Positions 1-64,000 of a stretch of 64,000 nucleotides of DNA are shown here, one piece after another. Under the pieces are notes generated by a model. It was given only the letters and a program-made list of their open reading frames with translations. It searched no databases and was not told the origin of the DNA. Position numbers and translations under genes: made by a program. The stretch covers positions 1,736,001 through 1,800,000 of the forward strand of contig NC_014654.1 of assembly GCF_000166415.1 (NCBI RefSeq), read 5' to 3'. Every line of letters begins with the position of its first letter. The first letter of the stretch is position 1. This stretch comes from Halanaerobium hydrogeniformans (GTDB taxonomy: Bacteria > Bacillota > Halanaerobiia > Halanaerobiales > Halanaerobiaceae).

Positions 1-999
1 ACCAATTCCAGCAGTAAAGACGATGGCATCTACTCCACCCATTGCCGCTGTATAAGCTCCAATATATTTTTTAACTCTATAATCAAAAAGTTCAAGTGCT
101 ACTTCTGCTTGATGATTACCTTCTGCTGCAGCATCTTCGACATCACGTGAATCATTACTTACACCTGAAACTCCGTAAAGACCACTTTCTTTGTTCATAA
201 TAGTGTCCATCTCTTCAGCAGAAATATCTAATTTATTCATCATAAAGGGAACTATAGCTGGATCAATATCTCCACAACGGGTACCCATAACAAGCCCCTC
301 TAGAGGAGTGAGTCCCATACTTGTATCAACTGATTTACCATTTTTAACAGCTGCAACACTGGCACCATTACCAAGGTGACAGGTAATTATTTTTAATTCT
401 GAGTATGGTTTATCCAATAACTCAGCAGCTCTTTTACTTACATAGCCGTGAGATGTTCCGTGAAAACCATATCTTCTCACACCATATTTTTTATAAAATT
501 CGTAAGGTAAAGCATAAATATAAGCTTTTTCGGGCATTGTTTGGTGGAAAGCAGTATCAAAAACTCCTACCTGTGGTTTATCAGGCATTAATTCCTGACA
601 GACCTTAATTCCCATGATATTTGGAGGATTATGTAAGGGAGCTAAATCAGCTACATCTTCCATAGTTTTAACCAATTTATCATCTATTAACACAGAACCA
701 GAAAATTCTTCTGCTCCATGAACAACCCTATGGCCAACCGCTTCAACATCGTCCATATCATTTAAAACTCCATAGTCTTCATTTAACAAGGTATCAATCA
801 GCAACCTTATACCTTCTTTATGATCACTTATATCCTTTTCAATTGTAATTTCCTGGCCATTACCATTTTCATAACTAATAAAAGAATCATCTATACCGAT
901 TCTTTCAACTACACCTTTTGCTAATACACTCTCATCTTCCATGTTAAATAGCTGATATTTTATGGAAGAGCTACCACTATTGATTACTAAAATTTTCAT
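1..999 (-). CDS. ackA: Acetate kinase, C-terminus cut by window edge
   Basis: Interconverts acetyl phosphate + ADP and acetate + ATP in the cytoplasm, the ATP-yielding last step of acetate fermentation. The first 333 codons are present, from an ATG at 999 with a GGAGGG ribosome site just upstream; the frame stays open to base 1, so roughly 65 residues of the usual ~400 are missing. The N-terminus reads [18 protein letters not shown], followed by the [17 protein letters not shown] and GASVAAV segments typical of the ASKHA-fold acetate kinases. It lies 23 bp downstream of pta on the same strand, the usual pairing. Identification is secure. Confidence 0.97.
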
Positions 1000-1022
1000 T
1001 ACTTTCCCTCCTAAAAATATTG

Positions 1023-2021
1023 TTATCCATTTTGTGCTTGTAAAGCTGTAATAGCAGTTAAATTAACTATATCTTCAACTGAACAGCCTCTTGACAAATC
1101 ATTTATTGGAGCTGCAAGTCCCTGTAATATTGGTCCAACAGCATCTGCACCGGCTAATCTTTCAACTAATTTATATCCTATATTACCTGATTGTAAATCA
1201 GGGAATATTAATACATTTGCATCACCCTGCAATTTACCGTCAGGTGCTTTTCTGGCACTAACACTTTCAACAATTGCTGCATCTAATTGTAGTTCTCCAT
1301 CTAATTTTAAATCTGGAGCATTTTGATGAGCTATTTCTACAGCTTTTTGTACTTTTTCTACATATTCATGTCTGGCACTACCTTTTGTTGAGAACGAAAG
1401 CAGCGCTACTTTAGGCTCAATATCAAGCAGTCTTTTTGTAGTATCTGCTGTAGCAAGAGCTATTTCTGCTAATTGTTCAGAATTGGGAGCTGGGTTAACA
1501 GCACAATCTGAAAAAACCATTACTCCATCATGACCAAATGATTTATCTTTTAAAATCATTATTATGGCACTAGAAACAGTTGAAATTCCCTCTTCAGTCT
1601 TAACGATCTGAAAAGCAGGCCTTAATACATTCCCTGTTGAATTTACTGCACCAGCGACCATTCCATCAGCTTTATTACAGTAAATCATCATTGTTCCAAA
1701 ATAAAGAGGATCTAATATTATTTCTTCAGCCTCTTCTTTACTCAGTCCCTTGTGTTTTCTGAGTTCATAAAATTCATCTCTAAATTCTGTTAAGTATTCG
1801 GAATTTTTGGGTTCGATTATATTTACTGCATTTAAAGAAACATCATGATAAATTGCAGTAGACATGATTTTGGATCTGTCACCTATAATAGTCACTTCTG
1901 CGATATTTTCTTTTACTATCGTTCTTGCTGCCTTGATTATTCTTTCATCTTCTCCTTCAGCAAGCACAATCTTTTTTGGTTCTGCTGCAGCCCTTGCTTT
2001 AAAGTCTTTTAATAAATCCAT
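1023..2021 (-). CDS. pta: Phosphate acetyltransferase
   Basis: Transfers acetyl from CoA to phosphate, giving acetyl phosphate for the AckA reaction encoded next. The 332-residue product is the short, single-domain form usual in Firmicutes, without the N-terminal regulatory domains of the enterobacterial enzyme. Visible family signatures are [12 protein letters not shown] near the N-terminus, [20 protein letters not shown] mid-protein, and [17 protein letters not shown] plus GPILQGL near the C-terminus. An ATG start follows a GGGGGAGG ribosome site. It is first in the pta-ackA transcript, with a plausible promoter at 2074-2102. Confidence 0.97.
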
Positions 2022-2073
2022 TTAATTTCCTCCCCCGTGGTTTAAAAGTTGCATTTGTTCTTTTTTTCATAAT

Positions 2074-2102
2074 TTGATATCATATATATAATACAATATC
2101 AA
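2074..2102 (-). promoter_or_regulatory. Putative promoter of pta-ackA
   Basis: On the minus strand TTGATA and TATCAA are separated by 17 bp. The two hexamers form a 7-bp inverted repeat (TTGATAT at 2074-2080, ATATCAA at 2096-2102), which could also be a regulator site; I recognise no known operator. Assigned by pattern only. Confidence 0.45.
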
Positions 2103-2185
2103 TTACTGAAATCCTTTAAAAATTAAAGAAGTTTGAATAGTAAAAATATTTGCTATTATCATTCTATTTAGTGAGGTGTTTATAA

Positions 2186-3472
2186 ATGACCAATACAGCT
2201 CTAATTACTGAATATAATCCTTTTCATAATGGACATCTTTATCATCTTAAAAAAAGTAAAGAAATTACTAACAGTGAAAACATAATTGTAATTATGAATG
2301 GCAGTTTCAGCCAGAGAGCCGAAGCTGCGATAATAAATAAGTGGTCGAGAACCAAACAGGCTTTAAATTGTGGGGCAGACCTGGTAATCGAACTACCCAT
2401 GGTTTTTGGTATTAGAAGTGCAGAATACTTTGCCCATTTTTCTGTTAAAACTCTGCAGAAAAGCCAGATAGTAGATACAATAGTCTTCGGCAGTGAAAGT
2501 GGAGATATTGACCTGTTAAAAGCTATTGCTGCAGCTTTTAATAATGAAAATGAGGTTTTTAAAACTAAACTATTAAATTATCTAAATAATGGTTATAATT
2601 ATCCCACTGCCCGGCGTCAAGCTTTACTGGATTCTTCTCATCTTTATCCTCAATTAAATAAATATGAGCAAAAAGATTTAAAAAAGACTCTAGAAAATCC
2701 TAATAACATCCTCGGTATTGAATATCTTAAATCTTTAAATAAATTAAATTCAGCAATAGAAGCTAAAACAATCCAAAGAATTGGACCAGCATATTACAGT
2801 AATCAGGTCCAGAAAAGCATCGGCAGTGCTACATTAATTAGAAAGATTATTCAAAGCGAAAAAAAAGGTCAGGCACTTCTAAAATGCAGAAAATTAATGC
2901 CCAAAAAATCCTGGGAAATTTTAAAAAATGATATTAAATTAGGGCTATATATACCCGAAAAAGAAATGAACCATCTCTATTTAAAGATCATTGATAAAAT
3001 TAGAAGATTAAATGCTTCACAGCTTAGAAAGTTTTCGGGCATTGAAAACGGCTTAGAAAACAGGATTTTAGACTCTGCCTTAAAATATGGCAGAGCAGCC
3101 GAATTTATTGGAAATATTAAAAGTAAAAATTATACAGAAAGTAGAATCAGAAGAAAACTTCTTCAAATCTACTTTGACCTCACTGAAGATAAATTAAAGA
3201 CAATCAGTCAATCTGCACCCCATTATATCAGGGTGCTTGGCCTGAAAAAATCTAAGGAATATTTACTTTCAGAAATTCAGGAGAAGTCAAATTTAAAATT
3301 AGTTATTAATCCTGCTGAAATAATTAGAGAAAAGAATTTAAATAGTGATGATCCTCTAGAATTATCTTTAAGTTATGATATTTTGGCTTCAGATCTTTAT
3401 TCTCTTCATTATCAAAATTACGAACTCAGAAAATCAGGCAGAGATTATTATCAAAAACTAATCAAGCTTTAA
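2186..3472 (+). CDS. tmcAL: tRNA(Met) cytidine acetate ligase TmcAL
   Basis: Activates acetate with ATP and transfers it to C34 of elongator tRNA-Met to make N4-acetylcytidine (YlbM family; function known from Bacillus subtilis). The 428-residue product has the nucleotidyltransferase HxGH motif at H14-N-G-H17 within EYNPFHNGH, followed by NGSFSQR and ELPMVFG segments typical of the family. ATG start after GTGAGGTG. It is divergent from pta and converges on the Lon-like gene with one base between the stops. In B. subtilis ylbM likewise neighbours ylbK and ylbL, so the context agrees. Acetate as substrate fits its position beside pta-ackA. Confidence 0.93.
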   Translation: MTNTALITEYNPFHNGHLYHLKKSKEITNSENIIVIMNGSFSQRAEAAIINKWSRTKQALNCGADLVIELPMVFGIRSAEYFAHFSVKTLQKSQIVDTIVFGSESGDIDLLKAIAAAFNNENEVFKTKLLNYLNNGYNYPTARRQALLDSSHLYPQLNKYEQKDLKKTLENPNNILGIEYLKSLNKLNSAIEAKTIQRIGPAYYSNQVQKSIGSATLIRKIIQSEKKGQALLKCRKLMPKKSWEILKNDIKLGLYIPEKEMNHLYLKIIDKIRRLNASQLRKFSGIENGLENRILDSALKYGRAAEFIGNIKSKNYTESRIRRKLLQIYFDLTEDKLKTISQSAPHYIRVLGLKKSKEYLLSEIQEKSNLKLVINPAEIIREKNLNSDDPLELSLSYDILASDLYSLHYQNYELRKSGRDYYQKLIKL

Positions 3473-3473
3473 A

Positions 3474-4484
3474 TTATATTTCAAGCAGATTATTTAAATA
3501 TTCGATTATATCATCTATTTTATCTGCGGCTATTACTTCTAAATTTACAGCAGCTGCTGCGGCTTCTTCATAATTGTCACTGGGAACAATAAAGATATCA
3601 ACACCTGCTTCCTCAGCTGCTAAAACTTTATATTTTACTCCAGATACTCTTCCTACTTCTCCATCTAAGTTAACGGTACCGGTTCCTGCAATTCTTTTTC
3701 CACCGGTTATGTCTTCTTCGGTTAGCTGATTATAGATTTCCATCGTAAAAACGCTACCTGCTGAAGGGCCAACAATATTATCTGTTTCAAACTTAACATT
3801 ACGAGGGATTTCATAATCTAAACCTTTGCTTCTGATCAAAACTCCAATTGATGCATTGCCTTCACTTCCTTCAAGCTCAAGGGTTTCAAGCTCAAATTCT
3901 AAAAATTCTTCATCTCTTAAAACCTTCAATTGAACAGTATCTCCAATATTTCTATCTCTAATTATATTAACTGCATCTGCAGCCATTTCTACTTTTTTTC
4001 CATCAATCTCTATTATTAAATCATCTTTTTCTAAATTTTGATAGGCACTACCCTCGCTCATCACTTCAACGACTTCAGCACCATCTCCTGAAACATTTAC
4101 TTCATATCCTGCCCTTCTAAAAGCAACAGTCTGAGCCTGAAGCTTACTTTCTTCCATCATTTCAGCCATCAAAGCAATATATTCGTTCATATCCATATCT
4201 TCTGGTAAATGTTCTCTCATAAGTTCTAGTTCGCGATCATCAGGTTGAAATAATTTAATATAAATGTAATCCCAGGCAACAGCACGCCTGCTTCTTACTG
4301 CAGTCAGTAAAAATTCCCCATCATTTTGATAACCATATTCTACTTGAATAACAGCAGAAAGTTCAGTTGCAATTCCAGCTTCATTAACATGAAAAGGGGT
4401 AGGAATATAATTGCTCAGCACAAATAAAATAAATAGTATTCCAATAAATTTCGATAGTATTTTTTTGTTTTTATTTTTGGACAT
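3474..4484 (-). CDS. Lon-like PDZ-domain serine protease, YlbL/SepM family
   Basis: A membrane-anchored protease of peptidase family S16 with its active domain outside the cytoplasm. The 336 residues show an N-terminal hydrophobic segment (about 12-26), a PDZ domain (about 130-205) and a Lon-type proteolytic domain. The catalytic dyad looks intact: S241 in GPSAGS and K284 in SGVKYK, 43 residues apart as in Lon. There is no AAA+ ATPase domain. The ATG overlaps the end of the patatin-like gene by 14 bp, so the two are translationally coupled, as ylbK-ylbL are neighbours in Bacillus. The substrate cannot be read from sequence; relatives process peptides or small membrane proteins. Confidence 0.9.
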   Translation of the reverse strand: MSKNKNKKILSKFIGILFILFVLSNYIPTPFHVNEAGIATELSAVIQVEYGYQNDGEFLLTAVRSRRAVAWDYIYIKLFQPDDRELELMREHLPEDMDMNEYIALMAEMMEESKLQAQTVAFRRAGYEVNVSGDGAEVVEVMSEGSAYQNLEKDDLIIEIDGKKVEMAADAVNIIRDRNIGDTVQLKVLRDEEFLEFELETLELEGSEGNASIGVLIRSKGLDYEIPRNVKFETDNIVGPSAGSVFTMEIYNQLTEEDITGGKRIAGTGTVNLDGEVGRVSGVKYKVLAAEEAGVDIFIVPSDNYEEAAAAAVNLEVIAADKIDDIIEYLNNLLEI

Positions 4485-5265
4485 AACTATCTTCCTTTAA
4501 TAATTTTTTTATAGTGTCTAAAGAATCAGCTGCAGCCTTACGGCCAGCCTCTATACAATAAGCAGCTTTATCAAGATCAAAGGCAGAAATATTATTTAAT
4601 TCAGGCTCAATTGTTAATTCAACCTGCCATTCACTGCTTTGAGTATATTTAAGCTGCATAATATCAAAAGTATTTAATAAAACATCAAAAATATTATTCA
4701 CAGAACTATCCAGTTTTTTAATTCCTACATCAACTGCTATAACAATATCTGCTCCTAAATTATAACAAGTACTTGCAGGTAACGGATCAATAATTCCACC
4801 ATCAATTAATTTTTGGCTTCTTTTTTGATAGGGGACAAAAACTCCAGGAATTGCCGTGCTTGCTCTAATAGCTTTTGCGGCTGATCCCTCTTTTATAATT
4901 ACATGATCCCCATTTTCAATATTACAGGCTACAGCAGCAAAAGGAATATTAAAATCCTGAATTTTTTTATTTTTGGTCATTATCTTTAAAAAAGTCAAAA
5001 GTTTATCACCTTTAAGTAAACCCTGCCTGGGAAAAGTGAAATCTGATAAGTGCTCCCAATCTAATTCTTCAGCCAGAGCTCTAATGTATCTTAAAGGTAC
5101 ACCACAGGCATATAATCCACCGATTAAACTTCCCATACTTGAACCACTTAGATAATCAATTTTTATTCCAGCTTCTTCAAGAACTTCTAAAACACCTAAA
5201 TGAGCTAAGCCTCTAGCCCCTCCAGAGCCTAAAGCAAGACCAAGTTTAGGAGTATTGCTTTCCAT
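4471..5265 (-). CDS. Patatin-like phospholipase family protein (RssA/YlbK type)
   Basis: A predicted cytoplasmic or membrane-associated acyl hydrolase with a Ser-Asp dyad. The oxyanion-hole sequence GSGGARG is at residues 13-19, the nucleophile elbow GSSMG places Ser at about 43, and the DGG motif places Asp at 155 in LIDGGIIDPLP. Length (264 aa) fits the small bacterial RssA/YlbK group rather than large patatins. ATG start follows GAGGTGAGATAA. It is first of a two-gene unit with the Lon-like protease. Natural substrate is unknown; phospholipid or lysophospholipid hydrolysis is a family-level guess. Confidence 0.9.
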   Translation of the reverse strand: MESNTPKLGLALGSGGARGLAHLGVLEVLEEAGIKIDYLSGSSMGSLIGGLYACGVPLRYIRALAEELDWEHLSDFTFPRQGLLKGDKLLTFLKIMTKNKKIQDFNIPFAAVACNIENGDHVIIKEGSAAKAIRASTAIPGVFVPYQKRSQKLIDGGIIDPLPASTCYNLGADIVIAVDVGIKKLDSSVNNIFDVLLNTFDIMQLKYTQSSEWQVELTIEPELNNISAFDLDKAAYCIEAGRKAAADSLDTIKKLLKEDSYVQK

Positions 5266-5297
5266 TTATCTCACCTCAAAATTTAGTCAACATATTT

Positions 5298-5327
5298 ATT
5301 ATATATTATATTGACCTGTAAATGCAA
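5298..5327 (-). promoter_or_regulatory. Putative promoter of the patatin/Lon-like pair
   Basis: TTGCAT and TATAAT, read on the minus strand, are separated by 18 bp and sit about 35-60 bp ahead of the ATG at 5265. Other AT-rich registers are possible. Confidence 0.45.
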
Positions 5328-5489
5328 AAAAGATTGACTATTTTTTATCCAGAAATTTTAGATAAAAATATTAGTTGATTATTTGTTTAAAAATTAATAT
5401 TTTCTGATAGCTATTATTTTGTAATAGACCTGTAATTCTTGAATATAATTTGTTTATTTTTAGTAATTTCTAGAATATTTGTGATTTTC

Positions 5490-5518
5490 TTGACAGTATT
5501 AAGCTGCTGAGTTATACT
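5490..5518 (+). promoter_or_regulatory. Near-consensus housekeeping promoter of the NhaC-type antiporter
   Basis: TTGACA at 5490-5495 and TATACT at 5513-5518 with exactly 17 bp between them. This is among the best sigma-A type matches in the window and predicts a start near 5525, leaving about 130 nt of untranslated leader before the ATG at 5656. The rest of the 390-bp gap (5266-5489) is AT-rich and holds only the minus-strand promoter and a weak AT hairpin near 5342-5368. Confidence 0.8.
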
Positions 5519-5570
5519 TTAATCAAATATATAATATAGTAAATTTAATAAATTATATTTTTTATAAAGA

Positions 5571-5608
5571 GTCAATTTTTTTGACTTTCTTCCGGCTGAA
5601 CTGCCGGA
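5571..5608 (+). promoter_or_regulatory. Structured leader of the antiporter gene (two hairpins)
   Basis: GTCAA (5571-5575) pairs with TTGAC (5581-5585), and TCCGGC (5591-5596) pairs perfectly with GCCGGA (5603-5608) across a 6-nt loop. The second stem stands out in a very AT-rich stretch. No U-run follows, so it is not an ordinary terminator; the ribosome site AAGGAGGT begins 29 nt downstream. A regulatory leader, for instance ion-responsive, is possible but I do not recognise a known riboswitch consensus. Confidence 0.4.
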
Positions 5609-5655
5609 TATTTTAATGTTTAAGCCAAAATTAAACAAGGAGGTTTTTATTAACA

Positions 5656-7197
5656 ATGGACAGTTATGGTATCATATCCTTAGTACCACCTATTTTAGCA
5701 ATTGTGCTTGCCTGGTGGAGTAAACAGGTGGTTTTATCACTATTTTTAGGTGTATTTGCCGGAGCTTTTATTATTAATACATATAATCCGATTCTAGCTT
5801 TTATGGCTACTTTTGATAATTATGTTCTGGCTTCACTAGCTGACTCCTGGAATGCAGGAATCATATTATTCCTACTTGCTATGGGAGGCATGATCGGAAT
5901 AATTAATAAATCAGGTGGAATAATGGCAATTGGTGAATATATTGCAGAAAGAGCTAATTCTATTGCTAAAACACAGTTTGCCACCTGGCTAATGGGAATC
6001 TTAATTTTCTTTGATGATTATGCAAATACTCTTATTGTTGGTAATACAATGCGTCCAATTACAGATAAAATGAGAATTTCACGGGAAAAACTTTCATTTA
6101 TCGTTGACCTTACAGCTGCTGCTGTTTCCAGTATTGTTCCAATATCAACCTGGATTGCTTTTGAGGTTGGAGTAATTAGAGATGGTTTTGACTCAATTGG
6201 GATAGAGTTAAATGCATATACAACTTTTATTCAAACAATTCCCTATCGTTTTTACAGTCTGCTGGCCCTTGTTTTTGCTTTAATAATCATCTTTACTGGC
6301 AAAGACTATGGTGCAATGTTAGAAGCAGAAAAAAGAGCTCGTTCAACTGGTGAGACTTTACGACCTGGTTCTACACCAATGGTTTCTAACGAAATCGAAG
6401 AATATAAAAAAGTTGAAGGTGAAAGTTTTACCTTTTTCAATTCATTTGCACCAATAATTGGTGTGATTTTAGTAACAATAATCGGGCTCTGGTACAATGG
6501 AGGCGGTATGGAAGCTGGAATAACGATTCAGGAAGCCTTTGGTGATGCTGATGCAAGTGTAGTCTTGCTCTGGGCAGCAGTAAGTGGTAGTTTTATTGCC
6601 GGAATACTGACTTTAGCGAAAAAAATATTATCATTAGAAGAAGTTGTTGATGGCTGGATAGATGGAGCTAAATCGATGTTTGTAGCCTGTTTAATTCTTA
6701 TTTTAGCCTGGTCAATCGGTAGTATAGCAGATGATTTGGGGACTGCTAATTATTTAGTCTCAATTTTAGAAGGTAACATTATTCCAGAAATTGTTCCAGT
6801 TATGATTTTTATCTTTTCTGCATTTATTGCATTTACAATTGGAAGCTCCTGGGGTACAGTTGCGATAGTAATGCCATTAGCAATTCCACTGGCACATTCT
6901 ATAGCAATTCCAATGCTTCCTACAATAGGTGCTGTTTTAACAGCTGCAGTAATGGGAGATCATTGTTCTCCTATATCTGATACAACTATTATGTCCTCTA
7001 CTGCCTCTGCAGTAGACCATATGGACCATGTAAGGACTCAGATGCCCTATGCCCTTACCGTTGGTGTTGTGGCTGCTTTATTTGGCTTTTTACCGGCAGG
7101 ATTTGGTATCTCTGCTTTTTATCTGCTGCCTGTAGGGCTGATAGTTCTTTATCTAATTGTCAATATCTTTGGTAAAAAAGCAGAAGATTTAATTTAA
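5656..7197 (+). CDS. Na+/H+ antiporter, NhaC family
   Basis: A polytopic inner-membrane antiporter predicted to exchange Na+ (or an organic acid/amine; the family is broad) against protons. The 513-residue product consists of about a dozen hydrophobic segments and starts with SLVPPILAIVLAWWSKQVV, a typical NhaC N-terminus. The intramembrane motifs FFDDYANTLIVGNTMRP near residue 120 and GDHCSPISDTTIMSSTAS near residue 440 carry the acidic residues expected for cation coupling. ATG follows an ideal AAGGAGGT site. It is monocistronic, between its own strong promoter and the terminator at 7225-7255. Sodium export would suit a salt-adapted organism. The exact substrate is not certain. Confidence 0.88.
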   Translation: MDSYGIISLVPPILAIVLAWWSKQVVLSLFLGVFAGAFIINTYNPILAFMATFDNYVLASLADSWNAGIILFLLAMGGMIGIINKSGGIMAIGEYIAERANSIAKTQFATWLMGILIFFDDYANTLIVGNTMRPITDKMRISREKLSFIVDLTAAAVSSIVPISTWIAFEVGVIRDGFDSIGIELNAYTTFIQTIPYRFYSLLALVFALIIIFTGKDYGAMLEAEKRARSTGETLRPGSTPMVSNEIEEYKKVEGESFTFFNSFAPIIGVILVTIIGLWYNGGGMEAGITIQEAFGDADASVVLLWAAVSGSFIAGILTLAKKILSLEEVVDGWIDGAKSMFVACLILILAWSIGSIADDLGTANYLVSILEGNIIPEIVPVMIFIFSAFIAFTIGSSWGTVAIVMPLAIPLAHSIAIPMLPTIGAVLTAAVMGDHCSPISDTTIMSSTASAVDHMDHVRTQMPYALTVGVVAALFGFLPAGFGISAFYLLPVGLIVLYLIVNIFGKKAEDLI

Positions 7198-7224
7198 AAA
7201 TAAAAAAATATTTAAATAAAATAG

Positions 7225-7255
7225 ACCCTTCTAGTCTAAAAAAGATTAGAAGGGT
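7225..7255. terminator. Bidirectional terminator between the antiporter and ttcA-like gene
   Basis: ACCCTTCTAGTCT (7225-7237) pairs with AGATTAGAAGGGT (7243-7255) with one G-U pair, a 13-bp stem and AAAAA loop. T-rich sequence flanks it on both strands, so it can end both converging transcripts. Confidence 0.85.
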
Positions 7256-7291
7256 TTAGTTAATTCATCTTTAAATATAATTGCTAATTCA

Positions 7292-8059
7292 TTATTTCCA
7301 ATAATTTTTCATCTTCTTTTTTAAAATATTATAATCCATCTTTTGAGGCCAGAGCTCAAAATTATCTTTTTTTCGCATAGCTGAAATTAAATTTGCAAAT
7401 AACTGTTCATCCTCAAAAAAGCCTTTGAAATCCTGTCTTACTTTTGAACGAGCAGAAGCATCATCATAAGGACAACTACTTTTAGCAATTTTAAAGTTCT
7501 TTTTTTCAATTTCATTTTCGATTTGTGTCTCTCTTAAATATATTAAAGGCCTAATAATATTAATTTTATTCTCACTTAAATATCTATTAGCCTTTAAAGC
7601 CTGCAACTGACCTGAATAAAAAATACTCAACAAAAAAGTTTCTACAGCATCATCTAAATGATGACCGAAGGCAAGTTTATTATAATTTATTTTATTTAAG
7701 TATTCTATGATAGCTCCTTTGCGAAAGTGAGCACACTTTGAACAGGGATTAGAATCTTTTTGAATATAGTCTTTAATTTTTGTTCTAATAACTTTAAAAT
7801 CTACTCCTAGCTCTTTTGTCAAAGTGCTTAAATTATCCTCTGCCTGTGAATCACCAAAACCAGGATCTACATAAACCGCCTTTAATGAAAAATCTATTTT
7901 GAAATGAAGCTGCAATATTTTTAGGCAGTACAACAAAAAGCTGCTATCTTTTCCTCCAGAAACTCCTACCGCTATTTTATCACACGCATCAATTAAATTA
8001 AACTCTGCAATTGCTTTTACAATTTCGGCCGTCAAACTGCTATCTAAACTTAGTTTCAT
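7292..8059 (-). CDS. TtcA-like tRNA 2-thiolation enzyme (PP-loop ATPase)
   Basis: Member of the adenine-nucleotide alpha-hydrolase family that activates a tRNA base with ATP and inserts sulfur; TtcA makes 2-thiocytidine at position 32. In 255 residues I see the PP-loop SGGKDS at 34-39, the CSKC pair C106/C109 and a third cysteine C196 in SSCPYDD. This C-x2-C plus distal C spacing matches the [4Fe-4S] ligands of TtcA. FGHHLDDAVETFLL is the usual downstream motif. It is last in the asp23-recG-coaD operon, 20 bp after yccF. The family is well supported; the modified base is inferred. Confidence 0.82.
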   Translation of the reverse strand: MKLSLDSSLTAEIVKAIAEFNLIDACDKIAVGVSGGKDSSFLLYCLKILQLHFKIDFSLKAVYVDPGFGDSQAEDNLSTLTKELGVDFKVIRTKIKDYIQKDSNPCSKCAHFRKGAIIEYLNKINYNKLAFGHHLDDAVETFLLSIFYSGQLQALKANRYLSENKINIIRPLIYLRETQIENEIEKKNFKIAKSSCPYDDASARSKVRQDFKGFFEDEQLFANLISAMRKKDNFELWPQKMDYNILKKKMKNYWK

Positions 8060-8079
8060 CTTCTTTATTTACACCTACC

Positions 8080-8451
8080 TCATTTGCTTTTAACAATATC
8101 TTTGCCAAAAGGCATTAAAGATAAATAGGCTAATTTAAGGCTCTGTTTAGCAAAAGGAATTCCGATTATGGTAACTGCAAAAATTAAAGCTGATATTAAA
8201 TTCACTAAAGCTAACTCCCAGCCAAAAAATATAATCCAGATAATATTTGCAATCAGGCCTAAAGAAGATCTTTTTTTCTCTACAACCTCTTTACCAAAAG
8301 GAGCAATCTGCATTTTTGCCATTTTAAAGCACTGTTTACCAACTGGAATACCTATAATTGTTATTGACCATAAAATGCCAAAAAATACCCAGAGAACTGC
8401 TTCAATAAAACCACCAAATATAAACCAGATTATATTAGCTATTAATTTCAT
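8080..8451 (-). CDS. YccF domain membrane protein
   Basis: A 123-residue small membrane protein made of two similar halves. Each carries a hydrophobic stretch followed by ITIIGIP and a conserved GKQ/AKQ...PFGK segment (residues about 35-55 and 93-118), the internal duplication that defines the YccF (DUF307) family. Two pairs of membrane segments are predicted. ATG follows TAAGGAGAAATAG. Molecular function is unknown for the whole family. It sits between the prenyltransferase and the TtcA-like gene with gaps of about 20 bp, so it is co-transcribed with them. Confidence 0.85.
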   Translation of the reverse strand: MKLIANIIWFIFGGFIEAVLWVFFGILWSITIIGIPVGKQCFKMAKMQIAPFGKEVVEKKRSSLGLIANIIWIIFFGWELALVNLISALIFAVTIIGIPFAKQSLKLAYLSLMPFGKDIVKSK

Positions 8452-8472
8452 ATCTATTTCTCCTTAGTTTGC

Positions 8473-9411
8473 TTAAAAAATTAAAGCAATTATTAAAGTA
8501 AGAGCAGTAGCATAATTAATAATCAAAAAATTCTGCACTGCAAGTTCAAATGTTTCTTTTTTACTCTGATTTTTAAAAAAAGTATTAATATTTTTCTCTA
8601 CTATTAAATAGGTTAACAGGGCTAAGAGTGAATAAACAGGCAGTATATTTAATATCACAGAAATAATGATTGACAAATAGCTGAGATAATATAAATGTTT
8701 AAATAAATTTAAACTTTTAGTCTTTCCTATATAAATTGCCAATGTATAACGATCATTTGCAAGGTCGTCTTCTATATCACAAATATTATTTGCCAACATG
8801 ATATTTGAAATTCCTAAAATCAGGGGTAATGTAAAAATAAAAATCTTGATAATATCATAATAAATCATTTCAATAATAATTTTACTTGACTCTCTAAAAA
8901 TATTAAATAATTCCAGGTTATGAATATAAATAGCCAAAAAGCTTATAAAAAAACCCATAAAAAAACCAGAAAAAATTTCACCCGAAGGTGTTCTAGAAAT
9001 TGGTACTGGGCCAGAAGTGTATAATATCCCCACCAAAAAAGATAAAGCACCGATTAAAAGTACGACTATATCTGTTCTAAAAAAAAGAATTAGACCTATT
9101 ATAACAGCTGCAGAAAATAAAATTAAAATAGTCTTTTTAACTGTTTTTTCACTTAAATTATATTTAACGATGGCATTATGTTTTTCATAATTATAGCCCT
9201 CTTTTTTTTGTGCTCTTTTAAAGTCTTGATAATTATTAACCGCAGTTGTTCCCATATCTGCAGCTAATAAAGAAAGAAAAAACAGGCTAAAATTAGCTAA
9301 ATTAAAATTTTCATAATGATAAAATAAATATAAGTTAGCTAAAATAAAAGGGGTTATACTGGCTGCTTTTGTTTTAATTTCAACCAATTTTAAAAATGAA
9401 TTTATATCCAA
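8473..9411 (-). CDS. UbiA-family prenyltransferase, MenA-like
   Basis: An integral-membrane prenyltransferase predicted to attach a polyprenyl chain to an aromatic acceptor such as 1,4-dihydroxy-2-naphthoate. About eight hydrophobic segments are visible. The first Asp-rich loop reads NNYQDFKRAQ, with Asn where the first Asp of NDxxD is normal; the second, ANNICDIEDD, is intact and followed by RYTLAIYIGK as in MenA. I place the start at the TTG at 9411, six bases after GAGGTG; a GTG at 9420 overlaps the ribosome site. No other quinone genes are nearby, so the acceptor is uncertain. Confidence 0.8.
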   Translation of the reverse strand: MDINSFLKLVEIKTKAASITPFILANLYLFYHYENFNLANFSLFFLSLLAADMGTTAVNNYQDFKRAQKKEGYNYEKHNAIVKYNLSEKTVKKTILILFSAAVIIGLILFFRTDIVVLLIGALSFLVGILYTSGPVPISRTPSGEIFSGFFMGFFISFLAIYIHNLELFNIFRESSKIIIEMIYYDIIKIFIFTLPLILGISNIMLANNICDIEDDLANDRYTLAIYIGKTKSLNLFKHLYYLSYLSIIISVILNILPVYSLLALLTYLIVEKNINTFFKNQSKKETFELAVQNFLIINYATALTLIIALIF

Positions 9412-9440
9412 AATATTCACCTCTATTGAATTCTTGTGAA

Positions 9441-9932
9441 TTATTCTTGATTATTGGTGATTCTTTCTTTTAATTTTTTATAAACAAATTTGGGGACTAA
9501 TTCTTTAATATCTCCATCAAAGTAAGCTGCTTCTTTAATAACACTTGAGCTTAAAAATGCATATTTAGTATCTGTCATCAAGAAAATCGTTTCTATATCT
9601 TCATCAAGATGTTTGTTCATAGATGCCATTTGGAATTCTCCCTCAAAATCAGACACGGCTCTAAGACCCCTTAGTATAGCTCCACCACCTATTGAATGAA
9701 CATATTTAGTAGTTAAACCAGAAAATGAATCAACTGTAACATTGTCTAAAGACTCTGTTGCTAAATCTAACATTTTTACCCTTTCTTCCATAGAAAAAAT
9801 AGGTTCTTTGTTTGGATTAAAAAAAACAGCGACTACTACCTGGTCAAACATATTTGCTGCTCTTTCTACTATATCTAGATGACCATTTGTTACAGGGTCA
9901 AAACTACCTGGATAAACAACCTTATTTATCAC
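9441..9932 (-). CDS. coaD: Pantetheine-phosphate adenylyltransferase
   Basis: Adenylates 4'-phosphopantetheine to dephospho-CoA, the penultimate step of coenzyme A synthesis. The 163-residue product has the nucleotidyltransferase motif TNGH at 15-18 in YPGSFDPVTNGH, GLRAVSDFEGEFQMA in the middle, and FLSSSVIKEAAYFDGD near the end, all in the expected order. Start is a GTG preceded by AAGGTG. The neighbour rsmD is 13 bp upstream, a pairing common in bacteria. The bifunctional coaBC of the same pathway is at 30151-31323. Confidence 0.97.
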   Translation of the reverse strand: MINKVVYPGSFDPVTNGHLDIVERAANMFDQVVVAVFFNPNKEPIFSMEERVKMLDLATESLDNVTVDSFSGLTTKYVHSIGGGAILRGLRAVSDFEGEFQMASMNKHLDEDIETIFLMTDTKYAFLSSSVIKEAAYFDGDIKELVPKFVYKKLKERITNNQE

Positions 9933-9945
9933 TTATATCACACCT

Positions 9946-10485
9946 TTATATTAATTTATAGATCAGTATTAATGTATTACCATAGTCTCTACTTTTGATT
10001 ATTTCAAGTTCTTGATAGTTTTTAATTTCTTCTTCAGTAGATTTTTCAATAATTAAAATACCGTTTTTATTTAAGATTTCATTTTTTAAAATTAATTGGA
10101 CTGCTTTATCTGCTAATTTTTTATTATAAGGTGGATCCATAAAAATTAAATCATATTTTTTAAAGGTTGACCCTAAATATTTATAGACATCACTTCTAAC
10201 AACTCTGGCTTTTTCAGCTAAATTACATTTGTTAAGATTTTCCTCGATTAAGGCAGTATGTTTTGATTTAATTTCCACAAATTCTGCTTCTTTGGCCCCT
10301 CTACTTAATGCTTCTATACCGAGATTGCCAAAACCGGCAAATAAATCTAAAACAACAGCATCTACAATATAATATGCTATCATACTAAAAAGTGATTCTT
10401 TGACCCTGTCTAAAGTTGGTCTAACATTTCTACCTTTAATACTTTTTAACTGGATTCCCCCCGCTGTACCTGCAATAACTCTCAT
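9946..10485 (-). CDS. rsmD: 16S rRNA (guanine966-N2)-methyltransferase
   Basis: Methylates G966 of 16S rRNA using S-adenosylmethionine. The 179-residue protein starts with MRVIAGTAGG, the usual RsmD N-terminus, then shows the Rossmann SAM-binding loop DLFAGFGNLGIEALSRGA (about 64-81) and the catalytic MDPPY motif near residue 118, characteristic of N2-guanine and N6-adenine methyltransferases. It lies between recG and coaD in a tightly packed minus-strand operon, the arrangement seen in Bacillus and clostridia. Confidence 0.95.
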   Translation of the reverse strand: MRVIAGTAGGIQLKSIKGRNVRPTLDRVKESLFSMIAYYIVDAVVLDLFAGFGNLGIEALSRGAKEAEFVEIKSKHTALIEENLNKCNLAEKARVVRSDVYKYLGSTFKKYDLIFMDPPYNKKLADKAVQLILKNEILNKNGILIIEKSTEEEIKNYQELEIIKSRDYGNTLILIYKLI

Positions 10486-10512
10486 TTAAAAAATTCCTCC
10501 ATTAAATCTAAA

Positions 10513-12570
10513 CTATATTTTTAAATCTATTTTTTCTATAATCTGCAGTAGATCTTCATATTTTTCTCTCCAATTATCAATTTCAACTAAAGCTATTGCC
10601 TCTGATCTTGCTTTTTCCAATAAAGCCTGGTCTTCAGTTAAACTACCTACTTTAAGATCATCAAGCCCATGTTGTCTGGTGCCAAAAAACTCTCCAGGTC
10701 CACGCATCTTAAGATCTTCTTCGGCAATATAAAATCCATCACTACTTTTTGTCATTATTTCCAGTCTTTTTTCTGCTTCTTCTCCAGGAGGATTTGAAAT
10801 TAAAATACAATAAGCCTGATCACGACCACGACCAACTCTACCTCTCAACTGATGTAATTGAGCAAGCCCAAATCTTTCTGCATTTTCAATTATCATTAAA
10901 CTTGCATTACTAACATCTACCCCAACTTCTATTACAGTTGTGGCAATTAATATATCAATCTTTCCTGCCCGAAATTGTAGCATGATCTCTTTTTTTTCCT
11001 CTTCTTTTATACCACTATGTAAAAGAGCTAAACTGAAATCTGCAAAAAATCCATTTTTTAATTTTTCATACAATTCTTCTGCTGAAATCAAATCAGGCAT
11101 TTCTGCTGATACTTCAATTAAAGGGCAGACAATATAAGCCTGTCTACCTTCTTTAATTTTTTCTTTAAGAAATGAATAAATCTTTTTTCGCCTGTTTTCC
11201 CGTCGCCAAAAAGTAGCAGTTCTTTTTCGACCAGGAGGCATTTCATCAATTACAGAAAGGTCTAAATCACCATAAACCAACATGGCCATAGAACGTGGAA
11301 TAGGAGTAGCAGTCATAATTAATAGATCAGGATTATCTCCCTTTTCTTTTAAACTATGTCTCTGCTCCACACCAAAACGATGCTGTTCATCAATCACTAC
11401 CAATCCTAATTTTTGATATTCAATACCTTCTTGAAAAAGAGCATGAGTACCAATTATTAGGTCAATATCACCAGCGCTAATTTTTTCTTCAATTTCTCTA
11501 CGCTCTGGATTTTTTAAACTTCCAGTAAGCAGAGTAATCTCATAATCAAAATTATTAAAGAGCTCCAAAAAATTCAGGTAGTGCTGTTCAGCTAATATTT
11601 CGGTTGGCGCCATAAATACTCCCTGATAATCATTGGCTAAACTTTCTAAAAAAGAAAGAGCTGCTATTATAGTTTTACCAGAACCTACATCACCCTGTAG
11701 TAGTCTGCTCATCGCTTCTTTGCTTTCCATATCTTTGCTAATTTCTTTCCAAACTCTTTTTTGAGCTGTAGTTAACTCAAAATCTAGCTCAGATAAAAAT
11801 CTTGCTTCAATTTCTGGCACAGCTTCATGCTGAATTCCTTCTTCTATATTATTCTTTTGCTTTTTATCTAAAGCATAAAGTTGGAAATAAAAGAATTCCT
11901 CAAAAGCCAGGCGTTTACGAGAAACTTCTTGATGTTTATCACTTTTGGGAAAATGCATACCCAAAATTGAAGTTTTTAGGCCAGGAAGGTTATATTTTTT
12001 TAGTAAAAAATCTGGCAATTTATCATCTAAATATGAGCTATATTTTTTTAAAGCATTAGCCATAACTCTTCTGAGACGACGCTGGGTTAAACCTTCAGTT
12101 AAAGAATAAATAGGCACAATTCTTCCTGTATTTAAAACGGAAGAATTATCGCCTATTTTTTCAAATACTGGATTATCTATTTCTTTACGTTTGTATTTTT
12201 TCCATGTTTTTTCATTTATTTTCCCACTCAAAAGATAAAATTTTCCCTCTTCAAAAATATCACGCAAATAACCCTGATTATACCAGATTCCATTGAGCAC
12301 ATCAGTATCATCAGAAAAAGTTACTTTGAGAAGATCAAAGTTTTTTCTGATTTTTTTATATTCAACTTTAATTACTTCTGCTTTAATCGTAACTTCTTCA
12401 CCGATTTGAGCATACCTTATTGAAGATATTTGACTGCGATCTTTATATTCCCTGGGGAAATAATAAAGCAGATCATAAACTGTTTCAATGTTTAACTTAG
12501 CAAGTTTTTTTGCCCATTTAGGACCTACACCTTTTATATATTGAACTTCATCTAACAATTTACCATTCAT
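10513..12570 (-). CDS. recG: ATP-dependent DNA helicase RecG
   Basis: Branch-migrating helicase that remodels stalled forks and recombination intermediates. The 685-residue product has the N-terminal wedge/OB region, then an intact superfamily-2 motor: Walker A GDVGSGKT at 293-300, DEQH, TATPIPRS, and QLRGRVGRG. ATG start overlaps the degV stop as ATGA. All motor motifs are complete, in contrast to PriA in this window. It lies in the asp23-fakA-degV-recG-rsmD-coaD operon, partly as in Bacillus. Confidence 0.97.
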   Translation of the reverse strand: MNGKLLDEVQYIKGVGPKWAKKLAKLNIETVYDLLYYFPREYKDRSQISSIRYAQIGEEVTIKAEVIKVEYKKIRKNFDLLKVTFSDDTDVLNGIWYNQGYLRDIFEEGKFYLLSGKINEKTWKKYKRKEIDNPVFEKIGDNSSVLNTGRIVPIYSLTEGLTQRRLRRVMANALKKYSSYLDDKLPDFLLKKYNLPGLKTSILGMHFPKSDKHQEVSRKRLAFEEFFYFQLYALDKKQKNNIEEGIQHEAVPEIEARFLSELDFELTTAQKRVWKEISKDMESKEAMSRLLQGDVGSGKTIIAALSFLESLANDYQGVFMAPTEILAEQHYLNFLELFNNFDYEITLLTGSLKNPERREIEEKISAGDIDLIIGTHALFQEGIEYQKLGLVVIDEQHRFGVEQRHSLKEKGDNPDLLIMTATPIPRSMAMLVYGDLDLSVIDEMPPGRKRTATFWRRENRRKKIYSFLKEKIKEGRQAYIVCPLIEVSAEMPDLISAEELYEKLKNGFFADFSLALLHSGIKEEEKKEIMLQFRAGKIDILIATTVIEVGVDVSNASLMIIENAERFGLAQLHQLRGRVGRGRDQAYCILISNPPGEEAEKRLEIMTKSSDGFYIAEEDLKMRGPGEFFGTRQHGLDDLKVGSLTEDQALLEKARSEAIALVEIDNWREKYEDLLQIIEKIDLKI

Positions 12571-13442
12571 GCCTCAGGTAATTCTCCTTTATAGATAACT
12601 ATTCCATAAACTAAAGGGCCAGTATGAGAACTTAATACAGCACCTATTCGATTTTCTAATATATCAAAATTTAAATCTTTTTTATTAGTTAATTCAGCAT
12701 CTATTAGTTCTTTAAACTCTGTATAATTATCACTATCCTTGCCATAAATGTAGGCTAAATTAAAAGTTTTTTCATCACCAATTGTATTCATGGTTAATTC
12801 AAGCAATTTTTTGTTGGTTTTACTATAACCTCTAACTTTTTCTTTAGGAGTTATTTCACCTTTTTCTGCTGAAAGCTCTAAAATCGGATTAAAATTCAAT
12901 ACACTACCTAAAAAGGCTTGAGCTTTACCTATTCTTCCGCCTTTTTCAAGATAGGTTAATTCATTAACGGTAAAATAAATTGTTAGATTTTTTCTTTCTT
13001 CAATAATCTTATTTTTAATCTCTGCTACATTTTTCCCTTTTTCAATCATTTGAGCAGCTAAGATCACCATAAATCCAAGGCCGGTACTTGTGGAGCGCGA
13101 ATCGATAACTTCTACATCAACCCCTTTAACCTGGACCGATGCAAGTCTGGCCGACTCACAGGTTCCGCTTAAAGCTCCAGATATATGGATAGAAATAATT
13201 TTATCGTATTTCTCTGCAAGCTCTTCATATTTCTCCATAAAAAGCCCTACTGAAGGCTGAGAAGTGGAAGGAAGTTTAGATGAGCTTTCCATTAGAGTAA
13301 AGAATTGATCAATTTTAAGATCCTCTTTATCATAATAGGTATCATCACCAAAGTGAACTGTTAAAGGAACAACTTCTATATTATATTTCTCCATTGTTTC
13401 CTTTGGTAAATCACAGGTGCTATCAGTTACAAGAGCTATCAT
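12567..13442 (-). CDS. DegV family fatty-acid-binding protein (FakB-like)
   Basis: DegV proteins bind a free fatty acid and present its carboxylate to the kinase FakA for phosphorylation. The 291-residue product begins IALVTDSTCDLP, the family signature, and contains STSQPS and SGALSGTCESAR segments that form the ligand pocket in known structures, plus YLEKGGRIGKAQAFLG. I chose the ATG at 13442, eight bases after AGGATG, over a GTG at 13451. The gene lies ten or so bases downstream of a FakA-like gene, which supports a functional pair. Confidence 0.9.
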   Translation of the reverse strand: MIALVTDSTCDLPKETMEKYNIEVVPLTVHFGDDTYYDKEDLKIDQFFTLMESSSKLPSTSQPSVGLFMEKYEELAEKYDKIISIHISGALSGTCESARLASVQVKGVDVEVIDSRSTSTGLGFMVILAAQMIEKGKNVAEIKNKIIEERKNLTIYFTVNELTYLEKGGRIGKAQAFLGSVLNFNPILELSAEKGEITPKEKVRGYSKTNKKLLELTMNTIGDEKTFNLAYIYGKDSDNYTEFKELIDAELTNKKDLNFDILENRIGAVLSSHTGPLVYGIVIYKGELPEA

Positions 13443-13460
13443 AATTAACACATCCTATTC

Positions 13461-15224
13461 TTATTCCAATGAGATAATATAGGGGTAAAGTGGCTGTCCA
13501 CCCTTATATACTTCTATTTCATCAAAATTATATTTTTCTTCCATAGATTTTTTCAAACCTTCTGCTTCCTCTTCTTTTATAGACTCACCATAATATATTG
13601 TAACCAGTTCTTCTGCTTCATTTGTCTTATCTAATAATAACATTATTGTTTCTTCAATATTTTCTGCTGTTACAATAATATCACCATCACACAGGCCAAT
13701 ATAATCACCTTCATTTATTTGCATTCCATTAACTTTAGAGTCTTTAACTGCTTTAGTTATCTCCAGAGTCTTAACATATTCAATTTCTTCTTCCATCTCT
13801 TCCTTCAATTCTGCTGGACTATATTCGTCATTATAAACCATTAAAGCAGAAATAGCCTGGGGAATAGTTTTAGTTTCAATTATAGCAATATTTTTATTGC
13901 TCACTTCTGAAACCTGTTTAGCTGCAGAAATAATATTTTTATTATTGGGTAAAATAATAATATTGTCAATATTGATTTTTTCAACAGCCTTAACAAAATC
14001 ATTAGTAGAAGGATTCATTGATTGACCACCTTCTATAACAATGTCAACCCCTAATTCTTTTAAGATATTTACTATACCTTCCCCATTAGCAACTGAAATT
14101 ATAGCGGTATTTTTTGTGACTTCAATAACTTCGCTTTCACTATCTTTTGCTTCAATTTCTTTATCTTCAGTCTGGGCTTTCTCAGGTTTAGCTTCTGTAG
14201 TTCCAGAAACAGCTTTATCTTCAAAATGAAATTCTGAGTGATCAAAAGCTGGATCTTTTTCTTTCTCCACTTTTTCAATATTTTGCTTTTTCATATTATC
14301 GATCTTAATATCAAAAACTTTACCTTTTTTTAGTCCATATTCTAAAAGCACCCCTGGATGATTTGTATGGACATGAATTTTAATAATATCATCATCACCA
14401 ACAACCATTATAGAATCACCATAGCTCTGCATATCACGCTGAATTTTTGAAATCATCCTCTCGATTTCTTTAGTGCGGGTATCAACCTCTATCAAAAGTT
14501 GAGTGCAGTAGGTAAATTTAATATCTTCAGCTATTGTTGAATGCTGTTTTCTTAATTCTTTTTTAGCAGAGTCAAAATCAATTTCTTCTCCTTTTAAACC
14601 TTTTAACATCCCCTTTAAAATCGATACAAAACCCTGACCCCCGGCATCAACAACCTCTGCTTCTTTTAAAACATCTAATAATTCAGGTGTTCTTGCCAGT
14701 GATTCTTCAGCTTCTTCAATTGTTGCTTCCATTATTTTAATAATATCTTTTGTTTCATCTACTGTTTTTAAAGCTTGCTCAGCAGCTTCCCTTGCTACTG
14801 TTAGTATTGTCCCTTCCACAGGTTTTAAAACACCGTGATAGGCAACCTCAGAAGCCTTATTTAAAGCCTGGGCCAGATCTTTACCCTTTATCTTTTTTTT
14901 ACCCTTTAAAGATTGAGAAAAACCTCTGATTAACTGAGACAATATAACACCTGAATTACCCCTTGCTCCCATTAATGCACCTTTAGAAAGGGATTGAGCT
15001 AAATCTGAACAGCTATTTGAATCATTACTTTCAAGAGCTGCTGCAGCCTCCTTAAATGTTAAAAACATATTTGTTCCTGTATCCCCATCAGGAACGGGGA
15101 AGACATTTAATGAATCAATAAAAGATTTTTGCTCTTTTAACCAGTGTAAAGCTGCAAAAATCATGTCCCTAAAATTTTCTGAGTCGATAATCTTTAATTC
15201 CTGCTGTTTATCATTATTTGTCAT
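13461..15224 (-). CDS. fakA: FakA-like fatty acid kinase / DAK-domain protein (YloV)
   Basis: Phosphorylates fatty acids bound by FakB/DegV proteins, feeding acyl phosphate to the PlsX/PlsY lipid pathway. The 587 residues hold an N-terminal DhaL-type kinase domain (PVPDGDTGTNM and ALMGARGNSGVILSQL, residues about 45-115), a central region ending in a charged, acidic linker (about 310-370), and a C-terminal DegV-like region with GGQSMNPS and ILPNNKNI. Start is the ATG at 15224, overlapping asp23 by 11 bp. The asp23-yloV order is standard in Firmicutes. Kinase activity is inferred from the family. Confidence 0.9.
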   Translation of the reverse strand: MTNNDKQQELKIIDSENFRDMIFAALHWLKEQKSFIDSLNVFPVPDGDTGTNMFLTFKEAAAALESNDSNSCSDLAQSLSKGALMGARGNSGVILSQLIRGFSQSLKGKKKIKGKDLAQALNKASEVAYHGVLKPVEGTILTVAREAAEQALKTVDETKDIIKIMEATIEEAEESLARTPELLDVLKEAEVVDAGGQGFVSILKGMLKGLKGEEIDFDSAKKELRKQHSTIAEDIKFTYCTQLLIEVDTRTKEIERMISKIQRDMQSYGDSIMVVGDDDIIKIHVHTNHPGVLLEYGLKKGKVFDIKIDNMKKQNIEKVEKEKDPAFDHSEFHFEDKAVSGTTEAKPEKAQTEDKEIEAKDSESEVIEVTKNTAIISVANGEGIVNILKELGVDIVIEGGQSMNPSTNDFVKAVEKINIDNIIILPNNKNIISAAKQVSEVSNKNIAIIETKTIPQAISALMVYNDEYSPAELKEEMEEEIEYVKTLEITKAVKDSKVNGMQINEGDYIGLCDGDIIVTAENIEETIMLLLDKTNEAEELVTIYYGESIKEEEAEGLKKSMEEKYNFDEIEVYKGGQPLYPYIISLE

Positions 15225-15576
15225 CCCCAACTCTCACTCCCCTAACATTAACATCTATCGTAATATCATCTAAACCTAATTTATTTTCTAGTGTATATCT
15301 AACTCTTTCCATAACATTATGTGCAACTTCATTAATATTTGTCCCATATTCTACAATAATATTAAGGTCAAGGTGGACTTTATCTTTAGCTATCTCAACA
15401 CCAACACCTTTACTAATATTATCCAATCCCAACAAGTCTGCAAGTCCATCCTGCATACCACGTGAAGACATACCAACAAGACCATAACATTCCATTACTG
15501 CTAAACCGGCAGTTTTTGCTATTACTTCTTCATCAATTAAAATTTTCCCATAATTATTTTTTAATTCTTTTTCCAT
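15214..15576 (-). CDS. Asp23/Gls24 family envelope stress response protein
   Basis: A 120-residue protein of the Asp23/YloU family. It shows the characteristic pattern GKILIDEEVIAKTAGLAVMECYG... at the N-terminus (described, not a motif of known catalysis), then VHLDLNIIVEYGTNI and a terminal VNVRGVRVG. The family is abundant and membrane-associated in Staphylococcus, where loss triggers cell-wall stress responses; a biochemical role is not established. It heads the operon that includes fakA-like, degV and recG, with a promoter at 15604-15632. Confidence 0.9.
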   Translation of the reverse strand: MEKELKNNYGKILIDEEVIAKTAGLAVMECYGLVGMSSRGMQDGLADLLGLDNISKGVGVEIAKDKVHLDLNIIVEYGTNINEVAHNVMERVRYTLENKLGLDDITIDVNVRGVRVGDDK

Positions 15577-15603
15577 CCTTTACACCTCTTTTCATACATA
15601 ATT

Positions 15604-15632
15604 ATTTTATCTCATTAATAACGCCTATGCAA
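15604..15632 (-). promoter_or_regulatory. Promoter of the asp23-recG-coaD operon
   Basis: TTGCAT and TAAAAT on the minus strand with 17 bp between, about 30 bp upstream of the asp23 ATG. No other good candidate lies in this part of the 15577-15949 gap. Confidence 0.6.
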
Positions 15633-15789
15633 GCACAAATAATTTTATCCCATTTATTTATTATTTCAAGATAAAAATAAACTTTCCTGCCTTTTTAATC
15701 ATAGTACTAAAAATTATTATTGATTGTTTTTGATTTATAGTAGGAAGTTAATACTTTTACTTGCTAATAAGCATTTGTTTGTGTTAAAA

Positions 15790-15795
15790 TATAAT
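15790..15795 (+). promoter_or_regulatory. Putative -10 element for rpmB
   Basis: A perfect TATAAT on the plus strand, about 155 bp ahead of the rpmB ATG. No convincing -35 hexamer lies 16-18 bp upstream, so this is a weak assignment. If correct, transcription starts near 15802 and the leader includes the pairings described at 15819-15937. Confidence 0.4.
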
Positions 15796-15818
15796 CTGAG
15801 CAGAAATTTTATTTTGAC

Positions 15819-15937
15819 GCACTTGATGGCCAAATACTGAGTTAAATATATTTAATTAAATGAAAACTCAGAGTGCCGGTCTCGATGTGCTAATGCTAAG
15901 TTGTCCTTTTAAAATAGATGAGAACTTAGCGAAAGGA
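15819..15937 (+). promoter_or_regulatory. Candidate structured leader of rpmB
   Basis: Nested complementary segments: GCAC (15819-15822) with GTGC (15887-15890); GGC (15828-15830) with GCC (15875-15877); CTGAGTT (15837-15843) with AACTCAG (15865-15871). A second stem, GCTAAGTT (15895-15902) with AACTTAGC (15923-15930), ends one base before the ribosome site. In its loop TCCTTT (15904-15909) is complementary to AAAGGA (15932-15937) of that site. This looks like a translational control element, perhaps autogenous regulation by L28. I know no described leader to match it to. Confidence 0.5.
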
Positions 15938-15949
15938 GGTGTTTGGTCT

Positions 15950-16180
15950 ATGTCTAGAGTCTGCGATATATGCGGAAAAGGTGGTAATAAAGCTACTAGT
16001 ATCCAAAGACGTGGTAAAGCTAAGAAAAAAGGTGGAGTAGGACGTAATATAACAAGTCGTTCAAAAAGAACACAACGCCCTAACCTACAAAAAGTTAAAG
16101 CAATTGTTGATGGTTCTCCAAAAAGAATCAAGGTTTGTACTCAATGTCTAAAATCAGGAAAAGTTGAGAGAGCCTATTAA
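15950..16180 (+). CDS. rpmB: Large-subunit ribosomal protein bL28
   Basis: Small basic ribosomal protein of the 50S subunit. The 76 residues carry two cysteine pairs, C-x2-C in CDICGKGG at the N-terminus and C-x2-C in CTQCLKSGK near the C-terminus, the zinc-ribbon (C+) form of L28. I start at the ATG at 15950, ten bases after GAAAGGAGGT; an in-frame ATG at 15860 has no ribosome site and would add 30 residues foreign to the family. The gene is alone on the plus strand, divergent from asp23 as in Bacillus. Confidence 0.97.
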   Translation: MSRVCDICGKGGNKATSIQRRGKAKKKGGVGRNITSRSKRTQRPNLQKVKAIVDGSPKRIKVCTQCLKSGKVERAY

Positions 16181-16203
16181 AGATTATATAGAATTTTTAA
16201 AAA

Positions 16204-16235
16204 GGGAGTTAGCAATCTTAAAATTGCGAACTCCC
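16204..16235. terminator. Bidirectional terminator between rpmB and thiN
   Basis: GGGAGTTAGCAAT pairs with ATTGCGAACTCCC across a short AT loop with one mismatched pair; A- and T-runs flank both sides. It can terminate rpmB and, on the other strand, the long remA-to-thiN transcript. Confidence 0.85.
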
Positions 16236-16243
16236 TTTAGTAT

Positions 16244-16900
16244 TTATGTTATTTTTTCTAAAATATAAAGTAATGAGCCTTCTTCTAGAGAAATTTCTGC
16301 CTTCTTTTCAGTAATCAAGTTACTTATTCCACGAGTTTTATGTCTGAATAAATCTTTGTTTCTTAAATTATATTTGCAGCCTTTGATAGACACATCTTTA
16401 ACAATCTTAGTTTGCGGGATTAAAGAAAGTCTATAATTTTCTTTTCCTTGAAAAGCTTTAAATCCTGTTATTAGGGCTATTTCAATATTTTTCGCAATTA
16501 TTTTACCTTCAAGCTGATGAGTAATTATATATTCTAATAAATTTAGATTTGCTAATTCCTGATCAATTCTTCCTCCAAGGGCAGCAATGAGAACTACTTT
16601 TTTAAGCGATTTATCAACACAGTAATCAACTGCTAGCTCACTGTCCGTTTGATCTTTTTCAACAGGGTACTTTTTGATTTCCACACCTTGATCTACAAAA
16701 AACTTTTTTGTGTGTTCGGAAATCGAATCTAAATCACCTATAATACTATAAGGAACTATATCTAATTCTCTTAATTTATCTGCTCCACCATCAACTGCTA
16801 TTACATAATTAATTTGATCATCTGTTATAAGCTTTTTTATCTCCTTCTCATTCATATCCAGCTCTCCATTTAAGACTAATAGAGCTTTATTATCAACCAT
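16244..16900 (-). CDS. thiN: Thiamine diphosphokinase
   Basis: Transfers pyrophosphate from ATP to thiamine, making the cofactor thiamine diphosphate. In 218 residues the motifs AVDGGADKL, IGDLDSIS, YPVEKDQTDSELA and ALGGRIDQELANL follow the order of the TPK family. I start at the ATG at 16900, eleven bases after GAGGAG; an upstream TTG at 16909 is too close to that site. It overlaps the end of rpe by 8 bp. Last gene before the terminator at 16204-16235, in the position it has in Bacillus (rsgA-rpe-thiN). Confidence 0.94.
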   Translation of the reverse strand: MVDNKALLVLNGELDMNEKEIKKLITDDQINYVIAVDGGADKLRELDIVPYSIIGDLDSISEHTKKFFVDQGVEIKKYPVEKDQTDSELAVDYCVDKSLKKVVLIAALGGRIDQELANLNLLEYIITHQLEGKIIAKNIEIALITGFKAFQGKENYRLSLIPQTKIVKDVSIKGCKYNLRNKDLFRHKTRGISNLITEKKAEISLEEGSLLYILEKIT

Positions 16901-17549
16901 TATCTGCAATTCTCCTCATTTCTGCTAAAGCTGCTGCCGGTTCTTCCTGTCCAAATATAGCTGAACCAGCTACAATAATATCAGCTCCTGCATCAACTAT
17001 TGTTTTCAAGTTATGAGTTTTAATCCCTCCATCAACCTCTATTTTACAGTCATAATTATTCTCTTTAATAATTTTAGATAGACTTTTAATTTTTTCAGTT
17101 ATTTGTGGTATATATGCTTGACCACCAAAACCGGGATTTACAGACATAATTAAAATCTGATCCAGATCAGGCAGTAAATATTTCAATCCTTCAAGTGGAG
17201 TTGCAGGATTAAGAGAACAACCTGCTTTAATTCCCATCTCTTTAATCATCTGAATTACTCGATGCACATGTTCGGTAGCCTCTACATGAACGGTTAAAAT
17301 ATCTGAACCTGCTTCAGCAAATTCTTTTATATATCTTTCTGGTTTCGTAATCATCAAATGGGTATCAAATGGTAAATCAGAATGAGATCTTAATGCTTTA
17401 ATTAAAGTTGGGCCAAAGGTTATATTTGGAACATAAACTCCATCCATCACATCAAAATGTAAGTAATCTGCTTCTTTAACAGATTTCAACTCTTCTTTTA
17501 GCTGACTAAAATCAGCTGAAAGTAATGAGGGTGCAAATTCAGTTTTCAT
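16893..17549 (-). CDS. rpe: Ribulose-phosphate 3-epimerase
   Basis: Interconverts ribulose 5-phosphate and xylulose 5-phosphate in the pentose phosphate pathway. The 218-residue TIM-barrel protein contains PSLLSADF, the metal-binding LHFDVMDGVYVPNITFG, DTHLM, MSVNPGFGGQ and EVDGGIK segments, all standard for Rpe, including both catalytic aspartates. ATG start follows GGAGATTAG. It shares the base at 17549 with the rsgA stop, indicating translational coupling within the rsgA-rpe-thiN unit. Confidence 0.97.
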   Translation of the reverse strand: MKTEFAPSLLSADFSQLKEELKSVKEADYLHFDVMDGVYVPNITFGPTLIKALRSHSDLPFDTHLMITKPERYIKEFAEAGSDILTVHVEATEHVHRVIQMIKEMGIKAGCSLNPATPLEGLKYLLPDLDQILIMSVNPGFGGQAYIPQITEKIKSLSKIIKENNYDCKIEVDGGIKTHNLKTIVDAGADIIVAGSAIFGQEEPAAALAEMRRIADNG

Positions 17550-18409
17550 TAATATCTAATCTCCTTCTCTTTTAATTCTGTATAAATCTCTTTATAATTA
17601 TCATATCTTTTTTTAGATATTTCCCCAGATTTTACTTCTTTTTTTACTTTACAACCAGGCTCGTGAATATGGTTACAGCCATTAAATCGACAGTCATTGT
17701 TTAATTGAGCAATCTCAGGAAAATACCAGGATAAATTTTCAGCTTCAATATCCAGGTCAACTTTAGACATCGAAGAAAAACCAGGAGTATCAGCTATCCA
17801 ACCTTTATTTTCCAAGGATAAAAGCTCTACTAACCTAGTTGTATGAACTCCTTTTTTTAACTTTTTACTGACTGAAGCTGTTTTTAAATCAGCACCTTTA
17901 ATAATTTCATTTAAAAAGGAAGATTTTCCAACCCCAGATGGTCCTGTTAAAACATTGACTTTTTTATCTAGTGTTTTTAATAAAGGTTCAAAATTAAGAT
18001 TTTCTTTTACACTTATAAAGTAAACCTGATAGCCAGCTTTTTTGTAATCATCAAATTGCCTTTTATAACCAGCTTCAGCTAATTCAATTTTATTAATAAC
18101 TATTAAGGGTTCAAAACCAGAGCTCTCAACTAAAAGTATAAACCTATCGAGTAGTGAAGATTTAAATTCTGGTTTTTTTAGGGAATGCATGATTAAAACC
18201 TGATCAACATTAGCAATTTTTGGCCTTTTTAATAAATTTTTACGGGGAAGAAAATCTTCTATAGTAAGTTCTTCTTTATTTATTTTTACATAGTCTCCAG
18301 GATATAGTTTTTCCTGAATTCTACCCCTAATACTACATTTATAAATATTTTTTTCACTATCAGCAACAAAGAAAAACCCACCAATTGATTTAATTAAAAT
18401 TCCCTGCAT
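17549..18409 (-). CDS. rsgA: Ribosome small subunit-dependent GTPase A
   Basis: Circularly permuted GTPase that checks late 30S assembly. The 286-residue product has an N-terminal OB fold (about 1-60), then G4 VINKIE before G1 GPSGVGKSS (about 156-164) and G3 DTPGFS, the permuted order that defines the family. The C-terminal zinc site is visible in CRFNGCNHIHEPGCKVK. ATG follows GGGGGTTAAATAATT. Between prkC and rpe, as in Bacillus (cpgA). Confidence 0.97.
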   Translation of the reverse strand: MQGILIKSIGGFFFVADSEKNIYKCSIRGRIQEKLYPGDYVKINKEELTIEDFLPRKNLLKRPKIANVDQVLIMHSLKKPEFKSSLLDRFILLVESSGFEPLIVINKIELAEAGYKRQFDDYKKAGYQVYFISVKENLNFEPLLKTLDKKVNVLTGPSGVGKSSFLNEIIKGADLKTASVSKKLKKGVHTTRLVELLSLENKGWIADTPGFSSMSKVDLDIEAENLSWYFPEIAQLNNDCRFNGCNHIHEPGCKVKKEVKSGEISKKRYDNYKEIYTELKEKEIRY

Positions 18410-18417
18410 CTAATTAT

Positions 18418-20421
18418 TTAACCCCCAACTTTTTCAGTTTTGATTAATTGATTATCAAAATAGATTTTTATCTCAGTTTCTCCTTTGCTCCAAATATCTC
18501 TAATCACATTTTCTCCAGGCTGATGAAGAGCATTATAAACTTCATCTTCACCATTATCATCAATAACAACTATTTTTACCTGCTTATCATCAGTTCCTGT
18601 AACATTAACGTTAATTCTATTTAGATTATAGTCTTCCTCTTCTAAATTATTAGCTGAGCCACGACTGATAACAAAATCAACCGCAATTCCACGAGGTAGA
18701 TATTCACCAGCTCTCACACTTTGAGAAATCACCTGGCCATCTATAAAACGATTGGATTCTTCAACCCTTACATTACCAATATTTAAACCACTTTCTCTAA
18801 TTAATTCAAAAGCTTCTTGCTGCTTTAAACCAGTTAAATCAGGCATTCTAACAGAAATATCTCTTTCACCTCTGCTGACAAAAAGTGTAATTTCACTTCC
18901 ACTTTCTACTTCTGCTCCAGCAGCAGGAATTTGATTAATTACTGTACCTGGATCTACTGAAAGTCTAAAAATATATTGGATATTTCCACTTTTAAGTGCT
19001 AAATTTTCTAATTCTATTAAAGTTTCTCTCAATGTTTTGTCAACAAAATTGGGAACTTCAATCAATTTTGAGCCCTGACTAACAGTTATATTTATAGGAC
19101 GACTTTGTTTTACCCTGGACCCTCCTGCAGGTTGCTGATTTACAATGTGATTTTCTGCAATATCATCACTGTAAACTCTTTCTTCGGCTTCTCTTAAACT
19201 TAAGCCCTGTTCTGAAGCAAGTGACCTTGCTTCATTTAAAGATTTACCCTCTATATCAGGTACCTCAACTATAGGCACATCAGTATAACTTCTGAAAAAA
19301 TAAAACCCTCCTCCAATAAATAATGCTGCTAAAACAACAACTAGGGCAATAATACTTCCTAAACTTTTTAATAAAGATTCATTTTCTTGATTGTCATTTA
19401 GGTTATCACCATTATCTTTTTTGCTTTTTTTCTTATTTGCTAGCTCTTTTTTTAGCTGTTTTTTATTTTTGCTATTTGTACTATTTTCAGCTTTGGAGTT
19501 GTTTGCGATTTCCTCTAAATTAAAATCTGATTTTTTCATAATCTTGGTTTCATCAGCATTAAAGTCACTTTGATCTTTGTTACTGCTGAGCGGTTGGTTT
19601 TTTAAATTTTTTAAAATATGAGTAATTCTATGTCGCATTTCTCTGGCATTATTATATCTATCTATCGGATCTTTGGCCATCGCTTTCATGATGAGCTGAT
19701 TGACTTCTTCAGGAATATCATTATCAATTTCTGTAGGGCTAATGGGCTGCTCTTGAATATGTTTTAGTGCTACAGAAATTGGACTTTCACCTTTAAAAGG
19801 AAGCTCACCGGTAATCATTTCATATAAAACTATCCCGAGCGAATATATGTCAGAATAAGCTTTTATTTCTCCACCTTTTGCCTGTTCAGGTGAAAAATAA
19901 TGAGCACTTCCTACTACTGTATCAGTTACTCTCACGGTAGAAGAGTTAACAGCTCTAGAAATCCCAAAATCGGTTATTTTCACCTCCATATCTTCAGTTA
20001 AAATAATATTATGGGGTTTTATATCACAATGAACAATTTGATTACCATGGGCTATAGAAAGTGCAGCAGCAATTTGGCTGGCAAATTCTAAAGCCTCAAC
20101 TATAGAGAGTTTTCCCCTCTCTTTGATAAGATCCTTTAAAGTTTTGCCTTTAACTATTTCCATTACCAAATATATTTTTTGATCATCAACTACAATATCA
20201 TAAATGCTTACAACATTGGGATGAGATAATTTGGCAACAGCTCTTGCTTCCTGGTGAAATTTTTCTTTAAAATCATTATCAGAACTATATTCAGGCCGCA
20301 GCATTTTTATAGCAACAGTTCTCTGAAGCAGAGTATCTCTAGCTGAATATACTATTGCCATTCCACCTCGACCAATTTCTTCTATTATTTTATATCTATT
20401 ATTTAAAATCTTATCCTGCAT
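18418..20421 (-). CDS. prkC: Membrane Ser/Thr protein kinase with PASTA domains
   Basis: Senses cell-wall fragments or lipid II outside the membrane and phosphorylates cytoplasmic proteins. Kinase domain about 10-270: glycine loop GRGGMA at 17-22, Lys39, DFG at 151-153. The catalytic loop reads HCD at 131-133, Cys for the common Arg, so it is a non-RD kinase. A charged juxtamembrane region precedes a single membrane helix (about 353-376). Three PASTA repeats follow (about 383-450, 452-518, 521-590), then a C-terminal tail of some 75 residues of unknown function. Its partner phosphatase is encoded 30 bp upstream. Confidence 0.95.
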   Translation of the reverse strand: MQDKILNNRYKIIEEIGRGGMAIVYSARDTLLQRTVAIKMLRPEYSSDNDFKEKFHQEARAVAKLSHPNVVSIYDIVVDDQKIYLVMEIVKGKTLKDLIKERGKLSIVEALEFASQIAAALSIAHGNQIVHCDIKPHNIILTEDMEVKITDFGISRAVNSSTVRVTDTVVGSAHYFSPEQAKGGEIKAYSDIYSLGIVLYEMITGELPFKGESPISVALKHIQEQPISPTEIDNDIPEEVNQLIMKAMAKDPIDRYNNAREMRHRITHILKNLKNQPLSSNKDQSDFNADETKIMKKSDFNLEEIANNSKAENSTNSKNKKQLKKELANKKKSKKDNGDNLNDNQENESLLKSLGSIIALVVVLAALFIGGGFYFFRSYTDVPIVEVPDIEGKSLNEARSLASEQGLSLREAEERVYSDDIAENHIVNQQPAGGSRVKQSRPINITVSQGSKLIEVPNFVDKTLRETLIELENLALKSGNIQYIFRLSVDPGTVINQIPAAGAEVESGSEITLFVSRGERDISVRMPDLTGLKQQEAFELIRESGLNIGNVRVEESNRFIDGQVISQSVRAGEYLPRGIAVDFVISRGSANNLEEEDYNLNRINVNVTGTDDKQVKIVVIDDNGEDEVYNALHQPGENVIRDIWSKGETEIKIYFDNQLIKTEKVGG

Positions 20422-20451
20422 AAGTTCACCTCAATTATCCTTAAAAGGCAG

Positions 20452-21171
20452 TTAATTATTATCACGGCTGAGAAGAATAAAAGTAATATTATCTCTTCCA
20501 CCATATTTTAGTGCTCTATTAAGTAGTTCATCTGCTAATTTGTCAAAATTATCATTATGAGCTGCCATTAAATTTTCTAATTCACTATTCCTAAGCATAT
20601 CTGTTAGCCCATCAGTAGCCAGTAAGACTATATCTTCATTTTTTAAATTTTTCTGTCCACTATCAATATCAAGATCTTTTTGTATGCCTAATGCCTGTGT
20701 AACAATATTCTTTCGAGGATGATTAAACGCTTCATCTTTAGTTATTTTACCATTGCGCAGCATTTGAGCAACAAGGGAATGATCTTTAGAAATTTTCTTT
20801 AATTTATTATCAAGGCTGCGAAAGATATAGATTCGACTATCACCTAAATTAACATAAAACAAATTATTTTCTTCAATGAAAACAGCTGCAAAAGTGGTTC
20901 CCATCCCAGCATATTTTTGGTTTTCCTGACTTGTTTTGATAATATTATTATTAATTTTATTGGTTAAATTTTCAAGAGATTTTATTGGATTCTCTTTATC
21001 TATATTATATTCAGAACAAATCTTTACTGCAATATTACTTGCTACCTCGCCTGCAGCATGACCTCCCATACCATCAGCAACCATAAAAAAGGGTACTGTC
21101 TGGTCAAGGTAATAATTATCTTCATTAGAAATTCTAATTTTACCCTTATCACTAACAGCTTTATAGCGCAT
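20452..21171 (-). CDS. prpC: PP2C-type Ser/Thr protein phosphatase
   Basis: Metal-dependent phosphatase that reverses PrkC phosphorylation. The 239-residue catalytic domain shows ISNEDNYY, DGMGGHAAGEVAS (metal-binding aspartate), GTTFAAV, NLGDSRIY, LLATDGLTDML and GRDNITFILL in order, all the PPM family motifs. No extra sensory domain is attached. The rlmN-prpC-prkC-rsgA order is conserved in Firmicutes and supports the pairing with the kinase. Confidence 0.95.
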   Translation of the reverse strand: MRYKAVSDKGKIRISNEDNYYLDQTVPFFMVADGMGGHAAGEVASNIAVKICSEYNIDKENPIKSLENLTNKINNNIIKTSQENQKYAGMGTTFAAVFIEENNLFYVNLGDSRIYIFRSLDNKLKKISKDHSLVAQMLRNGKITKDEAFNHPRKNIVTQALGIQKDLDIDSGQKNLKNEDIVLLATDGLTDMLRNSELENLMAAHNDNFDKLADELLNRALKYGGRDNITFILLSRDNN

Positions 21172-21182
21172 ATTTTTCCTCC

Positions 21183-22226
21183 TTAGCTCTCTTGTCTTTT
21201 TAATTGGCCACAGGCTGCATCAATCTGGCTACCCATTTCTCTTCTCAAACTAACCTGTATACCATTATTATCTAAAGTGCTGTAAAAACTATCTATAACT
21301 TTCTGCACAGGCTTTTTAATATTAAGTTCAGGAACTGGGTTAGCAGGAATTAAATTAACATGACAGTTAATTCCCCTTAATAGTTCCACCAACTGAACAG
21401 CCAGCTCCGGGCTATCATTAACACTATCCATCAATACATATTCAAAAGTAACCCTTCTACCAGTTTTTTCAATATAGTCTATTACTGCTGTTAATAATTG
21501 ATTTAAATTATATTTTTTGTTGATAGGCATAATTTTATTTCTTAATCTATCATTAGGTGCATGGAGAGAAACGGCCAGACCGATCTGATCATTTCTATCG
21601 GCTAATTTTTTTATCTCTGGTACCAAACCAACTGTAGAAATTGTCATTTTTCGCATCCCAATATTTAAACCATTATCTGAGTTGATTATTTCGACTGCCT
21701 GCATTAAATTTTCGAAATTTGCCAGCGGTTCACCCATTCCCATAAATACTATATTACTTAAACGGGGTTCAGCAAATTCATCTCTGCTGATATCAGCCTG
21801 AATTTTTAAAACCTGGTCAATTATTTCAGCAGTGGTTAAATTTCTTTCTAAACCATTAATGCCTGTTGCACAGAAAGAACACCCTAAGCCACAGCCTACC
21901 TGAGTTGAAATACAGGCACTGTGACGGGCAGACTCTGGAAAAGGGAGATATACTCCTTCAATATTTTCACCGTCTTTAAGTTCCCAGAGATATTTAATTG
22001 TACCATCGGCAGCTTGACTTTTAGCCTTTTCTTTTAAATCAGTGATCTCATAATTATCATTTAAATATTCTTTAAGTTCCCCAGGAATATTTTTCATTTT
22101 TTCAGTTTCAGAGATACCATTTTTATATAACCAGTTAAATACCTGTTCACCACGATAGGCTGGAAATCCAGCATTTTTTAGTTCCTTTATTAACTCATTT
22201 CGTTTTAATTCTTTTAAATCCTTCAT
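21183..22226 (-). CDS. rlmN: 23S rRNA/tRNA (adenine2-C2)-methyltransferase RlmN
   Basis: Radical SAM enzyme that methylates C2 of A2503 in 23S rRNA and A37 in some tRNAs. The 347-residue protein has the [4Fe-4S] motif C-x3-C-x2-C in GCGLGCSFCATG (about 115-125) and the C-terminal AACGQL cysteine that forms the methyl-enzyme intermediate. FMGMGEPLANF, and LAVSLHAP are also typical. It sits between rsmB and prpC as in Bacillus (yloN). Confidence 0.96.
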   Translation of the reverse strand: MKDLKELKRNELIKELKNAGFPAYRGEQVFNWLYKNGISETEKMKNIPGELKEYLNDNYEITDLKEKAKSQAADGTIKYLWELKDGENIEGVYLPFPESARHSACISTQVGCGLGCSFCATGINGLERNLTTAEIIDQVLKIQADISRDEFAEPRLSNIVFMGMGEPLANFENLMQAVEIINSDNGLNIGMRKMTISTVGLVPEIKKLADRNDQIGLAVSLHAPNDRLRNKIMPINKKYNLNQLLTAVIDYIEKTGRRVTFEYVLMDSVNDSPELAVQLVELLRGINCHVNLIPANPVPELNIKKPVQKVIDSFYSTLDNNGIQVSLRREMGSQIDAACGQLKRQES

Positions 22227-22236
22227 AAATATTAAT

Positions 22237-23571
22237 TCACGCTCCGTTTTTTAGCAGTGCATAGAAAAAACCCTCTGAATTTATTAATCCAGGTAATATT
22301 TCTACATATCCATTGCTTTTTATTTCTAATCCTGTTATATTTTTTATTTTTTTGTTTAAATCCAATAATTCTAAAGATTTATTTTCTGTTAAAATCCGTT
22401 CAATTAAAAGCTGATTTTCTTCTCTTGTAAGTGTACAGGTTGAATATAGCAGCATTCCTTCACTTTTAAGTTTAGAAATATTATTGTTTAAAATTTCATA
22501 TTGTAATTTAGCCATATTTTTTATATCTTTTTCTTTTTTCTGCCACTTTATTTCGGGTTTTGCAGAAATTAATCCCAGACCGGAACATGGTAAATCAGCT
22601 AAAATCCTGTCATATTTTTTTTCGCTTTGATATTCTGCAGCATCTGCTTTTTCTAAACTAACATTTTTTACACCCAGCCTTTGCATATTTTCTTTAATCA
22701 AATTTAAGCGAGTTGGATTAATATCTAAAGCTTTTATATGGCCTGTGTTCTCCATCAGCATAGCTAAATGGGTAGTTTTACCCCCGGGTGCTGCTGCTAG
22801 ATCAAGAACATCCATATCCTCTTTAGGCTCAAGCAGCAAAGAAGCTAAGCCGGCTGAGGTGCCCTGTATATATGCACCACCCTTTTTAAATACTTCTGTA
22901 TCAACAGGATTATTTGCATTTAAAAGATTATAAAAACCCGGGACAAAAGTCTCTTTAAAATCCAGTCCTTCTCTTTTAAGACTCCTTAAAAACTCCTGTT
23001 TGGACATCTTTAAAGAATTATGGCGATAAATTACCTCTGCTCTTTTATTACCTGCCTTAATAATTTTTTCGGCTTTTTCTATTCCATATTGATCAATAAA
23101 CCTTTTGATCATCCATTCTGGATAAGAATATTTGATTGAAAAATGTTTGAGAGGTGATTTTTCCCTGGGGATTATTGAAACTTGATCTATTTTTCTATTT
23201 ACATTTCTTAAAATTCCATTTACAAAAGCTGCCGCTCCTTTATTTTTCAGCATTAATTTTACTGCTTCTACACTTTCATAAATAGCAGCTCTAGCAGGTA
23301 TTTTATCAAGAAAAAGGAGCTGATAGATCCCAATTCTCAGCCCCAGCAGTACTTCTTTATCCATCTTTTCTAGACTTTTATTAGAAAAATGTTTGATTAT
23401 ATGATCTAAATATAATTTATTTCTAATCACACCATAAAATATTTCAGTAAATAAGTTTTTATCACGCTGATCAGTTATTTCTTGTAAAAAAGAATCCAGT
23501 AAAAGCGTAGAATAGCTTCCTTTTTCAACTCTGGCAAGGGCTTCGATTATTTTAGTTCTTAAATTTGTCAT
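22237..23571 (-). CDS. rsmB: 16S rRNA (cytosine967-C5)-methyltransferase RsmB
   Basis: Methylates C967 of 16S rRNA. The 444-residue protein has an N-terminal NusB-like RNA-binding domain (about 1-140) and a C-terminal SAM domain with DLAAAPGGKTTHLA, the PCSGLG cysteine and the STCTLTREEN cysteine, the two-Cys arrangement of m5C methyltransferases. I start at the ATG at 23571, one base past the preceding stop; a TTG at 23592 would overlap the upstream gene. The fmt/zinc peptidase/rsmB/rlmN order supports the assignment. Confidence 0.95.
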   Translation of the reverse strand: MTNLRTKIIEALARVEKGSYSTLLLDSFLQEITDQRDKNLFTEIFYGVIRNKLYLDHIIKHFSNKSLEKMDKEVLLGLRIGIYQLLFLDKIPARAAIYESVEAVKLMLKNKGAAAFVNGILRNVNRKIDQVSIIPREKSPLKHFSIKYSYPEWMIKRFIDQYGIEKAEKIIKAGNKRAEVIYRHNSLKMSKQEFLRSLKREGLDFKETFVPGFYNLLNANNPVDTEVFKKGGAYIQGTSAGLASLLLEPKEDMDVLDLAAAPGGKTTHLAMLMENTGHIKALDINPTRLNLIKENMQRLGVKNVSLEKADAAEYQSEKKYDRILADLPCSGLGLISAKPEIKWQKKEKDIKNMAKLQYEILNNNISKLKSEGMLLYSTCTLTREENQLLIERILTENKSLELLDLNKKIKNITGLEIKSNGYVEILPGLINSEGFFYALLKNGA

Positions 23572-23572
23572 C

Positions 23573-24262
23573 TTAATCTCTACCCAAACCAAAAAGCAAT
23601 AAAATTCTTAACAAGTTGGCTAATGCGACCAGAGTTGCAGCTACATAGGTAAAGGCTGCTGCTCTCAGTACTTTTTTAGCTCCTTTAATCTCTTCTGAAC
23701 TCAAATAGCTGTTCGTCTGCAGCTGAGCAATAGCTCTATTACTGGCATTAAACTCAACTGGTAGTGTAACTAAATGAAACAGAAATGCAGCTGAAAAAAG
23801 TACAAATCCGGTTAAAATTAAAAAATCTGCTCTGATAAAAAAACCAAAAATAGCCATTGGTAGTCCCAAACTGGAACCTAAATTAGCTGCTGGAACCAAA
23901 GAAGCTCTCATTGCCAGTGGCTTGTATGATTCGGCATCCTGCAGAGCATGTCCTGCTTCATGAGCGGCAACTCCGATAGCCGCTATGGAGCTACTGGAAT
24001 AAACGTCCTGAGATAAATTCAAAACTCTATTTTTAGGATCATAGTGATCAGTTAAGTTCCCACTTGTTTTTTTAATATTTACCCCAGTAATATTTTTATT
24101 CTGCATTATCTTTCTGGCAGCTTCTGCGCCAGTTAAACCGGAATCACTATAAATTTCACTATATTGATTAAAAGTGCTTTTAACTTTATATTGAGCATAA
24201 ACTGCAATCAAAAGCGCAGGTATTATGATTATCATTGTTGGATCAAAGAAAAATGGATACAT
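23573..24262 (-). CDS. Membrane zinc metallopeptidase, YugP family
   Basis: A 229-residue integral-membrane protein with the zinc-peptidase motif HEAGH (near residue 102 in AAHEAGHALQDAE), followed by the family's RASLVPAANLGS segment. Hydrophobic helices lie at the N-terminus (about 5-22) and in two or three C-terminal segments. The YugP/Zn-peptidase_2 family is widespread in Firmicutes but has no known substrate. ATG follows AAGGAGGG. It stands between fmt and rsmB, a frequent clostridial order; the 83-bp gap upstream holds no clear terminator. Confidence 0.88.
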   Translation of the reverse strand: MYPFFFDPTMIIIIPALLIAVYAQYKVKSTFNQYSEIYSDSGLTGAEAARKIMQNKNITGVNIKKTSGNLTDHYDPKNRVLNLSQDVYSSSSIAAIGVAAHEAGHALQDAESYKPLAMRASLVPAANLGSSLGLPMAIFGFFIRADFLILTGFVLFSAAFLFHLVTLPVEFNASNRAIAQLQTNSYLSSEEIKGAKKVLRAAAFTYVAATLVALANLLRILLLFGLGRD

Positions 24263-24345
24263 CTATAAGTCCCTCCTTAATATCTTATATTATTTTATCA
24301 GATATTATTATTAAATTTAAATATATTTTCTATTTTAAAATTAAA

Positions 24346-25278
24346 TTAGCGAAATTTTTGACCGGGCTCTAAATCATATCCATTTAAAAAGTCAGATACT
24401 GATAGTTTTTTGGCACCAGCTGGCTGTAGCTTTTTAATAGCTATAACTCCCTCACCAGACTGGACTAAAATTTTATTATTATCAGCCTTTAAAATAAGTC
24501 CTGCTTCTTTATCACTTTGCTGATCAGATATTTCCACCTGCCAGATTTTAATTCTATCCCCTTTAAGATGGGTATATGCACCTGGCCAGGGATTTACTCC
24601 TCTAACTAAGTTATAGATATCTTCTGCACTATTACTCCAATCAATTTCCCCTAGTGATTTATCAATTTTATAGGCAAAAGTTGCTTTATCTTCATCCTGG
24701 CTAATCCTGGGAGCCGTTCCTTTTTTAATATCTTTTAATGTTTTTATAAGAAGCTCAGATCCCTCTTCTGCCAGACGATCATGAAGATCACCAACCGTAT
24801 CATCACGCTTAATTTTAATTTCCTGTTGATAAATTATATCTCCATCATCCCAACCAGGCCCCATGTACATTGTTGTATTACCGGTAATTTTTCGACCATC
24901 GATAATAGCCCGATGAATAGGGCTAGAACCTCTGTATTCTGGTAATAAAGAAGCATGGAGGTTAATACAGCCTTCTTTGGGTAAATCTAACAGCTCTTCA
25001 CTTAGTTTTTGACCAAAAGCTACTACAACAACAAAATCTACCTGAAATGCCCTTAATTTATCTAAAAAAGCTTCTTTGTTAACATTATCACTTTGAAGAA
25101 CAGGTAGTTCTAGGTCCAAAGCGGTTTTTTTAACAGCAGAAAATTGAACTTTCTGCCCTCTTCCTCTTTCTCTATCTGGTTGAGTAACAACTGCAGCAAT
25201 TTCTATCTCCGGATCTGATGCTATTCGTCTTAGTGACGGAACCGCAAAATCGGGTGTACCCATAAAAATAATTTTCAT
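24346..25278 (-). CDS. fmt: Methionyl-tRNA formyltransferase
   Basis: Formylates initiator Met-tRNA with 10-formyl-tetrahydrofolate. The 310-residue product begins IIFMGTPDFAVPSL, and has HASLLPEYRGSSPIHRAI with the catalytic histidine and a GWDDGDI segment with the catalytic aspartate (DDGD instead of the commoner DTGD). A C-terminal tRNA-binding domain with NPWPGAYT follows. Def, which removes the formyl group, is encoded immediately upstream with a 4-bp gap, the classic def-fmt pair. Confidence 0.97.
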   Translation of the reverse strand: MKIIFMGTPDFAVPSLRRIASDPEIEIAAVVTQPDRERGRGQKVQFSAVKKTALDLELPVLQSDNVNKEAFLDKLRAFQVDFVVVVAFGQKLSEELLDLPKEGCINLHASLLPEYRGSSPIHRAIIDGRKITGNTTMYMGPGWDDGDIIYQQEIKIKRDDTVGDLHDRLAEEGSELLIKTLKDIKKGTAPRISQDEDKATFAYKIDKSLGEIDWSNSAEDIYNLVRGVNPWPGAYTHLKGDRIKIWQVEISDQQSDKEAGLILKADNNKILVQSGEGVIAIKKLQPAGAKKLSVSDFLNGYDLEPGQKFR

Positions 25279-25282
25279 ATAA

Positions 25283-25735
25283 TCACTCCACTAATTCTAC
25301 CATTTTATCTATAAATAAAACACCATCTAAATGATCTATTTCATGCTGAATTGCTCTAGCTTCAAATCCTTCAGCAATAATTTCTATTTCTTCTCCATCT
25401 CTATTTAAAGAACTTACCTTAATTTCTTTTGAGCGAATAACTTCACCGGTTCTACCAGGTATGCTCAAGCATCCTTCTTCCATTATCATCTTTCCATTTT
25501 CTTCAATTATTTCAGGATTAATTAAAACAATCTTATTTCCTTCTCCAATATCTATCACTGCAATTCTTTTTAAAATACCTACTTGAGGTGCAGCTAATCC
25601 TACTCCCTCTTCAGCATACATTGTTTCAAACATATTATCTATTAATTGAATGGTTTTCGGTGTAATTTTATCAACCTTTTTGGCTTTACTCCTTAAAACT
25701 GGATCACCAATCTCTCTAAGCTTTAATACAGCCAT
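25283..25735 (-). CDS. def: Peptide deformylase
   Basis: Removes the N-formyl group from nascent proteins using Fe2+ or Zn2+. In 150 residues the three signature motifs are complete: GVGLAAPQ, EGCLSIPG (metal-binding Cys) and QHEIDHLDG (two metal-binding His and catalytic Glu). ATG follows AGGAGGTAG. It is between priA and fmt as in many bacteria. Confidence 0.97.
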   Translation of the reverse strand: MAVLKLREIGDPVLRSKAKKVDKITPKTIQLIDNMFETMYAEEGVGLAAPQVGILKRIAVIDIGEGNKIVLINPEIIEENGKMIMEEGCLSIPGRTGEVIRSKEIKVSSLNRDGEEIEIIAEGFEARAIQHEIDHLDGVLFIDKMVELVE

Positions 25736-25758
25736 AAATATCTACCTCCTAAATTATA

Positions 25759-27987
25759 TTATAACATTTTATATGGATCCACATCAATACGTATCTCTAA
25801 GTTAAACCCAGCATTTTCTATAAACTTTTTTTCTAAAAGCTGAATAATATATTCTCTATTGCGAAAAGAGTTGAATTTTAATATTATCTGCCAGCGGAAT
25901 TTATTTCTAATCTTTTTTATAGCAGCCGGAGCTGCTCCCATTTTGTCTTGATAATATATTTCCCAATTATCAAGAAAATCACTTATTTTTATAGCTTTAT
26001 CAGCAACAGATTTTTCCTCTGCACCCTGAATTATAATATTCAGTAGTCGACAAAAGGGTGGATATTTTCTTTGATTTCTTAATTCAAGTTCTTTTTTATA
26101 AAAATTATCATAATTGCTGTCTGCTGCATTACTAATACTAAAATGTTCCGGGTTAAAACTCTGAATAATAAATTCACTTTCTTTTTCTTTTAGCAGTAAT
26201 GATTTTAATTCGCTTAAAAGTTGAAAAGTATTTTCTGCTGCTCTAAAATCAGAACTATTTAAAGCTGTATCGGCAGAAATAACCCCCAGTAAATTTAAAT
26301 TATCGTAATAATCATGTTTAATGATCAGCTGTGTACCAACCAGTATATCAATTTTATCATTTTTAAAATCTTTAAATATTTTTTCAGTATTATCTTTTAA
26401 ATCACTATCTATTCTTTTTATAACAGCATTTTGGTAAATTTCTTTTAACTGTTTTACAATATTTTCGGTTCCAATTCCTGCTGGTGAAACAAAAGAACTC
26501 CCGCATTCAGGACAGTTATCAGGTATATATTTCTGGCTTCCACAATAATGACAGGATAATTTGTGATCAGCTTTATGATAATGAAGTGAAATATCACAAT
26601 TATCACATTTGATAACATTTCCGCATTTTTTACATATTACATAATTTCCATAGCCACGTCTGTTTAAAAATAACAATGTTTTTTGCTTATTTTCTAAATT
26701 ATTTAGGATTTTATCTTTAAGCTCACGACTTAAATCACTCAAATTGCCAGCTTCTACCTCTTTTTTGAGATCAACTAACTGAGTTTTTATTTGCCGATCA
26801 TTTTCTTTAGCAAGCTTTAATGATTTGTATTTCTTTTGCTCGGCAAAATATTTGCTTTCTATCGAAGGAAAAGCAGCTTCTAATACCAAAACTGCTCCAT
26901 TTTCTTTTTGTCTTCTTACAGCAACCTGCCTTGCATGATAAAGAGGATGTTCCTGTTGTTTATAACTGTGATTATTTTCTTCTAGAATTATAATCAACTT
27001 CAAATTATTAAAAGGAGCAAAAATTGCAGATCTTGCCCCAACTACAATAGAGACCTCTGATCTTTGAATTCTCCTCCAGGCATCAAAACGTTCTCCCTGA
27101 CTGAGTTGGCTGTGGAGAAGAGCAATTTTGTCCTGATAGTAATTTTTAAGCTTTTTTATTAAAACTAAATCTTTTTCTATTTCTGGGACTAAAATTATAA
27201 CATCATTTGCTTCTGCAATTGTTTTATCTATTAATTTTCTTAAAAATATAAATTTACGTTTTTGAAAACTGCTTTCTAATAAAAATTTATCTGCTTTTGA
27301 ATTAACAATCGAAGTGAAAATATTTTCTATTAATTTATGATCTTCTGCAATTAATTTACTAGTGTTCTCCTCTACTGGATATTTAGCTTGATTTATTTCT
27401 GGTATTCTATCTATATAATCATCATATAACTCCAGTAAATCTTTTTCTATTAAACGATATACAGTTTGCTTTGAAGTTTTTGCATGTTCTGCTGCTTTTT
27501 TTAAAGTAATAATTTTATCTTTATTTGCTAAAAGATAGGAATAAATCTGGTATTGTTTGGGTGCTCTTTTATCAAGCTTATCTAAAATTTTCTGATGATC
27601 ATTTATTTCTGCTTTTAGTTTAATATATTTAAGCTTTTTTCTGCCAACCTTTTTTTCTGTAATTCCAGGCGGTAGAGCAGCTTTTATAACCTGAATCAAA
27701 TAGGAATGATAATAAGCAGCTATCCATCTAAATAAGCTTAACATTTTTTTATCAAAAAATGGCTTAGAATAAATTAAGTCATTAACTTTTTTGATTTTCG
27801 AATGAGCTATTTCTGCTTCAGCATCAACCTCTGTCACAAAAGCAGCAACTTTACGATTAGAAAAAGGAACTTTTATTAAATGACCCACCTCAAGTATGTT
27901 TTCTAATTCTGCTGGAATTAAATAATCAAATTCTTTATTCAATTTTCTTACCGGTAAATCTACTATAGCTTTTACTATTTTCCCCAT
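25759..27987 (-). CDS. priA: PriA homologue with degenerate helicase motifs
   Basis: Primosomal protein that recognises stalled forks and restarts replication. The 742 residues keep the N-terminal DNA-binding domain, a winged-helix region (about 140-190), eight zinc-binding cysteines in four C-x2-C pairs (452-495) and the C-terminal domain. The motor looks dead: the Walker A region reads ESSFQKRKF (238-246) instead of HGVTGSGKT; DEEH has become LEEN (335-338); GSATPS has become EAAFPS (370-375); and QVAGRAGR has become ELKSLLLK (593-600). The reading frame is uninterrupted and the neighbours (coaBC upstream beyond lgt/metK; def-fmt downstream) are canonical. It may act as a structural loader without ATPase. 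Confidence 0.92.
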   Translation of the reverse strand: MGKIVKAIVDLPVRKLNKEFDYLIPAELENILEVGHLIKVPFSNRKVAAFVTEVDAEAEIAHSKIKKVNDLIYSKPFFDKKMLSLFRWIAAYYHSYLIQVIKAALPPGITEKKVGRKKLKYIKLKAEINDHQKILDKLDKRAPKQYQIYSYLLANKDKIITLKKAAEHAKTSKQTVYRLIEKDLLELYDDYIDRIPEINQAKYPVEENTSKLIAEDHKLIENIFTSIVNSKADKFLLESSFQKRKFIFLRKLIDKTIAEANDVIILVPEIEKDLVLIKKLKNYYQDKIALLHSQLSQGERFDAWRRIQRSEVSIVVGARSAIFAPFNNLKLIIILEENNHSYKQQEHPLYHARQVAVRRQKENGAVLVLEAAFPSIESKYFAEQKKYKSLKLAKENDRQIKTQLVDLKKEVEAGNLSDLSRELKDKILNNLENKQKTLLFLNRRGYGNYVICKKCGNVIKCDNCDISLHYHKADHKLSCHYCGSQKYIPDNCPECGSSFVSPAGIGTENIVKQLKEIYQNAVIKRIDSDLKDNTEKIFKDFKNDKIDILVGTQLIIKHDYYDNLNLLGVISADTALNSSDFRAAENTFQLLSELKSLLLKEKESEFIIQSFNPEHFSISNAADSNYDNFYKKELELRNQRKYPPFCRLLNIIIQGAEEKSVADKAIKISDFLDNWEIYYQDKMGAAPAAIKKIRNKFRWQIILKFNSFRNREYIIQLLEKKFIENAGFNLEIRIDVDPYKML

Positions 27988-28024
27988 TATTAATCCCTTT
28001 CCAAGTTAGAAGCAAAATATTAAA

Positions 28025-28048
28025 ACCGAAGGTAATAAAACCTCCGGT
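28025..28048 (-). terminator. Terminator downstream of metK
   Basis: On the minus strand ACCGGAGGT pairs with ACCTTCGGT (one G-U) around a 6-nt loop and is followed by TTTTAATATTTT. It separates metK from priA, so priA-def-fmt may depend on read-through or a promoter I did not find. Confidence 0.8.
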
Positions 28049-28069
28049 ATAGTTTATTCTTTTATCTAA

Positions 28070-29254
28070 TTATTCTAAACCTGCTTTTTTTCTTAAACTT
28101 TTAACCCGGTCGGTTTTTTCCCAACTTAAATCAAGATCATGTCTACCAAAATGTCCATAGGCAGCAACCTGTTTATAGATAGGACTACGTAAATTTAAGG
28201 TTTTTATAATTTGAGCAGGTCTTAAATCAAATTCTTGATCTACAATTTCAGTTAATCTTTCATCTTCAATTATTCCTGTGCCAAAAGTATCAACCATCAA
28301 TGAAAGTGGTTCTGCAACTCCAATTGCATAAGAAATCTGCACTTCACACTTTTTGGCTAGTTTGGCAGCTACAACATTTTTAGCAATATAACGAGCTGCA
28401 TATGATGCTGACCGGTCAACTTTGGTCGGATCTTTACCAGAAAATGCACCACCACCATGGCGGGAGGTGCCGCCATATGTATCTACAATAATTTTTCTAC
28501 CTGTTAAACCTGAATCTCCATTTGGACCACCTATAACAAATCTTCCGGTTGGATTTATTAAAAATTTACTTTGTTCTTTTAATAAGTCAGCTGGAATTAT
28601 TGCTTTAATTACATGCTCAATGATATCTTTTCTGATTTTTTTCTGGCTAATATCTGGATGATGTTGAGAAGAAACTACAACTTTATCAACATAGAGGGGG
28701 GTATTTCCCTCATAAGCTACAGTAACCTGGGTCTTACCATCAGGTCTCAAATAATCTAAGCTACCATCTTTTCTTACTTCAGCCAATCTTCTGGCTAATT
28801 TGTGAGCAAGCATAATTGGTAAAGGCATCAATTCCTCTGTCTCATCAGAAGCATAACCAAACATTAAGCCTTGATCTCCAGCTCCTAGCTCTGATTGGGA
28901 CTTGCCCTCTTTTTCTTCTAAAGAATGGTCTACTCCTAATGCAATATCTCCAGATTGCTCATCAATAGCAGTTAAAACTGCACATGTTTCACCATCAAAC
29001 CCATATTTAGCCCTTGTATAACCAATATCATTTACTGTTTTTCGAGCAATTTTAGTTAAATCTACATAACATGATGTAGTAATTTCTCCCGAAATTAAAA
29101 TCAAGCCAGTAGTTACAAAAGTTTCACAGGCTACTCTTGCATCAGGATCTTTAGCTAAGATCGCATCTAAAACGGCATCAGAGATTTGATCAGCTAACTT
29201 ATCAGGGTGTCCTTCAGTTACTGATTCAGAAGTAAATAAATATTTTTTTGTCAT
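28070..29254 (-). CDS. metK: S-adenosylmethionine synthetase
   Basis: Makes S-adenosylmethionine from methionine and ATP. From the ATG at 29254 the product is 394 residues. Signatures are [28 protein letters not shown] and [18 protein letters not shown] prefer this ATG over one nine codons upstream because it follows GAAAGGTG at proper distance. Placement between lgt and priA is unusual relative to Bacillus, where coaBC and priA adjoin. The 90-bp upstream gap is too short for a known SAM riboswitch. Confidence 0.97.
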
Positions 29255-29283
29255 ATTATCACCTTTCATATAGCTTAACAAAA

Positions 29284-29299
29284 AGTTTATTAATAAACT
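29284..29299 (-). terminator. Weak palindrome between lgt and metK
   Basis: AGTTTATTAATAAACT is a perfect palindrome followed on the minus strand by TTTTTG. All-AT stem, so a weak terminator or attenuator at best. Confidence 0.3.
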
Positions 29300-29345
29300 G
29301 AGTTTAGCATATTATATTATTAGTATTAATTTAAAAAATTAAAAC

Positions 29346-30122
29346 TTAAGTTTCCTTTTTCTTATTTAATATAAATAAGAATATTGCAATAAGGGCTAAA
29401 ATAGCACTTATTATTTTTGCTATTTCTAGACCTGCATACATCAAACTATCAGTTCGCAGATCTTCTATGACAAATCTAAACACTGAATAAAAAAACAAAT
29501 AGAAAGCAAAAGTATTACCGGTAGTTTTTTGCTTTTTTCTTAAATAAAAATATAAAAATATAAAAATGAAAAAGTTAGCAGCTGACTCATAAAGAAAAGT
29601 CGGTTCTCTAAATTCTCCATGGATATACATCTGCTCTCTGATAAAATCAGGAAAAAATCTAAAATAATCTACACTTACAATTCTACCATAAGCCTCCTGA
29701 TTAAAAAAATTACCCCAACGCCCAATGCTCTGAGCAAGTACCAGGGGAGGACTAATATAATCAAGTATTTTCAAAAGAGATATGTCTCTTTTCTGGCTCA
29801 TAAAAAACAATAGTAAAAAAGCAAATAACAGAGCTCCATGGATCGCCAGTCCACCCTCATGTAAGGCAATAATTCTAATTGGATCAGCTAAATAATAATC
29901 CAGATTAAAAATTACATAATAAAGTCTTCCACCAACAATAGCTAAAGGAAAAGCAAATAACAGAAAATCTATAAAAAATTCGAATTCTAGTTCAGTTTCT
30001 CTCTTTAGTAAATGATTCAAAATAATGAGGGCAATTAAAATTGCAGAAATAATTATAACCCCATACCACCTGATTTGAAAAGAAAAAATCTTAATCATAA
30101 CTGGGTCAATAATTTTTATCAC
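29346..30122 (-). CDS. lgt: Prolipoprotein diacylglyceryl transferase
   Basis: Attaches diacylglycerol to the lipobox cysteine of prolipoproteins, first step of lipoprotein maturation in the inner membrane. The 258-residue product has about seven membrane segments with HEGGLAIHG, the signature IGRWGNFFNQEAYG, REPTFLYES and RFVIEDLRTD, matching Lgt throughout. Start appears to be a GTG preceded by AAGGATAAAG. LspA (40447-40881) and an Lnt-like protein (34334-35818) are nearby in the window. Insertion of lgt-metK between coaBC and priA differs from Bacillus. Confidence 0.96.
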   Translation of the reverse strand: MIKIIDPVMIKIFSFQIRWYGVIIISAILIALIILNHLLKRETELEFEFFIDFLLFAFPLAIVGGRLYYVIFNLDYYLADPIRIIALHEGGLAIHGALLFAFLLLFFMSQKRDISLLKILDYISPPLVLAQSIGRWGNFFNQEAYGRIVSVDYFRFFPDFIREQMYIHGEFREPTFLYESAANFFIFIFLYFYLRKKQKTTGNTFAFYLFFYSVFRFVIEDLRTDSLMYAGLEIAKIISAILALIAIFLFILNKKKET

Positions 30123-30150
30123 CTTTATCCTTATTCATCTGCTTTTTTAT

Positions 30151-31323
30151 TTAAATCAAATAATCAAAAATTTTATGTGCTAGCTCTTCCTTGCGCTCTA
30201 AGGGCATTGTTTGACTACTATTTTTACTTAAAATAGTAATTTTATTTTTATCACTACCAAAGGCAATATTTTTATCACTTATATCATTAGCAATAATATA
30301 ATCTGCTTTTTTTGAATCAAGTTTTTTTCTGGCATTTTTGATAAGATTTTCGCTTTCAGCTGCAAAACCAACTAATAACTGATCTTTTCTTTTTATTTCA
30401 CCTAATTTTTTAAGTATATCCGTGGTTCTTTTTAATTTTAAGCTGAAATCAGCATCTCCTTTTTTTATCTTTTCTTTACTGTAATTTTCAGGAGTATAAT
30501 CAGCTACAGCAGCTGCCATTATAGTAATATCAGCATTTTTAAATTCTTTTAATATTTCTTTTTCCATTTCTGAAGCTTTTTCTACTTCGATCTTCTTAAC
30601 TCCTAATGGGGTTTTAAGTTGGGTTGGTCCGGAAATCAAAACAACTTCTGCCCCTCTGTATGATGCAGCTTTAGCTAGAGCATAACCCATTTTTCCACTG
30701 GAATAATTACTTAAAAATCTGACCGGATCAATTGTTTCTCTGGTTGGACCAGCAGATATTAAAACCTTTTTATCTTTTAAATCTTTTTTCATTAATTCTT
30801 TTTCAACATGTTCAACCAAAACTTCTGGTTCTGGCAGCCTTCCTTTTCCAGTATAACCACAGGCTAAATATCCTTCACCCGGTGTTATTATTTTAAAACC
30901 CAGTTCTTCTAAAGTTTCTAAGTTTTTTTGTACGACTTTATTTTCAAACATATGCACATTCATCGATGGAGCAAGCAAAATTGGTGCCTGTCTGGCCAGT
31001 ATTACCGTAGTTAAAAGGTCATCAGCAATTCCAGCAGCCGCTTTAGCAAGAAAATTAGCAGTTGCAGGAGCAACCAAAAAAAGCTCACTTTTATCAGCAA
31101 GCTCAATGTGTTTTACTTCATTACTGCTCCAGCTGCTGAATAACTCGGTTTCTACGTCTAGATGAGTTATTGAGTGAAAGGCTAAAGGACTTACAAATTT
31201 AGTGGCAGATTCTGTCATTACTGTATAAACATTATAGTCCAATTTTGTTAATTTGCTTGCAACAGATAACATTTTATAAGCAGCAATGCCACCAGTTACA
31301 CCAATTGTAATATTTGCAGACAT
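30151..31323 (-). CDS. coaBC: Phosphopantothenoylcysteine synthetase/decarboxylase (bifunctional)
   Basis: Couples 4'-phosphopantothenate to cysteine and then decarboxylates the product, in CoA synthesis. The 390 residues show the flavin-dependent CoaC domain first (GVTGGIAAYK, the APSMNVHMFENKVVQKNL clamp, and catalytic Cys in YLACGYTGKGRL, about 150-160) and the CoaB domain second (SAGPTRETIDPVRFLSNYSSGKMGYALA). Follows rpoZ by 12 bp, the usual gmk-rpoZ-coaBC order. Confidence 0.97.
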   Translation of the reverse strand: MSANITIGVTGGIAAYKMLSVASKLTKLDYNVYTVMTESATKFVSPLAFHSITHLDVETELFSSWSSNEVKHIELADKSELFLVAPATANFLAKAAAGIADDLLTTVILARQAPILLAPSMNVHMFENKVVQKNLETLEELGFKIITPGEGYLACGYTGKGRLPEPEVLVEHVEKELMKKDLKDKKVLISAGPTRETIDPVRFLSNYSSGKMGYALAKAASYRGAEVVLISGPTQLKTPLGVKKIEVEKASEMEKEILKEFKNADITIMAAAVADYTPENYSKEKIKKGDADFSLKLKRTTDILKKLGEIKRKDQLLVGFAAESENLIKNARKKLDSKKADYIIANDISDKNIAFGSDKNKITILSKNSSQTMPLERKEELAHKIFDYLI

Positions 31324-31335
31324 AAGAAATCTCCT

Positions 31336-31539
31336 TTATTTATCTTTTTTAAGATAAGAAATCTTATCTTTTTCTATTTCTTCAAGACTTTTTGAAACTA
31401 CTTTTTTGCTGCGATACTCATCAAGCAGCTCATAGCCTCCATCATTTAAATGTCTGGCTCTTTTAGAAGCTAAAATTATTACCGTGTATAAACTGTCAGC
31501 TTTATCAACTAGTTGTTCTGCAGATGGTTCATTAATCAT
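31336..31539 (-). CDS. rpoZ: DNA-directed RNA polymerase omega subunit
   Basis: Small subunit that helps RNA polymerase assemble. The 67-residue product contains the conserved segment VDKADSLYTVIILASKRAR and a following GYELLDEYRSKK region typical of omega. ATG follows GGAGAGATC and overlaps the gmk stop by 8 bp. Its position between gmk and coaBC confirms the assignment despite the short length. Confidence 0.93.
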   Translation of the reverse strand: MINEPSAEQLVDKADSLYTVIILASKRARHLNDGGYELLDEYRSKKVVSKSLEEIEKDKISYLKKDK

Positions 31540-32110
31540 CTTGATCTCTCCTTTTTTGTTCTGCGATAATTATTTTTTTAATTTCACTAACTGCTTTAGA
31601 TAAGCTGTCATTAATTACTTCATAATCATAATTATGAACTTCTTTTAACTCTTTACGAGCATTTTCTAAGCGTATATTTTTAGCTTTATTGTTTTCAGAA
31701 CCTCTTTTGTCCAGGCGATGTTCTAGTTCTTCTAAAGATGGGGGAAGCAGAAAAATATAGACAGCATCAGGATATTTTTCTCTTACTTGTTTTGCTCCCT
31801 GTGTATCAATTTCTAATATAATATCTTCACCTTCAGATAATTTTTTATCTACAAATTTTTTAGGGGTTCCATAATAATGGCCGTGAACTAATGCACTTTC
31901 TATAAAACCATTATCTGCAGAAATTTCTTTGAATTTATCTTCAGATATAAAAAAATAATCTTCTCCTTCAATTTCCCCATTCCTAGCTTCCCGGGTGGTG
32001 GCAGAAACTGAATAAGAAACACCATCAAATTCTTTAAAAAGTTCATCTAAAACTGTATTTTTTCCCACACCAGATGGCCCGGATAATACAAATAAAATCC
32101 CTTTATTCAT
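31532..32110 (-). CDS. gmk: Guanylate kinase
   Basis: Phosphorylates GMP to GDP with ATP. In 192 residues the P-loop reads LSGPSGVGKNTVLDEL, then SVSATTREARNGEIEGEDYFF binds GMP, and LEIDTQGAKQVREKYPDAVYIFLLPPS carries the core motifs. ATG follows GGAGGTATATAG. Between remA and rpoZ in the standard Firmicutes order. Confidence 0.97.
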   Translation of the reverse strand: MNKGILFVLSGPSGVGKNTVLDELFKEFDGVSYSVSATTREARNGEIEGEDYFFISEDKFKEISADNGFIESALVHGHYYGTPKKFVDKKLSEGEDIILEIDTQGAKQVREKYPDAVYIFLLPPSLEELEHRLDKRGSENNKAKNIRLENARKELKEVHNYDYEVINDSLSKAVSEIKKIIIAEQKRRDQDD

Positions 32111-32128
32111 CTATATACCTCCAATAAT

Positions 32129-32374
32129 TTATTTAGCATCTTCTAGACGGTGGGCAACAGTTTCAGGCTGGATTGCAGATAATACAACATGATCACTATC
32201 TGTTATTATAACTGCTCTTGTGCGGCGTCCATATGTAGCATCAATTAACATACCTCTTTCTCTTGCTTCCTGAATAATTCTTTTAATCGGAGCTGATTCA
32301 GGACTTACAACTGCAATAACTCTATTAGCAGCAATAATATTTCCAAACCCAATATTGATTAAATTTATATCCAT
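32129..32374 (-). CDS. remA: RemA/DUF370 extracellular matrix regulator family
   Basis: A DNA-binding protein that in Bacillus subtilis activates biofilm matrix operons and osmoprotection genes. The 81-residue product matches the family nearly throughout: [25 protein letters not shown], then [26 protein letters not shown] follows GGAGGATAATAACT. It heads the gmk-rpoZ-coaBC run, exactly its position in Firmicutes (ylzA-gmk). Its targets in this organism are unknown, although a role in salt response would be plausible. Confidence 0.92.
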
Positions 32375-32437
32375 AGTTATTATCCTCCTGCTATATTAGT
32401 TTATAATAGATTAGCTACGCTATCCTTATCTTTATTA

Positions 32438-32466
32438 ATGATATCATAGCTTTTATAATTTGACAA
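32438..32466 (-). promoter_or_regulatory. Promoter of remA-gmk-rpoZ-coaBC
   Basis: TTGTCA and TATCAT on the minus strand with 17 bp between. The -35 region overlaps a plus-strand TTGACA (32460-32465) that could belong to rqcH, so the two divergent promoters may share a symmetric TTGTCAA/TTGACAA core. Confidence 0.65.
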
Positions 32467-32588
32467 GGGGTTAAAGTTGAAGAAGTATTTGTTACTTCGA
32501 ATTGACTAGAGCTTTTCTTTCTTTTATACTTAAAGAAGTAATAATATGCTTTACAGCCATTGAAAAATATAAAGAGGGAGTGATGAAA

Positions 32589-34337
32589 ATGGCTTTTGAT
32601 GGAATTATGTTATCTGCATTAAAAGATAATTTAAAAGAAAATATTCTTGGAGCTAGAATAGAAAAAAGTTATCAAATAGAAAAAAAGTTGATTATAATTA
32701 ATCTGAGACATAACAATAAAAATTTAAAACTTCTGATTTCTACTGATCCCCAGGGAGCAAGAATTAATTTAAGCCGACTAGATTTTGACTATCCGTCTTA
32801 TCCACCTGATTTTTGTATGCTTTTAAGGAAATATTTAAAAAATTCTTATATCCAAAATATCACCCAAAAAGATTTTGAAAGAGTTATCCAAATCGAAATA
32901 GAAAAACGAGGAAAAAAATATACTCTTATTGCAGAATTGATGGGTAAATACAGTAATGTAATCTTATTAGATGATAATGATATTGTTTTAGATGCCATGA
33001 AAAGAATCACTGAAGAACAAAATAAAGAAAGACAACTATATCCAGGCCAAAAATATCAGGACCCACCAGGCCAGGATAAAAGCAACCCCTTAGATATTAG
33101 AACACCTGAAGAATTTTTAACTGTAATCGATGAAAAATTTGAACAGGCAGCATACAGAGCAGTAATGTTTAATTTTAGAGGTATAGGACCTTATTCAGCC
33201 AGAGAAATAGTTTACAGAGCTAATATAGATCCTTCTCAAAATTATGATAAACTGGATAATTCTCAAAAAATAGAATTAGCTAAGTCATTTATTGAATTAT
33301 TTAAAATTATAAAAAAGAATAATTATAAAGCTGTAATTGCTTTAAAAGATGAAGAAGTAGATTATATTTCTGCCTTTCCTTTAAAGCACAGAAATCCTGA
33401 TAAAATAATGGATTTTGAAAATACTAATAAAATGATGGATTATTATTATAGCAATTTTTTAAAAGATAAAGAACTAAAGAAATCTATTAATAATTTAAGA
33501 AAAGTGGTTCAAAATTATTTAAATAAGAATTTAAAAAAACAAAAAAAGCTAAAAAAACAACTTGAAGAAAGTAAAAGTGCAGATAAATATAAGAAAAAAG
33601 GTGAATTAATTAAGTCAAACATTTATCAACTTGAAAAAGGTCAAAAAGAAGCTGTCTTAACTGATTATTATAGTGAAAATCAAAGTGATATTAAAATCAA
33701 ACTTGATCCAGCTTTGACACCTGCAGAAAATGCACAAAAATATTTTAAAAAATACAATAAGTTACAAAAAAGCGTAAAACACCTTAAAAGAGAAATCGCA
33801 AAATTAAGACATGAAGAAAAATATTTAAATCAAGTTATGTTAAATATTGAGCAGGCAGAAACCCTTGAAGATATTGAAGAAATTAGAGAAGAACTGAAAG
33901 AGGAAAATTATATAAAAAAACAAAAACAAAAAAACAAAAATAAAGGTGGCAAAAAATTGCCACCCCGTAAATTTGTTTCTAGTAATGGATATCAAATTTT
34001 AATTGGCAGAAATAATAAACAAAATGACAAACTAACTAAAAAAATAGCAAATAAAGGTGATATCTGGCTTCATACAAAAACAATTGCTGGTTCTCATGTA
34101 ATAATTAAAAGAGATACTTCTAAAGAAATACCTGATACTACTTTAAATGAGGCAGCATCTTTAGCAGCATATTTTAGTAAAGCAAGAAATTCTAAAAATG
34201 TTCCGATCGATTATACAGAAGTAGAAAATGTTAATAAACCAAAAGGAGCAAGACCAGGGTTGGTTTATTACGAGAAATATCAAACAATTTACATTGACCC
34301 TGATCCAGAACTAATTAAAAAACTAGCTAAAGATTAG
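32589..34337 (+). CDS. rqcH: Ribosome quality-control factor RqcH (NFACT/FbpA family)
   Basis: Binds stalled 50S-peptidyl-tRNA complexes and adds C-terminal alanine tails that mark the nascent chain for degradation. The 582-residue product has NFACT-N (MAFDGIMLSALKDNL; about 1-180), a helix-hairpin-helix segment (GIGPYSAREIV), a long lysine-rich coiled coil (about 300-440) and the NFACT-R domain (GNKxxxNDKLTKKIA, then DIWLHTKTIAGSHVII; about 455-580). I start at the ATG at 32589, nine bases after GGGAG; the ATG at 32583 is too close. Its stop overlaps the stop of the convergent Lnt-like gene. Confidence 0.93.
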   Translation: MAFDGIMLSALKDNLKENILGARIEKSYQIEKKLIIINLRHNNKNLKLLISTDPQGARINLSRLDFDYPSYPPDFCMLLRKYLKNSYIQNITQKDFERVIQIEIEKRGKKYTLIAELMGKYSNVILLDDNDIVLDAMKRITEEQNKERQLYPGQKYQDPPGQDKSNPLDIRTPEEFLTVIDEKFEQAAYRAVMFNFRGIGPYSAREIVYRANIDPSQNYDKLDNSQKIELAKSFIELFKIIKKNNYKAVIALKDEEVDYISAFPLKHRNPDKIMDFENTNKMMDYYYSNFLKDKELKKSINNLRKVVQNYLNKNLKKQKKLKKQLEESKSADKYKKKGELIKSNIYQLEKGQKEAVLTDYYSENQSDIKIKLDPALTPAENAQKYFKKYNKLQKSVKHLKREIAKLRHEEKYLNQVMLNIEQAETLEDIEEIREELKEENYIKKQKQKNKNKGGKKLPPRKFVSSNGYQILIGRNNKQNDKLTKKIANKGDIWLHTKTIAGSHVIIKRDTSKEIPDTTLNEAASLAAYFSKARNSKNVPIDYTEVENVNKPKGARPGLVYYEKYQTIYIDPDPELIKKLAKD

Positions 34338-35818
34338 TGTTTATCTTTAATTGCCATGATTGATTTTATAATGAAAATAAAAGCAGTGATTATAAGAAAA
34401 ATTTCTGCTATTCTTTCTGGATTGCTCTGATAATAACTGCTGCTGCTTTGCAGCAGCACTTCTAATTCAATAACTCCCTTATCAGAAATTGTTTTTATTT
34501 TTGATTTAGCATCAGGTGTTATATAACCATTATATCCTTCTCTACTTGTTTTAAGCACAGAAACCCGATTTTCTGCTGCTCTTAAAACAGCTGCTCCCCA
34601 GCTATAATTTTTAAAAACTTTAAAATCTATATTTCTCTCATCACTGGAATGAACTATTAAATTGAGGTCAAGATTTTGACCATTAAAATTCAATGGATTA
34701 TATATCTCATTTGAAATCAGATTTAAATACTTCAGATTATTCAGCTCGATTATTTCATTATCCTTTACTCTAAAAACTTCGGTGGTATCTATATTAAGAA
34801 AGTTATTTAAAATTGAAGTTATTTCTTCTCTTAAAAAGAAGTTGGTTAAAAATAAACTATTGCTAATTTTATCATAACGATTAATAATTTCTAAATTATC
34901 ATCAAGTAAAAAAAGCGAATCTTTGAGCTCAGAATCAATATTTGATCGTGTAGCTGCTTTAGATCCTAGCTGCAAAAATTTTGATTCAAGTTCAGATTCT
35001 ATTTGCGAAAAGAACTTCTCCCTGTAGTAATTATTTCGCAATAGGTCAAAACTTAATCCGTTTTGAGGTGTAAATAAATATTGATTATTACTTTCCGCGA
35101 TCATTTCTGCTAAAAGGGCGGTGTTTTCTTCTACTTCTTCAAAAATAATATCATTGCTTATTTGACTTAGATTGATAATATCAATTTTTTCCGTTGTACT
35201 ATTTTCTGTTGAATTTAATCTAAATGGAAGAATAAAAAATATCAACACTAAAATAACAACCAAAGGTACAGTTCTTTTAATTGAAGGTTTATAATAAATT
35301 TTTACTAAATAACCTGCAATTAAAACTGTTAAAAAAGAAATTAAGAAAATCCCACCTAAAGAAGCATAATTTATCAGGGTACTGAAAGAAGTTTGACTGT
35401 ATGCTAAATAATTAAAAGGATTAATGTTAAGATAGCTAAAACGCAAGTATTCTAAACTGGCCCAGGTAAATGCAGCTATAAAAGGGCTAAATGAATTTTT
35501 CGGTTGCAAAAATTTATTTAAAATAACCCAGATTGCTAATCCTAAAGAAGAAATTAAAATATATAAAAATAGAATTAAGAATATAAAAACAAATGGCATC
35601 TCAAGCAATTCTGAAAGCGGATAATAAAGCCAGAAGAAGCTTAAAAAGCTGCTAATAATTGCAATTAACCAGGCAATTACAAAAGAATGTCTGTAATCCT
35701 TTTCTCTAGTTAAATATATTAAAGGTATAAAAGCTAAATAACTCAGAAAAAATAACTGAGGTATGTAAATAGGTGCTGTAAATAATAAAGCTGTAACTAA
35801 AATTAATAATAATTCCAT
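34334..35818 (-). CDS. Lnt-like apolipoprotein N-acyltransferase homologue, catalytic residues altered
   Basis: Lnt adds the third acyl chain to lipoproteins in diderm bacteria. The 494 residues show about seven N-terminal membrane segments (1-200) with the Lnt-like FTWASLEYLR, then an extracytoplasmic nitrilase-like domain and a final helix (about 470-490), the full Lnt layout. By manual alignment the catalytic Glu is Q252 (TPQNG), Lys is kept as K317 (RYDK), and the Cys is S369 in LISNEI (normally ICYE). LRAAENRVSVLKTSREGYNG matches the conserved region after the active site. It is therefore either inactive or uses different chemistry. Monocistronic; convergent with rqcH. Confidence 0.82.
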   Translation of the reverse strand: MELLLILVTALLFTAPIYIPQLFFLSYLAFIPLIYLTREKDYRHSFVIAWLIAIISSFLSFFWLYYPLSELLEMPFVFIFLILFLYILISSLGLAIWVILNKFLQPKNSFSPFIAAFTWASLEYLRFSYLNINPFNYLAYSQTSFSTLINYASLGGIFLISFLTVLIAGYLVKIYYKPSIKRTVPLVVILVLIFFILPFRLNSTENSTTEKIDIINLSQISNDIIFEEVEENTALLAEMIAESNNQYLFTPQNGLSFDLLRNNYYREKFFSQIESELESKFLQLGSKAATRSNIDSELKDSLFLLDDNLEIINRYDKISNSLFLTNFFLREEITSILNNFLNIDTTEVFRVKDNEIIELNNLKYLNLISNEIYNPLNFNGQNLDLNLIVHSSDERNIDFKVFKNYSWGAAVLRAAENRVSVLKTSREGYNGYITPDAKSKIKTISDKGVIELEVLLQSSSSYYQSNPERIAEIFLIITAFIFIIKSIMAIKDKH

Positions 35819-35860
35819 ATGAATTCCTCCAGAATTTATTATATATCATAAAAGAAAAAA

Positions 35861-35879
35861 AGGCCAGCGCTGCTGGCCT
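35861..35879 (-). terminator. Terminator downstream of the EF-G paralogue
   Basis: AGGCCAGC and GCTGGCCT form a strong 8-bp stem with a 3-nt loop (35861-35879), extended by A-T pairs; on the minus strand it is followed by TTTTTTTCTTTT. Confidence 0.9.
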
Positions 35880-35899
35880 TTTGTCTGTAAGTTATTATT

Positions 35900-37960
35900 T
35901 TAAGCACTTTGTGAATTTCTTTCTTCTATCACTTTTTCACTGATTTCGCTTGGTACTTTATCATAATGAGAAAACTTCATATCAAATGATCCATAACCAC
36001 CAGTCAGTGATTTTAGATCAACTGCATAATTAAACATTTCTGATTGAGGGACTTTCGCTTTAATAATTTGTTTTCCATTTGTAGGATCCATTCCCTGAAT
36101 TCTTCCCCGTCTTGAATTGAAATCTCCCATTATATCACCCATAAAATCTTGAGGTACTGTTACCTCTACATTCATTATCGGCTCTAAAAGAACAGATTTC
36201 GCCTGGGCCAAACCTTTTCTAAATGCTTTAGAAGCAGCAATTTTAAAAGCCATTTCTGAAGAGTCAACATCATGATAAGAACCATCATATAAAACAACTT
36301 TAAAATCAACAACCGGGTAACCAGCCAAAGTTCCTTCTTTTTTTGCCTCAACTATTCCCTTCTCTACTGCAGGAATATATTGACCTGGTATTGCCCCACC
36401 AAAAATTTCTTCTTCAAATTCAAAACCTCTTCCACGAGGAAGGGGCTTCATTTTCATTAAAACATGACCATATTGGCCTCTTCCACCAGACTGTTTTTTA
36501 TATTTTTCTTCAACATCAACCGTTTTTTGGATAGTTTCTCTATATGCAACCTTAGGTTCGGTGGTGGTAAAATCAACATCATATTTGCGTTTGCATTCAT
36601 CTTTAATCATTATAAAATGAATTGTTCCCATTCCTGTTAAGAGAAGTTCTTTAGTGTTTTTATTGTATTCAACATTAAAGGTTGGATCTGAGTCACTGTA
36701 TCTTTGCAGAACAGAAGCCATTTTTTCTTCATCAACACCATCAGCAGGATGAGCTGCTCTTGTATACATTGGTTTTGGAAATTCTAATTCCTTGTAATAA
36801 ACATCCATTTCAGGATCTCTCATAGTGTAAGATGTTTCTAAAACATCTATTTTTGCTACTGCTCCAAATTCTCCAGCACTTAAATCATCAACATTTTTTT
36901 GTTCTGAACCATTTAATTTATAAAGTTTACTCATCTTTATTTCTTCTTCAATATTGGGAACATAAACTCTGTCATCACGTTGTAATTTACCTGAAAAGAC
37001 CCTAAAAATTGAAAGTTTACCGATATAAGGATCAACCATTGTTTTACAGATTTGAGCACTGAACTTGTCTTCAGTTGTGGTTTCTGGTGCTGAACCTGAT
37101 TTTACAAGATTATTAATATGTGATTCAGCAGCTGAAGGAAGAATTTTACTTAAATCATCTAAAAACTTTGCAACCCCACAATTATTAACTGCAGAACCAG
37201 TAAAAACTGGTACCAGTTCTTCACCTGCAATTTCTTCTTCAAAGGCTTTAGTTAGCTCTTTGTTGGTGATTTTTTCATCATCAAGGTATTTTATCATCAG
37301 TTCTTCATTAAGTTCCACAATAGATTCAATTAATTCAACTTCAAATTCTTCTACCCTATCTTTTTCTGATTCTGGAATATCATAAGGATGATCAATGCCA
37401 TCTTCCATTTTAAACATTTTTTCATCCAACAGATCTATAATACCTACAAGTTCACCATTTTCATAGTAGGGAATTGTTACTACTGCAAAATTATCGTCAT
37501 ATGTACTTCTTAATTCTGCAAGCACTTTATCAAAATCAGCTTCTTCTTTATCAATTTTATTTACAAATACTGCCTTTGCTAAATCGTTTTTATCAGCCAA
37601 TTCCCATACATAACCTGTATTAACTTCTATACCAGAAGCAGCATCAATAAGCAGCACTGCACTTTCTACCATTTTTAATGCACTAACTACCTCACTTCTA
37701 AAATCTGCGTATCCAGGAGTATCAATGAAATGAAAAAGTTTATTATGCCATTCAAAATTAAAATAACTATTATGCACAGAGTGTTTATGATCTTTTTCTA
37801 CAGCACTAAAATCAGATTGCGAATTTCCTTTATCAACACTTCCCGGCTGCTCGATTACACCTGCATTATAAAGCAGCATCTCAGTTAGTGTTGATTTACC
37901 CGCACCTCCATGTGATATAAAGCAGAAATTTCTAATGTCTTTACTTTGAATTTTACTCAA
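35900..37960 (-). CDS. Elongation factor G-like translational GTPase (EF-G2 type)
   Basis: A GTPase with the five-domain EF-G architecture (686 aa): G1 GGAGKST, G3 DTPGYADF, G4 NKID, then domains II-V ending in GDFNSRRGRIQGM. The Tyr in DTPGYADF replaces the catalytic His of canonical EF-G, and switch I lacks the usual RGITI motif. Both are features I associate with the EF-G2/FusA2-like subfamily, whose role is poorly known. It is not next to rpsL, rpsG or tuf, also against housekeeping EF-G. Only non-ATG starts exist; TTG at 37960 has the best spacing from AGGGAAGG, GTG at 37969 is the alternative. Confidence 0.9.
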   Translation of the reverse strand: MSKIQSKDIRNFCFISHGGAGKSTLTEMLLYNAGVIEQPGSVDKGNSQSDFSAVEKDHKHSVHNSYFNFEWHNKLFHFIDTPGYADFRSEVVSALKMVESAVLLIDAASGIEVNTGYVWELADKNDLAKAVFVNKIDKEEADFDKVLAELRSTYDDNFAVVTIPYYENGELVGIIDLLDEKMFKMEDGIDHPYDIPESEKDRVEEFEVELIESIVELNEELMIKYLDDEKITNKELTKAFEEEIAGEELVPVFTGSAVNNCGVAKFLDDLSKILPSAAESHINNLVKSGSAPETTTEDKFSAQICKTMVDPYIGKLSIFRVFSGKLQRDDRVYVPNIEEEIKMSKLYKLNGSEQKNVDDLSAGEFGAVAKIDVLETSYTMRDPEMDVYYKELEFPKPMYTRAAHPADGVDEEKMASVLQRYSDSDPTFNVEYNKNTKELLLTGMGTIHFIMIKDECKRKYDVDFTTTEPKVAYRETIQKTVDVEEKYKKQSGGRGQYGHVLMKMKPLPRGRGFEFEEEIFGGAIPGQYIPAVEKGIVEAKKEGTLAGYPVVDFKVVLYDGSYHDVDSSEMAFKIAASKAFRKGLAQAKSVLLEPIMNVEVTVPQDFMGDIMGDFNSRRGRIQGMDPTNGKQIIKAKVPQSEMFNYAVDLKSLTGGYGSFDMKFSHYDKVPSEISEKVIEERNSQSA

Positions 37961-38164
37961 TTTTTCCACCAACCTTCCCTAATTAGTTTTAATATTTTGT
38001 TAATTTTGTATTTAATAAGAATATGCTTGAATTCAAAATAATATTTTTCAAGCTATATTTTAAATTAAAAGCCATATTAGTACTTCTACGATAGTTGTTT
38101 AAATTCCTTTAATTTTTTGAATATTTATTATAAAAAAATAGCAGACAATAAAAAAAGAGATGAT

Positions 38165-38216
38165 CAGACTGCAGCCAGTTTAAATAGCCAGGTATATTAC
38201 CTTCTGCTGCAGCCTG
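38165..38216 (-). terminator. Terminator downstream of the flavodiiron gene
   Basis: On the minus strand CAGGCTGCAG pairs with CTGCAGTCTG (one G-U), enclosing a small AGGT/ACCT hairpin, and is followed by ATCATCTCTTTTTTTATT. The rest of the 37961-38253 gap is AT-rich with no gene. Confidence 0.75.
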
Positions 38217-38232
38217 GATTAATTATATTTAT

Positions 38233-38288
38233 ATTATTATTTGCTTTTTTGCTTTAGCAATTATTATTTGCTTTTACTGCTTCAGCAA
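38233..38288. repeat. Imperfect tandem duplication across the end of the flavodiiron gene
   Basis: ATTATTATTTGCTTTT followed by TTGCTTTAGCAA (38233-38260) recurs as the same 16 bases followed by ACTGCTTCAGCAA (38260-38288). The stop codon lies at the junction, in the proximal copy's tail. Beyond the stop the same frame would encode AKKANNN-like sequence resembling AVKANNN before it. Confidence 0.7.
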
Positions 38289-39459
38289 CATTTTTGCCCA
38301 GTTCATAACATTTCTCTAAGTTATCATGGTCTGGAGAAAACTTACTTTCAATCATTGGTTCGGTTATATTACAGGTAACTAAATCCTTAAATTCAATTAA
38401 CCTATCTAAAGCTCCACCACTCCAGCTATATGAACCAAATATACCTAAAACTCTATTTTTAAGATTTCTGATTTCTAGACTTTTTAAGAGATATTCCATT
38501 GGTGGGAATATTTCATTATTGTAGGTACAGCTTCCTAAAACAATCCCATTATACTTCCAGATAGAATTAATAATAAAAGAAATATCTTTTCTGGAAACAT
38601 CATAAAGTTTAATATCTTCAATCCCATGTTCAGATAGTGATCTAGCAACAACCTCAGCCATAATTTTAGTATTGCCATACATTGAACCATAAACTACAAC
38701 TACTCCTTCATCAGTTTGCTGCTGGCTCCACTTATCATATTCTTCTATAATATAGTTGGGGTTTTCTCTCCAGACCAAACCATGGGTAGAAGCAATCATT
38801 TTGATATCCAATTCTGATTTCAATCTTTCAATTGTTTTATGAACAACTGGTCCAAATTTACCAATAATATTGGAGAAATAACGTCTTATTTCATCTTCAA
38901 AAAAGTCAATGTTCACTTCATCATCAAATAAATAACCGTTTAATGAGCCAAAACCACCAAAAGCATCACCGGCAAATAAAATTTGTTCTTTTTCATCAAA
39001 AGTCATCATTGTTTCAGGCCAGTGAACCATAGGAGTTATATAAAATGTTAATTTTCTTGAGCCAAGATCAAGTTGATCACCATCAGCTATAACCCTGGTA
39101 TTCTTTGTAATACCATAAAACCCTTCTAAAAATTCAAGAGTCTTTTTGTTACCAATAATTGTCATCTCTGGATAGGCTTCTAGTAATGATTTGATTGAAC
39201 CGGAATGATCGGGTTCCATATGATTTATAATCAAATAATCAACACTTTTATCACCGATTATCCCTTTTATTTTACTTATTAAAGTATCATTATAATTAAT
39301 TTTAACTGTATCTATTAAAGCAACCTTTTCATCTTCAATTATGTAAGAATTATAAGCTATACCTTCAGGTAGGGGCCATAAAGATTCAAATAAATCTGTT
39401 TCCTTATCATTTACTCCAACCCAATGAACATTATCTGTTAATTTAATAGAATTATACAA
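38254..39459 (-). CDS. Flavodiiron protein (FprA), oxygen/NO reductase
   Basis: Reduces O2 to water, or NO to N2O, with electrons from rubredoxin or a similar donor; oxygen defence in anaerobes. The 401 residues comprise a beta-lactamase-like di-iron domain with ligands H80, E82, D84 (HMEPDH), H146, D165 and H226, all present, and a flavodoxin domain (about 255-395; YGSMYGNTK binds FMN). No further C-terminal domain, so class A. The start is TTG following AAGGAGGAG. It lies 63 bp after rluD. O2 versus NO preference cannot be read from sequence. Confidence 0.94.
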   Translation of the reverse strand: MYNSIKLTDNVHWVGVNDKETDLFESLWPLPEGIAYNSYIIEDEKVALIDTVKINYNDTLISKIKGIIGDKSVDYLIINHMEPDHSGSIKSLLEAYPEMTIIGNKKTLEFLEGFYGITKNTRVIADGDQLDLGSRKLTFYITPMVHWPETMMTFDEKEQILFAGDAFGGFGSLNGYLFDDEVNIDFFEDEIRRYFSNIIGKFGPVVHKTIERLKSELDIKMIASTHGLVWRENPNYIIEEYDKWSQQQTDEGVVVVYGSMYGNTKIMAEVVARSLSEHGIEDIKLYDVSRKDISFIINSIWKYNGIVLGSCTYNNEIFPPMEYLLKSLEIRNLKNRVLGIFGSYSWSGGALDRLIEFKDLVTCNITEPMIESKFSPDHDNLEKCYELGKNVAEAVKANNNC

Positions 39460-39522
39460 ATAAATCTCCTCCTTATATTGATTTTCTAGTAAAATGGATA
39501 ATTTCCTGCTTTAGAATATAAA

Positions 39523-40437
39523 TTAATTATCTTTTCGCAACTTAGTTAATATATCTTTAAAGTCAGCTTTCAGCTCAGCTTCAAATTCTACTTTTTTCCC
39601 TGTGCTGGGATGTTTAAAAAGTAATCTTTTAGCATGTAATAACTGTCTTTTAGCTCCCAAACTATCTTTTGAACCATATTTTTGATCTCCCACAACAGGA
39701 TAACCAAGATAAGCAAAGTGAACTCTAATTTGATGAGTTCTTCCAGTCTCTATCTTAACCTCGACAAGAGTATGGTTTTTGAAGCTTTCCAAAATCTTAA
39801 AACGGCTAACAGCTTTTTTGCTTTTTCTTTTTCTAACAGCCATTTTTTTTCTTTGGTTTGGATGGCGGCCAATTGGCGCATCAATTTTACCAGTTTTGTA
39901 GGGAAGAATTCCTTTTAATAAAGCAAGATAATATTTATCTACTTCCCTTTTTTTAAACTGTCTGGACAATTCTTTATGACTTTTATCATTTTTAGCCACT
40001 AAAAGTAAACCAGAAGTGTCTTTATCAAGCCTGTGAACTATTCCAGGTCTTTTGACTCCATTGATCGCTGATAAATCATTGGTATAAGCTAATAAAGCAT
40101 TTACAATAGTATCATCATAGTGTCCTGGTGCAGGATGAACAACCATATCTGCATCCTTATTAATTATGATAATATCTTGATCTTCATATATAATATCCAG
40201 TTCTATATCAACTGCTTTTATAGATGACTTTTTAGCTTTATCAATAATAACTTTAATCTCATCAGCTTCTTTAATTAAATAACTATTTTGAACCGGATTA
40301 GAATTAACTTTGATCTTAGAATCCTCAATTAATTTTTGGATGTAATTTCTTGAGAAATCATCAAACTGAGATGCTAAAAATTTATCTACTCTTTTCCCAG
40401 CTTCAGATTTATCAACTTTTAAATTATATTCTTTCAT
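39523..40437 (-). CDS. rluD: RluD-family 23S rRNA pseudouridine synthase
   Basis: Converts specific uridines of 23S rRNA to pseudouridine. In 304 residues, an N-terminal S4 RNA-binding domain (about 13-75; GKRVDKFLAS) precedes the catalytic domain with the active-site aspartate in GIVHRLDKDTSGLLLVAK and the GRTHQIRVHFAYLGYPVVGD motif. ATG follows GAGGG. It is 9 bp downstream of lspA, a typical lspA-rluD pair in Firmicutes. The exact target uridines are inferred only from family. Confidence 0.93.
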   Translation of the reverse strand: MKEYNLKVDKSEAGKRVDKFLASQFDDFSRNYIQKLIEDSKIKVNSNPVQNSYLIKEADEIKVIIDKAKKSSIKAVDIELDIIYEDQDIIIINKDADMVVHPAPGHYDDTIVNALLAYTNDLSAINGVKRPGIVHRLDKDTSGLLLVAKNDKSHKELSRQFKKREVDKYYLALLKGILPYKTGKIDAPIGRHPNQRKKMAVRKRKSKKAVSRFKILESFKNHTLVEVKIETGRTHQIRVHFAYLGYPVVGDQKYGSKDSLGAKRQLLHAKRLLFKHPSTGKKVEFEAELKADFKDILTKLRKDN

Positions 40438-40446
40438 TGCTATCCC

Positions 40447-40881
40447 TCAATTTTCTATAAACAACAAATTAATTAATAATAATAATATACCGAAAAATAT
40501 AAAAATATCTGCGAAATTAAAAACCGGGAAATTAGCTATCGCTATGAAATCTATCACATAATGGAAGGCAATTCGATCAATTAAATTACCAACACTTCCA
40601 CCCAGCAAAAATATTAGGGCTGATTTGGCAGTCCAGTGATCAGATAATTCTTTTTTATATAAATAATATATTAAAATATAAAACAAAAAGGTTACAATAA
40701 TAAAAAAATAGCGCTGACCTTCTAAAATGCCAAAAGCTGCCCCTTTATTTTTAATAAAGCGCAGAGATAAAAATTCAGTTATAATATTTATTTCCTGATA
40801 TTCTATTAGATGATTCCTGATTAAAAACTTTGTAATCTGATCTAAGAAAATAATTAAACTGGAAAAAATAGCTATCCACAT
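40447..40881 (-). CDS. lspA: Signal peptidase II (lipoprotein)
   Basis: Aspartic membrane protease that removes the signal peptide of diacylglyceryl-prolipoproteins after Lgt acts. The 144-residue product has four membrane segments and both catalytic aspartates in GGSVGNLIDRI and FNFADIFIF, with the FIKNKGAAFG motif. ATG follows GGAGCTG. It has its own promoter (40901-40929) after the ileS terminator, and is coupled to rluD. Confidence 0.96.
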   Translation of the reverse strand: MWIAIFSSLIIFLDQITKFLIRNHLIEYQEINIITEFLSLRFIKNKGAAFGILEGQRYFFIIVTFLFYILIYYLYKKELSDHWTAKSALIFLLGGSVGNLIDRIAFHYVIDFIAIANFPVFNFADIFIFFGILLLLINLLFIEN

Positions 40882-40900
40882 GTAATCAGCTCCAGTTTTA

Positions 40901-40929
40901 ATTTTAACATAAGAAGAAAATTAAAACAA
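40901..40929 (-). promoter_or_regulatory. Promoter of lspA-rluD
   Basis: TTGTTT and TAAAAT on the minus strand with 17 bp between, about 20 bp ahead of the lspA ATG and downstream of the ileS terminator. Confidence 0.6.
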
Positions 40930-40994
40930 TCAGGCAAATTAATAAAATCTTATTTTTAATTCAATATATCTAAGTTTAATCTTCATTTTTAAAA

Positions 40995-41014
40995 GGCGGC
41001 CTCAAGAGGCCGCC
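40995..41014 (-). terminator. Terminator of ileS
   Basis: GGCGGCCTC and GAGGCCGCC form a GC-rich inverted repeat with almost no loop, followed on the minus strand by TTTTAAAAAT. Confidence 0.88.
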
Positions 41015-41027
41015 ATTAAAAACAAAA

Positions 41028-43823
41028 TTATTCAGATTCTATAACTGAAGCACAGCGGTCACATATATCTTGATGTTCTTCCCCATGACCAACTGTCTCA
41101 TCATATTTCCAGCAGCGGTCACATTTTTCACCTTTTGCTTCATTAATTTTTACCAAAACAGAACTTTCCTCACCAAGGTAAGCTTCATTTTCACTCAACT
41201 CATCATTTAACTCAACCTGAGAAACGATAAATAAATCAGCCAGTTGAGTAAGCTCATCTTCTAGAAGCTCTATCTGATTTTTGGAAGCTCCCTTTAATTC
41301 AACACCTGCTTCTAAAGAATTACCAATTTTTTTGTCGGCCCTTGCTAATTCTAAAGCTTTAGAAACATCTTTTCTTATTTTTAATAAATCTTCCCATTTA
41401 TCAGTAAGCTTTTGATCATAATAATCTTCTCTTAGCTCTGGCCAGTCACTTAAAAATACACTTTCTTTTGCTTTTACTTTATCACCTAAAAACTGCCATA
41501 CTTCTTCAGATGTGTGAGGCAATAGTGGAGCAAGCATTACCACAAGTGCCATCATAATATCATAAAGTGTACTCTGAGCAGAACGTCTGCTTAAAGAATC
41601 AGTGCCATCAGTATATAAGCGATCCTTTGTTATATCCATATAAAGAGAACTCATTTCAACCGTGCAGAAATTGTGTACATCATGATATACTCTGTGATAT
41701 TCATATTTTTCATATGCTTTTGTAACCTTCTTAATTAAATCCTGAAGACGAATCATTATCCAGCGGTCCAGTTCTTTGCGATCTTCATATTTTATATAGT
41801 TTTTTTCAATATCAAAATCACTAACATTACCAAGTACAAATCTATAGGTATTCCTGATTCTTCTGTAAACCTCAGAATTCTGCTTAAGAATATTATCAGA
41901 AACTTTTACATCATTTTTAAAATCAGATGAGGCTACCCATAGTCTCAATATATCTGCCCCATATTGATCTATAACTTTATGTGGAGAGACGACATTACCC
42001 TGAGATTTGGACATTTTGATTCCTTTGTCATCAACAGTAAATCCATTTGTAATAACCTCATTATAAGGAGCTCTACCCTCAGTTGCTACTGCAGTCAGTA
42101 AAGAAGAATTAAACCAACCACGATATTGATCAGTTCCTTCTAAATAAATCTGAGCTGGCCAGCTTAAATTATCACGTGTTTCTAAAACTGCTTTATGACT
42201 TGAACCAGAATCAAACCAGACATCCATTATATCTTCTTCTTTAGTAAAGCTTTTGCCATCACAATGAGGACAACTATAATCTTTAGGAAGTAATTTTTCT
42301 GCAGGATATTTATACCAGGCAGAAGAACCTTCAGCTGCAAAAATATTTTTTACAGAATCGAGGGTATCATCATTGATTACTGCCTCTCCGCATTCATCAC
42401 AATAAAAGATAGGAATTGGAACTCCCCATTTTTTCTGGCGAGAAATACACCAATCTGATCTTTCTGAGATCATATTTTTCATTCTTTCTTCTCCCCAGCT
42501 GGGATGCCATTCAACCTCAGAAATCGCCTTTAAAGTTTTGTCCTTAATAGCATCAATTGAGGCAAACCACTGATCTGTAGCCCTAAATAATAGATTTCCT
42601 TTACAACGCCAGCAGTGTGGATATTGATGATCAATAAAGCTTAAATCCATTAAAAGATTTTTTTCTTTTAATTTATCTGTTACCATAATATTAACTTCAT
42701 CAGTGCTTTTACCTGCGAAGTCTCCTGCTTTTTCTGTAAAATAACCTCTGTTGTCCATTGGAGCATAAACTTCTAACCCATATTCTTGATGACCAACTAC
42801 AAAGTCATCATGTCCATGTCCGGGAGCAGTATGAACACAACCAGTACCCTGTTCAAGGGTTACATGGTCTCCTAAAATTAGTAATGAATCTCTATCTACA
42901 AAAGGATGACGACATTTTTTATTCTCAAGTTCTTTAGCACTGAAGTCTTCACTAATTATTTCATAATCTTTAATCCCACTGATTTCCATTACACTACTTA
43001 CCAGCTCCTTGGCCATTATTAATTTCTCACCTTGAGCTTCTACAACTACATATGGATAATCAGGATGAAATGCAATTGCCATATTTGAAGGTATGGTCCA
43101 GGGAGTTGTAGTCCAGATAACCACATAACCATTATCTTTATTTAAACTTACTCCACCTACTTCAAACTCATCTTTAAGAGGAAACTTCACATAAATGGAA
43201 GGTGCTCTATCTTCACCATATTCAACCTCAGCTTCTGCTAATGCTGTTTCACAGTGAGGACACCAGTGAACTGGTTTTTTACCCCGATAAAATAGACCGT
43301 TTTTAGCCATTTCTCCAAAAACTTCTATTTGTTTTACTTCATATTCAGGACTTAATGTCAAATATGGGTCATCCCATTCTCCCCATACTCCAAGTCTTTT
43401 GAATTGTTCACGCTGACGGTCAATATATTTTAAAGCATAATTTGTACATTTTTCTCTTAATTCTTCAACAGACAAGTCTTGACGCTCCTGGTCACTCATT
43501 TCACTTGTTACCTGATGTTCAATTGGCAAACCATGAGTATCCCAACCAGGTACATATGGTGAGTAATAACCTTTAAGAGTTGCAAATCTAGTTACAAAAT
43601 CTTTTAAAATTTTATTTAAGGCATGCCCTATATGAATATCTCCATTGGCATAGGGAGGTCCATCATGTAAAATAAAAGATTCTTTTCCTTCACGATTTTT
43701 TATTGCTTTTTCATAAATATTATTTTCTTCCCAGACTTTTTGAAAATCAAGTTCTCTTTCACTTAAATTAGCCCGCATTGGGAATTCTGTGTTTGGTAAA
43801 TTAATAGTATCTTTATAGCTCAT
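41028..43823 (-). CDS. ileS: Isoleucyl-tRNA synthetase
   Basis: Charges tRNA-Ile with isoleucine and edits valine. The 931-residue class I synthetase shows [16 protein letters not shown] (HIGH motif), the editing-domain segment [18 protein letters not shown] (KMSKS) and a C-terminal zinc site formed by two C-x2-C pairs ([15 protein letters not shown]). Length is normal for the bacterial type. It is preceded by a T-box leader with an Ile specifier, confirming the amino acid independently, and followed by a terminator. Confidence 0.98.
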
Positions 43824-43861
43824 CTAAATTAATAACCTCCTGTAAAATTTATAATTGAAAT

Positions 43862-44076
43862 AAAAAAAGCCTCTATCCACTAAAGGGACGAGAGACCGCG
43901 GTACCACCCTAATTAATATCAAATGATATCATCTTAAGAAATCTTTAACGCAGAAATACGAGTAGGCTAATAAATTCACCTACTAACTCCAGGGTGATCT
44001 TCTCAATCTTCTGTTTATCGGCTTCCACCAGACCCGACTCGCTCTAAACAATTAAAGATTGATACTCTCCCCTTCA
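43862..44076 (-). promoter_or_regulatory. T-box leader of ileS, isoleucine specifier
   Basis: tRNA-sensing antitermination element. The T-box core AGGGTGGTACCGCG is at 43897-43910 on the minus strand, followed by a terminator stem and a run of seven T (43862-43868). Upstream, CAATCTT pairs with AAGATTG in stem I, the distal region has AGCGAGTCGGG and GGTGGAAGCC, and the specifier position reads ATC (43996-43998), an isoleucine codon. Uncharged tRNA-Ile should stabilise the antiterminator and allow ileS transcription. Confidence 0.95.
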
Positions 44077-44107
44077 ATGTTATTTTATTCAATATTATGC
44101 TTTTTCA

Positions 44108-44136
44108 ATTATAAACCATATTTTTTTCTAAGTCAA
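44108..44136 (-). promoter_or_regulatory. Consensus promoter of the ileS T-box transcript
   Basis: TTGACT and TATAAT on the minus strand with 17 bp between, about 30 bp before the T-box element and just after the divIVA stop. Confidence 0.85.
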
Positions 44137-44162
44137 GTTTATAATTGAAGCTACTTTGAAAC

Positions 44163-44669
44163 TTATTCTTCACTCTGGTCATTATATTTATTTTCTGGCT
44201 CAGCCATTTCTTTTCTAAGACCTTCTTCTTTATCTTCCTGAAGCATTTCTAAGTGGCTCTGCAGTAATGTTTGAAAACGGATTTTAAAGAAATTTTTCTG
44301 TTCTCTTAATTCTTCTACTTTTCTTTTTTCTGAAGCTACCGCTGCTTTTGCTTCTTCTTTGATTTTTTCAGCTTCAACTTTTGCTTCTTTAATTATCACC
44401 CTGGCCTCATTTTCAGCCTGTTCAACTCTTTCAGATATAGTATCCTGCATCGTATCAAGGGTATTATTTAATCTATCTTCCATTTCTTGATAATGATCTA
44501 TTTTTTCTTTAAGTTTTCTATTTTCTTCCTGCAAATTATTAATATCTTTAAGCAAACGTTCATATGCTACCCCGATGTCTTCAATAAAGTCATCAACTTG
44601 ATTTGTATTATACCCAAAAGTAGATTTTTTAAATTCTTTATTATATATTTCAAGCGGATTTAATTTCAA
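44163..44669 (-). CDS. divIVA: DivIVA domain cell division/polar protein
   Basis: Coiled-coil scaffold that binds strongly curved membrane at poles and septa. The 168 residues start KLNPLEIYNKEFKKSTFGYN, the membrane-binding N-terminal domain, then a second coiled coil from about residue 30 to 145 rich in Glu, Lys and Ala, with an acidic tail. The start is a TTG after GAGGAAGTG. It follows ylmH by 21 bp, as in the ylmH-divIVA-ileS order of Firmicutes. Confidence 0.92.
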   Translation of the reverse strand: MKLNPLEIYNKEFKKSTFGYNTNQVDDFIEDIGVAYERLLKDINNLQEENRKLKEKIDHYQEMEDRLNNTLDTMQDTISERVEQAENEARVIIKEAKVEAEKIKEEAKAAVASEKRKVEELREQKNFFKIRFQTLLQSHLEMLQEDKEEGLRKEMAEPENKYNDQSEE

Positions 44670-44690
44670 AATATCACTTCCTCTCTTGTC

Positions 44691-45479
44691 TTAAGTTAAT
44701 CTTTTAAGAGTTAATTTAATTCTATCTTTATTGGAAAGCCCTCTGTTTTCTTCAACTTTGACCCTACCTCTTCCTCGAACCGAAATCAAGTCACCGATTT
44801 CTACTTCAGCAGCTGGATCAGATTCGATTTTCCAGTTTAATTTGACTTCTTCATTTTTAATTGATCGAGACATCTTGCTGCGTGAATCTCCAAAACCAGA
44901 ACTAGCTACAGCATCAAGCCTCATTGATGGAACGGTAGTTAAAATTTCTTTTTCATATTGGGTAGGTTTAATAATATCATCAGCAGATATTTTTTCAACT
45001 TCAACCGGTACCTGATGGACTTTATCAAACCTTAATTCAATAATATCTTTAACTTCAACTGCAGTAACAAGCTGGGCAAAACCTGAATGAATTAAAATAT
45101 CACCAATTACTTTACGCTGTAATCCCAGCCCCATAACAGCACCTAAGAAATCCCGATGAGTTAAATTTTGAAAAGAAAAATTGCCTTTTATTTTAAATAT
45201 TGCAATCTGGCTCTCAACTAAATCTGGAAAAAGATATTCAGGGAAAATAAGCAATCTTTTTCTTTCAGCAGCTTTGTAACCACCTTCAAACTTAAAATTA
45301 ATATCAGAAATCTGTTTAACTATACCTTCTGCAATCTTTTGTTGATAGGGATTTAAAAAATCACTGGCTTCTGTTTTGTGATATTTTAATACCCGCTCTG
45401 ATTTATCAAGTATATGAGATCCAAGCAGCCTATCTTCTTCTCCATGCAGGTGGCTTAAAAGTTTTTTCTGGTCAAACAT
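44691..45479 (-). CDS. ylmH: S4-domain RNA-binding protein YlmH (RqcP)
   Basis: In Bacillus, YlmH/RqcP binds the stalled 50S subunit and works with RqcH in alanine tailing. The 262-residue product has a globular N-terminal region with FPEYLFPDLVES, the conserved GLQRKVIGDILI segment, and a C-terminal S4 domain (about 185-250; VASSGFGDSRSKMSRSI...). Its partner RqcH is encoded at 32589-34337 in the same window, though in a different operon. Sits between yggT and divIVA, the usual place. Confidence 0.9.
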   Translation of the reverse strand: MFDQKKLLSHLHGEEDRLLGSHILDKSERVLKYHKTEASDFLNPYQQKIAEGIVKQISDINFKFEGGYKAAERKRLLIFPEYLFPDLVESQIAIFKIKGNFSFQNLTHRDFLGAVMGLGLQRKVIGDILIHSGFAQLVTAVEVKDIIELRFDKVHQVPVEVEKISADDIIKPTQYEKEILTTVPSMRLDAVASSGFGDSRSKMSRSIKNEEVKLNWKIESDPAAEVEIGDLISVRGRGRVKVEENRGLSNKDRIKLTLKRLT

Positions 45480-45506
45480 AAAACAACTCCTTTAGTTAAA
45501 AATTGA

Positions 45507-45779
45507 TTAAAAAATTAATAATCTTATTACAAAACGTCTTATAACTGACAAAGCAAATAATGCTATAAGAGGGGAAAAATCTATTCCTATACTACCTGTA
45601 GGAATTAATTGTCTGATTGGTCCTACAATAGGTTCAGTAACATCAAAGACTAACCTGATTAATTTTCTCCACCTCTGGTCACTTGGGTTTGGTCTTACCC
45701 AGGAAATAACTACTCTAGCAATTATAAAATAATTTAAGATTGTAAATAAAGTGTTTATAATTCTTGCAAGAATATACAT
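45507..45779 (-). CDS. YggT family membrane protein (YlmG)
   Basis: A 90-residue protein with two hydrophobic helices (about 3-25 and 65-88) and the conserved loop VISWVRPNPSDQRWRKLIRLVFDVTEPIVGPIRQLIP, reported here as the family hallmark by position 24-61. YlmG homologues are linked to division and, in plastids, nucleoid distribution; biochemical role unknown. ATG follows GGAGGAAGTTAA. It directly follows yggS with an 18-bp gap; sepF, normally between these two, is missing. Confidence 0.88.
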   Translation of the reverse strand: MYILARIINTLFTILNYFIIARVVISWVRPNPSDQRWRKLIRLVFDVTEPIVGPIRQLIPTGSIGIDFSPLIALFALSVIRRFVIRLLIF

Positions 45780-45797
45780 TTAACTTCCTCCAACTTT

Positions 45798-46502
45798 TTA
45801 ATATTCTCTTTCTCCAAAAAGTGCTCTGCCAATCCTGACGATAGTTGCACCTTCTTCTATAGCAATCTGATAATCATTAGTCATTCCCATTGATAATTCA
45901 GTTAGAACTTTTATGTTTTCACTTAAATAATCGAATAAATTTTTAAGCTCTTTAAAGTATTTCCTTAAAGTTTCTTCATCATCAAGATAAGGTAGAATAG
46001 TCATTAATCCTTTAATTTCAAGATTTTTAAATTTGATTATTTTTTTAAAAAAATCTTCTGCATTTTCAGCTTTTATGCCATATTTATTGTCATCTTCAGC
46101 AATATTAATTTGAATTAAAACAGGAATTATACGATCATTTTTACGAGCCCTTTTGTTGACTTCTTTGGCCAATCTAAAACTATCGACTGATTCTATCATC
46201 TTACAATTTTCCATTCTCATTAAGTATTTTACCTTATTTCTTTGAAGATGTCCAACAAAATGCCAGTCTATAACTATATCTTCAGATTTTAGCTCGGCAT
46301 CTTTTTCTTCCAGCTCCTGGACTCTATTTTCGCCAAAACAGCAAACTCCAAGCTCCTTTAATGCTTTAATTTCTGCAGAAGATTGTGTTTTGCTAACTGC
46401 TAATAATTTAATATCTTCTCTTTTTCTGCCGGAACGTTCTGCAGCTTTTCTTATTTTTTCATCAATTTTCTGGTAGTTTGCTCTTAAATTCTCTTCATTC
46501 AT
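45798..46502 (-). CDS. YggS family pyridoxal phosphate homeostasis protein
   Basis: PLP-binding protein (PLPBP/YlmE) that maintains vitamin B6 and amino-acid balance without a known enzymatic reaction. The 234-residue TIM-barrel protein includes LLAVSKTQ (the PLP-binding lysine), CFGENRVQEL, WHFVGHLQRNK, LIQINIAEDDNKYGI, and SMGMTNDYQIAIEEG. I start at ATG 46502 with AGGGAGGG upstream; an earlier in-frame codon at 46523 overlaps the preceding gene. Position downstream of ftsZ agrees with Firmicutes order. Confidence 0.93.
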   Translation of the reverse strand: MNEENLRANYQKIDEKIRKAAERSGRKREDIKLLAVSKTQSSAEIKALKELGVCCFGENRVQELEEKDAELKSEDIVIDWHFVGHLQRNKVKYLMRMENCKMIESVDSFRLAKEVNKRARKNDRIIPVLIQINIAEDDNKYGIKAENAEDFFKKIIKFKNLEIKGLMTILPYLDDEETLRKYFKELKNLFDYLSENIKVLTELSMGMTNDYQIAIEEGATIVRIGRALFGEREY

Positions 46503-46506
46503 TAAA

Positions 46507-47415
46507 TTAGCCCTCCCTGCCATAATCGAAATCTTCGGGATTTGTAATTATTTTATCACCGATTTCTATTCCCTCAACAACTGCAGCTTCTTGATTAGAA
46601 TCTATTATAGTGATTTCCTGGAATTTATACTCATTATATCCGCTAACCTTCAAAACACCCTGTCCACTTGGTTGATTGAAAATAGCTTTACGAGGTATTG
46701 TAATTCCCCGATAAATATTTTTAATAAGTTTAATATTTACCCGCCTGACATTAATCCAGCGTGGTACAAAAAAATCCAACTTTACAAAAAGATAATGATT
46801 GTCCTCATTATCAGCTCTAATATCAATTATTCTGGCTCTTAACATAGCTTGAGAATTTTTTCCTTGAACAAATACTATTTCATTTGTTTGAAAACGTTCT
46901 GCCTGAGCTTTTGAAGCAGGTACAATTAGATAAAATTCAAAATTATTGATAATTCTATATAAAGCTTCACCTTCTTTGATATTTCTACCTGTAATTCTGT
47001 GCTTATAATTTGCTTTATAATCATCAATTTTATTTAAATCTATCTGACTAATACCTCTACTGTTAATTTCATTTTCCAAACCATCAACCGCGAAACTAAG
47101 TATTCCTGCCTTGTTATTATAGATACTTTTTTTATCATTATTAGAATTTATTTCAGCTACTTTTTCTCCTACCGCTATTCTATCACCTTCATCTTCAACA
47201 AGATCGGCTCTGCCACTTATTGGAGCTTTAAAAACTTTTTCGTCTCTGACAACCACTGAATTAGCCCAGAAACCATCAACTATCTCCCCTTGAGAAGCTA
47301 TAATAGTTTCGAATTTAGCTGCTCCTAAAATCTGGTAGCCGATAATAAATATAATGATAAATATAAATAACAGAAAAAAGATTTTGAATTTAGGATACTT
47401 TTTATTATTTTGCAT
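46507..47415 (-). CDS. HlyD-like membrane-anchored protein, function unknown
   Basis: A 302-residue protein with one N-terminal membrane helix (about 11-30) and an extracytoplasmic region resembling HlyD/biotinyl-lipoyl-like folds: two beta-rich segments, VFKAPISGRADLVEDEGDRI and INVRRVNIKLIKNIYRGITIPRKAI, characteristic of adaptor proteins. There is no long coiled coil and no cognate ABC transporter or outer-membrane channel nearby. Start ATG 47415 follows AGGGTG. It lies between ftsZ and yggS, as related genes do in some clostridia, so a link to envelope or division is possible. I cannot assign a function. Confidence 0.7.
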   Translation of the reverse strand: MQNNKKYPKFKIFFLLFIFIIIFIIGYQILGAAKFETIIASQGEIVDGFWANSVVVRDEKVFKAPISGRADLVEDEGDRIAVGEKVAEINSNNDKKSIYNNKAGILSFAVDGLENEINSRGISQIDLNKIDDYKANYKHRITGRNIKEGEALYRIINNFEFYLIVPASKAQAERFQTNEIVFVQGKNSQAMLRARIIDIRADNEDNHYLFVKLDFFVPRWINVRRVNIKLIKNIYRGITIPRKAIFNQPSGQGVLKVSGYNEYKFQEITIIDSNQEAAVVEGIEIGDKIITNPEDFDYGREG

Positions 47416-47457
47416 TAATATCACCCTGTCACTTATTAAAGATGACTATAACTCAAA

Positions 47458-47481
47458 TCCTGATGTCACTCGACATCAGGA
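47458..47481 (-). terminator. Hairpin downstream of ftsZ
   Basis: TCCTGATGTC and GACATCAGGA form a perfect 10-bp stem with a 4-nt loop, but only TTTGAGTT follows on the minus strand. A partial terminator or processing/stability hairpin between ftsZ and the HlyD-like gene. Confidence 0.6.
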
Positions 47482-47487
47482 CCTGGA

Positions 47488-48561
47488 TTAGCTTTTCTTA
47501 TTTCTTAAAAATGCTGGTATATCAAGGTCATCTCCGGAAAAACTCTCCATTTCAAATTCTTGTTCTGTTACTGTTTCCGCTGATTTTTCTTTTCTTTTTT
47601 TAGTAGAACCTGCATCAAATCCAGTTGCGATTACTGTGACTTTGACTTCTTGGTCTAAACTTTCATCAATGACCGCTCCTAAAATAATGTTAGCATCTGG
47701 ATCAGCAACTTCCTGTATGACTCTTGCAGCTTCATTTGCCTCATGGATTCCTAAATCTAATCCACCAGTTATATTAAGTAGTACTCCCCGAGCACCATCT
47801 ATAGAAGCTTCTAAAAGAGGAGAAGCAATGGCACTTTTAGCTGCATCTGTTGCTCTGTTCTCTCCATTTGAACTGCCTATACCCATCAATGCAGATCCTG
47901 CATCTGTCATAATTGTTTTGACATCTGCAAAGTCAAGATTGATAATACCCGTAATTGTAATTAAATCAGATATACCCTGTACACCCTGTCTTAAAACATT
48001 ATCAGCAATTTTAAAAGCATCCATTAAACTTGTTTGCTCTTCAGCTACTTCAAGTAATCTATCATTTGGAATAACAATTAATGTATCAACTTTCTTTTTT
48101 AATTCTTCAATACCTTCTATAGCATTATTCATTCTTGTTTTTCCTTCTACAGTTAAAGGTTTAGTGACCACACCTACAGTTAAAGCCCCCTGTTTCTTTG
48201 CTGCTTCTGCAACTACAGGAGCTGCACCTGTACCGGTTCCACCACCCATTCCTGCAGTTATAAACACCATATCTGCTCCATCGATTGCTTGAGCTATTTC
48301 TTCCTCATTTTCTTGAGCAGCCTCCAGCCCAATCTCTGGATCTGAACCAGCACCAAGCCCTCTGGTTATTTTTTGACCAATTCTTATTGTAATCCCTGCA
48401 TTTGATGACATTAAAGCCTGAGCATCAGTGTTAATCGCTACAAATTCTACACCATCAAGACCTTCTTCAATCATTCTGTTAACAGCGTTATTACCTCCAC
48501 CACCGACACCAACAACCTTTATATTTGCAAATTGTTCAATTTCTGTTCCAATATCAAACAC
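47488..48561 (-). CDS. ftsZ: Cell division GTPase FtsZ
   Basis: Tubulin-like protein whose ring organises septation. The 357-residue product has [12 protein letters not shown] at the N-terminus, the tubulin signature [10 protein letters not shown] (about 107-116), the T7 loop [11 protein letters not shown], and a short linker before the conserved C-terminal peptide DIPAFLRNK that binds FtsA. Start is GTG, preceded by GGGAGGT. Follows ftsA by 59 bp. A strong hairpin after the stop may limit expression of the genes downstream. Confidence 0.98.
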
Positions 48562-48620
48562 GATTTATACCTCCCTGTTTAAGGATTATATGTAAATTCA
48601 AAAGAACATTAAATTATAGT

Positions 48621-49895
48621 TTAGAAAAACTCACTAAACCAGTCTTTTAATTTACTGAAGAAATTGCTTACTACTTCTTTACTATTTTTTTTCCCTGCTG
48701 AACTAGTTTTAGCATCACTATTATTTATTCCGTATTCTACTAATCCAACTGCTGTAGAAAATATTGCTCTCGGAACTGTATCACCTTTTTTAATATAAAC
48801 TGGATTATCTATTATATTTGAGAGGCCACTAACATAATCTGGTTCTCCGACCCTTACTGGAAGCTCTGTAATATTAGAAGCTAATTCTTCAGAATCCTCA
48901 AGGAGTGATGCTCCTCCTGTTAATACCATTCCTGCAGGAGTTAAATCTCTTGGTCCTACTTTATCAAGTTCTTTTTTTACCAGAGAAAATATTTCACCCA
49001 TCCGTGGCTCAATTACTTGTGAAAGCATCTTACGTGAGAGCATTTTTCTTTCTCTACCACTTGCTGATAAAACTTCTATTTTATCATTATCATCTACCCG
49101 TTCTGAGATAACGGAACCGTGCATAATTTTTATTTTTTCAGCTTCAGAAACAGGTGTCCTTAAGCCAACAGCTATATCATTACTCACATGATTACCACCA
49201 ACAGGTAACACAGATGTGTGAGCAATACTTCCTTCATGAAAGACTATTACATCAGTTGTGCCTCCACCAATATCAACTAAAACAACCCCTAATTCTTTTT
49301 CATCTTCAGAAAGAACAGCTTGACTTGAGGCAAGAGGCTCTAACACAACCTCTTCAACACTTAAACCTGCTCTTAATACACTTTTTACTAAGTTTTGAAT
49401 AGATGTTGAAACCCCCTTAATAATATGAGTTTCCACTTCTAATCTGATTCCTGACATGCCAAGAGGATCCTGAATCCCCGGACTACCATCAATTATAAAT
49501 TCTCTTGGTAAAACATGTAAAATATCCTCCTCAGAAGATACAGGAATAATTTTTGCCGCATCAAGAACTCTATTTATATCACTCTCTTTTATTTCTTTTT
49601 CCTCACCAGTGACTGCAACAACTCCATGACTGTTGATAGACTTAATATGAGCACCAGCTATACCAACATAGGCAGAATCAACTTTTTGGCCGGCCATTCT
49701 TTCAGCTTTTTGAATAGCGCTTTTAATTGCATGAGTAGTTTTATCTATATCAACAACAATTCCTTTGCGAAGTCCATTAGATGGAGCTAAGCCGATCCCT
49801 ACGATTTCTATATTATCTTCTTCACTAACTTCTGCAATTAAAGCACAGATCTTAGTTGTACCAATATCAAGTCCTGTAACAATTCTTCTTTTCAC
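48621..49895 (-). CDS. ftsA: Cell division protein FtsA
   Basis: Actin-like protein that tethers FtsZ to the membrane. The 424-residue product starts VTGLDIGTTKICALIAEV (ATP-binding phosphate 1), contains VLVDIGGGTTDV and VLTGGASLLED, and ends in the amphipathic membrane helix FFSKLKDWFSEFF. Start is GTG after AAAGGAGGT. A possible promoter at 49963-49990 would let ftsA-ftsZ be expressed separately from the mur genes. With sepF absent from the locus, FtsA is the evident FtsZ membrane anchor here. Confidence 0.97.
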   Translation of the reverse strand: MKRRIVTGLDIGTTKICALIAEVSEEDNIEIVGIGLAPSNGLRKGIVVDIDKTTHAIKSAIQKAERMAGQKVDSAYVGIAGAHIKSINSHGVVAVTGEEKEIKESDINRVLDAAKIIPVSSEEDILHVLPREFIIDGSPGIQDPLGMSGIRLEVETHIIKGVSTSIQNLVKSVLRAGLSVEEVVLEPLASSQAVLSEDEKELGVVLVDIGGGTTDVIVFHEGSIAHTSVLPVGGNHVSNDIAVGLRTPVSEAEKIKIMHGSVISERVDDNDKIEVLSASGRERKMLSRKMLSQVIEPRMGEIFSLVKKELDKVGPRDLTPAGMVLTGGASLLEDSEELASNITELPVRVGEPDYVSGLSNIIDNPVYIKKGDTVPRAIFSTAVGLVEYGINNSDAKTSSAGKKNSKEVVSNFFSKLKDWFSEFF

Positions 49896-49962
49896 AACAG
49901 TCTACCTCCTTTCTTTAATAAAAAAATATTTTTAAGCAAAATATATTTTAAAACAAAGCTTT

Positions 49963-49990
49963 ATATTAAATTCTATTGTAAAATATTCAA
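49963..49990 (-). promoter_or_regulatory. Possible promoter of ftsA-ftsZ
   Basis: TTGAAT and TAATAT on the minus strand with 16 bp between, in the 137-bp gap between ftsQ and ftsA. Weak; based on pattern only. Confidence 0.35.
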
Positions 49991-50032
49991 TATAAAAAGC
50001 ATTTATCCTTTATTATAAAAGTTAAAAGTCAA

Positions 50033-50740
50033 TTAATTTTCTTTATATTGAATTACAGGATGATTTATAACCCTGAGGTTGATATATTCAGCCTCTCTTT
50101 CTTCTTCCTCAAGCTTATTTAAGATTGATCTCAATAAGGAAAATCTTTCTTCTAATCTTTCAGCACTGCCAAAATCTACAGTTATTTCATCATCTAAAAA
50201 AAGTGTTAACCTTTGATCGGAAAAATTTATTTTCTCTATCCTCTTTAAATACTGTTCATCTAATTTATTTAAAACATTTAATAAATCTTTTTTTTCTTGC
50301 GGAAAAAGCAGTCTCTGATCTGAAAATAGATAAGCAAAACCCTCTATTTCTGGGAGAAAAAGTTCTTTTTCTAATTCAATTTCGTCTAATATTATCCCAT
50401 CAGCAGAAAAAACCACTTTATGATCATTATTTTTTAACCAGGCTGTTGGTCTTCTTTCCTGAATTATAATATGAATTTTGGAAGGATAAGTTTTTTCAAT
50501 CTCAAATGAAGAAATATATCTATGTTCAAGTAAACTTTCTTCTAAATCTTCTTTATTGATGAAGATTATATTTTCCCCATAAAATTCATTTAAATATGGT
50601 CTTAAAGAAGTTTTATCTATTTCTATTCTGGAATGTATTGCAAATTCTCTAATATTAAAAAAAGGTGAATAAACAAAAGATAAAGAGGCTATGATTATAA
50701 ATAAAAATGCCAAAATAATAATTTGATATTTTTTCTCCAT
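50033..50740 (-). CDS. ftsQ: Cell division protein FtsQ/DivIB
   Basis: Single-pass divisome protein that links FtsL/FtsB and regulates septal wall synthesis. The 235 residues show a short cytoplasmic N-terminus, a helix at about 7-24, a POTRA domain beginning FNIREFAIHSRIEID, then the IEKTYPSKIHIIIQERRPTAWL segment diagnostic of FtsQ/DivIB. ATG follows GGAGGCAGTA. Downstream of murC in the dcw order; murB and ddl, often located here, are absent. Confidence 0.93.
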   Translation of the reverse strand: MEKKYQIIILAFLFIIIASLSFVYSPFFNIREFAIHSRIEIDKTSLRPYLNEFYGENIIFINKEDLEESLLEHRYISSFEIEKTYPSKIHIIIQERRPTAWLKNNDHKVVFSADGIILDEIELEKELFLPEIEGFAYLFSDQRLLFPQEKKDLLNVLNKLDEQYLKRIEKINFSDQRLTLFLDDEITVDFGSAERLEERFSLLRSILNKLEEEEREAEYINLRVINHPVIQYKEN

Positions 50741-50749
50741 TACTGCCTC

Positions 50750-52111
50750 CTAATCATCAATAAGTTTATCACAGATTTCATTAACATCTCCAGCACCTAT
50801 TGTTAGGATGATTTCTCCAGATATAAGGTTTTCTTTGAGCTGAAGAGCAATTTTATCAAAATCAGCTAGATATTTAACTTCAGTATTTGAGTGCTTTTCA
50901 ATTTCCTGACTGAATTTCTCCATTGAAATAGTTTCTTTATACTGCTCAGACGCAGAAAAAATATCAGTTAAATAAACAAAATCAGCATCAACAAAAGAAT
51001 AAGAAAATTCCTTTAAAAACTTTTTTGTTCTACTAAAACGATGAGGCTGAAAAACTGCAGTAATTCTTGAATAACCCATCTGTTTTACTGCTTTTAAAAG
51101 AGCTTTTATTTCTGTAGGATGATGAGCATAATCATCTACTACATCAACTGTACCATTATTGATTTTAGCCTTTAGCTCAAACCTTCTCCCAACACCTTTA
51201 AAGGTTTTTAAAGCTTTTTTGATAAATTTTGTTTCAATGTCTAATTCTAAAGCTGTAGATACAGCAGCTGCTGCATTATATATATTATATTCGCCAGCTG
51301 AACTTAGGTTGATTTTCATCAAAAAATTATCTGCTTGATAAAAATCAAAACTGCTTTTATTTTTATCATAGGAGATGTTTTTAACACTATAATCATAATT
51401 TTTTAAAGAAAAAGCTTTTGTTTTTTTTCTGTTTTTAAATAAATCTTTTAGATTTTTATCATCACCATTATATAACACTAAAGCTTTTTTTTCATTCTTA
51501 TCAGCAAAACGTTTAAAAATAGCTTTGAATTCAGCTAAATCTTTATAGTAATCAGGATGATCCAATTCTAAATTAGTTAAAAGCAAAAGATAGGGATCAA
51601 AATATAAGAATGATCCATCACTTTCATCAGCCTCTGTAATAAAATATTCTCCCTTTCCATCAGATATATTTCCTTTTATATCTTCTAAGTATCCTCCTAC
51701 CATAATCGCAGGATCTTTATCTGCAGCAGTCATAATTGAAGCTAACATAGCAGTGGTTGTTGTTTTACCATGTGTACCTGCAATGGCAATTGTTTTTTTA
51801 TTACGCATTAAATATGCAAGCATTTCTGCTCTTTCAATTATTTTAATTCGATTATTTTGAGCTGCATTAATTTCTGGATTATTTTCTGGAATAGCGCTTG
51901 TTTTTACTATTAAGTCTGCTCCCACAATATTTTCTTTTTTATGACCTAAATAAATATCAATATCCTTTTTTCTTAATAAATCTAAATATTTACTGTTATT
52001 TAAATCAGATCCAGAAACCTTATAACCACGCTTGTATAATATTTCTGCAATCCCACTCATTGAAACTCCACCTATACCTATTAAATGAATATGACTACTT
52101 TCTTTTAACAC
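50750..52111 (-). CDS. murC: UDP-N-acetylmuramate--L-alanine ligase
   Basis: Adds L-Ala to UDP-MurNAc, first amino acid of the peptidoglycan stem. The 453-residue Mur ligase has HLIGIGGVSMSGIAEIL, the ATP-binding GTHGKTTT, EADESDGSF and VVDDYAHHPTE motifs. Start is likely the GTG at 52111, six bases after AGGTG; a GTG at 52120 overlaps that site and would also be adjacent to the murG stop. Follows murG directly. Confidence 0.96.
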   Translation of the reverse strand: MLKESSHIHLIGIGGVSMSGIAEILYKRGYKVSGSDLNNSKYLDLLRKKDIDIYLGHKKENIVGADLIVKTSAIPENNPEINAAQNNRIKIIERAEMLAYLMRNKKTIAIAGTHGKTTTTAMLASIMTAADKDPAIMVGGYLEDIKGNISDGKGEYFITEADESDGSFLYFDPYLLLLTNLELDHPDYYKDLAEFKAIFKRFADKNEKKALVLYNGDDKNLKDLFKNRKKTKAFSLKNYDYSVKNISYDKNKSSFDFYQADNFLMKINLSSAGEYNIYNAAAAVSTALELDIETKFIKKALKTFKGVGRRFELKAKINNGTVDVVDDYAHHPTEIKALLKAVKQMGYSRITAVFQPHRFSRTKKFLKEFSYSFVDADFVYLTDIFSASEQYKETISMEKFSQEIEKHSNTEVKYLADFDKIALQLKENLISGEIILTIGAGDVNEICDKLIDD

Positions 52112-52120
52112 ATTAATCAC

Positions 52121-53230
52121 CTAATCTTTACTTACTATATTATCAATTAAAGTAATAATTTTTTCTAGTGAATTATAATTTGCTGATTCTTTAGCTGCCT
52201 TAGACATTTCTTTTAATCTGCTGTTCTCAGCAAATAGTTTCATAACTTTTTCGTATAATATTTCTTCTGACAATTCTTTTTCCTTAATTATTAATGCTGC
52301 TCCATTTTTTTCTAAAGTTTTTGCATTATAAAATTGATGACCTTCTGCTGCAGAAGCTAAAGGAATTAAAATTGAAGGAATACCACAAATCATTATTTCT
52401 GAAAGTGCCGTTGCCCCAGCTCTAGAAATAACCAGGTCTGCTACTGCTAAGGCGTATTCCATCTCATTCAAATAAGCAATTACTTTAATCAATTTATTAT
52501 CAAGATTTATATTATTTTCTTTTAAAGTCTGAACAACTGAATCATAATTTTTTTTGCCTGTTAAATGGACTATCTGAAATTTTCTTTTTTCAGATACAGA
52601 TTGATAAAGTTTTATTAAATTTTTATTTATTATTTCTGCTCCCTGGCTTCCACCTGTAATTAAAAGAGTTTTTAAATTATCATCCAGATTTAAAGCTTTA
52701 TAAGCTTTTTCACGATCAACTGAAGTTATTTCTTTACGAACCGGATTACCTGTTAAATAAATCTTTTTTTTATTTGCTTTTAGCTTTTTTTCTGCTTCAG
52801 GAAAATTAAGAAAAATATAATCTACAAATAAAGCTAATACTTTATTTGTAATTCCTGGGTAGGCATTTTGTTCATGAATAATTGTTTTCTTTTGCAAAAG
52901 TACAGCTGCTAACACCACCGGTCCAGCTACAAAACCACCAGTACCGATAACTAAATCTGCTTTAGATTTATAAATTATTTTTAGTGCATTTACAAAAGCT
53001 TTAAGATTATAAAAAAAAGCAGAAAATATTCTCAAAGAAATATTGCGAGGTAACTGCCTGGAAGCTAAACCTTTAAATTCATATCCTTTTTGGGGTACTA
53101 TTTCTGCTTCCATTCTTTGCTTTGAACCAAGATAAAGTATCTCCCAGCCTCTTTTCTTTAATTCATCTGCAATCGCTAAAGCAGGATAAATATGACCACC
53201 AGTACCACCGCCCGTAATAATTGCCTTCAT
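52121..53230 (-). CDS. murG: Lipid II synthase MurG (GlcNAc transferase)
   Basis: Transfers GlcNAc from UDP-GlcNAc to lipid I on the inner membrane face. The 369-residue GT28 protein starts KAIITGGGTGGHIYPALAIA (glycine-rich lipid-binding loop) and includes GTGGFVAGPVVLAA, HEQNAYPGITN, TGGSQGAEIIN and ISRAGATALSEI. I prefer the ATG at 53230 after GAGGCGAATT over an ATG at 53242, which abuts a GGAGGA. Between ftsW and murC as in Bacillus-type clusters. Confidence 0.96.
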   Translation of the reverse strand: MKAIITGGGTGGHIYPALAIADELKKRGWEILYLGSKQRMEAEIVPQKGYEFKGLASRQLPRNISLRIFSAFFYNLKAFVNALKIIYKSKADLVIGTGGFVAGPVVLAAVLLQKKTIIHEQNAYPGITNKVLALFVDYIFLNFPEAEKKLKANKKKIYLTGNPVRKEITSVDREKAYKALNLDDNLKTLLITGGSQGAEIINKNLIKLYQSVSEKRKFQIVHLTGKKNYDSVVQTLKENNINLDNKLIKVIAYLNEMEYALAVADLVISRAGATALSEIMICGIPSILIPLASAAEGHQFYNAKTLEKNGAALIIKEKELSEEILYEKVMKLFAENSRLKEMSKAAKESANYNSLEKIITLIDNIVSKD

Positions 53231-53238
53231 AATTCGCC

Positions 53239-54333
53239 TCATTCCTCCACATACCGAGAAAGGTTTAATAAAAGTGCTAAAGATATTATGTTAACCATCA
53301 AAGATGTACCTCCATAACTGATCAGGGGAAGAGTAATTCCTGTAACCGGTAAAAGTGAAGTAACAACCCCTATATTAATAACAGCCTGGATTACAACCAT
53401 AACTGTGACTCCAATTGCCAGCATTGAAGCAAAAATATCATCAATTCTAATTGCTATCCTAAAGCCCCTCCAGATAATTACAAAGTATAAAGATAATATA
53501 AGCAAAGTACCAATTAATCCAAATTCCTCTCCTAAAACGGCGAAAATAAAGTCAGTTCCCGGTTCAGGAAGATATAAAAATTTTTGATAGCTATTACCGG
53601 CCCCAACACCTAAAAAACCACCTGAACCTAAAGCTAATAAGGATTGAATTATGTGATAACCACTGTCTAGAGGATCTTCCCAGGGATTCAAAAAAGAAAA
53701 TAATCTTTTGCGTCTATAAGGCTCTATATATATAAATATCATAAATAATGCCGAAGCAACTAAAGAGAGAAGTGCAAACCAGCCTAGTTTAATCCCACCG
53801 ATAAAAATCATTGAACCTGCCAGTGCAACTATTGTAATTGCAGTACCTAAATCAGGTTCTAACAAAATCAAAGCAAAAAATACTGACACTACCATAACTG
53901 GAGGCATTATTCCACTTTTCATTTTTTTCATTTTTTCTTTGTTTTTACTTATATAAGCCGCTAAATAGATAACAACTGTTAATTTTGCGAACTCAGAAGG
54001 TTGAAAACTAAAAGGTCCTAAAGTCAGCCATCTTCTTGAGCCACCTACAACCCTTCCAACCCCAGGAATAAGAACTAAAATAAGAGTGATCAAAGAAAAA
54101 AGTAAAATAACTGGTGCCATTTCTTTTATTTTTTTATAATTTATTTTATAAGCAAAAACTGCTAAAACTAAAGAAAAAGCAAGATAAATTAAATGTCTTT
54201 TAAAAAAATAATAACTGTCACCAAATAAAGTATTTGCCCTAACAGAGCTGGCCGATAAAATCATTACTACACCACTTAAGATAAGAGTTAATATTGTAAA
54301 AAGCAATATAAAATCTGGTAGCTTTTTTTCCAT
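53239..54333 (-). CDS. ftsW: Septal peptidoglycan glycosyltransferase FtsW (SEDS)
   Basis: Polymerises lipid II at the septum together with a class B PBP. The 364-residue membrane protein has about ten helices, SGVVMILSASSVRA near the N-terminus, WLTLGPFSFQPSEFAKL, GGFLGVGAGNSYQKFLYLPEPGTDFIF and PLISYGGTS, all typical SEDS motifs. Start ATG 54333 is spaced properly from GAGGAG; a TTG at 54351 overlaps it. Lies between murD and murG. Confidence 0.96.
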   Translation of the reverse strand: MEKKLPDFILLFTILTLILSGVVMILSASSVRANTLFGDSYYFFKRHLIYLAFSLVLAVFAYKINYKKIKEMAPVILLFSLITLILVLIPGVGRVVGGSRRWLTLGPFSFQPSEFAKLTVVIYLAAYISKNKEKMKKMKSGIMPPVMVVSVFFALILLEPDLGTAITIVALAGSMIFIGGIKLGWFALLSLVASALFMIFIYIEPYRRKRLFSFLNPWEDPLDSGYHIIQSLLALGSGGFLGVGAGNSYQKFLYLPEPGTDFIFAVLGEEFGLIGTLLILSLYFVIIWRGFRIAIRIDDIFASMLAIGVTVMVVIQAVINIGVVTSLLPVTGITLPLISYGGTSLMVNIISLALLLNLSRYVEE

Positions 54334-54347
54334 TGCAAAAATGCTCC

Positions 54348-55712
54348 TCAATTAAGATTCTTTAAGACATGTTTTCTAAATGAATCTCCTCTTATTTTAT
54401 AACTTTCAAACATATCCCAGCTAGGACAGGCAGGTGATAAAAGCAAACAATTATTTTCGCTTAATTTTTCAGCTGCAATTTCAGCTGCTTTCTCCATGTT
54501 TTCTGCTTTAAATATTTCTAAGTTGCTTTCTCCAACTGCAGCGGCCAGCTTATCGCTTGTTTCACCGATAAGAATTAAAGTACTCACTCTTTTTTTAATC
54601 TCTTCAGCTAGTTGACTAAAATCAGCTCCTCTGTCCTGACCACCAGCAATCAAAATTATATCTCTATCTAAACTTTTTACTGCATTAAGAGCAGCACTTG
54701 GGTTTGTAGCTTTGGAATCATCAATAATTAAATATCCCCTATCATTATCAATTTTTTCCATTCGATGTGACTTTAATTCATATTTTTGAGCAGCATGCTT
54801 GATCTTTTCTAATTTTTGTCCACTTAAGTAAGCTGCCAGGGCAGCAAAAGTAATATTTTTTTTATTATGCAGAGCAGAAAAGTTTAATTTATCAAAATCA
54901 ATTAATTCCTGCTTTTTATCTTCACCATTTTTTTGCAGAATAGCTTTATTATTTTCAATTATTACATCTGCTTTTTTATTAAAAGCTGATATTGTAAAAA
55001 GTTCTGCTTTAATTTGATTTTTTATTTCTGCTAAATATTTATCATCAAGATCAATTAAAGCATAATCTGACCTGTTTTGTTGACTAAAAATTTTCTTTTT
55101 AGCATTTTTATAATTTTCTTCACTTTTATGTCTATCAAGGTGATCTGGACTATAGTTTAAATATAAAGCTATTTTCGGGTGGAAATTTTTAACTGCTTCT
55201 AATTGAAAAGAACTCAACTCTAGAACTACTAAATCATCTTTCCCCATTTGCTCAACAATGGAGATAAATGGTATGCCTATATTGCCCGCAGCTTGAACTT
55301 TTCTACCGTTTAATTTATTAAGCATTTTCGCAAGTAGGTCAGTGGTTGTTGTTTTACCATTAGTACCTGTTACAGCAATTATATCTGCCTCATTCATTCT
55401 ATAGGCAAATTCTATTTCACTGATAGTTTCTATTCCTTTTGTTCTGGCTTCTTTCAATATTTCAAGGTCATAAGGAACCCCAGGACTTAAAATAATTAAT
55501 TCTGCTTCTAAAATAGCTTTAGTATTTCCGCCTAAGTCATAGCTAAGATTCTTTATTTCTCTTAATTCGTCCATTATAGGCTCTAGTTCTTTACTGCTTT
55601 TACTATCAGAAACAATAATTTTGGCTCCATATTTATCTAAATATTTTACAAGTGCCAGGCCAGTTCTTCTACTTAAACCAACAATGGCGACTTTTTTATT
55701 CTTTAATTGCAA
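54348..55712 (-). CDS. murD: UDP-N-acetylmuramoylalanine--D-glutamate ligase
   Basis: Adds D-Glu to UDP-MurNAc-L-Ala. The 454-residue ligase shows VAIVGLSRRTGLALVK, GTNGKTTT (about 116-123), LELSSFQLE, NYSPDHLDRH and DDSKATNPSAA in order, diagnostic of MurD. Start is a TTG after AAAGGAGCT. Between mraY and ftsW, standard order. Confidence 0.96.
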   Translation of the reverse strand: MQLKNKKVAIVGLSRRTGLALVKYLDKYGAKIIVSDSKSSKELEPIMDELREIKNLSYDLGGNTKAILEAELIILSPGVPYDLEILKEARTKGIETISEIEFAYRMNEADIIAVTGTNGKTTTTDLLAKMLNKLNGRKVQAAGNIGIPFISIVEQMGKDDLVVLELSSFQLEAVKNFHPKIALYLNYSPDHLDRHKSEENYKNAKKKIFSQQNRSDYALIDLDDKYLAEIKNQIKAELFTISAFNKKADVIIENNKAILQKNGEDKKQELIDFDKLNFSALHNKKNITFAALAAYLSGQKLEKIKHAAQKYELKSHRMEKIDNDRGYLIIDDSKATNPSAALNAVKSLDRDIILIAGGQDRGADFSQLAEEIKKRVSTLILIGETSDKLAAAVGESNLEIFKAENMEKAAEIAAEKLSENNCLLLSPACPSWDMFESYKIRGDSFRKHVLKNLN

Positions 55713-55765
55713 AACAATCTAGCTCCTTTTGTTGATAAAAATTTAAATAATAGTTTTGATTTTTC

Positions 55766-56716
55766 TTATAAAAATGAACTTAAAGAAAGTAAAGCTAATA
55801 TAATAGTAATAATTACAAAGCGAACAACTATTTTATTTTCAGCAGTTCCACCTAATTCAAAATGATGATGGATTGGTGTCATCTTAAAAAATCTTTTTCC
55901 ACCAGTTAATTTATAATAGGGAACCTGGATCATTACAGACAATGTTTCAATAACATAAATAAAACCAATTACAAATAAAAAAAATTCAGTTCCAGTTAAT
56001 ACTGCAGTTGATGCTAAAAAACCACCGATAGCAAGTGAACCAACATCTCCCATAAAGATTTCTGCTGGATAACTATTAAACCATAAAAAAGCCATACAAC
56101 TACCTGCCATGATAAGCATCATGATCATAAATTCTTCTAACGCAAGTAAATAAAAAATAATTGCAAAACTCAAAGAAACTATAACTGTAACTGAAGCAGC
56201 TAAACCATCTAATCCATCTGTAAGATTAACCGCATTAGCTGTACCAATTACTACAAATAGTGTTAAAGTAAATCTCAAAATACTATTTAACTCAAAGCTG
56301 TTAAAAAAGGGTAAAAGAAGAGGTGGAGTATCATTAAAATATATTAAAACTATCGCTACAATTAAAGCAGCTAAAGTCTGCAAGGTTAATTTCTGCCAGG
56401 CCTTTAACCCTAAAGAACGAGAGAATTTTATTTTTAAAAAATCATCCAAAAATCCTGCCAGCCCCATAAAAAAAGTTGTAAATAATACCACAGCTGTATT
56501 AAGCTCTAGATCAATGATAATTGATGTTATAAGCAAAAAAGTAAAAACAATCATCAAGCCACCCATAGTAGGAATGCCAGCCTTTTCGAGATGGCTTTCA
56601 GGACCATACTCTCTAATCTGCTGACCAAAATTAATATTTTTTATAAATTTAATAAAAATATTACCAATTAAGATGATAATTATCATCGGTAATATAAAAG
56701 CTTTTATATAGATCAT
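55766..56716 (-). CDS. mraY: Phospho-MurNAc-pentapeptide translocase MraY
   Basis: Transfers phospho-MurNAc-pentapeptide to undecaprenyl phosphate, giving lipid I. The 316-residue membrane protein has about ten helices, KAGIPTMGGL, FLDDFLK (Mg2+-binding aspartates), NLTDGLDGLA, FMGDVGSLAIG and MTPIHHHFEL. ATG. Lies between murF and murD as expected. Confidence 0.97.
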   Translation of the reverse strand: MIYIKAFILPMIIIILIGNIFIKFIKNINFGQQIREYGPESHLEKAGIPTMGGLMIVFTFLLITSIIIDLELNTAVVLFTTFFMGLAGFLDDFLKIKFSRSLGLKAWQKLTLQTLAALIVAIVLIYFNDTPPLLLPFFNSFELNSILRFTLTLFVVIGTANAVNLTDGLDGLAASVTVIVSLSFAIIFYLLALEEFMIMMLIMAGSCMAFLWFNSYPAEIFMGDVGSLAIGGFLASTAVLTGTEFFLFVIGFIYVIETLSVMIQVPYYKLTGGKRFFKMTPIHHHFELGGTAENKIVVRFVIITIILALLSLSSFL

Positions 56717-56737
56717 TTAATAATTAAACTCCTTAAT

Positions 56738-58111
56738 TTATAGTTCTGCAACTATTTTTTCCATTTGATTAGATCTTGAGCCTTTAATAAGCAAAAGATC
56801 ATCTTTTTTTAAATTATCTTTTAAAAATTTTAAAGTGCTGGCTTTATCAGCAAAAGAATATATTTTTTCAACGGGCATTGCGGTTCTTTCTGCTCCTTCT
56901 GCGATTAATTCTGCAATCTCCCCAACTGTGATTAAAAGGTCTATATTTTGTTTAGCTATATATTCACCGATTTCCAAATGGGCCTTTTTTTCCATTTTTC
57001 CTAATTCAAGCATTGAAGCTAAAACAGCAATCTTCCGTTTACCTTTCATTTCTGCTAAAACATCAAGCGCTGCCCTAACTGAAATAGGATTAGCATTATA
57101 GCTATCGTTAATCACAATTGCTCCATTTTCTAATTCTTTTATCTCCATTCTTAAATCAGAAAAATCTATTTTACTTAAGCCATCTTGAATACCTTTAGGA
57201 TTCATATTATTTAAAAAACCAATAGCAATAGCAGCTAAAGCATTATATATATTATGTTTGCCAGGCTTATTTAAATAAAATTTAAGCTTTTTTCCCTGCC
57301 AGATAATCTTAAATTCTTCCCTATTTAAATCTTTATTAAATTTATTTTCTATTACCTGCAGATCTGCTCCTGCAGAAAAACCAAAAGTTATTAGCTTTGA
57401 ATTAAAATTTTCTGCCATTTTTCTCGTATATTCATTATCATAATTTAAAATTGCTGTACCAGATTTATCCAAAGAATCAAGAAGTTCTTTTTTTGCTGCT
57501 GCCACATTTTCAATTGAACCCAGTTGTTCAATATGAGCAGGTCCAACATTAGTGATCACAGCTATTTGCGGCCGGGCTAATTCTGCTAATAGTTCAATTT
57601 CTCCAAAACCACTCATACCCATTTCTAAAACTGCAAACTCATCTTTAGAACAGAGTCGCAGTAGAGTTAAAGGTAAACCAATTTGATTATTATAATTACC
57701 TGAGGTTTTTAAAGTTTTATATTTCTGGGCTAAAACTGCAGCTATCATATCTTTTGTACTTGTTTTACCTACACTTCCAGTTATTGCAGCAATTTTTAGA
57801 TCTTTAAACTTCATTCTGTAATAATGAGCAATATCCTGTAATGCTTTAGTTGTATCATCAACTTTGATAACAGCAAGATTTGAATAATCATTAATTTGAC
57901 GATCTACAATAACTGCTTTTGCTCCATTTTCTACAGCTGAATCAATAAATTCGTGACCATCATTTATTTCCCCAATAATAGCAATAAATAAATCATCTTT
58001 TTTTACCTCTCTGCTGTCAATAACAATATCTTTGATTTTGATTTCTGCTTTACCTTTAATAATTTTTCCAGAAGCCGCTTCTGCAATTTGGGCTAAGGTT
58101 AAACTTTCCAT
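56738..58111 (-). CDS. murF: UDP-MurNAc-tripeptide D-alanyl-D-alanine ligase
   Basis: Adds D-Ala-D-Ala to complete the UDP-MurNAc pentapeptide. The 457-residue protein contains DSREVKKDDLFIAI, GSVGKTSTKDM, NYNNQIGLPLTLL, ITNVGPAHIEQLGS and INDSYNANPISVRAAL, matching MurF. ATG; 2-bp gap after murE. The D-Ala-D-Ala ligase gene itself is not in the window. Confidence 0.96.
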   Translation of the reverse strand: MESLTLAQIAEAASGKIIKGKAEIKIKDIVIDSREVKKDDLFIAIIGEINDGHEFIDSAVENGAKAVIVDRQINDYSNLAVIKVDDTTKALQDIAHYYRMKFKDLKIAAITGSVGKTSTKDMIAAVLAQKYKTLKTSGNYNNQIGLPLTLLRLCSKDEFAVLEMGMSGFGEIELLAELARPQIAVITNVGPAHIEQLGSIENVAAAKKELLDSLDKSGTAILNYDNEYTRKMAENFNSKLITFGFSAGADLQVIENKFNKDLNREEFKIIWQGKKLKFYLNKPGKHNIYNALAAIAIGFLNNMNPKGIQDGLSKIDFSDLRMEIKELENGAIVINDSYNANPISVRAALDVLAEMKGKRKIAVLASMLELGKMEKKAHLEIGEYIAKQNIDLLITVGEIAELIAEGAERTAMPVEKIYSFADKASTLKFLKDNLKKDDLLLIKGSRSNQMEKIVAEL

Positions 58112-58113
58112 AA

Positions 58114-59577
58114 TTAGCTGCTTCGCTCCTTTAAGGCTTGATAGGCAACCTTTCTATCATCAAGCTCAATTTTTTTATCTTTTATTACCTGATATTTTTC
58201 ATGTCCTCTCCCTAAAATGAGTATGATATCATCTTTTTTTGCAAAATTAATCGCTTCAACTATAGCTTTTTTTCGATCAGATATAACCTCATAATTTGAA
58301 AAAGAATTACTAAATCCACTTTTAATTTCACTTAAAATAAATTCTGGATCTTCAGAACGAGGATTATCATTAGTTAAAAAAACATAGTCTGCATTATCCT
58401 CGGCTAGTTTTGCCATAACCGGTCTTTTAGAACGATCTCTATCTCCACCACAACCAAATAAAACAATTAACCTATTTTTTGTTATTTCTTTAGCTGCTTC
58501 TAAAACATTTTCCATACCATCAGGAGTATGAGCATAGTCGACTATTAATTGGAAATCTTGGCCCGCATTAATTAACTCGAATCTACCTGGTACTCCTTTA
58601 ATTTCTTCTAAACTATTAACGATCTTATCAGCACTTATGCCAAGCAAAAAAACGCTTAAAACTGCAGCAAGTGAATTATAGATGTTAAATATACCACCTA
58701 GTTTAAGTTGAAAATTTCTTTTTATTAAACCCTGACTTTGATAATTCAAGGAATTTTGTTTTAATTTATAATTTTGACAGTATAAATCTGCATTTTGATT
58801 GCTTAAACTATATTTAAAATTATGTGCTTTTGATTTTTCCAGCATAAACCCAGAATTTTTATCATCCAGATTAATTACAGCAGATGCATCAGGGCTTAAT
58901 TGAGAAAAAAGTTTTGATTTTGCCTGACGATAGCTGGCTAAATCTTTATGGTAATCAAGATGTTCTGGACTCAAGTTAGTAAATACAGCTAAAGAAAAAT
59001 CCATCTGATGAACTCTATAAAGGTCCAGCGCATGAGACGATACTTCCATAACAATATATTGAACACCAGCAGTTTTTGCTTGAGAGAAATAACGATATAA
59101 ATCTAAAGATTCTGGAGTAGTTCTTGTCGCAGAAATTTCTTCTCCAGCAATAATATTTTTAATTGTTCCAAACATTGCTGTTTTAAAAGAGTTTTTTCTT
59201 AAGATGTTGTAAATTAAATAGGCAGTTGTTGTCTTTCCATTAGTACCTGTAATTCCTATTAAATCAATATCTGCCAGTGGATTAGCAAAGAAGTTTTTTG
59301 CAAGCACAGCCATTTCTTTTCTCGTGTTTTCTACTTCAATATATGTTATCCCAGACAAATATTTTTTTAATTTTTTTTCAACAATAACCGCAGTTGCACC
59401 CTTTTCAACTGCTTCTTTTATATAATCGTGCCCGTCAACATTAAAACCTTTTATTGCTATAAAAAGATCATTATTTTTTATTTTTCGTGAATCATACTGC
59501 AGATCAGAAATATTAAGATCATTCTTGCCGTTTATAATTTTATGTTCAATTCCATTTAAAATTTTATTCAATTTCAT
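58114..59577 (-). CDS. murE: UDP-MurNAc-tripeptide synthetase MurE (meso-DAP type)
   Basis: Adds the third stem residue. In 487 residues I see YDSRKIKNNDLFIAIKG, GTNGKTTTAYLI, EVSSHALDLYRV, TNLSPEHLDYHKD and VDYAHTPDGMENVL. The selectivity motif reads DNPR (in LTNDNPRSEDP), the form associated with meso-diaminopimelate rather than lysine, so mDAP peptidoglycan is predicted. ATG after GGAGGAAGCTTA. Follows the PASTA PBP by 30 bp. Confidence 0.96.
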   Translation of the reverse strand: MKLNKILNGIEHKIINGKNDLNISDLQYDSRKIKNNDLFIAIKGFNVDGHDYIKEAVEKGATAVIVEKKLKKYLSGITYIEVENTRKEMAVLAKNFFANPLADIDLIGITGTNGKTTTAYLIYNILRKNSFKTAMFGTIKNIIAGEEISATRTTPESLDLYRYFSQAKTAGVQYIVMEVSSHALDLYRVHQMDFSLAVFTNLSPEHLDYHKDLASYRQAKSKLFSQLSPDASAVINLDDKNSGFMLEKSKAHNFKYSLSNQNADLYCQNYKLKQNSLNYQSQGLIKRNFQLKLGGIFNIYNSLAAVLSVFLLGISADKIVNSLEEIKGVPGRFELINAGQDFQLIVDYAHTPDGMENVLEAAKEITKNRLIVLFGCGGDRDRSKRPVMAKLAEDNADYVFLTNDNPRSEDPEFILSEIKSGFSNSFSNYEVISDRKKAIVEAINFAKKDDIILILGRGHEKYQVIKDKKIELDDRKVAYQALKERSS

Positions 59578-59607
59578 TAAGCTTCCTCCAATAACAATGG
59601 GGATATC

Positions 59608-61680
59608 TTACTGCAGTTTTAAATTGATAACCTCATCAGTTTCAATTCTTCTACCTGGATAAACTGATTGTCCAATTACCTTACCACTATTACCACTGTA
59701 AGAAATTTTCAAACCTTTTAAAGCTGCCAATTCTTTTGCTTCCTCTATATCCATATTTCGAAAATCTGGAACAGGAATTAAAATATTATAATTTTTCACT
59801 TCATCATCAAAAAGCCAAACTGTAGAATCTTTATTTACTACTGCACCAGCTTTAGGAAGTTGATCAACAATTATATCTCCATCTCCCTGTATTTTAACAT
59901 TAAAACCTTTTTCTCTCAAGCTTTGTTCTGCTTTAAATCTACTGAGATTTTTTAAATCTGGCACAGTTAATTTTTCATCACTAAGTTCATATTCTGGCTG
60001 CTGATTAAAATTAGGCTTTACATCTAAATAACTTAAAATATTTTCACCAAGATTTTTAAATACTGGAGCAGCAGTTTGGCTCCCATAATAACTATCTCCA
60101 GTTATATCGTATAAAATTACTAAAACCGTAAGGTCAGTTTGCTCTGTTGGCAATATCCCAACAAAAGAAGCATCATAAAGATCAGCATTATAATGCTGAG
60201 CAGTACCAGTTTTACCAGCGATTTCATAACCTTCAATTGCTGCTTGAGTACCAGTGCCACTTAATACAGTTTGTTTTAAAAGTTCTTTAGTTTTGTTGGC
60301 GGTCTGCTCTGAAATTACCTGACGGATAGCTGCAGGCTCATTTATGATATTTGCTTGGTTTTCTCCTCTATCAATCTCTCTTACCAACCTGGGCTGCATT
60401 AATTTGCCTCCATTTGCTACTGCAGATACTGCTGAAGCCAATTGGATGGGAGTTACAGAAAGCCCATGCCCAAAAGAGAAAGTAGCCAATTCTACTTGAC
60501 CAATCCTATTATACTCAGGCAAAATACCATCAGCTTCAGCGGGAAGTCTAATAGAAGTTCTATTTCCAAAACCAAAGGCATCAATATAAGAATAAAATGT
60601 GTCTTTATCCATTTTTAAAGCAACTTCGACAAAACCTGGATTACATGATGTTTTTACAACATCTGCAAATGTATGAGCACCATGACCGGTATCACTCCAA
60701 CAACTTATTTCATGTCGGCCAACATAAATATGGCCAGGATCAGTTAAAATATCATTTTCAGTGATTACACCTTCTTCTAAAGCTGCTGCTGTAGTAATAA
60801 TTTTGAAGGTTGAACCAGGTTCAAAAACATCATTAATTGCTCGATTACGCCAATTTTTTTCTGGATAAGCTTGAAAATTATTGGGATCATAGGTTGGGGT
60901 GTTTGCTAAAGCCAGTACATCTCCATTCTGAGAATCCATTACAATGATTGAGCCACCAGAAATCTCAAAATTTTGCTCTGCTAATCTAAGTTCTCTTTCA
61001 GCAAAATATTGAATAACCTGATCAATGGTTAAATGAAGATCATGGCCGTTTTGAACTGGGATTGATTCTCTGATACCAGCTGGTATTGTTTGACCTGCTG
61101 CATCCCTTTCTACAGCCATTCTTCCTTCTTTACCAACCAGATAATTATTATACGAAAGCTCTAAGCCACTTAAACCATTATTATCAATACCCGTAAACCC
61201 TAATAAATGAGATGCTAATTCTCCCTCAGGATAATGTCTTTTGCTTTCATCAATAAAAATTATACCAGGAATATCTCTATTTAACAATTCCTGATGTAGT
61301 TCATCATCAATTTTCCTCTGCAAAAAAATAGCTGCAGCATCTGAGGTGATTCTTCGATAGATAGTATTATAATTTGCATCCAGTAAAACTGCCAATTCTT
61401 CAGCAGTTTTTTTGGGGTTTATAATACTATCCGGCAGTGCAACTACAGTTTTTGCCGCTAAACTAACTGCAAGTTTTCTGCCGGTATTATCATAAATTAT
61501 TCCTCTTTCTGAATTAACAACAAACTCTCTCATTCTTTGATTTAAAGCTTTATCTTTATATTCTGCACTATTAATAACCTGTATCCATACTAAGCGGAAA
61601 GCAATAATAACGAATAGTAAAAAAATAACTACAAAATAAAACATTGCCCGATTTTTGATACTTTCTTTAAACTCTTGCAA
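59608..61680 (-). CDS. Class B penicillin-binding protein with two PASTA domains (FtsI/SpoVD type)
   Basis: Septal transpeptidase that works with FtsW. The 690 residues comprise an N-terminal helix (about 14-35), a PBP dimerisation domain, and the transpeptidase domain with S290-TFK, S345-CN and K490-TG, all intact. Two C-terminal PASTA repeats (about 570-628 and 632-690) match the SpoVD group. As the only such PBP in the cluster it probably serves vegetative division. Start is TTG after AGGAGG. Second gene after ftsL. Confidence 0.93.
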   Translation of the reverse strand: MQEFKESIKNRAMFYFVVIFLLFVIIAFRLVWIQVINSAEYKDKALNQRMREFVVNSERGIIYDNTGRKLAVSLAAKTVVALPDSIINPKKTAEELAVLLDANYNTIYRRITSDAAAIFLQRKIDDELHQELLNRDIPGIIFIDESKRHYPEGELASHLLGFTGIDNNGLSGLELSYNNYLVGKEGRMAVERDAAGQTIPAGIRESIPVQNGHDLHLTIDQVIQYFAERELRLAEQNFEISGGSIIVMDSQNGDVLALANTPTYDPNNFQAYPEKNWRNRAINDVFEPGSTFKIITTAAALEEGVITENDILTDPGHIYVGRHEISCWSDTGHGAHTFADVVKTSCNPGFVEVALKMDKDTFYSYIDAFGFGNRTSIRLPAEADGILPEYNRIGQVELATFSFGHGLSVTPIQLASAVSAVANGGKLMQPRLVREIDRGENQANIINEPAAIRQVISEQTANKTKELLKQTVLSGTGTQAAIEGYEIAGKTGTAQHYNADLYDASFVGILPTEQTDLTVLVILYDITGDSYYGSQTAAPVFKNLGENILSYLDVKPNFNQQPEYELSDEKLTVPDLKNLSRFKAEQSLREKGFNVKIQGDGDIIVDQLPKAGAVVNKDSTVWLFDDEVKNYNILIPVPDFRNMDIEEAKELAALKGLKISYSGNSGKVIGQSVYPGRRIETDEVINLKLQ

Positions 61681-61691
61681 TAGCTTTCCTC

Positions 61692-62159
61692 CTAATCAAT
61701 CGACTCAGCCTGTACTGTCATGATTCTAGCTACTATTTTATCATAAATACGAGCCAATAAAAACTGTTCTTGAGGAATATCTGCAACAAAACTCTCTTCA
61801 ACTTCAATTTGATCATTATATACCAAATATTCTCTGTTTTTAGCTTCTACCATATTTAATTCATTTTTAGCTATTCTCTCTATCTGTGAGAGTGAGGTTT
61901 TTTGAGCAAGATTAAGTTCTAATTTTTGATTTTCGGCTTTAATGCTCTCTAACCTTCTTTCTAATTCTAAAAGTTCATAACTTGTTTGATTAATTTTTAA
62001 AGTTTGAGAAATAAATAATATAATAGAAATGCTGATTAATAATAAAATTATTATGTAAAAAATACTAAAAGCCTGTTTTTTTAGATCAAAAATTCCATAA
62101 GAAGAGCTGTCTAAATATTTATGCTGATAATTAAGATTATTATAACTTTTCTGATACAT
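61692..62159 (-). CDS. ftsL: Cell division protein FtsL
   Basis: Small bitopic divisome protein. The 155-residue product has a short cytoplasmic part, one membrane helix (about 33-54) and a coiled coil with heptad leucines (LLELERRLESIKAENQKLEL). This architecture and its place between rsmH and the PBP gene identify it; primary sequence of FtsL is poorly conserved. ATG after GAGGAGG. Confidence 0.85.
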   Translation of the reverse strand: MYQKSYNNLNYQHKYLDSSSYGIFDLKKQAFSIFYIIILLLISISIILFISQTLKINQTSYELLELERRLESIKAENQKLELNLAQKTSLSQIERIAKNELNMVEAKNREYLVYNDQIEVEESFVADIPQEQFLLARIYDKIVARIMTVQAESID

Positions 62160-62178
62160 AATTTTACCTCCTCAAAAC

Positions 62179-63111
62179 TCAAATTTTCTCTGCAGCTCTT
62201 AACTTAGCACTCCTCGCCCTTGGGTTACTATCTACTTCATTCTTTTTGGCTTCAATTGGACTTCTAGTAATTACTTTAACATGAGAAACCTTATCACACA
62301 CACAGATTGGAAAGTCAGGTGGACAGGTACAATCTTTTGCTAATTCTCTAAAGCTATGTTTAACAATTCTATCTTCTAATGAATGAAAACTTATGATTAC
62401 AATTCTTCCACCTTTATTTAAAAACGAAACACTTTTTTTAATTAATTTTTGCAGTTGGTTTAGTTCATCATTGGTTGCAATTCTTAGAGCTTGAAAAGTC
62501 CGTCTTGCAGGATGACCTCCACCCCTTCTAGCTCCTTTTGGAACTGCTGCTTTTATTATTTCAACAAGTTCAGAAGTTCTTTCTATTTCTTCTTTTTTTC
62601 TTGCTTCAACAATGAACTCAGCAATTCTAACTGCCCAATTTTCTTCACCATAATCACTAATAATCTTAATTAGTTCTTTCTGACTGTAATTATTAACAAT
62701 ATCTGCTGCTGTTAGAGCTTGATTTTGATTCATCCTCATATCAAGTGGACCATCTTTTTGGTAACTAAAACCACGTTCTGCATTATCAAGCTGTGGAGAA
62801 GAAACACCAAGATCAAACAACATACCATCTACTTTAGAAATTGAATGTTTATTTAATACTTTATCAAAGTCCAAAAAATTAGCATGTTCTAAAATTAGGG
62901 AAGAATTTTCTGGTTGTTTTTCCCGCACAGCTTTAATTGCTTCTATATCCCGGTCAATAGCAATTAATTTACCATGCTCTGATAATTTTTTTAAAATTTC
63001 AAAACTGTGACCCCCCCGGCCAAGTGTTCCATCAAGATAAACTCCGTCTTCTTTTATATTCAAATATTTTATTGCCTCATTTAATAAAACTGCTTTGTGT
63101 TCAAAACTCAT
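62179..63111 (-). CDS. rsmH: 16S rRNA (cytosine1402-N4)-methyltransferase
   Basis: Methylates N4 of C1402 in the ribosomal decoding site. The 310-residue protein shows DGTLGRGGHSFEIL, MLFDLGVSSPQLD, AERGFSYQKDGPLDMRM, HPARRTFQALRIATNDEL and ISFHSLEDRIVKH. The terminal half includes DCTCPPDFPICVCD, with several cysteines. Downstream of mraZ by 12 bp, as in nearly all dcw clusters. Confidence 0.97.
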   Translation of the reverse strand: MSFEHKAVLLNEAIKYLNIKEDGVYLDGTLGRGGHSFEILKKLSEHGKLIAIDRDIEAIKAVREKQPENSSLILEHANFLDFDKVLNKHSISKVDGMLFDLGVSSPQLDNAERGFSYQKDGPLDMRMNQNQALTAADIVNNYSQKELIKIISDYGEENWAVRIAEFIVEARKKEEIERTSELVEIIKAAVPKGARRGGGHPARRTFQALRIATNDELNQLQKLIKKSVSFLNKGGRIVIISFHSLEDRIVKHSFRELAKDCTCPPDFPICVCDKVSHVKVITRSPIEAKKNEVDSNPRARSAKLRAAEKI

Positions 63112-63123
63112 ATCTAATCCCTT

Positions 63124-63555
63124 CTAGATTCCTAGTTCTTCCATTGCATCTGCTATATCTTCATAAGAATCTTCTACATCTTCCATATATTTGTCCCATT
63201 TCTCTTTTGCCCAGAGTTCAATTCTGTTAGCTAAACCTATAATAACAATTTCGTGTTCAAAATCTGCATAATCTCTTAAATTTACAGGCAGCGATACTCT
63301 ACCCTGTTTATCTAGATTACATTCATTTGCGCCAGAAAAGAAAAAGCGGACAAAATTTCTAGCATTTTTACTTGTCATAGGCAAAGAAGTGAGTTTTTCT
63401 TCTAATATTTTCCATTCATCCATAGGATAGAGAAAGAGACAATTATCCAGGCCACGAGTTATTACAAATTCCTCACTCAGCTCTTCTCTAAGCTTAGAAG
63501 GAATGATTAATCGGCCTTTATTATCCATATTATGTGTAAATTCTCCCATAAACAT
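63124..63555 (-). CDS. mraZ: Transcriptional regulator MraZ
   Basis: AbrB-like repressor that controls its own operon. The 143-residue product has two SpoVT/AbrB-type repeats: [19 protein letters not shown] and [18 protein letters not shown]. Start is ATG at 63555 after GGGAAGTGATATT, not the longer frame at 63600. First gene of the division cluster; GTGG boxes and a promoter lie immediately upstream. Confidence 0.96.
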
Positions 63556-63562
63556 AATATCA

Positions 63563-63612
63563 CTTCCCACTTTCCACCCTTTTACTCCACTTCTTACCAC
63601 TTAATTATATCA
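63563..63612 (-). promoter_or_regulatory. mraZ promoter with putative MraZ operator boxes
   Basis: On the minus strand an extended -10 TGATATAAT ends at 63604. Just downstream, GTGG occurs at 63600-63597, 63590-63587, 63577-63574 and 63570-63567, with a GTGA at about 63563. Phases are 10 bp then 13 and 7 bp. MraZ proteins bind tandem TGGG or AAAGTG-type repeats near their own promoter, so these are likely autoregulatory sites overlapping the start of transcription. Confidence 0.7.
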
Positions 63613-63630
63613 TTCTTCATAAAAGAAAAA

Positions 63631-63682
63631 AATCCTTTATAAATCCAAAATTATTTTAAAAATAATTGGATTTAAAAGGATT
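63631..63682 (-). terminator. Terminator between dinB and mraZ
   Basis: An extended AT-rich inverted repeat (AATCC... with ...GGATT outer arms; AAATCCAA with TTGGATTT inner) followed on the minus strand by TTTTTTTCTTTT. Confidence 0.8.
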
Positions 63683-63747
63683 TTTATAATAAATAAGACT
63701 ATTTTTATTATTTTCGTTATGATTTTAGCATAAATTGAGCAAAAAGC

Positions 63748-64000
63748 TTATTCATCATTTTTTAAATATAATTTTCTAGCTCGTGATATTTTATCAAAAC
63801 CAAATTTTCTTTTTATATCATCTATGGTATCATCCAGATTATCATTTTCTTTTTCGAAAAGATTTAGTTGCTTTTGTTGAGAATCATGCAAATTGCTTAC
63901 TCCAATTCCAAGTAATCGTACCGGTTTATCAAATAAATCATCTTTATCAATCAATTCTTGTGCAATTTTATAAATATTTTTTGTACTATCAAGAGAAAAT
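63748..64000 (-). CDS. dinB: DNA polymerase IV, C-terminal part (window edge)
   Basis: Y-family lesion-bypass polymerase; only the last ~83 codons lie in the window, open at base 64000. The end of the little-finger domain is recognisable from RPVRLLGIGVSNL-type sequence (here DKPVRLLGIGVSNL). It is followed by QLNLF, a textbook sliding-clamp binding motif, and a terminal helix DDTIDDIKRKFGFDKISRARKL. The gene is upstream of mraZ on the same strand but separated by a terminator. Confidence 0.85.
   Translation of the reverse strand, partial: FSLDSTKNIYKIAQELIDKDDLFDKPVRLLGIGVSNLHDSQQKQLNLFEKENDNLDDTIDDIKRKFGFDKISRARKLYLKNDE

Follow-up and report, generated by a model that had tools for sequence, protein, structure and literature searches.

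Does a PriA protein in which the ATP motifs of the helicase motor have been replaced still serve replication restart, and if so, by what means? The question is raised by a gene in a 64,000-nt stretch of the Halanaerobium hydrogeniformans genome (NC_014654.1, positions 1,736,001–1,800,000; hereafter the window), for which a first-pass annotation made from the sequence alone proposed a PriA with an inactive motor. In E. coli, the PriA motor is needed in some pathways only, and actinobacterial PriA is annotated as probably lacking helicase activity. In B. subtilis, DnaC is loaded by PriA, DnaD, DnaB and DnaI, and the need for the PriA motor has been described as unsettled (PMC10804225).

The priA locus and its copy number

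The ORF at positions 25759–27987 of the window (minus strand) encodes 742 aa in an uninterrupted frame, as the first-pass annotation had read it, and its product was classed as a putative PriA pseudohelicase from the ORF itself, its family matches and its single copy. It scored 471 bits against the priA equivalog model TIGR00595 (cut-off 230), twice the threshold, and matched the 3′-binding domain (3′BD) at residues 8–106 (PF17764, 89 bits, cut-off 22.7), the zinc ribbon (PF18319, 36.6 bits, cut-off 26) and the PriA C-terminal domain (PF18074, 61.7 bits, cut-off 26.9). Matches to the Pfam helicase models were weak, indicating degeneration of the motor. The nearest named relative is Halanaerobium polyolivorans (78 % identity).

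Upstream of priA lies metK (S-adenosylmethionine synthetase, 28070–29281), and downstream lie def (peptide deformylase, 25283–25735) and fmt (methionyl-tRNA formyltransferase, 24346–25278), all three on the minus strand and all conserved neighbours. The gene order lgt-metK-priA-def-fmt-Zn peptidase-rsmB-rlmN does not differ between family members with a motor-dead and those with a canonical PriA, G012 being among the latter. Given the PriA families matched over their cut-offs and the conserved gene order, 25759–27987 is, as judged from sequence, the orthologous priA, and it is the only one of the cell.

The first-pass annotation had pointed to a second, intact priA as the finding that would speak against its reading; a true PriA helicase would then be encoded elsewhere in the genome, with the copy in the window reduced to an accessory paralogue. 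We searched the complete genome, a single contig of 2,613,117 bases, in three ways and found none: there is one match to the 3′BD, one match to PriA and no match to the canonical PriA motif I at E≤1e-5. The congener G007, also a single contig, likewise returned no second PriA by PriA or motif-I search. Within the sensitivity of the searches, these results, and the synteny of the locus with canonical priA, make an accessory paralogue next to impossible.

Erosion of the ATP motifs

We aligned the protein with 29 relatives and assessed retention at the 171 columns that are invariant in 19 canonical relatives. The first-pass annotation had reported four replaced motifs (ESSFQKRKF at residues 238–246, LEEN at 335–338, EAAFPS at 370–375 and ELKSLLLK at 593–600), and each was recovered at the residues given. 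On the minus strand, the degenerate motif I/Walker A (residues 238–249, 27241–27276) reads ESSFQKRKFIFL in place of HGVTGSGKTEVY; the degenerate motif II (residues 333–340, 26968–26991) reads IILEENNH in place of IIDEEHEN; the degenerate motif III (residues 368–375, 26863–26886) reads VLEAAFPS in place of VLGSATPS; and motif VI with its arginine finger (residues 586–603, 26179–26232) is lost, with NTFQLLSELKSLLLKEKE replacing RTFQLLTQVAGRTGRGDK. Two further losses extend the earlier list. Motif V (residues 547–562, 26302–26349) is degenerate, with DILVGTQLIIKHDYYD replacing DILVGTQMxAKGHDYP (KGHDYP to KHDYYD), and the glutamine of the Q motif (residue 216, 27340–27342) is replaced by aspartate, at a position that is Q in every canonical relative and D, E or L in H. 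hydrogeniformans and its congeners. The signature of an active helicase (Walker A GxTGSGKT, DEEH, SATP, KGHD of motif V and QVAGRxGR of motif VI) is thus absent.

The remaining parts of the protein are better preserved, again with all coordinates on the minus strand. Motif Ia is largely retained, and so are motif Ib (GARSA), which reads VVGARSAIF (residues 315–323, 27019–27045), and motif IV (FLNRRG), which reads LLFLNRRGYG (residues 438–447, 26647–26676); the loop after motif II, SYKQQEHPLYHARQV (residues 341–355, 26923–26967), is largely kept. The 3′BD, the fork and 3′-end binding domain (27670–27966), is kept, as are the zinc region (residues 452–495, 26503–26634), with all eight cysteines in place (452, 455, 461, 464, 479, 482, 492 and 495), and the C-terminal domain (residues 644–738, 25774–26058). 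The claim that the DNA-binding domain, the zinc cysteines and the C-terminus survive is therefore borne out by the Pfam matches, the counts of invariant residues and the fold prediction.

Those counts separate the two kinds of position. Among the 10 motor-dead Halanaerobium sequences, the invariant ATP-motif residues kept in all 10 number 2 of 11 in motif I, 2 of 6 in motif II, 2 of 5 in motif III, 4 of 11 in motif V and 0 of 12 in motif VI, while DNA-binding or structural invariants are kept at 10 of 11 positions in the 3′BD, 10 of 13 in motif Ib, 11 of 17 in the zinc region (including all eight Cys) and 18 of 22 in the C-terminal domain. Sequence comparison thus points to a specific pattern of erosion, in which positions predicted to contact ATP are mostly gone and those predicted to contact DNA or to support the structure are mostly retained. 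Some replacements have themselves become fixed, with E370, L594 and K595 present in all 10 sequences. An AF2 model of the protein (pLDDT 86.4, pTM 0.84) predicts a full PriA fold, and its best Foldseek matches are the PriA structures 6dgd and 4nl4 (TM 0.72–0.82).

An active ATPase or helicase working through a diverged, non-canonical nucleotide site could draw on three features of the protein: K245 aligns under the Walker lysine, Glu337 of the former DEEH is retained and the helicase-lobe fold is predicted to be intact overall. Around K245, however, the Gly/Ser/Gly/Thr context is gone, and where the lysine would be, the congeners carry mostly R, and also D. All at once, the protein has lost the glutamine of the Q motif, the glycines and Thr of the P-loop, the Walker B Asp, motif III, the Gly, His and Asp of motif V and the arginines of motif VI, whereas in E. 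coli PriA the single substitution K230R abolishes ATPase activity, according to the account in PMC4504706. We consider a surviving non-canonical site very unlikely. The inactive motor proposed by the first-pass annotation is backed by the motif losses in the alignment, and a dead motor is, on this sequence evidence, almost certain.

Distribution of motor loss and constraint on the gene

The first-pass annotation had asked whether relatives share the losses. They do: each of the other nine Halanaerobium species genomes with a full-length PriA has lost the motor motifs, and named species among the independently deposited genomes show the same state (H. polyolivorans, H. congolense, H. kushneri, H. 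saccharolyticum in three records and H. salsuginis). Loss of identical motifs in congeners and in independently deposited genomes excludes chance or sequencing error. G013 (Halanaerobium sp. MA284_MarDTE_T2), placed by GTDB in a sister genus of the family, is intermediate; its PriA lacks Walker A and motif VI but keeps the glutamine of the Q motif, with DQEH still standing in place of DEEH and PTPS as motif III. Canonical motifs are found in G012, which represents a third genus within this family, and in the 18 order- and class-level relatives of the alignment. In the trees, the motor-dead Halanaerobium sequences and G013 are separated from the other sequences by a branch supported at 100/100. 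Since all full-length congeners are affected, G013 is intermediate and G012 is canonical, the sequences indicate that the motor was lost once inside the family. The state of G013 and its placement in the tree further suggest an order of loss, in which Walker A and motif VI were probably lost first and motifs II and III later.

Could the gene simply be decaying, with its frame not yet broken? In favour of decay, the rate of PriA evolution on the Halanaerobium lineage is roughly double that of its neighbours, and the dN/dS of priA ranks first or near the top among the neighbouring genes. On a fixed tree, the path from the G012 split to H. hydrogeniformans measures 2.96 lengths of the G012 branch for PriA and 1.49 for a concatenate of seven neighbour proteins; from these two ratios, PriA alone sped up after the loss, about two-fold relative to its neighbours. 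Against decay, priA frames are intact and free of stops in all full-length members of this deeply diverged genus (50–78 % identity). The dN/dS of priA, at 0.12–0.19 in four congener pairs, lies far below 1, although above that of most neighbour genes. It is low in every domain of the protein and stands at 0.10–0.13 for the former ATP-motif codons, both estimates being rough as several dS values are near saturation. The retention of the eight Cys and of most 3′BD and C-terminal invariants, and the fixation of E370, L594 and K595 at old ATP positions, likewise argue against a pseudogene, which we regard as scarcely credible. The acceleration after the loss could also reflect a changed role, which we take up below.

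The phylum was then considered as a whole, using a 44-residue profile of the canonical motif I against 398 genomes. The motif was matched in 391, and the seven without a match comprised four Halanaerobiaceae, one member of family f10 and two of f104. As the profile is blind to mild changes, such as the K-to-R change of Deinococcus-Thermus, counts of loss based on it are minima. Family f10, from the same class, is a second motor-dead group, in which all six sequences are affected (loci L079, L081, L082, L084, L085 and L087, from genomes G040, G043, G045, G047, G049 and G051, respectively), with motif II reading HNEE, HQEE, NNEE or HNED and the eight zinc Cys kept. Degenerate PriAs over the TIGR00595 cut-off, each with 8/8 Cys, were also found in f104 (G266, L099; G397, L102) and in f107 (G286, L097); the G286 protein, a weak match in the motif-I scan, has a shortened Walker A loop and a nearly intact motif II (DDEH). 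G271, which also matched the motif weakly, was not counted as a loss, as it returned no PriA over the cut-off and the gene is taken to be missing from an incomplete assembly. The PriA tree requires at least three separate losses in the phylum (Halanaerobiaceae, f10 and f104/f107), with f104 and f107 scored as one because their joining may be long-branch attraction.

Outside the phylum, two Nitrospirae metagenome-assembled genomes (MAGs) each carry a full-length PriA in which Walker A, DEEH and motif VI are missing and eight zinc Cys are present, in open frames of 634 and 643 aa (L046 from 5509 and L047 from 726, respectively). On balance, we lean towards the view that PriA motor loss is recurrent in nature, having occurred at least three times in the phylum, in the Nitrospirae MAGs and in Deinococcus-Thermus, that the motor domain then becomes a selected scaffold with new conserved residues at the ATP site and that restart by PriA is motor-independent in these lineages.

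A candidate scaffold for replication restart

The partners of PriA in the Gram-positive type of helicase loading are encoded in H. hydrogeniformans. The replicative helicase (GASTSMGKT), a DnaI-like AAA+ loader (GPIGSGKS) and a DnaD/DnaB-type protein share one operon (L057), which is conserved through the family and in G017; the P-loops of the loader and the helicase are intact, and PF07261, the DnaD/DnaB-type domain, is matched in H. hydrogeniformans and its congeners. By sequence, the loading chain therefore looks complete except for the PriA motor. Since the loader and the replicative helicase retain their P-loops, restart overall would not be ATP-independent. Within the operon, the DnaD/DnaB-like loader (L057:8300–9418) is 43 % identical to its G012 counterpart, compared with 58 % for the DnaI-like loader and 82 % for the helicase, and it has one PF07261 domain in Halanaerobium and two matches in G012.

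Our preferred reading, to which we give a probability of roughly 0.8, is that the only PriA of the cell is a pseudohelicase that acts as an ATP-independent fork-recognition scaffold, recruiting the loader chain and leaving unwinding to other helicases. In this scheme, abandoned forks and D-loops would probably be recognized by the 3′BD, winged-helix, zinc and C-terminal regions of PriA, which would then recruit the DnaD/DnaB-like protein, the DnaI-like AAA+ loader and the DnaC/DnaB replicative helicase in turn, with neither ATP hydrolysis by PriA nor unwinding of the nascent lagging strand. Where unwinding is required, it would be left to other helicases such as RecG and PcrA, which are intact and over cut-off in H. 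hydrogeniformans, with RadA or RecD2 as candidates from the Bacillus literature; RadA has been put forward for lagging-strand removal in Bacillus (PMC10804225). We infer all three elements of this reading (absent ATPase activity, a surviving restart role and compensation by other helicases) and, likewise, the earlier suggestion that restart is 'ATP-independent at the PriA step'.

Three candidate correlates of motor loss were rejected. Gain or loss of RecG follows no pattern with PriA state across f1, f10, f104 and G286: RecG is over cut-off in all tested members of f1 and f10 and just below it in f104, and G286 (f107) has an Mfd-like match only, leaving its RecG uncertain. An extra Rep/PcrA-like helicase fares no better, as a second UvrD-like paralogue occurs in many congeners and is missing from H. 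hydrogeniformans itself (G000), G010 and G013. Nor does the type of loader track the loss, PF07261 being present, and also absent, in both motor-dead and canonical genomes. In G007, a single-contig congener of ~2.3 Mb, this second UvrD/Rep-like paralogue (G007:C1:1999720–2001786) carries three in-frame stops.

Alternatively, replication restart might do without PriA, the protein having moved to other work, for instance protecting forks, acting in a recombination checkpoint or serving as an SSB hub. The acceleration after the loss and the new conserved residues at former ATP-motif positions would fit such a change, but the entire fork-binding and zinc scaffold and the loader operon have been retained, and in B. 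subtilis no route of restart other than PriA-DnaD-DnaB has been described (PMC13220808). We consider a different job unlikely, while still granting it some weight, and continue with PriA as a motor-free restart scaffold.

For such a scaffold there is precedent, as the first-pass annotation noted: D. radiodurans PriA is a described pseudohelicase that neither hydrolyses ATP nor unwinds forks and that binds ssDNA, forks and DnaB (PMC4504706). As in H. hydrogeniformans, its motifs I and II are degenerate, its DNA-binding and zinc regions are kept, the condition is lineage-wide, there extending to the whole Deinococcus-Thermus phylum, and no second PriA is claimed (PMC4504706). The Halanaerobium case differs from it in the wider erosion (Q motif and motifs I, II, III, V and VI), in being a phylogenetically independent loss whose family also contains an intermediate and a canonical relative, and in the DnaD-like/DnaI loader pair of H. 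hydrogeniformans, PMC4504706 noting only the absence of PriB and DnaT in D. radiodurans. D. radiodurans PriA has been characterized biochemically, that of H. hydrogeniformans by sequence.

The likeness to the PriA-DnaD-DnaB-DnaI primosome of B. subtilis and S. aureus lies in an orthologous PriA and in the adjacent PF07261 protein, DnaI-like loader and DnaC/DnaB helicase. The PriAs of those species are active 3′–5′ ATPases/helicases (PMC10804225), whereas Halanaerobium lacks the motor motifs, and one DnaD/DnaB-like protein was found in H. hydrogeniformans rather than two. A motor-dead PriA is also known from E. coli priA300 (PriA K230R), which, according to work cited in PMC4504706, can still assemble primosomes; cells with ATPase-dead PriA are viable according to the same source. 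Unlike the natural, multi-motif and genus-wide state of Halanaerobium, priA300 is a laboratory point mutation in an otherwise intact E. coli background with PriB/PriC.

The PriA pseudohelicase is thus already known as a kind; what is unreported is how far the erosion has gone, its graded series within one family and its independent recurrence. The first-pass annotation knew of no report for this lineage, and our search of the open-access literature similarly found neither a report on Halanaerobium PriA nor a paper on repeated loss of the PriA motor.

A naturally motor-free lineage with Bacillus-like loading, together with the intermediate G013 and the canonical relative G012 in one family, offers a direct test of the need for the motor, and the Halanaerobium PriAs offer proteins in which the scaffold role is separated from the motor role. 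That the same loss appears separately in several bacterial lineages suggests that the PriA motor can be dispensable in nature, and its repeated, independent loss would mean that the motor can be shed while the protein stays.
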